Origin: Candidatus Limivicinus sp.
Lineage (GTDB): Bacteria; Bacillota; Clostridia; Oscillospirales; Oscillospiraceae
DNA: 33,897 nt
Assembly (NCBI GenBank): GCA_029264685.1
Contig: JARHZW010000021.1
Span: 1-33,897 of the forward strand
Reading direction: 5' to 3'
The position numbers and the translations under genes were made by a program. The notes below the pieces were generated by a model that saw nothing but the letters and a program-made list of their open reading frames with translations, did not search any database and was not told the DNA's origin. Of the stretch, positions 1 to 33,897 are shown one piece after another (positions within the stretch are counted from its first letter, which is position 1; each line of letters starts with the position of its first letter).

Positions 1-1
1 G

Positions 2-133
2 AAGACTGACGACACTTCAAATATACAGAGATGCGACGGCCTTGTTTGGATGACATACACTGAGGAAAATTTCCGTTTCCTGCAAAATTGGCTCGGCAGT
101 AAATTTGATGAGATTACCAGGCGGCAAACCTGA
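2..133 (+). CDS. 3' end of an unrecognised gene (partial at left edge)
   Basis: Reading from base 2 gives 43 codons without a stop, then TGA. The segment ends FDEITRRQT and contains WMTYTEENFRFL and LQNWLGSKF. The aromatic and charged mix looks like real protein, and a good hairpin terminator follows about 80 bases later, which fits the end of a plus-strand gene. I do not recognise the family. It converges on the pilus operon. The reading frame is short, so it could be a chance open frame. Confidence 0.35.
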   Translation, partial: KTDDTSNIQRCDGLVWMTYTEENFRFLQNWLGSKFDEITRRQT

Positions 134-210
134 AAACACCTTTTATGCAGTACCTAAATGTTTTGCTACGATGAAAAGACTCATGGATACTTATCGGATG
201 CAAAAAATAA

Positions 211-244
211 AAACACCTGATTTCAGACAATCAGGTGCTTTTTA
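211..244. terminator. Bidirectional rho-independent terminator between convergent genes
   Basis: A 9-bp perfect stem (CACCTGATT at 214-222 with AATCAGGTG at 229-237) closes a 6-base loop. A T-run follows on the plus strand (239-243), and A-rich sequence (201-213) on the other side gives a T-run on the minus strand. It can end both the partial plus-strand gene and the minus-strand pilus operon. The rest of 134-286 shows no gene. Confidence 0.8.
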
Positions 245-286
245 GGCAAATATTAAGCTTGTTGAATTCTAAGTTGAAATTTGGCT

Positions 287-916
287 TCAGCTGTGCCTTG
301 CAAAAGCAATCATCTTAAATAATAGCAGGAACAGTGCGGCAGAGGAAGCTACGGTAAGGAACAGCCAGAAAAATACATTGTGTTCATCGGATGTTTTTAC
401 CGAGCCTCCATTTTCGGGCTGTACAGTATCTTTGCCTTTATACAGGTTCTTAAATGAGATGCTGCTGCTTTTTTTACCGCTTCCGCTTTCTGCCACAACT
501 TCAGGGACCAGTTTTCCGTCCGCTGTGTTTTTGACATATACAGTGATTATGTAGTTTGTTTTATCGTAAAAATAGTTTTCTGCGTGCTGAGTTGTTTGTT
601 TAAGGCTGTATTTGTAAACACCGGCGTGGGTATATGCAAGCTCAATTACATGAGTTTTATCTGAACCGTCAATAGAAAAGCGATAAACCTTATTGCCGTC
701 GGGCATCGGAGCTTCTTCACTAAGCGCACTCAGCTCATAGGTTCCGAGGAGCTCGACTTTTTCTGATCCCGCATTTTCTATTTCAAAAGTCTGCACTACA
801 TCCAAAGAAACTTCTGCCGTGCTTTCCGAAGCGTATGCCGTACTGCCGAAAAAAGCTCCCAAATTGAGAAGCATTATTGCCATAATAAATACTGCTTTGA
901 TATTTCTTGAGTTCAT
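287..916 (-). CDS. FctB-like small pilin with one FctA-type domain
   Basis: The last gene of the pilus operon encodes 209 residues. The start at 916 is chosen because GGAG lies 8 bases upstream; a longer in-frame start at 967 has no such site. Visible parts are a signal peptide (about 1-30, ending AYA), one FctA-type beta domain (about 34-160), a hydrophobic segment (181-202) and a short tail with Lys, Arg and His. The position after the sortase matches FctB, the base pilin of streptococcal FCT islands. Two things are odd. The isopeptide Lys and Glu of the FctA fold appear replaced by Gln42 and Gln107, with Asn157 kept. The sorting signal is not LPXTG-like: the best candidate is SVKTSD at 172-177. 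The role as wall-proximal pilin is inferred from position. Confidence 0.7.
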   Translation of the reverse strand: MNSRNIKAVFIMAIMLLNLGAFFGSTAYASESTAEVSLDVVQTFEIENAGSEKVELLGTYELSALSEEAPMPDGNKVYRFSIDGSDKTHVIELAYTHAGVYKYSLKQTTQHAENYFYDKTNYIITVYVKNTADGKLVPEVVAESGSGKKSSSISFKNLYKGKDTVQPENGGSVKTSDEHNVFFWLFLTVASSAALFLLLFKMIAFARHS

Positions 917-927
917 ACCGTATTCTC

Positions 928-1662
928 CTATGCTTTGATTGCACTGACTGTGCCTGAAATGCGGCAAATCAGAACATGGCGTCCGTTGGTGGAAGTGGAT
1001 GTGCAGGTGGAAAGAACCAGATAACGGTCACCTGTCTGGAAAGGCAAGTCTCTGAAAAGCTGTGCGTGCTGCTGAACATAAGCCAGATAGTCCGCTCCGC
1101 TGTCCTGAGTAAGGTCAGTGTTGTATATAACGGGGTCATAAGCATCCACATGGAGGAAAGCAAAAATTTCCAGCTCATGCCATTGACCGTTGTAGTAGAG
1201 CCGGCCGGAGCGGTGAGCGTCAAAAAAACTCACCTCACCAAAATTCTCAAGCTCACCGAACATTGCGCTTTTCTCCATATGGTGTCCGTATATTATGCTG
1301 TTTAGGTCCGAAAAGTTATTTTCGTTCCTGTAATCCAGAAAAAGACTTCCTGACAGAGAAAAGTTTCCGGCTGCATCTGTATTCACATATTTTGAGTTAT
1401 CCGTACCTTGTACAAGTGGATAATCAATATGGGTGTCATCAATGGTGAGCCAGCCGAAGATTTCCGGGTTGGTTTTTCTCATATCTTCAAAAGATGGAGA
1501 ATTAACGGGCTTGTAGGCAGTGTACATGGATGAGCTTGCCTGCTCTGTGATTTGAGCGGAATCCCAGAGGGCGTAACCGCCGTATACCAGAAGTAAAATA
1601 CATCCGGCAGCTATTACGAAATTAACGATACGGTCTGCAATCTGTATTATTCTTCTCAGCAT
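928..1662 (-). CDS. srtB: Class B sortase, probable pilin polymerase
   Basis: A 244-residue membrane-anchored cysteine transpeptidase. It has one N-terminal membrane segment (about 12-32) and an extracellular catalytic domain. The catalytic residues are visible: His127/128 in IYGHHM, Cys220 in LSTCTS and Arg228 in NGRHVLICR. The layout and the FGWLTIDDTHIDYPLVQ stretch are typical of class B. Class B enzymes often anchor haem proteins, but here it sits between two pilins, as SrtC2 does in S. pyogenes FCT-3, so pilin polymerisation is the likely job. No other sortase lies in the window, so wall anchoring may need an enzyme elsewhere. It starts 4 bases after the pilin stop and has only a weak ribosome site (AAGAG), which suggests translational coupling. 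Confidence 0.92.
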   Translation of the reverse strand: MLRRIIQIADRIVNFVIAAGCILLLVYGGYALWDSAQITEQASSSMYTAYKPVNSPSFEDMRKTNPEIFGWLTIDDTHIDYPLVQGTDNSKYVNTDAAGNFSLSGSLFLDYRNENNFSDLNSIIYGHHMEKSAMFGELENFGEVSFFDAHRSGRLYYNGQWHELEIFAFLHVDAYDPVIYNTDLTQDSGADYLAYVQQHAQLFRDLPFQTGDRYLVLSTCTSTSTNGRHVLICRISGTVSAIKA

Positions 1663-1666
1663 TTAA

Positions 1667-2710
1667 TTATCTCTTGGCAGCTCTGCGCTTTTTAATCACA
1701 GTGAGAGCACCAAGACCGACAAGGGCAATGCAGATGACAATAATAAAGGGAAGGTTGTGCATTATAATACCTGTAACAGGCACATCATTGTGCTTGTTCT
1801 CAAATGTGACCTTGTTTGCACCTTCACCGATTAAATTCGTTTTTCCCGTCTCGGAAGAAGCCAGATCATCCGCTTCTGTACCCTGCTTTGCGCTTACGGT
1901 TACGGTGCCGTTTTCAACAACTGTCACATTGGGGGTATAGCCGTCACCTGAAACACCGAGCTCCTTTACAACATATCTGGTGCCGGCGGGAATATCCTTA
2001 AATTCCAGCTGCTGAGAATCATGCAGCGTGAAGGCGGTCTCCGCTCCGTCCTGACAGCTTATCTGAGTCTGACCGACAGTGCCCACAAAGCTTGTGCTTT
2101 CGGATGTGGGGGACTTATGGAAGGTAATGGAGAAATTGAATTCTTTTGTTTTGTCGGCCATGCTGCCTGTGGTTTTCTTTTCAATAATAAGAGATGAATT
2201 TTTTACATATGTGTTTGTGAACAGTATTTTCTCCTGTTTTGCGGTACCGTTGTCTGCGGTAATGGATTTAACGGATAAGCTTCCGTCAGGATTATTTACG
2301 ACATAAACTTTAAGTGTGTATTTCCGGTTGGAGTATGTAACACCAGCTGTTTTTCCGGCAGTCTCCTGAACAGTGTATTCATAGACTCCGGCATGGGGAA
2401 AGGCTTCAAAAACTATCTCGGAATTCTTGGAGACGGTGTATTTGCCGTTTTCTGCTGTGCCTGTGTCTGCACTGCTGTAGGAGATGTCTTGGACGGAAGC
2501 AGCCGGAGCGTCGGCTGTAATTTTTGTGACGGTAAACTGAAAATCTGCTGTAGGAACTGCAATCCCTTCGGCCATGACAAAATCCTTTGTAACATAAGCC
2601 TTACCGTTGGTATCAACGGCAGGCACATTATCTCCTGCCGCAAAAGCGGTTGCACCCATAGTGAGCATCATTGCCCCTGCTAAGATAATTGCACTTAATT
2701 TTTTCCCCAT
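1667..2710 (-). CDS. fctA: FctA-like major pilin with two isopeptide domains
   Basis: The likely shaft pilin, 347 residues. In order: signal peptide 1-25 (cleavage after AFAA), FctA-type domain 1 (about 30-170), domain 2 (about 171-308), sorting motif VPVTG at 310-314, membrane helix and tail KKRRAAKR. By eye, domain 1 has an intramolecular isopeptide triad Lys42/Glu116/Asn166 and domain 2 has Lys178 or 179/Glu250/Asn305. These sit almost where the triads of S. pyogenes Spy0128 lie. The start has GGGAG 7 bases upstream. It lies between the signal peptidase and the sortase, as fctA does in streptococcal FCT loci. It should be exported by Sec, cross-linked internally and polymerised by the adjacent sortase. 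The polymerising lysine was not identified. Confidence 0.9.
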   Translation of the reverse strand: MGKKLSAIILAGAMMLTMGATAFAAGDNVPAVDTNGKAYVTKDFVMAEGIAVPTADFQFTVTKITADAPAASVQDISYSSADTGTAENGKYTVSKNSEIVFEAFPHAGVYEYTVQETAGKTAGVTYSNRKYTLKVYVVNNPDGSLSVKSITADNGTAKQEKILFTNTYVKNSSLIIEKKTTGSMADKTKEFNFSITFHKSPTSESTSFVGTVGQTQISCQDGAETAFTLHDSQQLEFKDIPAGTRYVVKELGVSGDGYTPNVTVVENGTVTVSAKQGTEADDLASSETGKTNLIGEGANKVTFENKHNDVPVTGIIMHNLPFIIVICIALVGLGALTVIKKRRAAKR

Positions 2711-2735
2711 ATAAAACTCCCTTTCATTTTAGCTT

Positions 2736-3251
2736 TTAGAAGTTTCTGCGACGCAGCAAAGTGATCAAAAGTCCTTTTATTTCCTCTTTTCTTACTGCGC
2801 CGTAGATTCGGCTGTCTTTTGCATCTAAACGGTTGTCTCCCAAGACGAAATATTCATCCTTACCTAATGTGACAGGAAATGAAATTCCCTCTGTATATGG
2901 CAGTGTTTCTGTAAAAATTCCGCTTTCCTGCTGCAAATAACCGTTGACTCTTAAACCGTCCTCTCCGATTTCTACTATGTCACCGGCCTGCGCCACTATT
3001 CTGCGTACCTGCAGCTGATTATCCTTTTCCAAAACGACCACATCAGAGCTGCGGTAATCCTGCTGCAGGCGGTAATAGAACGCCAAATCTCCGTGCTTTA
3101 CAGCGGGAGCCATTGAGTTGTCGCCGCAGCGATGTATGCCGAATACAAAAAGAAACAGCACAGCGCATAACACTGCGGCTATTAAAATCTTTGCCACCAA
3201 AAAGATCAGTTCTTCTGCGGTTGATGGTTGTTTTTTCTCCTGAACTGTCAT
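2736..3251 (-). CDS. sipA: Pilus-associated signal peptidase I homologue (SipA-like)
   Basis: A 171-residue S26-family protein with one N-terminal membrane helix (about 15-38). The Ser region is NSMAPAVKHGD (Ser46). The usual catalytic lysine, in the motif IKRviglPGD, appears as Arg83 in QVRRIVAQAGD. The late box YFVLGDNRLDAKDSR is intact. Streptococcal pilus SipA proteins are known to lack the Ser/Lys dyad and act as pilus assembly factors, so this copy may be a partial case: Ser kept, Lys lost. The start overlaps the adhesin stop by ATGA (3248-3251), so translation is probably coupled. It could still be an active peptidase if Arg or a nearby residue serves as base; the sequence cannot settle this. 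Confidence 0.88.
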   Translation of the reverse strand: MTVQEKKQPSTAEELIFLVAKILIAAVLCAVLFLFVFGIHRCGDNSMAPAVKHGDLAFYYRLQQDYRSSDVVVLEKDNQLQVRRIVAQAGDIVEIGEDGLRVNGYLQQESGIFTETLPYTEGISFPVTLGKDEYFVLGDNRLDAKDSRIYGAVRKEEIKGLLITLLRRRNF

Positions 3252-3847
3252 TTTCCGTTTCTCCTGCGCTTGCTGATACGGAGCAACTCCAGCGACAGGA
3301 TTCCAACAGCGCCTGAAAGCAATGCTGCTGCGATTCCTGCTTTGGCACTGCTTATACCTGTGTCTGGAACCTCTGCCATGCGGTTCACGACATCAATGGT
3401 GCTGCTGTTTTTCAAGGTAAGTGCAGCGGAGGTTTCAGGGGCACCGTTAACGGAATATGAAACCGAATAACCCTCTGGTGTTTGTTCGTTGACGGTGATG
3501 CTACAGTCGGCGGGAAGATTTTTTACTGTAATCTGCTGCCCGTGACAAAGCGTGAACTGCGCTGCACCGCCGACAAAATTCAGCACACCGTTTTCCGGCG
3601 CTGCGGTCTGCTTGTCGTAACCGAATTTAACGCCTCCGATGAAGTCATACGCTCCGTTTAACGGGCTGCCGTTACTGTCGCTTATATTGATGTCAAATGT
3701 GAAGGGTTTGGAGCGGTCTCCGAAGTTACCGTCAACCGTTTTGCTTACGGTCAGCTCTAATGCTCCGGTGTTGGTGATTTCCCATGAACCCTTATCCGAA
3801 TTGTAGTGATAGCTGACTATGTAGGAATTGCCGTTTATAGATGAAAC
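3248..3847 (-). pseudogene. C-terminal remainder of the tip adhesin after an in-frame TAA
   Basis: This is 199 codons in exactly the same frame as the upstream adhesin gene, separated from it only by TAA at 3848-3850. It holds the end of a Cna-B-type domain (YHYNSDKGSWEITNT), a further beta domain beginning LELTVSKTVDGNF, the sorting motif VPDTG, a hydrophobic helix and the tail RRRNGK. These are the parts needed for wall anchoring. No ATG with a ribosome site restarts translation in this segment; the first plausible start is a GTG at 3586 without a Shine-Dalgarno sequence. The C-terminus still overlaps the next gene by ATGA, which shows it belongs to the original gene. Confidence 0.85.
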
Positions 3848-6800
3848 TTAACCGTTTTCCGTTACGGTGCCATTTTCGTCAAGCTCCACTACACGATAGT
3901 GATACGCTTTGAGTGCATTTATATCGTAATAAGTGGGTACATCAAAGGTATGTTTCCATTGATTTGCGTCTGACAACTGTGCCTGTTCAACAGTTTCCCA
4001 TTGCGAAGTGTCGTCGGTACGCCTCTGCAAAGCTACATTTACCAGATTTTCGCTGTGGTCAGGGCTGCTCCAATGCTTTTCTGCGGAAATCAGGGAGTTG
4101 CCCCGTATCAAATATACTGTCGCAATGCTGTTTTCAGGCGAAACGCTTTCTATAACCTTTGTGGTTCTTGGCTCATATACTACCCACTTATACAGACCGT
4201 TTTCGGTATAGTCTCTTTTGAAATCGTTTTTTCCGCTTATAATGCGCTGAAGATTTGCGGAAAGAGTTTTGTTTTCGTCGGCGTATAAATCAGTTACCAG
4301 CATTGCACCCTCATTAACGGTATGAGAATGTTCATTGATGACAAGCTGCGTTTCATCTTCTATCTGACCGTTTCTTGCGTTGGCAAGAATATAGCGCACC
4401 GCATATGAAATTGCAGGTGTGCTGCCACGCTCCCTCCATACCGCACGCAGCGTCAGCACCGCTCGGGAATTATCCTCTTTTGGAGTTCCCTCAAAGAAGA
4501 AACAGTCATGGAGGGGACGGAGAAGGTCGGAGGTGATTTGATAGCTGCTGCCTTGCTGCACCTTCACGGGCTTCCCCTCGGCATCTGTCTTGGGAATGTC
4601 TGACACATAGCCGTATTCATGCTCATCGTCTACATTTACAGTCATTACTTCCCAATGGTCAAAAATAAATCTGTTGCTTCGGTCAACCGGAACGGAGTTG
4701 GAAATCAATATTTTAGTATTGGTGTCAACATTGTATCCGCTTTTGCCGCCCTTTTGTCTGGGTGGGAGATTGACGATGGTCTCCGCAGCAGGAGCAGTCT
4801 TTCCTGTCTCGTCACTGCCTGCCTGATAGTCCATAGCGAGCTTGATTGGGTCGGCGTGTATGCTGATAAGAACGACACCGTTTGCGTCTTGACTTTCGGC
4901 AAATTTTCTTACATTGTCCGTTCCTCTGAAATAAAAATACCCGTCTGCGCTTGCCTGCCATTGGCTAAAGGAAACAACTGTGTATTCTCCCTTTACTGCG
5001 GGATCAGCTGAGGAGTCGGTTCTTATAAGATATTCAATATACGGCAGTCCGTCGGCTGTGGGTTTTATAATGTTTCCGTTGACCTGCAAAGCCTCACCGG
5101 TTTTGGTGGTAAAAGCGATGTCGGCAGTATAATATCCGTATTCACGCTGAAAACGGAAGGGATATTCCCATGAAGAATTCTTGTAGCCCTTTTGGCTTAT
5201 CAGCGTGTCCTGCTCCAGGGTCTGCCAGAAAGGCGCATCCGAGCCGCCGGACGACGAATTGTAATAGTCTAAGGGCGCAAAATATCCTGGGTTTCTGACA
5301 CCGTCCAGTACACTCATGGCATATTCCTTATGGTGGTGGGAAACCATGTTACCACCGGAAATGGTAAGATCCTCATAGCAGTTGCTTATTTCCACCGTAT
5401 AGCGGCGTCGCCCGTCCCTGGCGTTCTGACCGCCCTGAGACTCCACGGTTACCTTGACCTGAGTACCTGTGGACAACTCAGTAGTTTTTGAGTAAGGCGT
5501 AGTGTCGGCAAGAGTAGTTGTGGGGACATATACAGCTTCACCGTTAATTTCCATCTGGTCCATTTCCCATGTGTTCCAGTAATTACCGCTTTTGGCTGTG
5601 ATTCCGTCAAACTCCCAAATAAAACTGTGGTCCGTTGAGCTTAGTATACAGTTATTCTCACCGGGAGCTTCACTTTTGTTGATTACGATTCTGTCCTTTG
5701 AAAAAATTGTATCAGTCCATAACTTTGCGTTAAATGTAAAGCTTTCAATTTTTTCGTACTGAAGCGAGATGGTAACATTGCCGGACATATCCGGAATGAC
5801 AAACTTGTTCTGAAGAATTAGTTCACTGGGACTGCCGTCGGCAAAGACAATCTGGTTAACATTGCCTTCGGGATGCTTATATGCAAGCATTTGTCCCATA
5901 TCGGCTTCATGCAGTACGGTTCCGTCGTCCTTTATAGCGGTGAGTTTAGCTTTATATCCTCTTGGAATGGTGACTTTTACGCTGACTTGCTGGCCTTTCT
6001 TTGCGGCTATGGCACGTTCAGGCGTGAAAATGTCGTCCGGAGTCTGACCGTCGGGACCGTCAGGCGTTACTGTGCCGTCCGCAGTTTTGAACTCATAGCT
6101 TATAGTGTAGTCAACATCATGAGAATAGGACAGCGTTATTTTTTCATTTTCTCTAAGTACGGCATAAACTGTTTTATCGGAAATCATGGAGTCGGTGGTG
6201 TAGTAAATGAAATCCTGCGATGCGGGGCCGTCAATGATGTGGAGAATGCCCGCATAATATACCTGCACATTATTAACATGAGCCTTTATGTAGGAGTGGA
6301 CATGACCGCTAGAGTTTCTGACAACTGGAGGCACATTGCCCTTTAATTCACCGCCTTCTATGAAGCTTATATCTCCGAAAGAAAGCTGATCGTGAGGCAC
6401 TTCACCCTGCTTGTCGTTGACACATTCCAAATCAAAATAACCGGTGCTGATATGAGCAGTATCCATTTCTACGGTGTAGCTGATGTCGGACAAATCGGCA
6501 AGCGTGAACATCTGAAGGCGGTCGGATAAAGCTTCGACACCTTCAGTGCCGTTGTCAGCGCTGTTCTCGGGAGAATGTCCTGCGCTGACACTTGTAATCC
6601 GGCGAAAAGCTGTGTACATTTCGCCTGTTACCGGGTGGACGGCGGTATATTCAACCCGATACACTGAGCCTTCGGCAGCTAAAATTAAGCGGTCTGAACC
6701 GTCATATACATAGCTGCTGTCTGTTTCACAGATAACGCCGGAAACGCTTACCTGCATTTGAACGCCGTCAGAACAAACTGCTGAAATATTCTCCAGAAGC

Positions 6801-7222
6801 TTGAATTCGGTGTATTCCTCAGCTTCCGTATTGTTTACTCCGGAAAAGGTTGGAATCATTGGACTGTTCTGAGTGTTTTCGGACTCCTGTGCAGAGGGAA
6901 GCTCAGGCGGCACATCAGGGGAAGCTTCCGGAACCTCATGTGTGTCAGTGTCGGGAGCTGCATCGACCGATGGATCAGGAACTGCCGTGTTATCGTTTGT
7001 TGACTCCGGCGCAGCAGGCAAAACCGGTTCCGATTCAGGCGGAGCGGCAATTTCCGGAGCAGTCTCCGAAAGTGAAGCAGGAGTGTCCTCATGAACCTCA
7101 TCATTTGAACTTTCCTCCGACGATGTGGCCAGAGCGGGTATTGCCGAAAAAAGCGTGGAAGTAATCAAAACAAAGAGAAGCAGGTAGCGAACAGCTGCCT
7201 TAGACAGTTTTCTTTTTCTCAT
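3848..7222 (-). CDS. Cpa-like pilus tip adhesin, truncated by a nonsense codon
   Basis: The first gene of the pilus operon encodes 1124 residues before the stop; the undamaged form would be about 1,323. In order: signal peptide 1-32 (cleavage near ALA), an acidic Pro/Ala/Glu-rich spacer (about 34-125), a long beta-rich region without a family I recognise (about 130-1030), and the beginning of a Cna-B domain (about 1045-1124) with Lys1049 in AEKHW and Glu1113 in YRVVEL. The partner Asn of that isopeptide lies beyond the stop, at codon 1151. The product as written should be secreted but not wall-anchored. AAAGGA lies about 7 bases before the ATG. First place in the operon and large size fit a tip pilin like Cpa; adhesion is inferred. 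Confidence 0.8.
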   Translation of the reverse strand: MRKRKLSKAAVRYLLLFVLITSTLFSAIPALATSSEESSNDEVHEDTPASLSETAPEIAAPPESEPVLPAAPESTNDNTAVPDPSVDAAPDTDTHEVPEASPDVPPELPSAQESENTQNSPMIPTFSGVNNTEAEEYTEFKLLENISAVCSDGVQMQVSVSGVICETDSSYVYDGSDRLILAAEGSVYRVEYTAVHPVTGEMYTAFRRITSVSAGHSPENSADNGTEGVEALSDRLQMFTLADLSDISYTVEMDTAHISTGYFDLECVNDKQGEVPHDQLSFGDISFIEGGELKGNVPPVVRNSSGHVHSYIKAHVNNVQVYYAGILHIIDGPASQDFIYYTTDSMISDKTVYAVLRENEKITLSYSHDVDYTISYEFKTADGTVTPDGPDGQTPDDIFTPERAIAAKKGQQVSVKVTIPRGYKAKLTAIKDDGTVLHEADMGQMLAYKHPEGNVNQIVFADGSPSELILQNKFVIPDMSGNVTISLQYEKIESFTFNAKLWTDTIFSKDRIVINKSEAPGENNCILSSTDHSFIWEFDGITAKSGNYWNTWEMDQMEINGEAVYVPTTTLADTTPYSKTTELSTGTQVKVTVESQGGQNARDGRRRYTVEISNCYEDLTISGGNMVSHHHKEYAMSVLDGVRNPGYFAPLDYYNSSSGGSDAPFWQTLEQDTLISQKGYKNSSWEYPFRFQREYGYYTADIAFTTKTGEALQVNGNIIKPTADGLPYIEYLIRTDSSADPAVKGEYTVVSFSQWQASADGYFYFRGTDNVRKFAESQDANGVVLISIHADPIKLAMDYQAGSDETGKTAPAAETIVNLPPRQKGGKSGYNVDTNTKILISNSVPVDRSNRFIFDHWEVMTVNVDDEHEYGYVSDIPKTDAEGKPVKVQQGSSYQITSDLLRPLHDCFFFEGTPKEDNSRAVLTLRAVWRERGSTPAISYAVRYILANARNGQIEDETQLVINEHSHTVNEGAMLVTDLYADENKTLSANLQRIISGKNDFKRDYTENGLYKWVVYEPRTTKVIESVSPENSIATVYLIRGNSLISAEKHWSSPDHSENLVNVALQRRTDDTSQWETVEQAQLSDANQWKHTFDVPTYYDINALKAYHYRVVELDENGTVTENG

Positions 7223-7481
7223 TAAACAGATCCTTTCTGAAACTTTCTGTGGGTGTCGACTAATTTGTTAAGCGTGAAATGGTCAGTTGCATTTTGAAGT
7301 ACCGAAGAGAAATTAAATCATAATAATAAATACAACAAAAATTACCTGTAAATGATTTTGCCGCATTGCTGCGAAAACTATTGGGTGAAACTGAACAATA
7401 ACTTTCTACACGGTGACGCTTTAGTTAGATAATACATAGGAAAAAATTGTCAAAAACGGTGATTTTTACATAGTTTAGTGT

Positions 7482-7510
7482 ATTTTAATATGGAATATAC
7501 CTACTGTCAA
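7482..7510 (-). promoter_or_regulatory. Probable promoter of the pilus operon
   Basis: On the minus strand TTGACA (7510-7505), a 17-base spacer and TAAAAT (7487-7482) match a sigma-A promoter. Transcription would start near 7475, giving a leader of about 250 bases before the adhesin ATG. A second TTGACA (7453-7448) lies inside this leader, with only a weak -10 (TATCTA, 16-base spacing). The rest of 7223-7660 has no convincing gene, and I saw no c-di-GMP riboswitch signature in it. Confidence 0.5.
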
Positions 7511-7661
7511 CGGGGAATTAAAATGTTTTGCACAAAATGAGCATAATGTCAAAAATCTAATAATTTAACTGGACGCCTTGCACAAAGTAACAGGCGGAAT
7601 CTCTGAGAAATATATGTGAAAGTACACACAAGAATTTTGGCTTGAGGCAGTTGCGGCAAAT

Positions 7662-7695
7662 AAAAAACCGACACATTTTATGTGTCGGTTTTTTT
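7662..7695 (-). terminator. Terminator after the GntP-type permease gene
   Basis: An 8-bp GC-containing stem (CCGACACA at 7668-7675 with TGTGTCGG at 7681-7688) with loop TTTTA is flanked by A6 and T6 runs. It lies 29 bases beyond the permease stop. The flanking runs make it usable from both directions. Confidence 0.85.
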
Positions 7696-7723
7696 AAGGC
7701 GTTGTTAAATTGGCGAAATATTC

Positions 7724-9025
7724 TTACGCCATACCAAGAAGTATGCTCAGACCCATGTACAGCAGGCAGCGAAGCAGAGTCAGTACAACAGTAAGGGTAA
7801 AGATGACAGGGAAGTAAACATCCTTGAATCTTACGCCTGCAACGGTGCATTCTGTCTGAAGAAATCCGGCGGTAGGCAGGGAGTCAAGACCCAGAGAGGC
7901 AAAGACCGTTGTTCTGTGGAATACGGCTGCGTTGGTGAGTGTTGCAGCCTGCTGAAGGACGGGAGCTGCCAGAACCAGACCTGCGGAGGAGGAGCCTGCG
8001 ATACCTGCGATAAGGTTGGTTGCAATAAAGGTAATCATAAGGGGGCTGCCCTGGAAGGACAGAATGTTTTCAACGGCAATTTTATAGCCGGGGCAGTTCT
8101 GAATGACAGCGCCGAAGCCGACAATAGCGGCGGCGTTAATGATGGTGGTAAGGCTCATGGAGATAGAGTCGTTAAGAACCTGTCTGTTCTTGTCCCAGCT
8201 GCGGGGCAGATATTTGAACTGCAAAATAACGATGGCCAGAACTCCGCAGAACAGAGCGGCTTCTATCTTAATTTTAAATATGTTGAGAACTATGATAGGT
8301 ATAAGCATGGGGATAAGAGAGGTGAGCCAGTGGGGGCCTTTGGCATCCATATCCAGCTCGTCCTCGGTTTCAGCACATCCGGTGCCGTATGCGGGAGCAT
8401 AGCCCAATCCCTTTGCAGCCAGCCGCTTTTCATACCACTTGATGTAAAGCATACCGACGATAAGGAAAACTATGTTCACAAAAACTGCCAGAAGTCCGCC
8501 TGCGCTTACATCGGTTCCAAAGTAGCTCGCACAGAGGACATTGTTTGTGACGGGAACATAGGGAAGTGCAATACCCAGATTCAAACCGAGTGAGAAACCG
8601 GCAACGACAGAAGCACGGTTTGCGTTAGCCTTGCGGCAGAGCTTGAATGCGATGGGGAAAACGATGAAAATAGTGATGAAGCTGGAAACTCCGGCAGCAG
8701 CCAGAATTGCAGTGAATATGCAGACACCCAGAGAAACGTTCTTGGGGCCGGTGATGTTGAGAATGGTGCGGGCAAGGCTGTCGGCACCGCCTGTGACCTC
8801 AAGCAGCTTGCCGAACAGGGCACCCAGAGTGAAGAGAATCAGCCACTGCTTTGCAAAATCTACAAGACCGCCCATGTAAATATTAAACAGGCTGTCTACA
8901 ACATCCATCTTATAAATAAATATAAGAATCAGCGAGCAGATAATACCGCCGTACAGTGTGGGCACGCTTTTGTAGCAGAAAATGCTGATAAGTATTACAG
9001 CACCGATGAGAATCGCTATATCCAT
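7724..9025 (-). CDS. GntP-family permease
   Basis: A 433-residue, very hydrophobic protein with about 12 membrane segments. The N-terminal half (ILIGAVILISIF, FAKQWLILFTLGALFGKLLE, GGADSLARTI) is typical of the GntP gluconate:H+ symporter family (COG2610). The hydrophilic loop GCAETEDELDMDAKG (about 219-233) probably faces the cytoplasm. Family members import gluconate, other sugar acids or small hydroxy acids; the substrate here is unknown. It is transcribed alone, and the TetR gene lies upstream in the same direction. A GAGTGTACTC site like those near the TetR and SDR genes lies 124 bases before its start, so it probably belongs to the same regulon. AGGAG is placed about 12 bases before the ATG, a little far. 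Confidence 0.85.
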   Translation of the reverse strand: MDIAILIGAVILISIFCYKSVPTLYGGIICSLILIFIYKMDVVDSLFNIYMGGLVDFAKQWLILFTLGALFGKLLEVTGGADSLARTILNITGPKNVSLGVCIFTAILAAAGVSSFITIFIVFPIAFKLCRKANANRASVVAGFSLGLNLGIALPYVPVTNNVLCASYFGTDVSAGGLLAVFVNIVFLIVGMLYIKWYEKRLAAKGLGYAPAYGTGCAETEDELDMDAKGPHWLTSLIPMLIPIIVLNIFKIKIEAALFCGVLAIVILQFKYLPRSWDKNRQVLNDSISMSLTTIINAAAIVGFGAVIQNCPGYKIAVENILSFQGSPLMITFIATNLIAGIAGSSSAGLVLAAPVLQQAATLTNAAVFHRTTVFASLGLDSLPTAGFLQTECTVAGVRFKDVYFPVIFTLTVVLTLLRCLLYMGLSILLGMA

Positions 9026-9077
9026 AATTATAAATACTCTCCTAATAATTATCTCTTTTATATTTGACGGTTTCCAG

Positions 9078-9123
9078 ATGGTAAGTCAGCAGTCCTGTAT
9101 GCCAAGCGTTCCCCAAAACGCTT
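9078..9123 (-). promoter_or_regulatory. Candidate permease promoter with overlapping inverted repeat
   Basis: On the minus strand TTGGCA (9105-9100), 16 bases and TACCAT (9083-9078) form a possible promoter for the permease. The -35 touches a 7-bp inverted repeat, AAGCGTT (9104-9110) with AACGCTT (9117-9123). This is a possible operator, distinct from the GAGTGTACTC site further upstream. The factor binding it is unknown. Confidence 0.35.
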
Positions 9124-9145
9124 TGAAAAGGCACACGGCCTGCCG

Positions 9146-9161
9146 GAAGAGTGTACTCACA
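9146..9161. promoter_or_regulatory. Operator-like site upstream of the permease gene
   Basis: The core GAGTGTACTC (9149-9158) is identical over 10 bases to the core of the dyad before the SDR gene and differs by two bases from the one before the TetR gene. The outer arms are not conserved here (11 of 16 positions match the SDR site), so binding may be weaker. It lies about 40 bases upstream of the candidate permease -35 box. Confidence 0.45.
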
Positions 9162-9200
9162 TTTATGTCCGAAAACAATGTCAACAAGATATTAGAGCCC

Positions 9201-9815
9201 TTAAACGGGCTTTTTTTCTATGCTCTCCAGATAGGGGAGCATTACCTCGCTCAGCCTCTCACGCATATTGAATGCGCCGTTACTGAGACACCAGTCGAAT
9301 GCAACGCCTTTTACTATAGTAGCAAGCACCTCCGCACAGTGGGAAAGAACAAGGCCGTCCTTGAGCAGACCGGCTGCACCGGCGTTTTCGAGACAGGTCA
9401 ACGGAAAATTCCACACGTTTTTCGGAAAGCGGTTGTTGAAAAGGCGCACATCAAGAGAATAGTTCTTGGTATTATAAAAGCTTGAAAAGAAATCTATTCC
9501 CACTTCGTTCATATAGTCTGTCCATGCACTGTAATAACCCAGTATTTTTCTGTCAAAGGATAGATTTTCAACAGCTTTGTCAAACTGAATCTTACTTCTG
9601 TATTCTGCAAATTTATCGAATATATAGTAGCTGAGTAAATCATCCTTGGTTTTAAAATGATAGAAAAACGTACCGTTTGAAACGCCGGCAACTTTACATA
9701 TATTGCTTATAGTTAAATATGCAAAGCCTTCCTTCTTTAATATCTTACCGGCAGCTTCATATATTTTTTCTTTTGTTTCAAGGGTCTTGAGCTGCTTAGG
9801 CGTATTCAAATCCAT
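9201..9815 (-). CDS. TetR-family transcriptional regulator
   Basis: A 204-residue one-component regulator. The start at 9815 is supported by a perfect AGGAGG 8 bases upstream; a longer frame from 9848 is less likely. The N-terminal helix-turn-helix is clear at about 35-61 (TISNICKVAGVSNGTFFYHF, then KTKDDLL). The C-terminal ligand domain is divergent, as usual, and does not reveal the ligand. It lies between the permease it probably controls and the divergent SDR-DUF169 operon. Dyads of the type ATAGAGT-N2-ACTCTAT occur before its own gene and before the SDR gene, with a core copy before the permease, so autoregulated local control is likely. Repression is inferred from family habit and from operator overlap with the SDR promoter. 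Confidence 0.92.
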   Translation of the reverse strand: MDLNTPKQLKTLETKEKIYEAAGKILKKEGFAYLTISNICKVAGVSNGTFFYHFKTKDDLLSYYIFDKFAEYRSKIQFDKAVENLSFDRKILGYYSAWTDYMNEVGIDFFSSFYNTKNYSLDVRLFNNRFPKNVWNFPLTCLENAGAAGLLKDGLVLSHCAEVLATIVKGVAFDWCLSNGAFNMRERLSEVMLPYLESIEKKPV

Positions 9816-9861
9816 TTTTTGGACCTCCTCAGCATTGCACTCGGACAAGATTTAGAGAATG

Positions 9862-9879
9862 TATAGAGTGCGCTCTATA
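9862..9879. promoter_or_regulatory. Operator dyad in the TetR gene leader
   Basis: TATAGAG-TGCG-CTCTATA forms 7-bp arms around a 4-base centre. It matches the SDR operator at 14 of 16 core positions. It lies about 30 bases downstream of the predicted TetR start of transcription, so bound protein could block elongation. Confidence 0.65.
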
Positions 9880-9914
9880 AGAATAGCATCATGACTCCGG
9901 TTTGTAAAGAGAAA

Positions 9915-9942
9915 ATTATACTGCTTGTCAAATAAATCTCAA
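9915..9942 (-). promoter_or_regulatory. Probable TetR gene promoter
   Basis: On the minus strand TTGAGA (9942-9937), a 16-base spacer and a perfect TATAAT (9920-9915) suit a sigma-A promoter. The start near 9908 gives a leader of about 90 bases that contains the dyad at 9862-9879. Confidence 0.55.
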
Positions 9943-10003
9943 ATTTGTAAAAAGTTGACATTTTGTCCGATAAAATAATATATATTTTTTCAAAAATTTC
10001 TCC

Positions 10004-10032
10004 TTGACTTTTTTATGTCAATGTCGTAGAGT
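10004..10032 (+). promoter_or_regulatory. Probable promoter of the SDR-DUF169 operon
   Basis: TTGACT (10004-10009), 17 bases and TAGAGT (10027-10032) form a promoter whose -10 lies against the operator at 10037-10054. An alternative upstream pair, TTGACA (9955-9960) and TATATA (9979-9984) with 18-base spacing, is also possible. Confidence 0.45.
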
Positions 10033-10054
10033 ACATTATAGAGTGTACTCTATG
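10027..10054. promoter_or_regulatory. TetR operator overlapping the SDR promoter
   Basis: ATAGAGT-GT-ACTCTAT (10038-10053) is a perfect dyad with 7-bp arms and a 2-base centre. A further half-site, TAGAGTAC (10027-10034), pairs with GTACTCTA (10045-10052) and covers the predicted -10 box. The placement fits repression by the adjacent TetR protein. Confidence 0.7.
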
Positions 10055-10123
10055 AGCACAACGGAAACACAAGCCCCAACTTGTGATTTATTTAAAGCAA
10101 AAGAGAGAAAGGAAGTTTCTATT

Positions 10124-10879
10124 ATGGCTTATTCAGATAGGTTCGCAGGAAAAGTCGCCGTTGTAACAGGCGGTGCAAGCGGTATCGGCAAAGCCATTGC
10201 CGCCCGTTACATACAGGACGGCGGCAAGGTTGTTGTAGGCGATGTTCAGATTGAAAAATTCGATGAAGTCATTGCAGAGCTTGGTGCAGAAAACGTAGTA
10301 TGCCGCAAGTGTGATGTCAGCGTTCGAGAGGATGTGGATGCGCTCATCCAGACCGCATACGATAAGTTCGGCGGCTTTGACGCAATGTTTAATAACGCAG
10401 GCGTGAATATATTCAAGGATTTCCTCGAGTTTACTATCGAAGAGAACGACTATATATTCAATATTAACTACCGTGGCGTGTTCAACGGCTCTCAGGCAGC
10501 TGCAAAGGCATTCATTGCCCATGGCACTGCAGGCGCTATTGTTAACACCTCTTCCATCAACTACCGCTGCTGCGGCCCTAACACCACCCCCTATGCCGCA
10601 AGCAAGGGCGCTATCTCCGTCTTCACCCGTGGCATAGCCGTGGAGCTTGCCCCCTATGGTATCAGAGCAAACTGCTTCTGCCCCGGCAGCACCGACACCC
10701 CTATGGTAGGAAAGATTGCAAGAGACCGCTTCCCCAACTACACGGCTCCCAAGCTTGCTATAAAGCGCATGGCTGACCCTTCCGAACAGGCGGCAGTTGC
10801 CTGCTTCCTTGCTTCCGAGGACGCTTCCTACATGACAGGCGAGTCTATTTTTAACGTAGGCGGCTGGGGAATTTCCTGA
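10124..10879 (+). CDS. Short-chain dehydrogenase/reductase (SDR)
   Basis: A 251-residue classical SDR. The start at 10124 has AAAGGAAG about 8-9 bases upstream; an in-frame open stretch back to 10004 lies in the promoter and operator and is rejected. Motifs: TGGASGIG (15-22, Rossmann glycine loop), Asp40 after the second strand (suggesting NAD(H) rather than NADP(H)), NNAG (90-93), Asn114, Ser143/144, and Tyr157 with Lys161 in YAASK. The C-terminal GESIFNVGGWG is the usual SDR ending. It oxidises or reduces a hydroxyl/keto group; the substrate is unknown. With a GntP-type permease in the same putative regulon, a sugar acid or hydroxy acid is a reasonable guess. Its partner downstream is the DUF169 gene. 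Confidence 0.9.
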   Translation: MAYSDRFAGKVAVVTGGASGIGKAIAARYIQDGGKVVVGDVQIEKFDEVIAELGAENVVCRKCDVSVREDVDALIQTAYDKFGGFDAMFNNAGVNIFKDFLEFTIEENDYIFNINYRGVFNGSQAAAKAFIAHGTAGAIVNTSSINYRCCGPNTTPYAASKGAISVFTRGIAVELAPYGIRANCFCPGSTDTPMVGKIARDRFPNYTAPKLAIKRMADPSEQAAVACFLASEDASYMTGESIFNVGGWGIS

Positions 10880-10909
10880 TTAAAAACAATTTTCACTCCT
10901 ATTTTAACT

Positions 10910-10946
10910 GCTGCGTCTCACCTGAGCGATACAGGCGGGACACAGC
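10910..10946 (+). other. Intercistronic hairpin between SDR and DUF169 genes
   Basis: GCTGCGTCTCACCTG (10910-10924) pairs with CAGGCGGGACACAGC (10932-10946) at 13 of 15 positions, including one G-T pair, around a 7-base loop. No T-run follows, so it is unlikely to be a terminator. It may stabilise or process the transcript. Confidence 0.5.
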
Positions 10947-10993
10947 AGACCCCTTACCACCCCGATGCGGTGCTTATGCACGGCAGTATATCA

Positions 10994-11017
10994 CAGACAT
11001 GAAAACAGACATGAAAA
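10994..11017 (+). repeat. Tandem 12-base direct repeat before the DUF169 gene
   Basis: CAGACATGAAAA occurs twice head to tail (10994-11005 and 11006-11017), just upstream of the ribosome site GGAGGT. It creates two extra ATGs that open a 12-codon frame (10999-11037) ending one base before the DUF169 ATG. No ribosome site precedes that frame, so a leader peptide is doubtful. Confidence 0.5.
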
Positions 11018-11038
11018 TTATTTGGAGGTATCTTTAAA

Positions 11039-11794
11039 ATGAAATACACAAAAGAACAGTGGAAAGAACTTTGCGACCGTATAATGATGACTCTTCGCCC
11101 CACTCAGTACCCCGTGGCAATGAAGTTTACTAAAACTCAGGAGGAGCTTGATTCAATCCGGAACGTTACCTTCTGCCAGAATAAAGCAAACGCCTGCAAG
11201 ACCATAGGTATGGCAGCTCATTTCCAGGGCACCTTTGCCATCACCCCTGACCACTTCTCAGGCTACTATTGCGCCATGAACAACGGCCTTATGAAAATTA
11301 CTCAGGAATACATTGACGGCGCTATCCTCTACAAGGATCCCACTCCCTGGCACCACGATCAGGAGGACGCTAAAAAGCATATTGCATCCAATATGCAGTA
11401 TCTTCCCGAGGAGCCTTACACCGCTCTTGTCTGCTCTGCTTTCTGCAACTGCGACATTGAGGAGGCCGACTGCGTTATTCTCCGCCTGCCCACTCAGGCA
11501 GCTTTCCACCTGCTTGCAGGCTTTGTGGAAACTGACTGGCAGCGTCTGGAAATTCCTTTCAGCGGTGAGTCTAACTGCGCCGATACATGGATGCGTACCG
11601 TAAAAGAGGGCAAAATCGGTTTGTCTCTGGGCTGCCGTGGCGACCGTGCTACCGGCGCTCTCAGCTATGGCGAAGTTCAGATCACCATGACCCTTGAGCA
11701 GCTGCTCAAAGCTCTTGACGGTGTGGACACCATTGAGAAGAACGGAATTCTCTACCCCTACAATCCCACCTGCCTTTACAAGGGTGCGTTCTGA
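11039..11794 (+). CDS. DUF169 protein, cysteine-rich, function unknown
   Basis: A 251-residue soluble protein that I recognise as the DUF169 family (COG2043), which has no established biochemical role. It has 11 cysteines (12, 46, 53, 78, 132, 136, 138, 145, 180, 199, 245). The cluster VCSAFCNCDIEEADC (131-145) and the nearby SLGCRGDRATGALSYGE (196-212) stand out as possible metal or cofactor sites. No signal peptide or membrane segment is seen. GGAGGT lies 9 bases before the ATG. It follows the SDR gene by 159 bases with no terminator between them, so co-transcription under the TetR operator is likely. The context suggests a redox or catabolic partner of the SDR, but this is inference. Confidence 0.85.
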   Translation: MKYTKEQWKELCDRIMMTLRPTQYPVAMKFTKTQEELDSIRNVTFCQNKANACKTIGMAAHFQGTFAITPDHFSGYYCAMNNGLMKITQEYIDGAILYKDPTPWHHDQEDAKKHIASNMQYLPEEPYTALVCSAFCNCDIEEADCVILRLPTQAAFHLLAGFVETDWQRLEIPFSGESNCADTWMRTVKEGKIGLSLGCRGDRATGALSYGEVQITMTLEQLLKALDGVDTIEKNGILYPYNPTCLYKGAF

Positions 11795-11817
11795 TTTGCA
11801 TATTTAATAATGATAGT

Positions 11818-11852
11818 AAAGCTGCTTCGGTGTCCGCCGAGGCAGCTTTGCT
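11818..11852 (+). terminator. Probable terminator after the DUF169 gene
   Basis: AAAGCTGC (11818-11825) pairs with GCAGCTTT (11842-11849), and the inner bases TTCGG/CCGAG extend the stem to about 13 bp. The T-run is short and broken (TTTGCTT), so efficiency may be modest. Confidence 0.6.
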
Positions 11853-11945
11853 TATGCAGCCGTTATATAGCGGTAATGTGCGAAAAGGCAAAACCGGAAT
11901 TTTGAACAAAAGCCGGATTTTGGCGTTTTCATTCGGAAATGAGGC

Positions 11946-11974
11946 TTTAAAACTTCCGAACTATGTGGTAGAAT
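11946..11974 (+). promoter_or_regulatory. Candidate promoter of the RpiR-type regulator
   Basis: TTTAAA (11946-11951), a 17-base spacer and TAGAAT (11969-11974) precede the regulator start by about 40 bases. Confidence 0.45.
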
Positions 11975-12016
11975 GTGAGGAAATAAAGGCATATCAGTTG
12001 TGGAAGGAGCTCTTTC

Positions 12017-12784
12017 TTGAACAAAAACTACTATATTTTGACAAATCTCCTGTCTGAGGAGGAGACAAATATAATAACCAGCATAATTGACCACATTGAA
12101 AAGGGCGAAAAGCGGGTTGGCATACACCAGATTGCAAACGAAAACTATGTTTCTACTACTTTTATTATAAAAATGTGCCAGAGACTTGGATTTGACGGTT
12201 ACAGCGAGCTTTATTATCAGCTGTCCCAGAGAGTCACCGCTTACGATCAGGCATCGGGCACGACCGCTTTGCAGGAGCTTATTGACAACTACGATGAGGA
12301 GAGCGGCAGAGAATTCTGCCGTCTTTTGACAGAATTTCAGGATAAAAAGATCTTTGTGGAGGGGCGTGGCTTTTCCGAGCTTGTGGCGGATTATCTGGTG
12401 CAGCGGCTGGCAGTGTGCGGCTTTATGGTCTTTAACCATGTCCACTTTTATGACTACATGATTTTTAGGGATCAAAACGGTTTGGAGACAAATATTGATT
12501 CTTCTCTGCTGATTGCGATTTCTCAGTCAGGGGAAACGGCTTCAGTTCTTGAGAATGTGAAAACCGCCAAACAGAAAGGCTACAAAATAGTTAGCTTTAC
12601 AAGACGGGCGGATTCAAGCCTTGCAGGCCTTTCGGATCTCACATTTATTGTGGACGGAGCAAAGCAGACTCTTATAGGCGGTGTGCCGAATCCGTTTTTC
12701 GGCAGGATCATTCTGGCCTTTGAGGAGCTGATGGGAAAGTTCCTAAGAGACAAAGAAACTGGGAAAAAGAAAAATAGTAACTAA
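12017..12784 (+). CDS. RpiR/MurR-family transcriptional regulator
   Basis: A 255-residue regulator with an N-terminal helix-turn-helix domain (about 1-77; VGIHQIANENYVSTTFIIKM) and a C-terminal SIS sugar-phosphate isomerase-like domain (about 105-235) with the phospho-ligand loop ISQSGET (168-174). The start is TTG, chosen because AAGGAG lies 7 bases upstream and no in-frame ATG fits. RpiR proteins usually sense phosphosugars and control catabolic genes. The genes that follow encode a phosphonate-type importer and a phosphatase, so a phosphorylated ligand is plausible. A hairpin at 12806-12850 separates it from the transporter genes. Whether it activates or represses is not visible. Confidence 0.9.
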   Translation: MNKNYYILTNLLSEEETNIITSIIDHIEKGEKRVGIHQIANENYVSTTFIIKMCQRLGFDGYSELYYQLSQRVTAYDQASGTTALQELIDNYDEESGREFCRLLTEFQDKKIFVEGRGFSELVADYLVQRLAVCGFMVFNHVHFYDYMIFRDQNGLETNIDSSLLIAISQSGETASVLENVKTAKQKGYKIVSFTRRADSSLAGLSDLTFIVDGAKQTLIGGVPNPFFGRIILAFEELMGKFLRDKETGKKKNSN

Positions 12785-12805
12785 AACGGGAAAAAATTAT
12801 CAGAG

Positions 12806-12850
12806 GCAGTGTGCTATACTTCTAAATGAGGTATACTGCACTGCTTTTTG
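12806..12850 (+). terminator. Hairpin terminator or attenuator before phnD, with an extended -10 inside
   Basis: GCAGTG (12806-12811) pairs with CACTGC (12839-12844), the inner arms TATAC and GTATA also pair, and TTTTT follows. The stem contains TGCTATACT (12812-12820), an extended -10 promoter element that could start phnD transcription near 12827. The imperfect dyad itself could be an operator for the RpiR protein. Confidence 0.5.
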
Positions 12851-12907
12851 TATTTTGATGCAGCAATACCTGTGTTTGAGAGACATAAAAATTTAGGAGG
12901 AAACCAA

Positions 12908-14002
12908 ATGAAAAAGACTCTTGCACTTATTCTGGCAATGGTTCTCTGCGTTGGTGTTCTGGCTGCCTGCGGCGGCGAAAAGGGACCCGCTGAAGAGCCT
13001 GCACCCAAAGACGATGCTGCTCCCGCAGAAAGCGGAGCACCTGAACAGTCCGCTCCCAAGGCTATCGAGAAACTGAGCGTTTACTTCGTTCCTTCCCGTG
13101 AGCCTGATGAAATCATCACCGTTACCGAGCCTCTGAAGGATATGCTCAAGGCTGAGATGCTCAATCAGGGCTATGAGATCGGCGAGGTTGTCATCAATGT
13201 TGGTACTACCTTTGAGGCAGTCGGCGAGGCTCTGAGCGCCGGCACTGCTGACATCGGTCTTATCCCCGGCAGCACCTTCGTTCTTTACGATGACGGTGCA
13301 GAAGTTATCCTTACCGCTACCCGTGACGGTCTCAGCAAGGATTCCGACAATGCCAAAGACTGGAACGACGGCAAGCCCACCGAGGCTTCTGAGAATCAGG
13401 CTGTTTCCTACCGTGCACTTATGATCGCCGGCCCCTCTGAAAAGGGTCAGGAGCTTGCAGCAAAGGTCAATGCAGGCGAAGAGCTTACCTGGGACGACAT
13501 CAACAGCGCAAACTGGAGCGTTATGGGCGTTTCCTCTCCCGCAGGTTATGTTTACCCCTCTCTCTGGATGCAGGATCGCTTCGAGAAGGGTATCACCGAT
13601 CTGAACTCTGCCGTTCAGGCTGATTCCTACGCTTCCGCATTTGCCCGTCTGGCTTCCGGTCAGGTTGACGTGCTTTGCACTTACGCCGACGCACGCCGTG
13701 ACTATGCAGAGCGCTGGAATACCGAGTTCGAGCGTGAAGCTTCCATCTGGGAAGAGACCAATGTTATCGGCGTAACTTCTCCCATCTACAACGACACTAT
13801 CTCTGTCAGCAAGTCCTCTCCCATTATGGACGAGGATCTGATTGCAGCTCTTCAGAATGCCTTCATCAACATCGGCAATACCCCTGAGGGCAAGGAAGTT
13901 ATTGCAATATACAGCCACAACGGCTATCAGCCTGCCAAGTACGCTGACTATGACAGCGAGCGTGCAGCTCAGAAACTCATTCAGGAGCTGGCTTCTAAAT
14001 AA
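12908..14002 (+). CDS. phnD: PhnD-type substrate-binding lipoprotein
   Basis: The extracytoplasmic binding protein of an ABC importer, 364 residues. The start at 12908 has AGGAGG with 6-7 base spacing. The signal peptide ends in lipobox LAAC with lipidated Cys21, followed by an acidic Pro/Ala linker (22-48). The mature part follows the phosphate/phosphonate-binding PhnD fold: VYFVPSREPDE near the start, SAGTADIGLIPG, and the anion-site-like stretch SSPAGYVYPSLWM. PhnD relatives bind phosphonates, phosphite or phosphate esters. No C-P lyase or phosphonatase gene is in the window, so a phosphate ester or nucleotide-like ligand is as likely as a phosphonate. Two hairpins lie between it and the ATPase gene, typical of operons that make extra binding protein. 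Confidence 0.88.
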   Translation: MKKTLALILAMVLCVGVLAACGGEKGPAEEPAPKDDAAPAESGAPEQSAPKAIEKLSVYFVPSREPDEIITVTEPLKDMLKAEMLNQGYEIGEVVINVGTTFEAVGEALSAGTADIGLIPGSTFVLYDDGAEVILTATRDGLSKDSDNAKDWNDGKPTEASENQAVSYRALMIAGPSEKGQELAAKVNAGEELTWDDINSANWSVMGVSSPAGYVYPSLWMQDRFEKGITDLNSAVQADSYASAFARLASGQVDVLCTYADARRDYAERWNTEFEREASIWEETNVIGVTSPIYNDTISVSKSSPIMDEDLIAALQNAFINIGNTPEGKEVIAIYSHNGYQPAKYADYDSERAAQKLIQELASK

Positions 14003-14007
14003 GCCCT

Positions 14008-14077
14008 CTTCAAAAGCAACTTTTGAAGGAGAGGACCAACCCGGACTCAAACCGGAGGAGAGTCCTCTCCCTCTTTT
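14008..14077 (+). terminator. Two tandem hairpins between phnD and phnC (attenuator)
   Basis: Hairpin 1 is CTTCAAAAG (14008-14016) with CTTTTGAAG (14020-14028). Hairpin 2 is GGAGAGGAC (14028-14036) with GTCCTCTCC (14062-14070), followed by CTCTTTTTA. They share a base, so they compete slightly. The second is a likely partial terminator that lets more phnD than transporter be made. Confidence 0.65.
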
Positions 14078-14101
14078 TATATTATAAGCGAGGTGTAGCT
14101 C

Positions 14102-14860
14102 ATGATCCTATTCGACCATGTTTCAAAAGTTTATCCAAACGGTACAGTGGGACTGGATGATGTAAATTTAAAAATTGACGACGGAGAGTTTGTGGCAATC
14201 ATCGGTCTCTCCGGAGCAGGTAAATCCACCCTTCTGCGCTCCGTAAACCGTATGCACGAAATTACCGACGGTACTCTTACGGTAAACGGTACAAATGTAA
14301 GTCAGCTTCAGGGCAAGTCTCTGAGAAAATTCCGCCGTGGCATAGGAATGGTGTTTCAGTCTTTCAATCTGGTTTCCCGTACTACTGTTATAAAAAATGT
14401 TCTGTCTGCAAGAGTTCCGGAACTGCCTCTGTGGAGAGCAATTCTGGGTGTGTTCAGCAAGCAGGACAAAATTACAGCCCTTGAGGCTCTTGACAATGTG
14501 GGTATTCTTGACAAGGCCTATATGCGTGCCGACCAGCTTTCGGGCGGTCAGCAGCAGCGTGTGGCTCTTGCAAGAACTCTGGCTCAGAATCCTAAAATTA
14601 TTCTTGCCGATGAACCTGTTGCCGCTCTTGACCCTGTTACTGCAAAGCAGGTAATGGAGGACTTCGTGCGTATAAATAAGGACATGGGAATATCCATCCT
14701 GTTAAATATTCACCATGTTGAGCTGGCGCTGAAGTATGCCCAGCGCATTATAGGCATCAGAGCCGGAAAAATCGTTTACGACGGACCTTCTGATAAGGTG
14801 GATAAGTCCGTGCTTGACTCCATTTACGGGGAGAATGCTGCCCGGGAGGAAATGGAATGA
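14102..14860 (+). CDS. phnC: ABC importer ATPase, PhnC type
   Basis: A 252-residue nucleotide-binding subunit with all functional motifs: Walker A GLSGAGKS (35-42), Q-loop Gln86, signature LSGGQQQR (146-153), Walker B IILADEP (166-172) and H-loop His204. The overall pattern (NPKIILADEPVAALDP, ILLNIHHVELALKYA) is PhnC-like. A GAGGTG site lies about 7 bases before the ATG. The stop overlaps the next start as ATGA (14857-14860), so it is translationally coupled to the permease. It powers import of the ligand captured by the upstream lipoprotein. Confidence 0.93.
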   Translation: MILFDHVSKVYPNGTVGLDDVNLKIDDGEFVAIIGLSGAGKSTLLRSVNRMHEITDGTLTVNGTNVSQLQGKSLRKFRRGIGMVFQSFNLVSRTTVIKNVLSARVPELPLWRAILGVFSKQDKITALEALDNVGILDKAYMRADQLSGGQQQRVALARTLAQNPKIILADEPVAALDPVTAKQVMEDFVRINKDMGISILLNIHHVELALKYAQRIIGIRAGKIVYDGPSDKVDKSVLDSIYGENAAREEME

Positions 14861-15678
14861 AGCTCTATGACCGAATTTTCAAGCCGAAAAAGTATGAGCT
14901 GTCCAACGGCAAAGCTGTGGAGGAGCGCTTCACCAGATTGCCGCTGATACTGCTGCTGCTTATTGTGTGCACAGTTATTTCCGTGCACATTACCGGCTTT
15001 AACTTTGAGGTTTTAGGCAGAAACGGCAGTAAGTTTTTTGATATACTTAAGGCCATGTTTCCGCCGAAAACCTCATATATGCCTAAAATATGGCAGCCTT
15101 TGTGGGATACCATAAAGATGTCCGTTCTCGGTTCATTTATAGGTGCGGTTCTGGCTATTCCGGCGGCTATTCTTGCCTCCAGCAATATAATCAGCTCCAA
15201 GGCTGTTCTTGCTATCCAGAGACTTTTTCTGAGCCTTGTGAGGACCCTGCCTACTCTTGTATGCGCACTTATTGCAACTTATATCTTCGGCCTTGGTACC
15301 ATGGCAGGTACCTTTGCCATTGCCGTTTTTACCTTTGCCTACATAGGAAAACAGCTTTTTGAGGTTATAGAAACTGTGGATATGGGTCCCTTTGAGGCTA
15401 TGGAGGCTCTTGGCGCCACTAAAATGCAGGCATTCAGAAGTGCGGTTTTCCCACAGGTCCTGCCTACCTACCTGTCTGTGTCCCTTTTCTGCCTTGAGGG
15501 TAATGTCCGCTACGCTTCAATTCTGGGATATGTGGGCGCCGGCGGTCTGGGTCTTATTATGAATGAGAAAATCGGCTGGCGTGAATACGACAGCGTCGGT
15601 ATGATTTTGATAGTGCTCTTTATAACTGTTATAGCTATAGAGGGTATAAGCCATGTTATAAGAAAGCATTTGAGCTGA
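14857..15678 (+). CDS. phnE: ABC importer permease, PhnE type (first copy)
   Basis: A 273-residue inner membrane subunit with about six membrane segments. The first follows a charged N-terminus (residues about 1-26), and the EAA loop that contacts the ATPase is EALGATKMQAFRSAVFPQ. The stretch RTLPTLVCALIATYIFGLG and the ending with IGWREYDSVGMIL are typical of PhnE. It overlaps phnC by 4 bases and is followed 13 bases later by a second permease gene, so the transporter is probably a PhnE heterodimer. Confidence 0.92.
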   Translation: MKLYDRIFKPKKYELSNGKAVEERFTRLPLILLLLIVCTVISVHITGFNFEVLGRNGSKFFDILKAMFPPKTSYMPKIWQPLWDTIKMSVLGSFIGAVLAIPAAILASSNIISSKAVLAIQRLFLSLVRTLPTLVCALIATYIFGLGTMAGTFAIAVFTFAYIGKQLFEVIETVDMGPFEAMEALGATKMQAFRSAVFPQVLPTYLSVSLFCLEGNVRYASILGYVGAGGLGLIMNEKIGWREYDSVGMILIVLFITVIAIEGISHVIRKHLS

Positions 15679-15691
15679 AAGGAGGCTGAAC

Positions 15692-16504
15692 ATGAACAAT
15701 TCAATTAAGGAAGCTTATGAGAAAGCTCCGAAAACATGGATACTTCAGCTTCTGGTGGCATTTGTGATTGCCTGCCTGCTTGCGTGGTCAAGCTCAGCTG
15801 TTGAAATGTCAAATACCAACGGAAAAGGTCTTCAGGTGGCAAAAAATATCATTTCAGGTATTTTTCATCCGGATACAAAGCTTCTGTTTGCAGCCGGAAA
15901 AAGCGGTGTTGCCTATCTGCTGCTTGAAACTCTGTGTATTGCCTTTCTGGGTACTGTGGTAGGTGCGGTAATTTCCGTTCCGCTGTCATTCCTCTCTGCT
16001 TCAAACCTTATGCCAAAACCCATAGCCATAATCGGCAGATTCTGCATTGCGGCTATCCGTACCATTCCTGCCTTTATCTACGGTCTTATGTTTATAAGAG
16101 TCACAGGACCCGGACCTTTTGCAGGCCTGCTTACAATGAGCCTGTGCTCGATAGGTATGGTTTCAAAAATGTTTATAGAGAGCATTGAAAATCTGGATAA
16201 GCGCATACTTGAATCTCTGGATGCTGCAGGCTGCACCACTTTCCAGAAAATACGCTATGGTATCCTTCCTCAGCTGTTTGCGGACTTTATGTCCACCCTT
16301 ATATACCGTTTTGATATGAACCTGCGTGACGCTACGGTTCTGGGTCTTGTGGGAGCAGGCGGTATCGGCGCTCCTCTTATCTTTGCAATGAGCTCTTACC
16401 GCTGGAACGAAGTGGGAGCAATACTTCTGGGCCTTATTATCCTCGTTCTTATAGTGGAGACTATTTCCTCAAAGATACGCACAAAGCTGATACGGGGAGA
16501 GTAA
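15692..16504 (+). CDS. phnE: ABC importer permease, PhnE type (second copy)
   Basis: A 270-residue permease with a similar layout to the preceding gene: a first membrane helix at about 19-36, EAA loop ESLDAAGCTTFQKIRYGILPQ, and the C-terminal VGAGGIGAPLIFAMSSYRW. An AAAGGAGG site lies 7 bases before the ATG. Two different PhnE subunits per operon are common in Firmicutes. Its stop is one base from the start of the phosphatase gene, so the phosphatase is surely part of this operon. Confidence 0.92.
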   Translation: MNNSIKEAYEKAPKTWILQLLVAFVIACLLAWSSSAVEMSNTNGKGLQVAKNIISGIFHPDTKLLFAAGKSGVAYLLLETLCIAFLGTVVGAVISVPLSFLSASNLMPKPIAIIGRFCIAAIRTIPAFIYGLMFIRVTGPGPFAGLLTMSLCSIGMVSKMFIESIENLDKRILESLDAAGCTTFQKIRYGILPQLFADFMSTLIYRFDMNLRDATVLGLVGAGGIGAPLIFAMSSYRWNEVGAILLGLIILVLIVETISSKIRTKLIRGE

Positions 16505-16505
16505 A

Positions 16506-18023
16506 ATGGACGAAAAAACACTTCGGATTTATTTTACATCTGATATACACTCCTTTTTTTACCCCACCGATTACCGCAGCCACGGTGAAAAGGACATAGG
16601 CCTTTTTAAGTGTGCAAACCGTTTTGAAAAGGACGGAAACACGCTTGTGATCGACGGTGGAGACATTCTTCAAGGCTCTCCTCTCGGTGCTTTTTGCCAC
16701 GATTCTGTGGGAAATCCTGAAAAAATCGCAGAAATTATGAACTGCTGCGGCTATGATTACATTACGCTTGGAAATCATGATTTTAACTACGGTACAGAGT
16801 ATCTGGGAAAATACCTGAATACTTTAAATGCCCACTGCATATGCCAGAACGCAGAGAACAAGCAGGGGGAGAGCAAGTACCCATACTGCATACATACTCT
16901 TGAAAACGGCCTTAAAATAGGCGTTGTGGGCATTGTGACAGACTATGTGAATGTTTGGGAGCGGCCTGAACATCTGGAGGGCGTTAATATTACCTCTCCT
17001 CTTTCTGCGGCTAAAAAGGCTCTGGAAGAAATTCGGGATAGATGTGACCTGACGGTATGTGTTTATCACGGAGGCTTTGAAAGAGATCTGGATACAGGGG
17101 CGGTTTTAAGCACCAGTACCGAAAATGTTGCCTATCAGATATGCAGCGAGCTGGATTATGACATCCTGCTTACCGGACATCAGCATATGTCCGTCAAGGG
17201 CAGAAAGCTGTTTGATACATTCATTGTTCAGCCTTCCGATTCGGGAAGAGAGTTTGTTCGTCTTGATGTAAAGATTAGTGGCGGCGAAAAGCAGATAAGC
17301 AGCGTGACCTGCCCTGCCGAGGGACAATGCGATGAGAGCCTTATGAATAAATTCTCGGAGCTTAATCAGGGCGCTGAGAAATGGCTGGATATGGAAGTTG
17401 GCCATTTGAGTCAGGAGCTTATGCCGGGGGATCATCTGGAAATGGCATTTAATGGAAGCGGCCTTGCGGATTTCTTTAATATGGTTCAGCTTTCGGCCAC
17501 AGGTGCGGATATTTCCGCTGCAAGTCTTGCAAATGAAGTTGCGGGCCTGCCGAAAACGGTGCGGCGCAGAGATGTGCTGACGGCCTACCCATACCCGAAC
17601 ACCCTTGCGGTGGTTAAAATGAGCGGAAAGCACCTGAAAGAGGTTGTGGAGCGAAGTGCGGAGTATTTTGCCCTTGACGAGGGTGGAAATGTTCATATTT
17701 CAGAGGGATTCTTAAAGCCGAAGGTTGAGCATTACAATTATGATTACTATGCAGGCTTTGACTACAGCATAGATCTGAAAAGACCTGCGGGACAGCGGGT
17801 AACCGAGCTTAAATATAAGGGAAAAGACATTAAAGACGATGATTTCTTCAATATTTGTGTGAATAACTATCGTGCCTGCGGAGCAGGCGGTTATCCCCAG
17901 TACAGCAGCTGCGAGCTTGTGAGGGAAATCAACACTGAAATGTCAGAGCTTATTCTAAACTATTTTAAGGAAAACCCATCCGTTACAGTAGAGTCAGCGA
18001 ATAATATGCACATTTTCTGCTGA
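16506..18023 (+). CDS. Cytosolic 5'-nucleotidase/cyclic phosphodiesterase-type phosphatase
   Basis: A 505-residue two-domain enzyme of the UshA/5'-nucleotidase family. The N-terminal calcineurin-like metal site is complete: Asp13 and His15 (TSDIHS), Asp53 (IDGGD), GNHDFNYG (89-96), VYHGG and TGHQHM. The C-terminal 5'-nucleotidase domain (about 300-490) contains NNYRACGAGGYPQY, the substrate-stacking region. Unlike UshA it has no signal peptide, so it acts in the cytosol. Position at the end of the PhnDCEE operon, one base after phnE, suggests it removes phosphate from the imported compound. Likely substrates are nucleotides, cyclic nucleotides or sugar phosphates; the exact one is not visible. 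GGGGAG lies about 7 bases before the ATG. Confidence 0.9.
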   Translation: MDEKTLRIYFTSDIHSFFYPTDYRSHGEKDIGLFKCANRFEKDGNTLVIDGGDILQGSPLGAFCHDSVGNPEKIAEIMNCCGYDYITLGNHDFNYGTEYLGKYLNTLNAHCICQNAENKQGESKYPYCIHTLENGLKIGVVGIVTDYVNVWERPEHLEGVNITSPLSAAKKALEEIRDRCDLTVCVYHGGFERDLDTGAVLSTSTENVAYQICSELDYDILLTGHQHMSVKGRKLFDTFIVQPSDSGREFVRLDVKISGGEKQISSVTCPAEGQCDESLMNKFSELNQGAEKWLDMEVGHLSQELMPGDHLEMAFNGSGLADFFNMVQLSATGADISAASLANEVAGLPKTVRRRDVLTAYPYPNTLAVVKMSGKHLKEVVERSAEYFALDEGGNVHISEGFLKPKVEHYNYDYYAGFDYSIDLKRPAGQRVTELKYKGKDIKDDDFFNICVNNYRACGAGGYPQYSSCELVREINTEMSELILNYFKENPSVTVESANNMHIFC

Positions 18024-18051
18024 AACCGCTGAAAAGACAACAATTTATGAC

Positions 18052-18088
18052 AAAAAAGACATTGAGAATGTTCTCAATGTCTTTTTTT
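18052..18088 (+). terminator. Terminator of the PhnDCEE-phosphatase operon
   Basis: GACATTGAGAA (18058-18068) pairs perfectly with TTCTCAATGTC (18071-18081), with A6 before it and T7 after it. Confidence 0.9.
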
Positions 18089-18109
18089 ATAATCAGAAAA
18101 ACAATATAA

Positions 18110-18140
18110 AAAGCACCACGGGAAATTCCCATGGTGCTTT
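18110..18140 (-). terminator. Terminator of the purine operon
   Basis: AAGCACCA (18111-18118) pairs with TGGTGCTT (18132-18139), and GGGA/TCCC extends it across one mismatch. A-rich plus-strand sequence at 18096-18110 gives the minus-strand T-rich tail. It lies 29 bases after the fhs stop. Confidence 0.7.
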
Positions 18141-18168
18141 GTTAATGAAAAAGTAAACCAAGTTTATT

Positions 18169-19845
18169 TTAGAAGAGACCCGTAATTTTTCCGTTCCCGT
18201 CTATATCGATCTTTTCTGCGGCAGGGTATTTAGGAAGCCCTGGCATGGTCATAATATCTCCCGCAAGGGCAACAATAAAGCCTGCACCGGAAGAAAGACG
18301 AAGTTTTTTGATATTTACGGTAAAATTCTCAGGGGCACCGAGTTTTGAAGGGTCATCGGAAAAGCTGTACTGAGTTTTTGCAATGCAAATGGGCAGATCC
18401 CCGTAGCCCATACGGGTAAAGTCCTCAGCCTGATTTTTTGCTTCCTGAGACAAAACAACATCCTCGCCGCCGTAAACCTTGCGGACAATGGAGCGAATTT
18501 TGTCTTCTATAGATAAATCCAGAGGGTAGCTATAGCTGAAAGAAGAATTATCCTCCTGACAAAGTCTGAGAACTTCTTCTGCAAGAGCAGTGCCTCCTTT
18601 TCCGCCCTCTGCCCATACCTGAGCGGGAATAACATTTACACCAAGTTCCTTGCAGCTTTCCTGAAGGGCGTGGATTTCTTTCTCCGTGTCTGTGGGAAAG
18701 CGGTTTATTGCAACTGTGCATGGCAGCTTATATACATTTTGGATGTTGGAAACGTGGCGGAGAAGATTTGGAATACCACGCCTGAGTGCCTCCACATCCT
18801 CACACCGGAGCTGATCCTTAGACAAGCCCCCGTGCATTTTAAGAGCCTTTATTGTGGCCACCACCACAACGGCGGAGGGCTTGATGCCCGCTGTACGGCA
18901 CTTTATATCAAGGAACTTTTCAGCCCCGAGATCTGCGCCGAAGCCTGCCTCGGTGACAACATAGTCCGCAGATTTAAGAGCCATTCTGGTTGCCAGCACG
19001 GAGTTGCAGCCGTGGGCAATATTGGCAAAGGGGCCTCCGTGAATAAACACAGGAGTTCCCTCCAGCGTCTGTACCAGATTGGGTTTTAGTGCGTCCTTTA
19101 AAAGCACTGTCATTGCGCCCTGCGCATTGAGATCCCCGCAGCTTACGGGCTTTCCTTCGTAGCTGTAACCCACAACTATTCGGGAAAGCCTTTCCTTCAA
19201 GTCGGAAAGACTTTGCGAGAGGCAGAGAATAGCCATGATTTCGCTTGCAACCGTAATGTCGAAGCCGTCTTCACGGGGAACACCGTTGGCTTTCCCGCCC
19301 ATGCCGTCAATGATGAAGCGGAGCTGTCTGTCGTTCATATCCATGCAGCGTTTCCATGTGATTCTGCGAGGGTCTATATTCAGGGCATTTCCCTGCTGAA
19401 TATGGTTGTCAACCATGGCTGCAAGCAGGTTGTTTGCCGCACCTATTGCGTGAATATCTCCTGTAAAGTGCAGGTTAATATCCTCCATGGGGAGCACCTG
19501 AGCGTAGCCTCCTCCGCAGGCACCGCCCTTTACCCCGAAAACAGGACCGAGCGAGGGCTCACGGAGTGCAGCAACGGCATCCCTGCCTATAGCCCGCAGA
19601 GCGTCGGCAAGACCTATGGAAGTTGTGGTCTTGCCCTCACCTGCGGGAGTTGGCGTTATAGCGGTTACAAGAATAAGCTTTCCGTCGGGGCGCACAGTAT
19701 CGTCAAGATACTTGAGGTCAACTTTAGCTTTATATTTGCCGTAGTTTTCAAGATATTTGTTATCAATATGAGCCTTTCGGGCTATTTCGTCTATGGGGCA
19801 CATGGGGGTGCTCTGAGCAATTTCAATATCAGTTAAGAAAGCCAC
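18169..19845 (-). CDS. fhs: Formate--tetrahydrofolate ligase
   Basis: It makes 10-formyl-THF from formate, THF and ATP. The 558 residues match the usual family length. The ATP loop [12 protein letters not shown] lies at 64-75, followed by conserved stretches such as [20 protein letters not shown] and [20 protein letters not shown] sequence (here [17 protein letters not shown]). The start is GTG at 19845, with GGGAGA about 8 bases upstream. It is the last gene of the purine operon, 23 bases after purL. Its product is the formyl donor for PurN and the AICAR transformylase in the same operon, which explains the linkage. It is probably under the ZTP riboswitch through the shared transcript. Confidence 0.97.
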
Positions 19846-19868
19846 AAGTATCTCTCCCTATCTTATAC

Positions 19869-22800
19869 TCAGCGGAAATACTTTACCGCCGAACTGAACA
19901 TTTTAATATCATAATCGCCGGGGACATTTTTGTAAAGACCTGAACCGATTCTTTCTGCATGACCCATCTTTCCGAAAACTCTGCCGTCAGGGGAGCATAT
20001 ACCTTCCACGGCGCAGAGGGAACCGTTGGGGTTAAAGTGAACATCCATGGTAGGCTCTCCGTTAAGATCCACATACTGAGTGGTGATCTGCCCGTTTTCG
20101 CTCAGGGTCTTTATAAGCTCAGGAGAGGCAAGGAAACGGCCCTCGCCGTGTGAAATGGGAACATTGAAAATATCGCCGGGCTGAGTATCCGCAAGCCATG
20201 GGGATTTATTGGAGGCAACCCTGACACGGACTATCCGTGACTGATGGCGGGAAATGGTATTAAAGCTGAGTGTGGGGCAGCTTTCGTCGGTGTCTATTAT
20301 CTTGCCGTAAGGCACAAGACCCAGCTTTATGAGGGCCTGAAAACCGTTGCAAATGCCGCACATCAGACCGTCACGGCGGTCAAGAAGCTCCTCTACGGCC
20401 TCTTTTACAGCGGCACTGCGGAAAAATGCGGTTATGAATTTACCTGAACCCTCAGGCTCATCACCGCCGGAGAAACCGCCGGGAATGAAGACCATCTGTG
20501 AGTGCGACAGGGATTTTGAGAAGCTCTCAATGCTTTTCTCAATATCAGAGGAGCTAAGATTGTTAATAACCATTATTTCCGTGTCTGCGCCTGCATCTTC
20601 CATGGCTCTTGCGCTGTCATATTCGCAGTTTGTGCCGGGGAAAACGGGAATCAGCACTTTAGGACGGGCACATTTTACAGCAGGGGCGGAGTGGTCAGCA
20701 TACAAACGGGTGATTTTAGGGACTTGTCCTGCTTCGGTGGGAATATTGCAGGTATAAACGCTCTCAAGCTTTCCCTCGTATATATCCAGAAGCTGAGACA
20801 GGGAAACCGCCTCACCGCCAAGGCGGATTTCGCACTTATCGGTAACGCGGCCCAGCAGTCGTCCTTCTTCACATTCCGGCTTAACTTCCAGAACAAAGGA
20901 GCCGTAATTATAGCCGAACAGCTCCTCGAGACTGAGAGTGTCTGAAAGCTCCACACCAAGGAAGTTGCCGAAAGCCATTTTCATAACTGCCTCGGCAATA
21001 CCGCCGTAGCCGGGAGTATAGGCGCTTACAGCCATTCCGGTGGTAATAAGCTCGTGCACTAGTTCAAAGACTTTTATGAGAGACTGTGTTTCGGGAAGAC
21101 CATTATTGTCTCGTTCAGGCTCAATGAGAATGAGCTTATTTCCGACTGCTTTTAGTTCATTGGGTGTAATATTTTTTATTTTATCCGTTGTTACTGCAAA
21201 GGAAACCAGAGTGGGCGGTACATCCATGCTTTCAAAAGAACCGCTCATGGAATCCTTGCCGCCTATTGCGCCGATTTGAAGCTCCATCTGAGCCTTAAAC
21301 GCACCGAGAAGTGCGGCAAGGGGCTTGCCCCAGCGATCAGGGTCTTTGCCCAGCTTTTCAAAGTACTCCTGAAATGTCAGGTACACATCCTTAAATTCGG
21401 CGCCCGTTGCAATTAGTTTGGAAACGGACTCGATTACAGCAAGATATGCGCCGTGGTAGGGACTTTTTTCGCTTATATAGGGGTTGTATCCCCAGGCCAT
21501 GAGAGAGCAGTCTTCGGTATGGCTTTTTTCCATTGAAATCTTCTGAACCATGGCCTGAATAGGGGTAAGCTGATTTTTTCCGCCGAAAGGCATTAAAACA
21601 GTGCCGGCGCCTATTGTGGAGTCAAACCGCTCTGAAAGGCCTCTCTTGGAGCAAACATTAAGGTCAGAGGCCATTGCCGTGATGCCCTGAGTAAAGGATA
21701 GGGGGACGGCCTTTTCAAATGTGCCTGCTTTTTCCACATGGGCTTGAATGTGCTTTTCCGCACCGTTGGAATCCAAAAATTCACGGCTTATATTTACTAT
21801 CTTTTCGCCGTTCCAGTTCATTACGAGCCGTGGCGCTTCCGTAACCTCTGCTATAACTGTGGCCTCAAGATTTTCCCCGTGGGCAAGAGCCTTGAAGCTT
21901 TCGGCATCCTTTGCGTCCACCACAACTGCCATGCGCTCCTGAGATTCGGAAATGGCAAGCTCAGTGCCGTCCAGACCCTCGTATTTTTTTGTTACGGAGT
22001 TAAGGTTTATGTTCAGGCCGTCTGCAAGCTCTCCTACTGCCACGGATACACCGCCTGCACCGAAATCGTTGCAGCGCTTTATCATTCGGCAGGCTTCGGG
22101 ATTACGGAAAAGCCTTTGAAGCTTGCGCTCTTCGGGTGCGTTGCCTTTCTGAACCTCTGCTCCGCAGTTTTCCAGAGAGTCAAGGGTGTGGGATTTGGAG
22201 GAGCCTGTTGCACCGCCGCAGCCGTCACGACCTGTGCGTCCGCCAAGAAGTATAACAAAGTCTCCCGCCTGAGGACGCTCACGCCTTACGTTTGCCTCGG
22301 GAGCGGCCGCAATAACAGCGCCTATCTCCATGCGTTTTGCGGCGTAGCCGGGATGATAAAGCTCATCGACTATTCCGGTGGCAAGACCGATCTGGTTTCC
22401 GTAGGAGGAATAACCGGCGGCAGCAGTGGTGACGATTTTTCTCTGGGGCAGCTTGCCGGGCAGAGTTTCGCTGAGGGGCTTTAAGGGATCGGCAGCACCT
22501 GTAAGGCGCATTGCGCCGTAAACATAGGCTCTTCCGGATAGGGGGTCTCTGATTGCACCGCCTATGCAGGTGGCAGCACCTCCGAAGGGTTCTATCTCTG
22601 TGGGGTGATTGTGAGTTTCGTTTTTAAACAGCAGCAGCCACGGGGTGGGAACGCCGTCTTCTTCTACACTTATTTTAACCGTGCAGGCGTTTATTTCCTC
22701 TGATTCGTCAAGCTTTTGGAGCATTCCGTTTTTTCGGAGGTGCTTCACGGCTATTGTGGCAAGGTCCATAAGGCTTACGGGCTTTTTACGGTCCAGTGCC

Positions 22801-23558
22801 TCTCTTGTTTCAAGATAGGAATTAAAGCTCTGCTGAATTTCCTCGTCCTCAAAGCTTACCTTGTCAATACTGGTGTTAAAGGTGGTATGACGGCAGTGGT
22901 CAGACCAGTATGTGTCTATGACTTTTATTTCGGTGATGCTGGGGTCACGCTGCTCTTCTCTGAAATACTCCTGACAAAAGGCAAGGTCATCTATATCCAT
23001 GGCAAGCCCTTTGAGTTCAGCGAAGGCAGCAAGCTCATCTCTGCTCATGGCGTTGAAGCCGTGGAGAATTTCCACTTTTTCACCTGCCGTGTAATCGGCT
23101 TTGAGAGTACGGGGCTTTTCCATTGCTGCTTCACGGGTTTCCACCGGATTTATCAGGTATTTCTTGATTTCGCCGATTTCTTCGGCACTCAGATTGCCGT
23201 AGAGCTTATAAATCTTTGCTGTTTTGACTTCGGGCTTGTTTCCACGGAAAATTATCTGCATACACTGTGCGGCGGAATCAGCTCTCTGGTCAAACTGACC
23301 GGGTAGATATTCAACGCCGAAAACTTCTGCTCCGTCATCTTCAAGGCAGAAGCTGACATTGTCAAGCTGAGGCTCAGACAGCACGGTTTTAACGGCATAA
23401 GCAAATTCATCTTCGCTTATGTTTTCAACATCGTAGCGGTTTATAAGGCGCAGATCTGTTAGAGAATCAATGCACAGCAGGCTTTTTATGTCCTCTTTAA
23501 GGTTAAGAGCTTCATGTGCAAGCTCCTTTTTCTTTTCAACAAATACACGATAAACCAT
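19869..23558 (-). CDS. purL: Phosphoribosylformylglycinamidine synthase, single-chain
   Basis: It converts FGAR, glutamine and ATP to FGAM. The 1229 residues form the fused large type: N-terminal and linker regions, two AIR-synthase-like halves (for example DTYWSDHCRHTTF, FKNETHNHPTEIEPFGGAATC, GAIGGKDSMSGSF), and a class I glutaminase from about 966. The glutaminase is complete, with Cys1070 in CGICNGFQ and His1137/Glu1139 in SHGEGRF. The start at 23558 has GGGAGG 6 bases upstream; a longer frame to 23624 only overlaps purD. One base separates it from the purD stop. The intact glutaminase here contrasts with the damaged one in PurF. Confidence 0.97.
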   Translation of the reverse strand: MVYRVFVEKKKELAHEALNLKEDIKSLLCIDSLTDLRLINRYDVENISEDEFAYAVKTVLSEPQLDNVSFCLEDDGAEVFGVEYLPGQFDQRADSAAQCMQIIFRGNKPEVKTAKIYKLYGNLSAEEIGEIKKYLINPVETREAAMEKPRTLKADYTAGEKVEILHGFNAMSRDELAAFAELKGLAMDIDDLAFCQEYFREEQRDPSITEIKVIDTYWSDHCRHTTFNTSIDKVSFEDEEIQQSFNSYLETREALDRKKPVSLMDLATIAVKHLRKNGMLQKLDESEEINACTVKISVEEDGVPTPWLLLFKNETHNHPTEIEPFGGAATCIGGAIRDPLSGRAYVYGAMRLTGAADPLKPLSETLPGKLPQRKIVTTAAAGYSSYGNQIGLATGIVDELYHPGYAAKRMEIGAVIAAAPEANVRRERPQAGDFVILLGGRTGRDGCGGATGSSKSHTLDSLENCGAEVQKGNAPEERKLQRLFRNPEACRMIKRCNDFGAGGVSVAVGELADGLNINLNSVTKKYEGLDGTELAISESQERMAVVVDAKDAESFKALAHGENLEATVIAEVTEAPRLVMNWNGEKIVNISREFLDSNGAEKHIQAHVEKAGTFEKAVPLSFTQGITAMASDLNVCSKRGLSERFDSTIGAGTVLMPFGGKNQLTPIQAMVQKISMEKSHTEDCSLMAWGYNPYISEKSPYHGAYLAVIESVSKLIATGAEFKDVYLTFQEYFEKLGKDPDRWGKPLAALLGAFKAQMELQIGAIGGKDSMSGSFESMDVPPTLVSFAVTTDKIKNITPNELKAVGNKLILIEPERDNNGLPETQSLIKVFELVHELITTGMAVSAYTPGYGGIAEAVMKMAFGNFLGVELSDTLSLEELFGYNYGSFVLEVKPECEEGRLLGRVTDKCEIRLGGEAVSLSQLLDIYEGKLESVYTCNIPTEAGQVPKITRLYADHSAPAVKCARPKVLIPVFPGTNCEYDSARAMEDAGADTEIMVINNLSSSDIEKSIESFSKSLSHSQMVFIPGGFSGGDEPEGSGKFITAFFRSAAVKEAVEELLDRRDGLMCGICNGFQALIKLGLVPYGKIIDTDESCPTLSFNTISRHQSRIVRVRVASNKSPWLADTQPGDIFNVPISHGEGRFLASPELIKTLSENGQITTQYVDLNGEPTMDVHFNPNGSLCAVEGICSPDGRVFGKMGHAERIGSGLYKNVPGDYDIKMFSSAVKYFR

Positions 23559-23559
23559 G

Positions 23560-24834
23560 TTATGCCTCCCTATATGCTTTAAGCGCCTTTTGACCGATAT
23601 CGTGGCGGTAATAGGCGTTTTCAAAATGTACCTTATCTTTCAGAGAATAGGCGGCTTTTATTGCAATGGGAAGAGTGGGTTTTACGGCTGTAATCCCCAG
23701 AACTCTGCCGCCGCTTGTCAAAAGCCTGCCATCGGGACTGAGCCTTGTGCCGGCAGAATAAACATAGGGCTTTGCCTCATCCTCTATGGTAATTTCAAAG
23801 CCCTTTTCATATTCAACGGGATAACCCTTAGAGGCCATTATGAGACAGCAGGCACAGTCGCTGCTGAATTTTACTTCTGTTTCTTCAAGTGTACCGTTTG
23901 TGCAGGCCTGCATCACCGTGAGCAGGTCGCTTTCAAGAAGGGGAAGCACAACCTGAGCCTCAGGGTCACCGAAACGGCAGTTATACTCTATGACCTTGGG
24001 TCCGTTTTCAGTAAGCATAAGGCCAAAATAAAGGCAGCCCTTAAAGGTCCGTCCCTCTGCGGTCATGGCATGGATGGTGGGAAGAAAAATTTTCTCCATA
24101 CACTCTTTTGCCACGGCTTCCGTGTAGTACGGGTTTGGAGCAACAGTACCCATGCCGCCGGTATTAAGCCCCTGATCATTATCCATTGCACGCTTGTGAT
24201 CCATGGAGGAAACCATGGGTTTAACGGTTTTTCCGTCGGTAAATGCCAGAACAGAGACCTCAGGACCTTCCAGAAATTCTTCTACAACCACACGGCTGCC
24301 GCTTTTGCCGAATTTGCCGTGGGCCATCATGGATATAAGCGCCTCTCTTGCCTCTTCACGGGTCTGAGCAATAATTACGCCTTTTCCAAGGGCAAGCCCG
24401 TCGGCCTTTATAACGGTGGGAAGGGGAGCTGTTTCTATATATTTCAGTGCCTCATCCAAACCCTCAAAGCTGCGGTACTGAGCGGTGGGAATGGAGTATT
24501 TCCTCATTAAATCCTTTGAAAAAACCTTGCTTCCCTCGATTACGGCAGCTGCCTTTGAGGGGCCGAAGCAGGGGAGACCTGCATCGGTAAGCAAATCCAC
24601 TGCCCCCATAACCAGAGGATCGTCAGGAGCTACGACGGCGTAGTCCACCTTGTTTTCCAGAGCAAAGGCTTTTATCGCCTCAAGATCGGTTGCCGCTATG
24701 GGAACGCAAACCGCATCATCAGCCATACCGCCGTTTCCCGGTAGGGCGTAGATTTTCTCCACGCTGCTGTTTTCACGGAGCTTTTTAATTATAGCGTGCT
24801 CACGCCCGCCGCCGCCTACTACAAGAATCTTCAT
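23560..24834 (-). CDS. purD: Phosphoribosylamine--glycine ligase
   Basis: It joins phosphoribosylamine and glycine with ATP to give GAR. At 424 residues it has the normal length. It is an ATP-grasp enzyme: VVGGGGREHAI at the N-terminus, PDDPLVMGAVD, the grasp core with KADGLALGKGV, and the metal site EYNCRFGDPEAQ. AGGAGG lies 6 bases before the ATG. It sits between the AICAR transformylase and purL. Its substrate comes from PurF, so it would depend on whatever supplies ammonia to that variant. Confidence 0.97.
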   Translation of the reverse strand: MKILVVGGGGREHAIIKKLRENSSVEKIYALPGNGGMADDAVCVPIAATDLEAIKAFALENKVDYAVVAPDDPLVMGAVDLLTDAGLPCFGPSKAAAVIEGSKVFSKDLMRKYSIPTAQYRSFEGLDEALKYIETAPLPTVIKADGLALGKGVIIAQTREEAREALISMMAHGKFGKSGSRVVVEEFLEGPEVSVLAFTDGKTVKPMVSSMDHKRAMDNDQGLNTGGMGTVAPNPYYTEAVAKECMEKIFLPTIHAMTAEGRTFKGCLYFGLMLTENGPKVIEYNCRFGDPEAQVVLPLLESDLLTVMQACTNGTLEETEVKFSSDCACCLIMASKGYPVEYEKGFEITIEDEAKPYVYSAGTRLSPDGRLLTSGGRVLGITAVKPTLPIAIKAAYSLKDKVHFENAYYRHDIGQKALKAYREA

Positions 24835-24848
24835 TAAGCGCCTCCTTA

Positions 24849-26024
24849 TCAGTGATGGAAAAGGCGCATACCGGTAAAGGCCATTACCATGTCATAGCTG
24901 TCGGCGGTCTCTATTACGTTGTCGTCTCTGATGCTGCCGCCGGGCTCGGCAATATATTTTACGCCGCTTTTATACGCTCTCTTAACATTGTCACCGAAGG
25001 GGAAGAAAGCGTCGCTTCCGCAGGTAAGACCGGACTGAGTGGCTATCCATGCCTTCTTTTCCTCTGGGGTGAGGATCTGAGGCTTCTCGGCAAAGGTGTT
25101 TTCCCATTCACCGTCTGCCAGAAGGTCCATATACTCGTCGGAAATGTAAATGTCTATGGCGTTGTCTCTGTCGGGGCGGCGTATGTCATTTTTGAACTTC
25201 AGTCCCAAAACCTTGGGGTGCTGGCGGAGCAGCCAGTTGTCAGCCTTGTTGCCGGCAAGTCTGGTGCAGTGGATACGGCTCTGCTGACCTGCACCCACGC
25301 CCACAGTCTGTCCGTTTTTAACATAGCATACGGAGTTTGACTGGGTGTATTTTAAAGTGATAAGAGAAACTATCATATCTATAACGGCAGCCTCAGGCAG
25401 CTCTTTGTTTTTGGTTACTATGTTCTCAAACAGCTGCGGAGTGATTTTAAAATTGTTGTGCCCCTGCTCAAAGGTAATGCCGAAAACATCCTTGCGCTCA
25501 AGCTCTGCGGGAACATAATCAGGGTCGATTTTAACTACGTTGTAGTTTCCGCCCTTTTTGGTTTTCAGGATTTCCAGTGCTTCCTCGGTGTAATCAGGGG
25601 CGATGATACCGTCGGAGACTTCATATTTTAAATAGAGAGCGGTGGCTCTGTCACAGGTACGGCTGAGAGCTGCCCAGTCACCGTAGGATGAGAGCCTGTC
25701 GGCACCTCTTGCCTTAATGTATGCACAGGCAATGGGCGAGAGGGGAGCATCGTCGTCTACAAAGTATATTTTTCGGTCAATTTGGCTGAGAGGCTGCCCT
25801 ACGGCGGCACCGGCGGGAGAAACGTGCTTGAATGAAGCGGCGGAGGGGAGACCGGTGGCCTCGTCCAGTTCCTTTACAAGCTGCCATGAGTTTAATGCGT
25901 CCAGAAGGTTTATATATCCGGGCTTGCCGTTTAGAACTTCTATCGGAAGCTCTCCCTGCTGCATAAATATACGGGAAGGCTTCTGATTGGGGTTGCAGCC
26001 ATATTTAAGTTCAAGCTCTTTCAT
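24849..26024 (-). CDS. purH: Stand-alone AICAR transformylase (PurH C-terminal domain only)
   Basis: It transfers a formyl group from 10-formyl-THF to AICAR, giving FAICAR. The 391 residues correspond only to the AICARFT part of PurH: YGCNPNQKPSRIF at 8-20, the catalytic pair Lys66-His67 in FKHVSPAG, and the ending with GGSIRDDNVIETADSY. The N-terminal IMP cyclohydrolase (MGS-like) domain of normal bifunctional PurH is absent. The ring closure is supplied by the separate cyclohydrolase gene 9 bases upstream. Length and clean ends argue against truncation: this is a real split-pathway form. Confidence 0.93.
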   Translation of the reverse strand: MKELELKYGCNPNQKPSRIFMQQGELPIEVLNGKPGYINLLDALNSWQLVKELDEATGLPSAASFKHVSPAGAAVGQPLSQIDRKIYFVDDDAPLSPIACAYIKARGADRLSSYGDWAALSRTCDRATALYLKYEVSDGIIAPDYTEEALEILKTKKGGNYNVVKIDPDYVPAELERKDVFGITFEQGHNNFKITPQLFENIVTKNKELPEAAVIDMIVSLITLKYTQSNSVCYVKNGQTVGVGAGQQSRIHCTRLAGNKADNWLLRQHPKVLGLKFKNDIRRPDRDNAIDIYISDEYMDLLADGEWENTFAEKPQILTPEEKKAWIATQSGLTCGSDAFFPFGDNVKRAYKSGVKYIAEPGGSIRDDNVIETADSYDMVMAFTGMRLFHH

Positions 26025-26033
26025 GTTGATTCC

Positions 26034-26753
26034 TCACTTGTTTTTATTTATGAGGCGGTGCTCATATTCACCGGTAGCTATATCTGTGTATCGCACATAA
26101 AGGGAAATTTTATTGTCATTATCAAGAGCATTCCAAAGAGAAGCGGTGAATTCATCTATATTGTCAGGGATGAAAACACGCTCAGGCTCTCCCTGAAAGG
26201 TGGGGATGGGGTTGCCGTCGGTAACGTAAGTGTGGATAAAATGCCCAAGACCTGCAAGAGCGGGATACTCAAATCCGTAGCGGCAGCAGGCAGAGCCTTT
26301 TGCATCCGCACTTTTTAAAATGCTCATTGAATAAGTAAAATCATTTTCGGAAAATTCTATAAGTCCGCTTATTCTGGGGGTAAGGTTGGGATAGTCCGGT
26401 TCAAACTGCCTTTTTCGCAGGGCGGAGAAAAAGTCCAGCCCCTCTTTAAAGCCCTCGTAAACAGTGTCTGTCTGGTCTCCGTTTGTCACTATCAGCTTGT
26501 TTTCAAAGCTTCTGATTGCGGGGTAGATTATAAGGCTGGGATCTTCAACCTTTGAGTAGTCATAAGGTTCGGTAAAGAGGGCGTTGTCTTTAAAGGAAAA
26601 AACACGGTTGCGGCTGTTACTGCTGCGTCCCATTATAAAATAGGCAGCGACTGCGCTTTTCCCGTCAGCGCTTTTTCCTATCACTATGCCACGGCCTACA
26701 TACGGGTTGCCGGAGATAAGCTCGTCAATATGGCTTACATTATATATATCCAT
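26034..26753 (-). CDS. purO: Archaeal-type IMP cyclohydrolase
   Basis: It closes the ring of FAICAR to form IMP, the last step of the pathway. The 239 residues match the IMP cyclohydrolase family first known as PurO of archaea, unrelated to the PurH N-terminal domain. Recognisable stretches are NPYVGRGIVIG near the N-terminus, the MGRSSNSRNRVF motif, and YEGFKEGLDFFSALRKRQFE with PDYPNLTPRI. Its stop is 9 bases from the AICAR transformylase start, and its own start overlaps the purN stop (TGATG). Together the two proteins replace bifunctional PurH. Confidence 0.9.
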   Translation of the reverse strand: MDIYNVSHIDELISGNPYVGRGIVIGKSADGKSAVAAYFIMGRSSNSRNRVFSFKDNALFTEPYDYSKVEDPSLIIYPAIRSFENKLIVTNGDQTDTVYEGFKEGLDFFSALRKRQFEPDYPNLTPRISGLIEFSENDFTYSMSILKSADAKGSACCRYGFEYPALAGLGHFIHTYVTDGNPIPTFQGEPERVFIPDNIDEFTASLWNALDNDNKISLYVRYTDIATGEYEHRLINKNK

Positions 26754-27370
26754 CAGTTTTTCTCCCTTGCATTGATTATTTCGGCGGAAATCTGTTCAGC
26801 GGCTCTGGGAAGAATGACCCATTCCGCCTGTTCCATAACTCTCTTCTGGAGAGCTTCCGGCGTGTCATGGGGCAGAATATCAACTGCTTTCTGCATTATT
26901 ATTCTGCCGCCGTCAGGCACCTCGTTTACAAAGTGTACCGTTGCGCCTGTTACCTTTACTCCGTACTCAAGGGCGGCCTCGTGGACCTTCAGGCCGTAAA
27001 AACCCTTTCCGCAGAAGGACGGAATAAGGGATGGGTGAATGTTTATTATTCTGTTTTTGTAGTGATTTACAAAGTCGGCACTTAAAATGCTCATAAAGCC
27101 CGCAAGCACAATAAGCTCAATGCCGTTTTCTGCGAGAAGCTCCAGAAGGGCTTTTTCAAAGCCCTCCTGTTTTCCGTATTCTTTTTTAGTTATGCAGGCA
27201 GAGGGAATTCCTGCAATTTCTGCCCGTTTTAAGGCGTAGGCATTAGAATTATTGGAAACGACAAGTCGTATTTCGCCGCTTTTTATAATGCCGCTTTTTT
27301 CGGCGTCCATAAGCGCCTGAAGATTGGTTCCGCCGCCGGACACAAGGACGGCTATCCTTGCTTTCAGCAT
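26753..27370 (-). CDS. purN: Phosphoribosylglycinamide formyltransferase
   Basis: It converts GAR to FGAR using 10-formyl-THF. The 205 residues show the folate-dependent transformylase core: SGGGTNLQA at the N-terminus, the catalytic Asn and His in NIHPSL, and the catalytic Asp in [11 protein letters not shown]. The loop SFCGKGFYG is the clostridial version of the usual PGLH loop. The start overlaps the purM end by 7 bases (27364-27370), so it is coupled. It draws on the same one-carbon pool that Fhs, FchA and FolD feed. Confidence 0.96.
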
Positions 27371-28404
27371 ATCGTCACCTTTTCGCTGCTCTCTTCGATA
27401 TGGCCGAGAACATAGGCGTCGATACTCTGAGCTTTAAGAACAGCGAGAGCTTTATCAACGTCCTCCGGAGCCACGGTAACACTCATGCCAACGCCCATAT
27501 TGAAGGTGTTGAACATATCACGCTCAGGAATATTGCCCCTCTTTGCGATAAGATCGAATATGGGCAGTACCCTAACGTCCCTGCGCTCTATTACGGCACC
27601 AAGACCGTCTGGAATACTGCGTGGAATGTTTTCATAAAAGCCGCCGCCTGTTATGTGGGACACACCCTTGACTTTGACTTCCTTGAAGAGAGCCAGCATG
27701 GGCTTTACATATATTTTTGTGGGAGTCAGCAGCGTTTCCCCAATGCTCCGGCCGGAAAGCTCGGCTACTGGACTTTTGATGTCCTGATTATCTACATCAA
27801 ATACCTTTCTCACCAGAGAAAAGCCGTTAGAATGAACACCGGTGGAGGGAAGAGCGATGAGAACGTCTCCCTTGCGGGTGGCTGAATTGTCGATAATATC
27901 TTTTTTATCTACTATTCCCACGGCAAAGCCGGCAAGGTCGTACTCGTTTTCGGGATAAAAACCGGGCATTTCGGCGGTTTCTCCGCCTATGAGTGCGGCA
28001 CCGCTCTGAACGCAGCCCTCGGCAACACCGGAAACTATCTGCTCTATGCGCTGCGGAACATTTTTTCCGCAGGCGATATAATCAAGAAAGAACAGAGGCT
28101 TTGCACCGCAGCATATAATGTCGTTTACGCACATGGCAGTGCAGTCTATGCCCACGGTGTCGTGCTTATCCATTAAAAAGGCAAGCTTCAGCTTGGTGCC
28201 CACACCGTCGGTGCCGCTTACAAGAACGGGACATTCCATGCCCGCAAGATCCGGCAGAAAAAGACCGCCGAAGCCTCCTACATCAGAGTATACACCGGCT
28301 GTCATGGTGCGCTGAATGTGGCTCTTCATAAGCTCCACGGCTTTGTACCCCGCAGTAATGTCAACTCCGGCGGCAGCATATGAATCGGAACGACTGCTAT
28401 TCAT
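27364..28404 (-). CDS. purM: Phosphoribosylformylglycinamidine cyclo-ligase
   Basis: It closes FGAM to AIR with ATP. It has 346 residues, the normal length, with [38 protein letters not shown] and [13 protein letters not shown]. The start at 28404 is chosen because GGGAGAG lies 8 bases upstream; the longer frame to 28458 overlaps purF and lacks such a site. It follows purF by 23 bases and overlaps purN. Confidence 0.97.
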
Positions 28405-28427
28405 TGTTATCTCTCCCTTTTTATATC

Positions 28428-29849
28428 TCAGTCTTTGCCTGTCCAGCAATAGGTGCATATTTTGTCCCTGTCAATCCCTATGGCATCCAGAAGGGCATCC
28501 AGAGACTGATAACCCAGAGAGCTGAAGCCCATTTTTTCGCAAATGCTTTTCAGCATACACTGACCTCTTCTGGTGCTGCCGTCGGCGTATTCATCCAGAT
28601 GGTTCTGGCCTTCTGCACCTTCAAGCTCCTGAATGGTCCTGCGTGTGAGCAGCTCCATACCGGAATTGGTTCTGGAGAAGTTCAAAAACTTGCATCCGTA
28701 CATGACAGGCGGACAGGCGGAACGCATATGAACTTCCTTTGCACCGGAGTCATAGAGAAATTCTATGGTCTCCTGCAGCTGGGTTCCCCTGACTATGGAA
28801 TCATCCACAAAAAGCAGCTTTTTCCCTTCAATCAGCTCCGGCACAGGAATCTGCTTCATTTTGGCAACCTGCTTTCTCACATCCTGACTTGCGGGAGTGA
28901 AGGAGCGGGGCCATGTGGGGGTATATTTAATAAAGGGTCTTGCCAGAGGCAGGTGGCAGGCATTGGCGTAGCCCATGGCGTGAGGAATACCGGAATCCGG
29001 AACTCCCGCCACATAATCAACCTCCGGCAGAGTGCCGTTATCAATCTCGCTCTTTGCAAGCGCAGAACCGTTTTTGTATCTGGACAGCTCTACATTCTGA
29101 CCCTCGTATCTGGAGTTGGGGTAGCCGTAATAGGTCCATAGGAAAGCGCAGATACGCATTTTGTCTCCGGCAGGCTGCAAGGTTTCCCAGCCCTTCTCGC
29201 TGATTTTTACGATTTCACCGGGGCCAAGCTCGTGTTCGTCTTTGTAGCCCAGTTTTCTGTATGCGAAGGACTCAAAGGATACACAGTAGCCCTCCTCGTC
29301 CCGTCCTATAAGAACCGGCAGCCTACCCAGCTTGTCTCTTGCAGCTATTATATCCTCTCCGGTAAGAATCAAAATGGTGGCAGAGCCGCTGATTATATTC
29401 TGAGCGTAGCGTATGCCCTCAACAAGACTGTCCTTCTGATTTATAAGAGCGGCTACAAGCTCAGTTGAATTTATCTGTCCTGAACTCATGGCCATGAACT
29501 GATGACCCTGGTCAAAGAAATATTCATTTATCAGCTCATCGGCGTTATTTATGCAGCCGACAATGCTGATTGCGTAAAAACCCAGATGAGAGCGTACCAG
29601 AAGGGGCTGAGGGTCAAGGTCGGATATACAGCCTATGCCGCTGCATCCGTGAAAGGAAGCTATATCATTTTCAAACTTAGTGCGGAACGGAGTGTTTTCT
29701 ATGTTATGTATCTGCTTCTGGTAGCCGTCTTTTCTGTCGTGAACGACCATTCCGGCTCTTTTTGTACCAAGATGGGAGTGATAATCCACCCCGAAAAACA
29801 GATCCAGCACTATGTCGCGCCGTGATACAGCGCCGAAGAAGCCGCCCAT
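28428..29849 (-). CDS. purF: PurF-like amidophosphoribosyltransferase without the glutaminase nucleophile
   Basis: In normal PurF an N-terminal glutaminase feeds ammonia to PRPP to make phosphoribosylamine. This 473-residue copy keeps the transferase half: PRPP loop [12 protein letters not shown] (345-356), VAGVPDSG, and four cysteines placed like the Fe-S ligands of B. subtilis PurF (Cys234, Cys386 or 379, Cys465, Cys468). The glutaminase site is not intact. The protein begins MGGFFG instead of MCGIFG, so the Cys nucleophile is Gly. The usual HRG is HLG (26-28), and the oxyanion motif HNGN is replaced by IVGC (96-99). No other start supplies a Cys, because the ATG overlaps the purC stop (TAATG). 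It may use free ammonia or a partner glutaminase. I recall similar copies in other Clostridia. Confidence 0.88.
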
Positions 29850-30526
29850 TATTCAAAGAACAGGCGGGAGAGAGTCATAGGCTCCACATATTCTCCGTCT
29901 TTATATACTCTCATGTTGCCGGAGGCGATTTCGTCAATGAGAATTACTTCGTCACCGGAGTAACCAAACTCAAATTTAATGTCATAAAGCTCCATGCCGC
30001 GCTTTTCCATTTCGCTTTCGATAATGTCTGTGATTTCCTGAGTCTGAGCTTTAAGGGACTCGTACTGCTCACTTGTCATAACGCCAAGATCAACAAGAGC
30101 GTCTTTTGTTACCAGAGGGTCACCCTTTGCATCGTCTTTGAAGGTGGTCTCAACATAGTTGGGCAGGGGAGCGCCGGACTCAATGTAAGCGCCGTAGCGG
30201 CGGATGAAGCTGCCCACTGCTCTGCGGCGGCAGATGACTTCAAGACCCAGACCAAAGGGACGGGCAGGCAGCACTTCCATGGTGCAGTCGTCCATGTTAA
30301 TGCCTATGTAGTGGGTCTTTATTCCCTTGTCTCTCAAAAGCTCAAAGAAATACTTTGACATACGGAGGTTCTCTCTGCCTACACCCTCGATCTGAAGGCC
30401 GACAGAATTCTCACCCGGGTCAAACTTGCCGTCTTTGCCGGTAACGTCGTCTTTAAACTTTAACAGGTAGTTGCCGTTTTCCAGTGCGTAGACATTTTTG
30501 GTTTTTCCAGTGTATTTGAGTTCCAT
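29849..30526 (-). CDS. purC: SAICAR synthase
   Basis: It joins CAIR and aspartate with ATP to give SAICAR. The 225 residues are close to the usual bacterial length. It shows the start [11 protein letters not shown], the nucleotide region [33 protein letters not shown] and the metal-binding [23 protein letters not shown] lies 8 bases before the ATG. It sits between purE and purF; the stop overlaps the purF start. SAICAR would next need PurB, which is not in the window. Confidence 0.97.
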
Positions 30527-30567
30527 TTTATTTTCCTCCGTTAAAAAAATATTTGTTGTAGAGTTAT

Positions 30568-31053
30568 TTATTTAGTATTGAGAGCTTTGTCCTTGCGAAG
30601 AGTTTCCTCAGTTCCGCTGAGACGGAAGGCCTCCAGCTTTGCGGCAAGCTCGCTGTCTTCCAGAGAAAGTATCTCTAAAGCAAGAATGGCGGCATTTTTA
30701 GCCCCGTCTATTGCCACTGTTGCAACCGGAATTCCGGAAGGCATCTGTACTGTGGAAAGAAGGGCGTCCATGCCGCCAAGCTGTTCAGATTTAATGGGGA
30801 TACCTATAACAGGCAGTGTTGTACCGGCAGCGATAGCACCGGCAAGATGTGCCGCCATACCTGCGGCCGCAATTATCACCCCAAAGCCGTTCTGCCTTGC
30901 ATTAAGGCTGAATTCTCGGGCCTCATTGGGGGTGCGGTGTGCGGAGTAAACGTGCATTTCGTACTCGACACCGAAACTATCCAGTACATCCGCCGCTTTG
31001 CGGACTACCGGCAGGTCGCTGTCACTACCCATGATAATAGCTACTTTTTTCAT
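30568..31053 (-). CDS. purE: AIR carboxylase / N5-CAIR mutase
   Basis: The first gene of the purine operon has 161 residues from the ATG at 31053, where AGGAGG lies 7 bases upstream; an in-frame extension to 31149 runs through the riboswitch terminator and is rejected. Motifs are [32 protein letters not shown] and [22 protein letters not shown] and MAAHL resemble the class I mutase that uses N5-CAIR from PurK, but no purK is present in this operon. PurK must be elsewhere, or this enzyme carboxylates AIR directly. Expression is controlled by the ZTP riboswitch just upstream. Confidence 0.96.
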
Positions 31054-31090
31054 GTTCTGACCTCCTGTAAGCAATAAGATAATTTTATGA

Positions 31091-31205
31091 AAAACAAAAA
31101 AAGCGCACTCCACACCTAAAGGTATTGAGTACGCCCAGACGGTCGGCAATTCAGGTAAAATGGTCCATGTGGTGCTCCACTCAAAACCGTCAGAGCCAAA
31201 ATACC
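31091..31205 (-). promoter_or_regulatory. ZTP (pfl) riboswitch with overlapping terminator
   Basis: Read on the minus strand, the 5' domain has CTCTGACGG, then hairpin GTGG-AGCA-CCAC and ATGGACC. The 3' domain has the signature GCCGACCGTCTGGGC (31147-31133). GACG (31191-31188) can pair with CGTC (31141-31138), which is the family pseudoknot with a G-C to A-T covariation. The terminator stem GCGTACTC (31134-31127) with GAGTGCGC (31110-31103), extended by ATACC/GGTGT and followed by T7, overlaps the end of the 3' signature. Ligand binding should therefore prevent termination. ZTP accumulates when 10-formyl-THF is short and AICAR builds up, so this switch turns on the purine genes and fhs. Confidence 0.88.
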
Positions 31206-31226
31206 GTTAATTATCTTTACGAGCCT

Positions 31227-31256
31227 AAAATAACACGAATTTCGACTGATTGTCAA
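31227..31256 (-). promoter_or_regulatory. Probable purine operon promoter
   Basis: On the minus strand TTGACA (31256-31251), an 18-base spacer and TATTTT (31232-31227) place the start near 31220, just before the riboswitch aptamer. Confidence 0.55.
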
Positions 31257-31352
31257 GGCGAACATGTAAATAATACAAAAAATACACAGATAATTTTCAT
31301 GAAAAAAAGCATAAAAATTTGTGCAATCATACAAATGTCGTAATTTCAGAAC

Positions 31353-31380
31353 TTGACATTAACAGAAAGACGGATATAAT
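31353..31380 (+). promoter_or_regulatory. Promoter of the fchA-folD operon
   Basis: Perfect TTGACA (31353-31358) and perfect TATAAT (31375-31380) with a 16-base spacer, 51 bases before the start codon. It is divergent from the purine promoter, and no riboswitch is seen on this side. Confidence 0.8.
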
Positions 31381-31431
31381 GCGGTTTAGATGCAAAAATC
31401 ATACTCAGCGGGAGAGAACAGGAGCAACAGC

Positions 31432-32058
31432 ATGGAAAATAAACTGATTTCGGACAGCTGCGAGAGGTTTACCTCTCGTCTTTCATCGTCGGATGCAGTG
31501 CCCGGCGGAGGCGGAGCGGCAGCGCTTGCCGGCGCTCTCGGCGCATCCCTGTGTGCCATGGCGGCAAACCTGACTGCGGGAAAAAAGAAATATGCAGAGC
31601 ATGAGGAAAAAATACAGAGGGTTATAAGAGAGGCGGATGCACTCAGACTTTCTTTTTTGGAGCTGGTGGATCTTGACGCTCAGGCTTTTTTACCTCTTTC
31701 AAAAGCCTACGGTATAGATAAGAACGACCCTGAGAGGGGAGAAACCATAAGGAGAGCTTCTCTCGAGGCCTGTGTTCCCGCAGGGAAAATGCTTGAGCTT
31801 TGCGGAAAAACCACGGAGCTTTTACAGCAGATGTTCAGCATAGGAAACCCTATGCTTATCTCTGATGTGGGCTGCGGGGCAGAGCTTTGCCTTGCGGCCA
31901 TGAACTGTGCGGCCATGAACGTATATGTTAATACGAGAGACCTGAAAGGTGACGAAGAAGCGGAAAAACTCAATATGACAGTGAAAAACTGCCTTGAAAA
32001 GTACGCTCCGGCGGCAGAAAAGCTTGTTCGGGAAGTTATGAAGAAACTGGAGGGCTAA
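31432..32058 (+). CDS. fchA: Cyclodeaminase/cyclohydrolase family protein (FchA-like)
   Basis: A 208-residue protein of the formiminotransferase-cyclodeaminase C-terminal family. In acetogenic clostridia, FchA of this family is the methenyl-THF cyclohydrolase. Visible hallmarks are SDAVPGGGGAAALAGALGASL near the N-terminus, MAANLT, and the C-terminal NVYVNTRDL. The start at 31432 has AGGAG 8 bases upstream; the longer frame back to 31390 begins inside the leader. Its stop overlaps the folD start (TAATG), so the two proteins are made together. The cyclohydrolase role, rather than cyclodeaminase, is inferred from the partner FolD having lost its own cyclohydrolase residues. A formiminoglutamate route is less likely, because no histidine degradation gene is near. 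Confidence 0.88.
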   Translation: MENKLISDSCERFTSRLSSSDAVPGGGGAAALAGALGASLCAMAANLTAGKKKYAEHEEKIQRVIREADALRLSFLELVDLDAQAFLPLSKAYGIDKNDPERGETIRRASLEACVPAGKMLELCGKTTELLQQMFSIGNPMLISDVGCGAELCLAAMNCAAMNVYVNTRDLKGDEEAEKLNMTVKNCLEKYAPAAEKLVREVMKKLEG

Positions 32059-32927
32059 TGGGAGAGATACTTTACGGAAAACCTGTGGCGGCAGCCATAT
32101 GGAATGAAGTGGGTGCCGGCGTTGAAAGCCTTGGAAAGAGGGGCATACAGCCCTGCCTGAGCATTATACGCATGGGACAGGACCAGAGCGCCGAAAGCTA
32201 TGAAAACTCTATTGTGAGCCGCTTTCAAAAAGTCGGCATAGCCGTAAAATGCAGCGCAGTTTCTCAAAACGCAGATGAGGAAGCGCTTACGGAAATTATA
32301 CAAAAGGTAAATCTTGACGAAAGCGTGCATGGCTGCATGATATTGAGACCGCTGAGTCAGCACATAGATGAATTCAGGGTTCTGGAGAAACTGGAGCCTG
32401 CAAAGGATGTGGACTGTGCAGGCCGTATGTCTTTAGGCGGCGTGTTCAGCGGCAGCGGAGATTACTTCTGCCCCTGCACGGCGGAAGCCTGCATGAATAT
32501 GCTTGATTATTACAATGTGCCGCTTAGGGGTGCAAGAGTTGCCGTTATAGGCAGAAGCCTTGTAGTGGGCAGACCGCTTGCCATGATGCTCCAGCAGAGG
32601 GATGCAACGGTTACAATGTGCCATTCCAAAACACCAGATGCTGCCAAAATCTGCCGTGAGCAGGATATAGTTATATCTGCCGCCGGAAAGCTGAGACTGG
32701 TGGATGAGAGCTATACAAACTGCCGTCAGATAGTTCTGGATGTGGGCATAGACTCGGATAAGGACGGCAATATTTGCGGTGATGTGGATTTTGAAAGGGT
32801 TCGGGATGCCGTTGCGGCAATCAGCCCTGTTCCGAGAGGTGTGGGCTCGGTTACTACAGCCGTTCTGGCTCGTCATGTAGTTGCAGCTGCACAAAAAAGC
32901 ATGAAGAAAACCGAGGAGAATTCCTGA
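32058..32927 (+). CDS. folD: Methylene-THF dehydrogenase FolD variant lacking cyclohydrolase residues
   Basis: It has 289 residues with FolD architecture: catalytic domain (about 1-150), Rossmann domain with GRSLVVGRP (165-173), CHSKT, and the C-terminal PRGVGSVTTAVL. Tyr48 is kept, but the lysine expected in YxxxK is Ile52 (SYENSIVSRFQKVGI). The usual VQLPLP is ILRPLS, so the expected Gln is Leu96. Asp119 in KDVD is kept. In the bifunctional human enzyme, the matching Lys56 and Gln100 are needed for the cyclohydrolase step. This copy probably oxidises 5,10-methylene-THF to methenyl-THF only, and the overlapping FchA gene supplies the hydrolysis. Similar sequences occur in other Clostridia, as far as I recall. 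Confidence 0.9.
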   Translation: MGEILYGKPVAAAIWNEVGAGVESLGKRGIQPCLSIIRMGQDQSAESYENSIVSRFQKVGIAVKCSAVSQNADEEALTEIIQKVNLDESVHGCMILRPLSQHIDEFRVLEKLEPAKDVDCAGRMSLGGVFSGSGDYFCPCTAEACMNMLDYYNVPLRGARVAVIGRSLVVGRPLAMMLQQRDATVTMCHSKTPDAAKICREQDIVISAAGKLRLVDESYTNCRQIVLDVGIDSDKDGNICGDVDFERVRDAVAAISPVPRGVGSVTTAVLARHVVAAAQKSMKKTEENS

Positions 32928-32943
32928 AAATTAGAAAACAATG

Positions 32944-32980
32944 AAAATCCTGATTTTTACGCAAAATCAGGATTTTTCTT
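32944..32980 (+). terminator. Terminator of the fchA-folD operon
   Basis: AAAATCCTGATTTT (32944-32957) pairs perfectly with AAAATCAGGATTTT (32963-32976). The stem is A/T-rich at both ends with a GC centre, and a T-rich tail follows. Confidence 0.85.
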
Positions 32981-33037
32981 TACTATTTTACAGCGGCACT
33001 TTCATAAAAAAGTTAATAATTGAGAGCAGGAAAAATG

Positions 33038-33067
33038 TTGCCTAAAATGTAAACCTAATGGTACAAT
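33038..33067 (+). promoter_or_regulatory. Candidate promoter of the Y-family polymerase gene
   Basis: TTGCCT (33038-33043), an 18-base spacer and TACAAT (33062-33067), about 38 bases before the start codon. I saw no LexA-type GAAC-N4-GTTC box. Confidence 0.45.
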
Positions 33068-33104
33068 GTAAAAATAAAACAGCGTTAATCAAGGGGGGCA
33101 TGAA

Positions 33105-33897
33105 ATGGCCGAAAGCAAAACATATATAGCAATAGACCTGAAGTCCTTTTATGCCTCTGTTGAATGCAGAGAACGGGGGCTTGATCCGCTTACCACCAAT
33201 CTTGTTGTGGCTGACAAAAGCCGAACGGAAAAAACCATATGCCTTGCGGTAAGTCCTTCCCTTAAAGCATGGGGGATTCCCGGCAGACCAAGGCTTTTTG
33301 AAGTGGTTCAAAAGGTCAAAGAAATAAACGCACAAAGAAAAATGGCGGCAAAGGGACATAAGCTCTGCGGCAGCTCCTGTGACGATAGGGAGCTTAAAGC
33401 CGATCCTGCCAAGGAAGTGGATTATATTACGGCACCTCCACGGATGGCCTTTTACCTTCAATACAGCACAAAAGTTTATCAGGTATATCTTAAATATTTT
33501 GCACCGGAAGATATAGTGGTTTACTCCATAGATGAAGTTTTTATAGATGTCACATCATACCTTAAAACCTACGGGAAAACAGCTCATGAGCTTGCCATGA
33601 CAGTGGTTCAGGATGTGGTTAAATCTACCGGTATAACCGCAACGGCAGGAATAGGAACAAATCTGTATTTATGCAAGGCCGCTATGGACATTGTGGCAAA
33701 GCGCATACCTGCTGATAAAGACGGAGTTAGAATTGCGGAGCTTGACGAAATGTCATACCGCCGTCAACTCTGGTCCCACAGACCGCTTACGGATTTCTGG
33801 AGAGTGGGAAAGGGCTATGCAAAGAAGCTGGAGGCTAACGGCTTATACACAATGGGAGATATTGCCAGATGCTCTGTGGGAAAACCCGAGGATAGAT
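33105..33897 (+). CDS. Y-family DNA polymerase (ImpB/MucB/SamB type), 5' part
   Basis: The gene starts at ATG 33105, with a run of six G (AGGGGGG) about 7 bases upstream, and runs off the right edge after 264 codons. The palm and fingers of a translesion polymerase are clear: AIDLKSFYASVE (9-20, catalytic Asp11), YSIDEVFIDVT (140-150, catalytic Asp143 and Glu144), and TATAGIGTNLYLCKAAMDI. DLKSFYAS instead of DMDCFFAS and the long insert around 75-110 place it nearer the UvrX/UmuC-like group of Firmicutes than classical DinB. The C-terminal little-finger domain is outside the window. A second ATG at 33100 in another frame stops after nine codons and is not used. Confidence 0.93.
   Translation, partial: MAESKTYIAIDLKSFYASVECRERGLDPLTTNLVVADKSRTEKTICLAVSPSLKAWGIPGRPRLFEVVQKVKEINAQRKMAAKGHKLCGSSCDDRELKADPAKEVDYITAPPRMAFYLQYSTKVYQVYLKYFAPEDIVVYSIDEVFIDVTSYLKTYGKTAHELAMTVVQDVVKSTGITATAGIGTNLYLCKAAMDIVAKRIPADKDGVRIAELDEMSYRRQLWSHRPLTDFWRVGKGYAKKLEANGLYTMGDIARCSVGKPEDR

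Follow-up and report, generated by a model that had tools for sequence, protein, structure and literature searches.

In the textbook scheme, purine synthesis begins with the regulated reaction of PurF, for which glutamine is taken as the nitrogen donor. The purine operon considered here, in a window of 33,897 nucleotides (the whole stretch of DNA analysed) from Candidatus Limivicinus sp., raises the question of how this step is carried out where the PurF-like protein encoded in the operon, here termed NC-PurF, has no glutaminase site. The features of the operon are as follows:

31126..31207, minus strand: ZMP/ZTP riboswitch at the head of the operon (Rfam RF01750, 45.8 bits, gathering threshold 39)
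30568..31053, minus strand: purE, its start probably the ATG at 31053 that follows AGGAGG (the mechanical open reading frame extends to 31149)
29849..30526, minus strand: purC, whose stop shares one base with the NC-PurF start
28428..29849, minus strand: NC-PurF, a PurF-like protein of 473 amino acids without a glutaminase site (translation; TIGR01134, 176.4 bits; AlphaFold PurF fold)
27364..28404, minus strand: purM, with a likely ATG at 28404 (the mechanical open reading frame extends to 28458)
26753..27370, minus strand: purN (profile match)
26034..26753, minus strand: IMP cyclohydrolase of the PurO type (PF07826 above its cut-off; NCBIfam PurO models below theirs)
24849..26024, minus strand: stand-alone AICAR formyltransferase (PRK07106; profile match)
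23560..24834, minus strand: purD, the phosphoribosylamine user (profile match)
19869..23624, minus strand: large purL with an intact glutaminase elbow, GICNG (profile match and sequence read)

The sequence-only reading had placed a translationally coupled gene within an otherwise normal purine operon, and both points hold: on the minus strand, the order runs from the ZTP riboswitch through purE, purC, NC-PurF, purM, purN, the PurO-type cyclohydrolase, the AICAR formyltransferase, purD and purL to formate-THF ligase, and the last A of the purC TAA is the first base of the NC-PurF ATG (TAATG). The interval 28428..29849 given for the gene also stands, but its strand is minus, the plus-strand translation of this interval being interrupted by stops. 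Some archaeal PurF proteins, according to passages of PMC3261824, carry their cysteine behind a hidden upstream start. Such a start was considered for NC-PurF and rejected, since an in-frame TGA lies two codons upstream of its ATG and leaves no room for a longer, cysteine-bearing N-terminus. The mechanical purE frame overlaps the riboswitch at 31126-31207 (minus strand), the only purine-related family that Rfam returned at threshold from the window and 20 further loci. The reactions of PurH are split in the window (24849-26753, minus strand) between the stand-alone AICAR formyltransferase and a cyclohydrolase of the archaeal kind, a pair that also lies beside many NC-PurF family genes of the order. 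One-carbon genes (FTCD_C cyclodeaminase-like, folD and formate-THF ligase) flank the operon at 31390-32927 (plus strand) and 18169-19845 (minus strand).

Within the protein, the sites that bear on the question were located by alignment with E. coli PurF:

29844..29846, minus strand: Gly codon (residue 2) replacing the nucleophile Cys1
29766..29774, minus strand: HLG (residues 26-28) replacing HRG
29553..29564, minus strand: IVGC (residues 96-99) replacing the oxyanion motif HNGN
28782..28808, minus strand: PRPP loop VDDSIVRGT (residues 348-356), retained
28446..28457, minus strand: C-terminal Fe-S type CTYC (Cys465 and Cys468), retained

All three replacements had been read from the letters alone, as had the survival of the PRPP loop and of the Fe-S type cysteines (Cys234 and Cys386 in addition to the C-terminal pair), and the alignment bears them out. 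The N-terminus reads MGGFFG. Two further losses had escaped the sequence-only reading: the glutamine loop containing E. coli Arg73 and Tyr74 is deleted and Asp127 is replaced by Ser128. Passages of PMC7953260 link Arg73 to the glutamine carboxylate and describe Tyr74, with Ile335, as a wall of the ammonia channel. An acidic residue that appeared to replace the channel Leu415 was set aside as most likely an off-by-one in the first alignment: by eye, E399 corresponds to E. coli Glu414 and L400 to Leu415, and a second alignment sets E399 against a gap. The counterpart of Tyr329 is ambiguous in the alignment.

The same remodelling extends across the family. The main alignment held 188 family rows (187 left after removal of rows identical over the last 300 residues, plus the query, with the window protein present twice and two fragments included), 52 canonical rows drawn from the same loci, and E. 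coli PurF. Cys1, Arg26, Arg73, Tyr74, Asn101 and Asp127 are each present in 52/52 canonical rows. Among the 188 family rows, by contrast, the Cys1 column holds Gly in 174, Ser in 10, a gap in 4 and Cys in none; Arg26 is replaced by Leu in 186 and by a gap in 2, and Arg73 and Tyr74 are deleted throughout. The Asn101 column holds Val (155), Ile (29), Thr (2) or a gap (2), with the following Gly102 retained in 184, and the commonest residues at Asp127 are Ser (92), Ala (46), Pro (18), Gln (10) and Thr (8). The uniformity of the Cys1 and Arg26 replacements, set against the invariance of these residues in the canonical rows, is not a matter of chance. The second alignment, which took in Bacteroides sequences and comprised 132 family rows (the window protein again present twice), agrees, with Gly in 120 and Ser in 12 at the Cys1 column and Asp at the Asp127 column in 3. 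Serine at the Cys1 column is thus a minority state, and nine of the ten cases seen by genome lie outside purine operons.

The equivalents of E. coli Asp366, Asp367, Ser368, Val370, Arg371, Gly372 and Thr373 are retained in 187-188 of the 188 family rows, as are those of Lys326, Arg332, Phe334, Arg342, Lys349 and Tyr258 and the four Fe-S type cysteines; an alignment of 60 rows finds the PRPP loop and these cysteines invariant in both forms of PurF. The window protein nevertheless scores below the TIGR01134 cut-off (176.4 bits versus 350), and its Pfam matches fall barely above the cut-off for GATase_7 and barely below it for Pribosyltran. A phmmer search of solved structures matched eight distinct sequences, all PurF, with that of B. 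subtilis at the top, and the AlphaFold model, built from a broader alignment than an earlier, weak model (74.4), predicts the two-domain PurF fold. Identity to nine canonical PurF sequences is 29-30%, and 22-23% to E. coli PurF in a structural alignment of the predicted model. Both halves are under purifying selection, with dN/dS of 0.037-0.131 for the glutaminase half (8 measurable of 11 hand-picked pairs) and 0.017-0.28 for the phosphoribosyltransferase half (10 measurable of the 11), values that are rough, several dS exceeding 1. The dead glutaminase domain is not decaying, and the earlier view that the protein is probably functional is supported.

A homologue search with NC-PurF returned at least 8000 relatives at E <1e-3, the best 120 of which were listed; the figure does not measure the size of the family, since the lower-scoring relatives can be canonical PurF. 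The records of close relatives come from Oscillospiraceae, Oscillibacter, Flavonifractor and similar. Across the phylum, 28 of 398 genomes at least 90% complete matched at 1e-80, the window genome included, and across the order the form is found in 109 of 197 genomes at 1e-60. Four of 32 records in a plasmid collection matched at 48-53% identity (Peptoclostridium, Parabacteroides, Phocaeicola and Bacteroides), the remaining matches listed there being at 26-30%. Members that carry a name are usually annotated as amidophosphoribosyltransferase, as in the Bacteroides clusters P0210, P0222 and P0239, each listed with 1000 contigs; the Parabacteroides record names its homologue a hypothetical protein. 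Paludicola sp. MB14-C6 also has a family gene, on a contig of 2.94 Mb. A tree of 127 rows, made by a quick method, splits canonical PurF from the family with support of 100; its warning of long branches names the canonical rows and the Bacteroides pair, among others. Judged from these sequences, NC-PurF is an old, deep family of the window's order, other Clostridia and Bacteroides rather than the decay of a single gene. The glutaminase site had been described as lost from this PurF; the site is indeed gone, but the loss belongs to an old family and not to one gene.

On the 127-row tree, a clade of 76 rows (support 98) includes 72 that bear a purine-operon label, and in another of 25 rows (support 99) the label is outside such operons for every row except one. 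In the order, 80 of the 109 genes are accompanied within 7 kb by two or more pur genes of the same strand, counting one locus (L195) in which the gene precedes purE and is not inside the operon, and 29 are not, contig ends leaving some of these uncertain. Canonical PurF is absent from the genomes of 40 of the 80, lies elsewhere in 25 and adjoins the gene in 15; for the 29, it is missing from 10 and present in 19. Outside the order, B. finegoldii and P. distasonis carry pepT and then gcvT after the NC-PurF gene (L216 and L217, 12001-15904), and Peptoclostridium carries pepT (L215, 10001-12800). GcvT frees ammonia, and a link between NC-PurF and this neighbourhood is therefore possible. Given the 29 copies away from pur genes and the Bacteroides setting beside pepT-gcvT, those copies may do something else, and a reading in which NC-PurF, at least outside purine operons, joins PRPP with a different nucleophile to give another ribosyl compound could also draw on four residues of the phosphoribosyltransferase half that are invariant in this family only (Arg304, Trp313, Gln357 and Arg403). 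Within purine operons, however, the gene holds the place of purF and is followed by purD, which needs phosphoribosylamine, and we give this reading very little credence.

That the gene might be the only PurF had been raised from the sequence, and in the window assembly (97.27% complete, 121 contigs) no other was found: searches with NC-PurF itself and with TIGR01134 find solely the gene at 28428-29849 as PurF, the one further match being weak (41 residues, E 0.03) and on another contig. Among the 197 genomes of the order, canonical PurF, called by a score above the TIGR01134 cut-off (with Cys1 confirmed in 52 distinct canonical rows), is found in 137, the NC form in 109 and purD in 187. Both forms occur in 59 genomes, the canonical form only in 78, the NC form only in 50 (48 with purD) and neither in 10 (5 with purD). 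In 50 of the 109 carriers, the window genome included, no canonical PurF above the cut-off was thus found, but the other 59 also have a normal PurF. Among the 187 genomes with purD, canonical PurF is lacking in 48 of 107 carriers as against 5 of 80 non-carriers (Fisher p 1.3e-9, not a strict probability given the kinship of the genomes). On the best tree, presence of canonical PurF requires a minimum of 22 changes across 107 rows, and well-supported branches only give 13 independent pairs that differ in it. Operon context gave no signal of a link with canonical PurF loss on the tree.

The main challenge to replacement is that canonical PurF is merely missing from incomplete assemblies and NC-PurF is always an accessory. 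Every named genome in which canonical PurF was not found is metagenome-assembled: a first set has it in 13 of 13 carriers (12 isolates and one assembled genome, by their titles), both forms thus occurring in 12 of 12 isolates checked, while 22 of the 50 carriers in a second set, all metagenome-assembled by title, of unstated completeness and drawn from 67 remaining loci, are without it. Its absence from carriers with purD also declines with completeness, from 14/20 (90-94%) and 20/29 (95-97%) to 5/9 (98%) and 9/49 (99-100%), a trend that may arise in part from incompleteness or from a differing mix of lineages. Non-carriers with purD lack it in only 2/19, 2/25, 1/9 and 0/27 over the same bands, however, and this gap in every band means that incompleteness cannot explain everything; nor is purD often absent from the same genomes (2/41, 2/56, 2/20 and 4/80). 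Contiguous DNA also speaks against missing sequence. In one genus group, three genomes (G071, G115 and G045) read purC-NC-purF-purM where a fourth, G167, which is 99% complete, reads purC-NC-purM in an unbroken operon; in another, G016 reads purC-purF-NC-purM and G049 purC-NC-purM. The 20 best-scoring canonical loci place purF between purC and purM in 13, and between the NC-PurF gene and purM in 4 more. An always-accessory NC-PurF is rather unlikely.

Taken together, the sequence evidence makes it probable that NC-PurF belongs to an old family of PurF paralogues that use PRPP and free ammonia to form phosphoribosylamine and are able to replace PurF. PRPP-Mg would bind at the phosphoribosyltransferase site and the flexible loop would close over it; cytosolic NH3 would enter at the position of the former glutamine loop, or directly at the PRPP site, and attack C1 of PRPP with departure of pyrophosphate, and the resulting phosphoribosylamine would pass to PurD. 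The dead glutaminase domain would serve as structural support and perhaps as an entry path, and cells with both forms would have one glutamine-fed and one ammonia-fed entry to the pathway. Ammonia use is the simplest reading because it needs none of the lost parts and PurF enzymes have ammonia activity; PRPP amidotransferase is described as accepting ambient NH3 in passages of PMC12017579. Counting against it, glutamine is presumably available in the cell, given the intact elbow of PurL in the same operon, and the GxCNG elbow is found in all 30 full-length PurL proteins that adjoin NC-PurF family genes, that of the window included.

The earlier suggestion that ammonia might come from another glutaminase found no partner evidence. 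In its wider form, NC-PurF would take ammonia from a glutaminase partner or from a canonical PurF encoded in tandem, the two sharing a mixed oligomer or a condensate. The 15 of 109 genomes in which the canonical gene lies directly beside NC-PurF would suit such delivery, and for yeast PRPP amidotransferases a transfer of NH3 from one molecule to another has been proposed (passages of PMC12017579), yet 50 of the 109 carriers have no detected canonical PurF, and no neighbouring family recurs in more than 5 of the 43 loci with stand-alone or outgroup genes; delivery by a partner is accordingly judged improbable. Still less is to be expected of a silent or regulatory subunit of PurF fold, with phosphoribosylamine supplied by canonical PurF or formed non-enzymatically from ribose 5-phosphate and ammonia. 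The 59 carriers that also have canonical PurF would permit such a role, and non-enzymatic formation is documented in Salmonella (in the relevant part of PMC3485032) and could act as a backup. Neither a silent subunit, for which conservation of PRPP-site residues as in canonical PurF would be needless, nor non-enzymatic formation accounts for the preserved PRPP site, and this role seems highly improbable.

NC-PurF stands close to several known proteins. It resembles PurF (EC 2.4.2.14; TIGR01134) in its full-length fold, PRPP loop, basic residues of the flexible loop and place in the operon, and the B. subtilis kind of PurF in its four Fe-S type cysteines, and differs in lacking Cys1, Arg26, the Arg73/Tyr74 loop, Asn101 and Asp127. 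E. coli Cys1 mutants lose the use of glutamine and keep that of ammonia (Mei and Zalkin 1989, as cited in PMC3261824); these are laboratory point mutants, whereas in NC-PurF the entire glutamine site has been remodelled by evolution. The PurF' of Crenarchaeota, as described in passages of PMC3261824, is likewise a PurF paralogue that lacks the N-terminal Cys and lies near purine genes; ammonia-dependent activity was proposed for it as possible (Brown et al. 2011). Each crenarchaeal genome of this kind also keeps a Cys-bearing PurF, and residue 1 of PurF' is often Ala or Val (same passages). The NC-PurF family, by contrast, has Gly or Ser at this position, and in 50 of 109 carriers, the window genome among them, no canonical PurF was found. 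The hypothesis of ammonia dependence is thus already in print for the archaeal protein. No paper on the bacterial NC-PurF family was recognised in the open-access PMC literature, subscription journals lying mostly outside this search, and the apparent novelty lies in how widely the family is spread, in the complete remodelling of its glutamine site and in its standing as the sole detected PurF in many genomes.

Where NC-PurF is the sole PurF, the first step of purine synthesis would depart from the textbook glutamine route. Were the ammonia-fed reading true, the nitrogen donor assigned to this step may be wrong in metabolic models of many gut Clostridia and Bacteroides, and glutamine analogues should leave the step unaffected. 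The protein also offers a natural system for the action of an amidotransferase without its glutaminase and for the route of ammonia entry. A bolder extension, in which a widespread gut-anaerobe lineage swapped the glutamine-fed step for an obligate ammonia-fed enzyme, repeatedly losing normal PurF afterwards, with purine supply gated directly by ambient ammonia and selection keeping the dead domain as an ammonia entry and sensing part, is offered tentatively and is open to more doubt than belief.

Some minor observations concern the wider surroundings. The window contains an open reading frame of 1124 amino acids (3848-7222, minus strand) for which Pfam gave no match at 1e-6. In L202, L247, L248 and L249, the NC-PurF gene adjoins a carB-like gene (large subunit of carbamoyl-phosphate synthase, called by eye from the single sequence of L247). 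Other riboswitches occur near family genes and are not tied to them, namely NiCo and azaaromatic elements in L250, a lysine element in L197 and c-di-GMP-I elements in L251 and L252, the last two lying beyond the 3' end of the NC-PurF gene.
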